DNA of 6,225 nucleotides. It comes from JALSIF01 sp026981635 [NCBI: bacterium] (GTDB lineage: Bacteria > 4484-113 > JALSIF01). Positions 1 through 6,225 of the stretch are shown here, piece by piece (the first letter of the stretch is position 1; each line of letters starts with the position of its first letter). The notes beneath the pieces were generated by a model that worked only from the letters and a program-made list of their open reading frames with translations, was not told the origin of the DNA and did no database searches. The DNA is taken from positions 1-6,225 of the forward strand of contig JALSIF010000023.1 in the NCBI GenBank assembly GCA_026981635.1, read 5' to 3'. Position numbers and translations under genes: made by a program.

Positions 1-341
1 CCTCCCCGTCGCAGGCGCCGGGCCAGTCCCAGGTTGAAGACCCGGCTGTCCACCAGGATGACTCCCCGGGGGCTTCGGCGGATGATCTCCCCAGCCAGCT
101 TCCTGCCCAGGGCCAGGTAGCGGGGAACAACCCTCAGGTTGTCAAACATGCCGATGGCGCTAAGCCCGGCAGTATCTGCCAAGAGCTCCCCCCCCTCGGA
201 GGCGGTGAGGGAGCTTGCCAGACCGAAGGCCCTGAGCCTGCCTCCCAGGTGCTCCCGCAGGCGGCGCAGCAGCAGGGCCAGGTGGCTGTCGCCGGAGAGA
301 TCGGGGGCGGAGAAGGCGAGGGTGATCTCCCGCCGGCTCAC
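1..341 (-). CDS. LpxB-like glycosyltransferase, N-terminal part (cut by window edge)
   Basis: This is a partial gene; 113 codons are visible from a GTG start at 341 and the frame is open to the left edge. The start resembles lipid-A-disaccharide synthase (LpxB), which joins UDP-diacylglucosamine and lipid X at the inner membrane in lipid A synthesis. Residues 12-18 (APDLSGD) align with the family's GEASGD motif, residues about 60-64 (LSAIG) with its LSVMG segment, and VDSRVFNLGLARRLRR near residues 97-112 with its IDAPDFNL segment. The SGD is kept, but GE is replaced by PD and the second Asp of IDAPDFN is Val, so it may be a relative with another sugar acceptor. GTG is chosen because GGGAGGGG lies four bases upstream and the gene starts one base after the preceding stop codon, which suggests translational coupling. 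The family call is fairly firm; true LpxB activity is not. Confidence 0.66.
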   Translation of the reverse strand, partial: MSRREITLAFSAPDLSGDSHLALLLRRLREHLGGRLRAFGLASSLTASEGGELLADTAGLSAIGMFDNLRVVPRYLALGRKLAGEIIRRSPRGVILVDSRVFNLGLARRLRRG

Positions 342-342
342 C

Positions 343-945
343 TTACCCCTCCCAGCGGGCTTCGGGATCTAGGTAGACCTCCACCACCCGCCGGTACTTG
401 AGGGCCAGCTCCCTCCCCAGTCGGGCCTCCTCGTCGGAGAGCTCCCTGACCACCTTGGCCGGTATCCCCGCCACCAGGGTGCGGGGGGGAACCCGGAAAC
501 CCTCCCTTACCACCGCCCCTGCCGCCACGATGGCCTCCTCGCCCACCACTGCCCCGTTCAGCACGATGGCGCCCATCCCAATCAGGGCACCACTCTCCAC
601 CCTCGCCCCGTGGACGATGGCCCGGTGTCCTACGGTCACATGGTCTTCCACGATGCAGGGCCAATCGTCGGCCACATGGAGCACCGTCCCATCCTGGATG
701 TTGGAGTTCTCTCCCACCTCAATGAAGTTGATGTCGCCCCGGGCGGCAACATGGCAGAGCAGCACCGCGCCAGGGTGGAGGCGTACGTCGCCGCTGATCA
801 CTGCACCGGGAAAGAGGTGGGCAGTGGGGTGGACGGCGGGGTGCTTGCCGCCAAAGGCCAGCACCTGTCCGGGGAAGCGGCGCAAGAGCTCCTCCAGGGG
901 CAGCTTTTCATAGTCGGTCTGGGCTGGGCTGGCTTGGCCTGTCAT
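343..945 (-). CDS. Gamma-class carbonic anhydrase-like hexapeptide-repeat protein
   Basis: A 200-residue left-handed beta-helix protein of the gamma carbonic anhydrase/YrdA/PaaY family. Such proteins form trimers with a zinc or iron site at subunit interfaces; some hydrate CO2, others have unknown or thioesterase roles. Hexapeptide repeats run from about residue 37 to 165. The three metal ligands are present as His90 (DGTVLHV), His107 (VTVGHRA) and His112 (IVHGA), with the family's ARGD (Arg69, Asp71) and NIQDG (Gln84, Asp85). A charged C-terminal helix follows, as usual. The position where the family often has Trp in SVWxxAVLRGD is Cys here. The ATG at 945 is preferred; an in-frame TTG at 981 would add 12 residues but coincides with the likely -35 element, and neither start has a good Shine-Dalgarno. 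It is followed one base later by the LpxB-like gene. Family call is secure; enzymatic activity is inferred from the intact metal site. Confidence 0.9.
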   Translation of the reverse strand: MTGQASPAQTDYEKLPLEELLRRFPGQVLAFGGKHPAVHPTAHLFPGAVISGDVRLHPGAVLLCHVAARGDINFIEVGENSNIQDGTVLHVADDWPCIVEDHVTVGHRAIVHGARVESGALIGMGAIVLNGAVVGEEAIVAAGAVVREGFRVPPRTLVAGIPAKVVRELSDEEARLGRELALKYRRVVEVYLDPEARWEG

Positions 946-953
946 GGGAGTCC

Positions 954-981
954 ATTCTAGATTGGCCTTACGGGTGGGCAA
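954..981 (-). promoter_or_regulatory. Promoter of the carbonic anhydrase-like gene; predicts leaderless mRNA
   Basis: Read on the minus strand, TTGCCC (981-976) and TAGAAT (959-954) are separated by 16 bases. TAGAAT matches TATAAT at five of six positions and TTGCCC matches TTGACA at four of six. The ATG at 945 begins only eight bases after the -10, so transcription would start at or within two bases of the start codon. This agrees with the lack of a Shine-Dalgarno upstream of that ATG. Confidence 0.45.
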
Positions 982-1003
982 GGTAGAGGGTTGGTTCCCG
1001 GTA

Positions 1004-1016
1004 GGCTAAGATAGCC
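1004..1016. promoter_or_regulatory. Palindrome with a -10-like TAAGAT between divergent genes
   Basis: GGCTA-AGA-TAGCC is a perfect 5-bp inverted repeat in the intergenic space of two divergent genes. On the plus strand it contains TAAGAT (1007-1012), a -10-like hexamer 18 bases before the ATG at 1031; on the minus strand it reads TATCTT, also -10-like. No convincing -35 stands at the proper distance on the plus strand. It may be an operator, a promoter, or both. Confidence 0.3.
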
Positions 1017-1030
1017 CGGCAAGCCTTCCC

Positions 1031-2143
1031 ATGGCAGAGGAAGAGGCTGAGCTAGGTAGGTGGAATAGCGTGGGGAGAGTTGGAGGAGAGGGTGCTCTTA
1101 CCCACCCTGACTGTGCTGCCCTCTGTGCGGTGGTGCTTCGGCCCTACCTGGAAGAGCTCCATCCCGGCCAGCGGGGTAAGTTCCTGGACTATCTGTGCCC
1201 CGATCCTGAGGTGGCCGCCCGCTTCATTGATCAGGTCAAGACCAGCCACGAACTACGCCAGCAGGCCCTGGATCGCCTGGCCGGTCTGCTCATGTGTGAG
1301 GCGGGCCTCTGCCCGGAGGAGGAGACCGAGATCTGGTGGTGGGAGGTAATTGCTGAGCAGGCCGCCCGCCTCCTCGTCCCCGACGGGCTGGAAGGCTACG
1401 GTCTGGCTCCCCGGGTGCGCAACCCCACTCGCTGGAACTTCCTTGTTCTTACCGCCGGCTACTTTGCCCTGGTGAGGGCGCTGATTGCCCGCATGCGGGA
1501 CTATCCCCCCAAGCTGGGCGGGGAGCGCCGGGTGAGGGAGATCGCCCGCCGCTGCCACGTCTATGTGCGCTCGCCGGCGGCGGCCAATCTGGTTCGGCTG
1601 CTCACCCTGGCCGCCCTGGTTCAACCCATCACCCGTCCCGCCCTCCGCCGCACCCTGGCTCTGCGTGCCTTTGGCAACCTGAAAGAGCAGATCGGGGTGT
1701 GGCTGCCCAGCGAACCACCCCCCGAGCCGGTCAGTCACCGCTATGACCTGGTGCTGGTGGATCGCTGGTTCTGCCTCCAGGGCGTGGGGGTGGAAATGCT
1801 TGCCCAGCTGGTGGCGGAGGGGGGAGCGGGGCTGATTATCTGTGATCGGGTGGGAGAATCCCTTGCTGACCTCGCCGCTCCCGGCGGTGAGGGAAACGGG
1901 TTTGCCGAGCGGATCATCTCCTTTCAGTTGGTGCGCGCTCCCCTGCGCTCCCTAAACGACCTCGGCCTCATCCTCCTGGGAAGTGAGAGGGTGGGGGAGA
2001 TGGACCCCGAGGTCAGTGCCACCGTCTGGGAGGTGCGCCGCCAGGGTGAGCGGGGTGGGCGGTTGGTGGAGATTCGCTCGCAGAAGCTTTCCCGCCATGG
2101 TCTCAGCGAGGGCCTACGGGAGCTGATTTCGGCACCGGGCTAG
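1031..2143 (+). CDS. Protein of unknown function, 370 residues, weakly methyltransferase-like C-terminal half
   Basis: I do not recognise this family. It is a soluble-looking protein rich in Arg, Leu and Ala; residues about 30-220 look helical, with conspicuous Trp residues (Trp102-104) and hydrophobic stretches near 136-152 and 184-200 too broken by charge to call as membrane helices. Residues 235-318 have an alternating pattern like the second half of a Rossmann-type class I methyltransferase: a strand YDLVLVD (238-244), a helix ending LVAEGGAGLIICD (260-272), and a late strand LGLILLG (311-317). No glycine-rich SAM-binding motif I is visible before it, so this likeness is weak. The start is uncertain: ATG 1031 has no Shine-Dalgarno, whereas an in-frame GTG at 1070 has AGGTAGGTGG (1054-1063) six bases upstream, giving 357 residues. 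It is transcribed away from the carbonic anhydrase-like gene. The reading frame is convincing; the function is unknown. Confidence 0.78.
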   Translation: MAEEEAELGRWNSVGRVGGEGALTHPDCAALCAVVLRPYLEELHPGQRGKFLDYLCPDPEVAARFIDQVKTSHELRQQALDRLAGLLMCEAGLCPEEETEIWWWEVIAEQAARLLVPDGLEGYGLAPRVRNPTRWNFLVLTAGYFALVRALIARMRDYPPKLGGERRVREIARRCHVYVRSPAAANLVRLLTLAALVQPITRPALRRTLALRAFGNLKEQIGVWLPSEPPPEPVSHRYDLVLVDRWFCLQGVGVEMLAQLVAEGGAGLIICDRVGESLADLAAPGGEGNGFAERIISFQLVRAPLRSLNDLGLILLGSERVGEMDPEVSATVWEVRRQGERGGRLVEIRSQKLSRHGLSEGLRELISAPG

Positions 2144-2167
2144 CCTCCCGCCCCAAGGGGCCAGCTC

Positions 2168-2176
2168 TGTTATCAT
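2168..2176 (+). promoter_or_regulatory. Extended -10 promoter candidate for citrate synthase
   Basis: TG-T-TATCAT matches the extended -10 form TGnTATAAT, with five of six bases in the hexamer. No clear -35 is seen, which is tolerable for an extended -10 promoter. Transcription would start near 2183 and leave a leader of about 74 bases, holding a small perfect hairpin (GGTTTT 2189-2194 with AAAACC 2200-2205). TTGAAA at 2193-2198 could be a -35 of a second promoter, but no good -10 follows. Confidence 0.4.
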
Positions 2177-2256
2177 TTAGCCGTCCCCGGTTTTGAAAGA
2201 AAACCCACTTCGGGTAAGTATCAAATAGCGATGATGGTTCGCGCAGGGAGGTAGCC

Positions 2257-3390
2257 ATGCAGCTGGCAGAGGTAAGGGAAGGACTTGAAGGTGTCGTAGT
2301 TGCTAACTCCAGCATGAGCTGGATTGACGGCGAGAACGGCGTTCTCATCTATCAGGGCTACAACATCCATGATCTGGCCGAAAAGTCCACCTTTGAAGAG
2401 GTGATCTTCCTGCTCTGGAACGGGCGCCTGCCCACCCAGGCCGAGTTTGACGACTACTTCAAGCGGCTCTCGGATGAGCGCCAGCTAAACGACCAGGAGT
2501 GGGACTTCGTGCGCCGCTACGCCAACTCCCAGGTCCACCCGATGGCCTTCCTGCGCACCGCGGTGAGCTTCCTTGCCCATAGCGACCCCGACGTGGAGGA
2601 CAACTCCCACGAGGCCAACGTGCGCAAGGGGTTCAGGCTTACCGGCAAGATGGCGGTGATGGTGGCCGCCTTTGACCGAATCAGAAATGGTAAGGAGCCC
2701 CTCCAGGCAAAGCCGGAGTGGAACCACGCCAAGAACTTCCTCTGGATGCTCAAGGGGCGCGAGCCCGACGAGCTGGAGGCGCGGGCGATGGATGTGGCCC
2801 TCATCCTCCACGCCGACCACGGCTTCAACGCCTCCACCTTCGCCGCCCGGGTCACCGCCGCCACCCTATCTGATCTCCACTCCGCCATCACCAGCGCGGT
2901 GGGCACCCTCAAGGGCCCCCTCCACGGCGGGGCAAACACCAGGGTAATGCAGATGCTCCTGGAGATCGGCGAGGTGGAGCGGGCCGAGCAGTGGGTGCTT
3001 GATGCCCTGGCCAGAAAGGAGCGCATCATGGGCTTCGGTCACCGGGTCTACCGCACCATGGACCCGCGGGCGGTCCACCTCAGGGAGCTTTCCAAGAAGC
3101 TCTGCGAACGGATCGGGGAGACCAAGTGGTACGAAATGAGCGAGAAGATCTTTGAGGTGGTCCACCGCGAGAAGGGCCTCTGGCCTAACGTGGACTTCTT
3201 CTCCGCCTCCACCTACTACGCCATGGGCATCCCGCTGGACCTTTACACCCCCATCTTTGCCATGAGCAGGGTGGTGGGCTGGGTGGGCCACTGCCTGGAG
3301 CAGTACGCCCACAACCGCCTGATCCGCCCGCGGGCAAACTACGTCGGCCCCAAGGGTCTGCAGTACGTGCCCATAGACCAGCGCACCTAG
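2257..3390 (+). CDS. gltA: Citrate synthase (2-methylcitrate synthase possible)
   Basis: A complete 377-residue type I citrate synthase, which condenses oxaloacetate with acetyl-CoA to give citrate and CoA, the entry step of the TCA cycle in the cytoplasm. The start region GLEGVVVANSSMSWIDGENGVL is typical of the short, dimeric bacterial form. Catalytic residues are all present: His223 in GPLHGGAN, His262 in GFGHRVY and Asp313 in NVDFFSAS. Substrate-binding landmarks LHADHGFNAST (184-194) and Arg357/Arg359 in RLIRPRANYVG are also intact. The length matches the family. GGGAGGT (2246-2252) stands four bases before the ATG and fixes the start. Propionyl-CoA-using 2-methylcitrate synthases share the same fold and motifs, and no prp-type neighbours are in the window, so the TCA role is preferred but not proven. 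It has its own leader and is separated from groES by 264 bases. Confidence 0.95.
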   Translation: MQLAEVREGLEGVVVANSSMSWIDGENGVLIYQGYNIHDLAEKSTFEEVIFLLWNGRLPTQAEFDDYFKRLSDERQLNDQEWDFVRRYANSQVHPMAFLRTAVSFLAHSDPDVEDNSHEANVRKGFRLTGKMAVMVAAFDRIRNGKEPLQAKPEWNHAKNFLWMLKGREPDELEARAMDVALILHADHGFNASTFAARVTAATLSDLHSAITSAVGTLKGPLHGGANTRVMQMLLEIGEVERAEQWVLDALARKERIMGFGHRVYRTMDPRAVHLRELSKKLCERIGETKWYEMSEKIFEVVHREKGLWPNVDFFSASTYYAMGIPLDLYTPIFAMSRVVGWVGHCLEQYAHNRLIRPRANYVGPKGLQYVPIDQRT

Positions 3391-3408
3391 CCAGATAGCC
3401 AGCGCCAG

Positions 3409-3457
3409 ACCCCAGGGCCCTCTTCCCCCCGGGTGGGGTAGCCCTACAGGGCTCTAC
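3409..3457 (+). terminator. GC-rich hairpins after citrate synthase, possible transcription end
   Basis: Two potential hairpins follow the citrate synthase stop codon: ACCCCA (3409-3414) with TGGGGT (3434-3439), and AGCCC-TACA-GGGCT (3440-3453). Neither is followed by a run of T, so an intrinsic terminator is not shown; they could act as transcript-end structures or in Rho-dependent termination. Apart from these and the groES control region nothing else is seen between 3391 and 3654. Confidence 0.3.
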
Positions 3458-3566
3458 TTGGCCCATCTTGCTGCCTCTGCCTTTTCCTCGCCAACCAGGC
3501 TAAGTCTTGGAGTAACAACTTGACCAGTTCGCCGCAGAATCTGCTAGCTATTCCGACTTCCGGCTG

Positions 3567-3593
3567 CTAGCAGTCGTTAGATTAAACTGCTAA
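3567..3593 (+). promoter_or_regulatory. CIRCE-like operator (HrcA type), variant half-sites
   Basis: CTAGCAGTC - 9 bases - AACTGCTAA has the exact layout of the CIRCE heat-shock operator, TTAGCACTC-N9-GAGTGCTAA. Each half matches at seven of nine positions. The key difference is symmetric: the C of AGCACT is G in the left half, and the matching G is C in the right half, so TAGCAGT and ACTGCTA still pair perfectly over seven bases. It lies 62 bases before groES, overlaps the extended -10, and is where HrcA normally represses groESL. No hrcA gene is in the window, so the regulator's identity is inferred. Confidence 0.6.
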
Positions 3594-3596
3594 GAT
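3588..3596 (+). promoter_or_regulatory. Extended -10 promoter of groESL
   Basis: TG-C-TAAGAT fits the extended -10 pattern, with four of six bases matching TATAAT. No good -35 lies 16-18 bases upstream. Start of transcription would be near 3603, giving a leader of about 50 bases before groES. The right half of the CIRCE-like element (3585-3593) overlaps it, so a bound repressor would block RNA polymerase directly. A second, weaker promoter may start from TTGACC (3520-3525) with TAGCTA (3545-3550), but the 19-base spacing is long. Confidence 0.5.
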
Positions 3597-3654
3597 CGGG
3601 GGTAGTTAGCGGCGACCTTTGCAGAAAAATCCACCATTGAGGGAGGTAAGGAGC

Positions 3655-3972
3655 ATGGCCAAGGCAGCGACTCAGACCAAGTTCAAGCTTCGTCCCCTGG
3701 CCGACCGGGTGATCGTCAAGCGGGAGGAGGAGGAAGAGGCCCGCACTCCGGCCGGCATCGTCATCCCCGACAGCGCCAAGGAGCGGCCGGTCACCGCCAA
3801 GGTGATCGCGGTCGGACCGGGCAAGCGAGACGAGAGCGGCAACCTCCATCCCGTCGCGGTTGAGCCCGGTCAGCGGGTGGTGGTGAGCAAGTATGCCGGG
3901 ACCGAGATCAAGCTGGACGGCGAGGAGTACGTCATCGTGCGGGAGGACGACATCCTCGCAGTCTTTGAGTAG
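3655..3972 (+). CDS. groES: Co-chaperonin GroES (10 kDa chaperonin)
   Basis: A complete 105-residue GroES, which forms the seven-membered lid on the GroEL ring and closes the folding chamber. The signature [34 protein letters not shown] spans about residues 12-45; residues about 27-41 are the mobile loop and Ile35-Val36-Ile37 the hydrophobic tripeptide that docks on GroEL. The family ending [16 protein letters not shown] is intact. There is a short N-terminal extension of about nine residues (AKAATQTKF) compared with the usual 95-97-residue proteins. ATG 3655 is chosen because GGGAGGT (3641-3647) ends seven bases before it; an in-frame TTG at 3619 would add 12 unlikely residues and read through the ribosome-binding site. 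groEL follows after 52 bases on the same strand. Confidence 0.98.
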
Positions 3973-4021
3973 CCCAACGGACAGAACCAGACTTCCGGAA
4001 AGAACCACAAAGGAGGGATGA

Positions 4022-5677
<1,656 letters not shown>

Positions 5678-5683
5678 TCAATC

Positions 5684-5692
5684 TGCTAAGAT
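5684..5692 (+). promoter_or_regulatory. Second copy of the groESL extended -10 sequence, after groEL
   Basis: TGCTAAGAT, seven bases after the groEL stop codon, is identical to the extended -10 of groESL, and the match extends by one further base (CTGCTAAGAT, 5683-5692). Transcription from it would start near 5699, just before the groEL terminator, so it would give at most a very short transcript or one that reads through. It may equally be a regulator half-site or a chance copy. Confidence 0.25.
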
Positions 5693-5718
5693 AGTTTCCC
5701 CCGTAAACCCCCCCCAAG

Positions 5719-5760
5719 GCGGGGCCTCCTAACCCCCCGGGAGGCCCCGCTCCCTTTTTT
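5719..5760 (+). terminator. Intrinsic terminator of groESL
   Basis: GCGGGGCCTCC (5719-5729) and GGAGGCCCCGC (5740-5750) form a perfect 11-bp stem with a 10-base loop, followed after four bases by six T (5755-5760). It lies 42 bases after the groEL stop and is a textbook Rho-independent terminator. Confidence 0.92.
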
Positions 5761-5778
5761 ATCCCCCCACCAGACGGG

Positions 5779-5860
5779 GGCCAAAAAGGAGCCAGGAGGG
5801 GCGGCCAAAATCACCCCTCGGGCGGCCAGAGGGGCCAAAAAGGGGCCGTTTTTGGCCCCT
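5779..5860. repeat. GGCCAAAA-rich inverted-repeat block
   Basis: GGCCAAAA occurs at 5779, 5803 and 5833 and as its complement in TTTTTGGCC (5849-5857). The last two form a perfect 12-bp stem, 5830-5841 with 5849-5860, around a 7-base loop. A mutually exclusive 7-bp hairpin, AGGGGCC (5841-5847) with GGCCCCT (5854-5860), uses the same right arm. GGGCGGCCA is also repeated directly in this block. Six T occur 11 bases after the stem (5872-5877), which is distant for a terminator; the A5 and T5 arms could make it act in either direction. Confidence 0.55.
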
Positions 5861-5875
5861 GGCTCTATCAATTTT

Positions 5876-5884
5876 TTGTCCACA
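5876..5884 (+). promoter_or_regulatory. DnaA-box-like 9-mer
   Basis: TTGTCCACA matches the common form TT(A/G)TCCACA of the DnaA box at all nine positions, at the left border of an AT-rich island. No other good copy is seen nearby, so it does not by itself make an origin. Confidence 0.3.
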
Positions 5885-5939
5885 AAATATCAACATATCC
5901 ATATTTTCTGGTGTATTCTGGTCCTGTTGATATGTGTTG
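5884..5939. repeat. AT-rich island with nested repeats upstream of the RNA promoter
   Basis: AAAATAT (5884-5890) is complementary to ATATTTT (5901-5907). TATCAACA (5888-5895) is perfectly complementary to TGTTGATA (5925-5932). TTCTGGT occurs twice, at 5906-5912 and 5916-5922, exactly 10 bases (about one helical turn) apart and between the arms of the second inverted repeat. The arrangement, centred about 60 bases before the -35 at 5974, looks like a protein-binding region for the downstream promoter. Confidence 0.45.
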
Positions 5940-5941
5940 AG

Positions 5942-6003
5942 AAAAAAAGTTTGGAGAATTTTGCCAAAAGGTCTTGACAAGGCATTGAGGGGTGTGGTAG
6001 AAA
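5942..6003 (+). promoter_or_regulatory. Strong sigma70-type promoter with A/T-tracts upstream
   Basis: TTGACA (5974-5979) is a perfect -35. The -10 TAGAAA (5998-6003) follows after 18 bases and is preceded by TG one base away (5995-5996), making an extended -10. A/T tracts at 5942-5948, 5957-5962 and 5966-5969 fit an UP element, as seen at stable-RNA promoters. Transcription should begin near G6010, exactly where the first base-paired segment of the putative RNA starts. Confidence 0.65.
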
Positions 6004-6009
6004 TAGGGT

Positions 6010-6225
6010 GGCACGCCAAGGGTGGTGAGGTGAGCTACTGGGATATCCCCGGCGTGCCGAGGGGACCCAGTAGCGAGGGCAGAGGCACCGACCACCCGCC
6101 GAGAGGGGATCTGGGTCGGATCCCTCTACGGAGGGAAGCGGTCCAGGTCCTGGGGGAAGCTCCCTAAGGAGCCAACCCCAAGGGAGGGCGATCCTTCGGG
6201 AGAGCCCTGCTGAGGGGAAGGTTCC
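6010..6225 (+). ncRNA. Candidate structured non-coding RNA or long leader, class unknown (cut by window edge)
   Basis: No convincing gene is seen here, but the sequence is dense in stems. GCTACTGGG (6034-6042) pairs perfectly with CCCAGTAGC (6066-6074). TCCCTC (6121-6126) and GAGGGA (6131-6136) close a C-UACG-G tetraloop. AGGGC (6185-6189) pairs with GCCCT (6204-6208), then a tandem G-A/G-A step and TCC/GGA under a C-UUCG-G tetraloop. Outside this, GGAGCC-AA-CCCC (6168-6179) pairs with GGGG-AA-GGTTCC (6214-6225), one G-T wobble included, ending at the last base of the window. Both tetraloops belong to the exceptionally stable UNCG class, which strongly suggests selection at the RNA level. RNase P RNA, tmRNA, 6S RNA and rRNA hallmarks are absent. 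A large SRP RNA or a leader of a gene beyond the edge cannot be excluded. Confidence 0.55.

Follow-up and report, generated by a model that had tools for sequence, protein, structure and literature searches.

A strongly folded, probably non-coding candidate RNA behind a plausible promoter at a contig end in a draft bacterial genome

The last 216 nucleotides of contig C23 raise the question of what kind of transcript they specify. An initial annotation had described them as a GC-rich structured RNA behind a strong promoter and had considered a new stable RNA, a very divergent known RNA and a regulatory leader. The window, i.e. the whole stretch of DNA analysed, is the complete contig of 6225 bases, which belongs to a draft genome of 317 contigs and 1.75 Mb that is 85% complete. 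Because the window is the whole contig, the RNA is cut at position 6225 and its true extent lies beyond. The contig carries, in this order, an LpxB fragment and a hexapeptide-repeat protein (both on the minus strand), a protein at 1031-2143 for which no match was found in Pfam, citrate synthase, and two genes that, from their sequence, we take to be groES and groEL. A scan of named genomes for citrate synthase yielded 60 loci with a top identity of 57%, in collections that may lack the records closest to the window's genome.

The terminator behind groEL (Table 1) sets the RNA apart from the groES-groEL operon upstream. Three copies of a GGGGCCAAAA-like unit (window positions 5776-5860) and a hairpin (5830-5844/5846-5860) lie between this terminator and the promoter. 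Further downstream, the repeat search returned an imperfect 24-nt inverted repeat (5872-5895/5925-5948, 75% complementary), and TTGTCCACA, which occurs within 5872-5948 directly upstream of the promoter, is presumably DnaA-box-like. The only other DNA similarity within the genome involved 29 bases around the -35 element (5953-5981), which showed 90% identity to contig C46 (L002 1501-1529); there, the similar stretch precedes two reading frames that, by eye, resemble related membrane proteins.

Table 1. Features of the promoter region and of the candidate RNA, in window coordinates.
Feature	Position	Strand	Basis
Terminator downstream of groEL: hairpin of 13 pairs, then a T run	5718..5751	+	terminator scan; inverted repeat I5
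AT-rich stretch (by eye) upstream of promoter, possible UP element	5872..5973	+	sequence
-35 element TTGACA, 6/6 consensus	5974..5979	+	sequence, pattern match
Extended -10: TGG, then TAGAAA (5998-6003); 18-nt spacer from -35	5995..6003	+	pattern match, spacer comparison
Structured, probably non-coding RNA; start near 6010 placed from the -10; 3' end missing	6010..6225	+	fold, genomic control, coding scores
UGGCACGCC (5' end) and GGCGUGCCG (domain 1), complementary: 9 pairs, 8 Watson-Crick	6009-6017 and 6051-6059	+	
Domain 1	6020..6097	+	mean pair probabilities 0.72-1.0
Domain 2: 13-bp helix, 2x2 internal loop, 6-bp helix, UACG tetraloop	6106..6151	+	mean pair probabilities 0.96, 1.0
Domain 3: rod with AA/AA loop, GA/GA step, UUCG tetraloop	6168..6225	+	mean pair probabilities 0.997-1.0

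Folding of positions 6008-6225 (GC about 0.67-0.68) gave -122.7 kcal/mol, or -0.56 kcal/mol per nt, compared with an average of -97.6 (SD 4.7) across 200 dinucleotide-shuffled sequences, none of which was as good (z = -5.29). Repeat shuffles gave z = -5.86 for 216 nt and z = -4.75 for 218 nt. The description as a structured GC-rich RNA behind a promoter was largely upheld. As a genomic control, 218-nt windows were scanned across 24 loci that make up about 10% of the same genome, together with the window and the target. These folds were run on DNA letters, which gave -120.0 for the target instead of -122.7 and treated all windows alike. After correction for GC content, the target ranked 3rd of 3070 strand-windows and its reverse complement 824th. 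The first rank was taken by the minus strand of L112 (1-218) at a contig start, the second by a stretch at the terminator behind the 23S rRNA gene, and the fifth by the minus strand of L108 (4143-4360), which by eye resembles a thiamin-pyrophosphate riboswitch. The scan thus catches real RNA, but a high rank by itself is no proof.

The predicted fold consists of three separate domains, which retained z scores of -4.4 to -5.7 when cut out after folding. At least four strong hairpins had been claimed for the region; the three domains are strong, but the fourth hairpin (6151-6166) showed pair probabilities of about 0.3. Domain 1 is built from three outer helices (6020-6026/6091-6097, 6029-6032/6086-6089, 6034-6042/6066-6074) and two inner ones (6046-6049/6061-6064, 6050-6052/6057-6059). 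Both UNCG loops of the initial annotation were recovered (C-UACG-G at 6127-6130 and C-UUCG-G at 6195-6198), as were the tandem GA step (6190-6191 with 6202-6203) and the AA/AA loop (6174-6175 with 6218-6219). The helix that contains the AA/AA loop had been said to close at the window end; it stops where the contig stops, and domain 3 may continue past that point. Pairing of UGGCACGCC with GGCGUGCCG would form a possible pseudoknot or alternative hairpin, and their complementarity may be due to chance.

The reading frames through the region had been judged protein-unlike. This was largely confirmed by codon scores, which were at or below -0.097 in all six frames. As coding reference, 81 slices of five window genes, which were also used to train the score, had a median of +0.56 and 5th and 1st percentiles of +0.17 and -0.55. 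The best frame (plus strand, frame 1, -0.097) holds a stop, and one minus-strand frame is open throughout the target. No Pfam family matched the long frames (77 and 111 amino acids) at E values up to 1. On the basis of the poor codon scores and the absence of a Pfam match, protein coding was rejected, with the reservation that the best frame scored higher than the 95th percentile (-0.12) for shuffled versions of the target.

The promoter had been called near-ideal, a description that fits its -35 element but not its -10 element, since TAGAAA matches the Escherichia coli consensus at four of six positions. A sigma-70 scan omitted the promoter because its -10 element lacks the final T. The promoter of the genome's own 23S rRNA gene shares with it the 18-nt spacer, TGTGG ahead of the -10 element and identical bases at 11 of the 18 spacer positions (p = 0.003 by permutation and 0.012 when TG was left out, in a comparison chosen after both sequences had been seen). 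The promoter looks like that of a stable RNA, without an indication of which RNA. The target carries the rRNA-type promoter pattern, which was itself derived from the target and 23S promoters. A search with this pattern, allowing up to three mismatches, yielded no third site in 144 pieces of the genome (0.90 Mb, 52% of the genome), and a looser pattern yielded one further site in the 0.90 Mb covered. TAGAAT was found upstream of the genes for tmRNA, RNase P RNA and SRP RNA (L125, L126, L127) and of four out of 16 tRNAs, but TTGAC[AC] at 15-19 nt ahead of TAGAA[AT] was absent from these other stable RNAs of the genome. GGTAGAA[AT] occurred 33 times in 0.90 Mb. As judged from sequence, the likeness of the -10 element to those of the genome's stable-RNA genes appears loose, and the promoter as a whole appears plausible and in keeping with the lineage.

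Searches against known RNA families bore out the statement that the RNA class could not be recognised. At the gathering score, Rfam gave no match in the window. When truncated matches and E values up to 10 were allowed (Rfam 15), only three vertebrate families appeared, all on the minus strand and at chance level (E = 2.5-7.4; 12-15 bits versus gathering scores of 50-66). The proposal of a very divergent known RNA was weakened for four classes by copies elsewhere in the genome: RNase P RNA, tmRNA and SRP RNA gave no match in the window and were found above the cut-off on C306, C299 and C158, respectively, while 23S rRNA is encoded on another contig. A search for tRNA or tmRNA within the window found none. 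Readings as a retron, an HDV-like element or a group II intron were rejected, as none had a match in Rfam. A plasmid or phage origin was likewise rejected after blastn gave no match and two patterns gave no exact match in viral contigs, in collections from which near records may have been left out.

No homologue outside the genome itself was found in a DNA search of 40 genomes, in a search of ten genomes of the class with a one-sequence model at E values up to 1, or in a search of 385 genomes with the same model at E values up to 0.01 and stricter filters, each set including the genome itself. The widest set comprised 384 other genomes, nine of them from the same class as the target, and the model was built from two copies of the single sequence. 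Two weak additional matches within the genome (E = 0.013 and 0.73) were taken as chance, for the first after the surrounding 500 bases had been read by eye; on ten chosen loci the model gave seven matches (E = 0.12-7.1). The idea of a conserved RNA behind groEL was rejected, since by eye no similar element was seen there in nine flanks from the class (285-700 bases, one of only 285). With no homologue found, these searches offer neither covariation nor a sign of conservation. Their negative outcome is weak evidence, because a model built on one sequence has little sensitivity and the filters of the widest search were stricter. An RNA that is widely needed would be expected to leave traces elsewhere in the class, and this counts against a free RNA.

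The fold, the weak coding signal, the resemblance between promoters and the absence from Rfam were computed directly, and they support a transcript that folds, probably does not code for protein and follows a plausible promoter. We consider it somewhat short of an even chance, but more probable than any other reading, that the target is the 5' part of a stable, independently transcribed non-coding RNA that belongs to no described family; this part spans at least 216 nt. RNA polymerase would start near 6010, from a promoter resembling that of the genome's own 23S rRNA and with a -10 element similar to the one at its other stable-RNA genes. The groEL terminator would insulate the RNA from the upstream operon. 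The start site, transcription itself and independence from a downstream gene are what we infer from this arrangement. Unaided, the transcript would form three GC-rich domains, of which two have UNCG caps, and should therefore be long-lived.

Ranked behind such a free RNA is an atypical leader of 16S rRNA, a serious rival that the initial annotation had not named and that we regard as unlikely, though far from negligible. According to this proposal, the target is a long and folded leader that belongs to the 16S rRNA gene, which is unlinked and missing from the assembly: transcription would start at the rRNA-type promoter, the hairpins would form in the precursor, and the leader would be removed during rRNA maturation. 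The contig, which ends 216 nt past the predicted start, would have broken at 6225 because the 16S rRNA gene failed to assemble. In agreement with this proposal, no 16S rRNA match was found in the assembly among the candidates scored (26 of 46 from a first look). The 23S rRNA gene of the genome (L124, 11627-14639) has its own promoter-like stretch and a boxA-like leader, and no 16S rRNA gene was found within 11.7 kb before it. In the class, the two loci with a complete 16S rRNA gene (L003 and L004) showed no 23S rRNA gene within 1.5 kb behind it. The 16S and 23S rRNA genes thus appear to be unlinked in this class, so that each needs its own promoter. The match between the spacers of the target and the 23S promoter also favours a leader. 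Five 16S leaders from the class, with starts set by eye, gave z scores of -2.7 to -5.5, and one of them was 224 nt long. With apparently unlinked rRNA genes and strongly folded leaders in the class, a 16S leader is a natural reading of the target.

Several observations argue against this assignment. A CTTGAAAGC-like motif, which presumably corresponds to the boxA of rRNA antitermination, was present 61-134 nt after the -35 element in all six comparators (the five 16S leaders of the class and the genome's own 23S leader), but was absent, at up to two mismatches, from the 252 nt here, counted from the start of the -35 element; the motif was chosen after those leaders had been read, and in the target it could lie beyond the contig end. 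The window contained no ACCTTGAAAGCTGG within three mismatches. The distance from the -35 element to the conserved start of 16S rRNA was 169-187 nt in four of the five class loci and 262 nt in the remaining one, while the target runs for 252 nt without reaching 16S rRNA. The one-sequence model did not match the five class 16S loci at E values up to 10, and the genome's own 23S leader is not strongly folded (z = -1.35). By eye, groEL was not seen upstream of 16S rRNA in five 700-base flanks, and the nine groEL flanks (285-700 bases) likewise showed no 16S rRNA. The target was not classed as a leader because the boxA-like motif and a model match were absent and because 16S rRNA was not reached where it is in four out of five relatives.

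A further reading, to which we give a small but real chance, is that of a 5' untranslated leader of a protein operon, either an autoregulatory leader or an undescribed riboswitch, whose gene lies past the contig end. The contig stops before any gene downstream of the target, and the riboswitch-like element at rank 5 of the stability scan suggests that long folded leaders occur in this genome. Against a protein-operon leader stand the absence of any riboswitch or leader match in Rfam and the resemblance of the promoter to that of 23S rRNA. No terminator-like site was listed on the plus strand after 5754, although one could lie past the contig end. That the target is no functional RNA at all, but a GC-rich intergenic stretch, a decayed sequence or an artefact of assembly at the contig end, we consider least probable: the lack of conservation in the searched genomes, the coincidence of contig end and helix end and the higher rank of the L112 stretch would fit, but z scores of about -5 with strong strand asymmetry, the stability of the excised domains and a promoter that fits the lineage argue otherwise.

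If the target is a free RNA, its rod-like domains would, as a guess, suit protein binding or a role as scaffold more than the sensing of a metabolite. The fuller proposal is doubtful: that the RNA represents a new class, has several structured domains, is restricted to its lineage and is transcribed independently from an rRNA-like promoter, in a bacterial family that has been sparsely sampled. A free RNA would mean that a poorly sampled bacterial class has an RNA outside the described families that folds strongly and is probably abundant. A 16S leader, on the other hand, would be unusually long and would so far lack the boxA-like motif seen in its relatives, in a group with seemingly unlinked rRNA genes.

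Among known systems, 6S RNA (RF00013) forms one long rod with a central bubble. The target resembles it in length class and strong promoter. The 6S covariance model nevertheless gave no match, and the target forms three separate domains, with closing pairs out of view because the 3' end is missing. The rRNA leaders of the class and the genome's own 23S leader (L003-L007, L124) share with the target an rRNA-type promoter and local hairpins soon after the start, but all six carry the boxA-like motif at most 134 nt from the -35 element and their GC content is 0.41-0.62, compared with 0.68 in the target. Upstream of the 16S rRNA gene in one class relative (L005), the reading frame resembles, by eye, the C-terminal end of a Clp chaperone. 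RNase P RNA, tmRNA and SRP RNA of the same genome are encoded on other contigs, and their covariance models find no match in the window. They share with the target a similar -10 region, which reads TAGAAT in these genes and TAGAAA in the target. In composition and stability, the three are near the target (0.67, -0.56): GC content and folding energy per nt are 0.68 and -0.49 kcal/mol for RNase P RNA, 0.69 and -0.52 kcal/mol for tmRNA, and 0.74 and -0.54 kcal/mol for the small SRP RNA.
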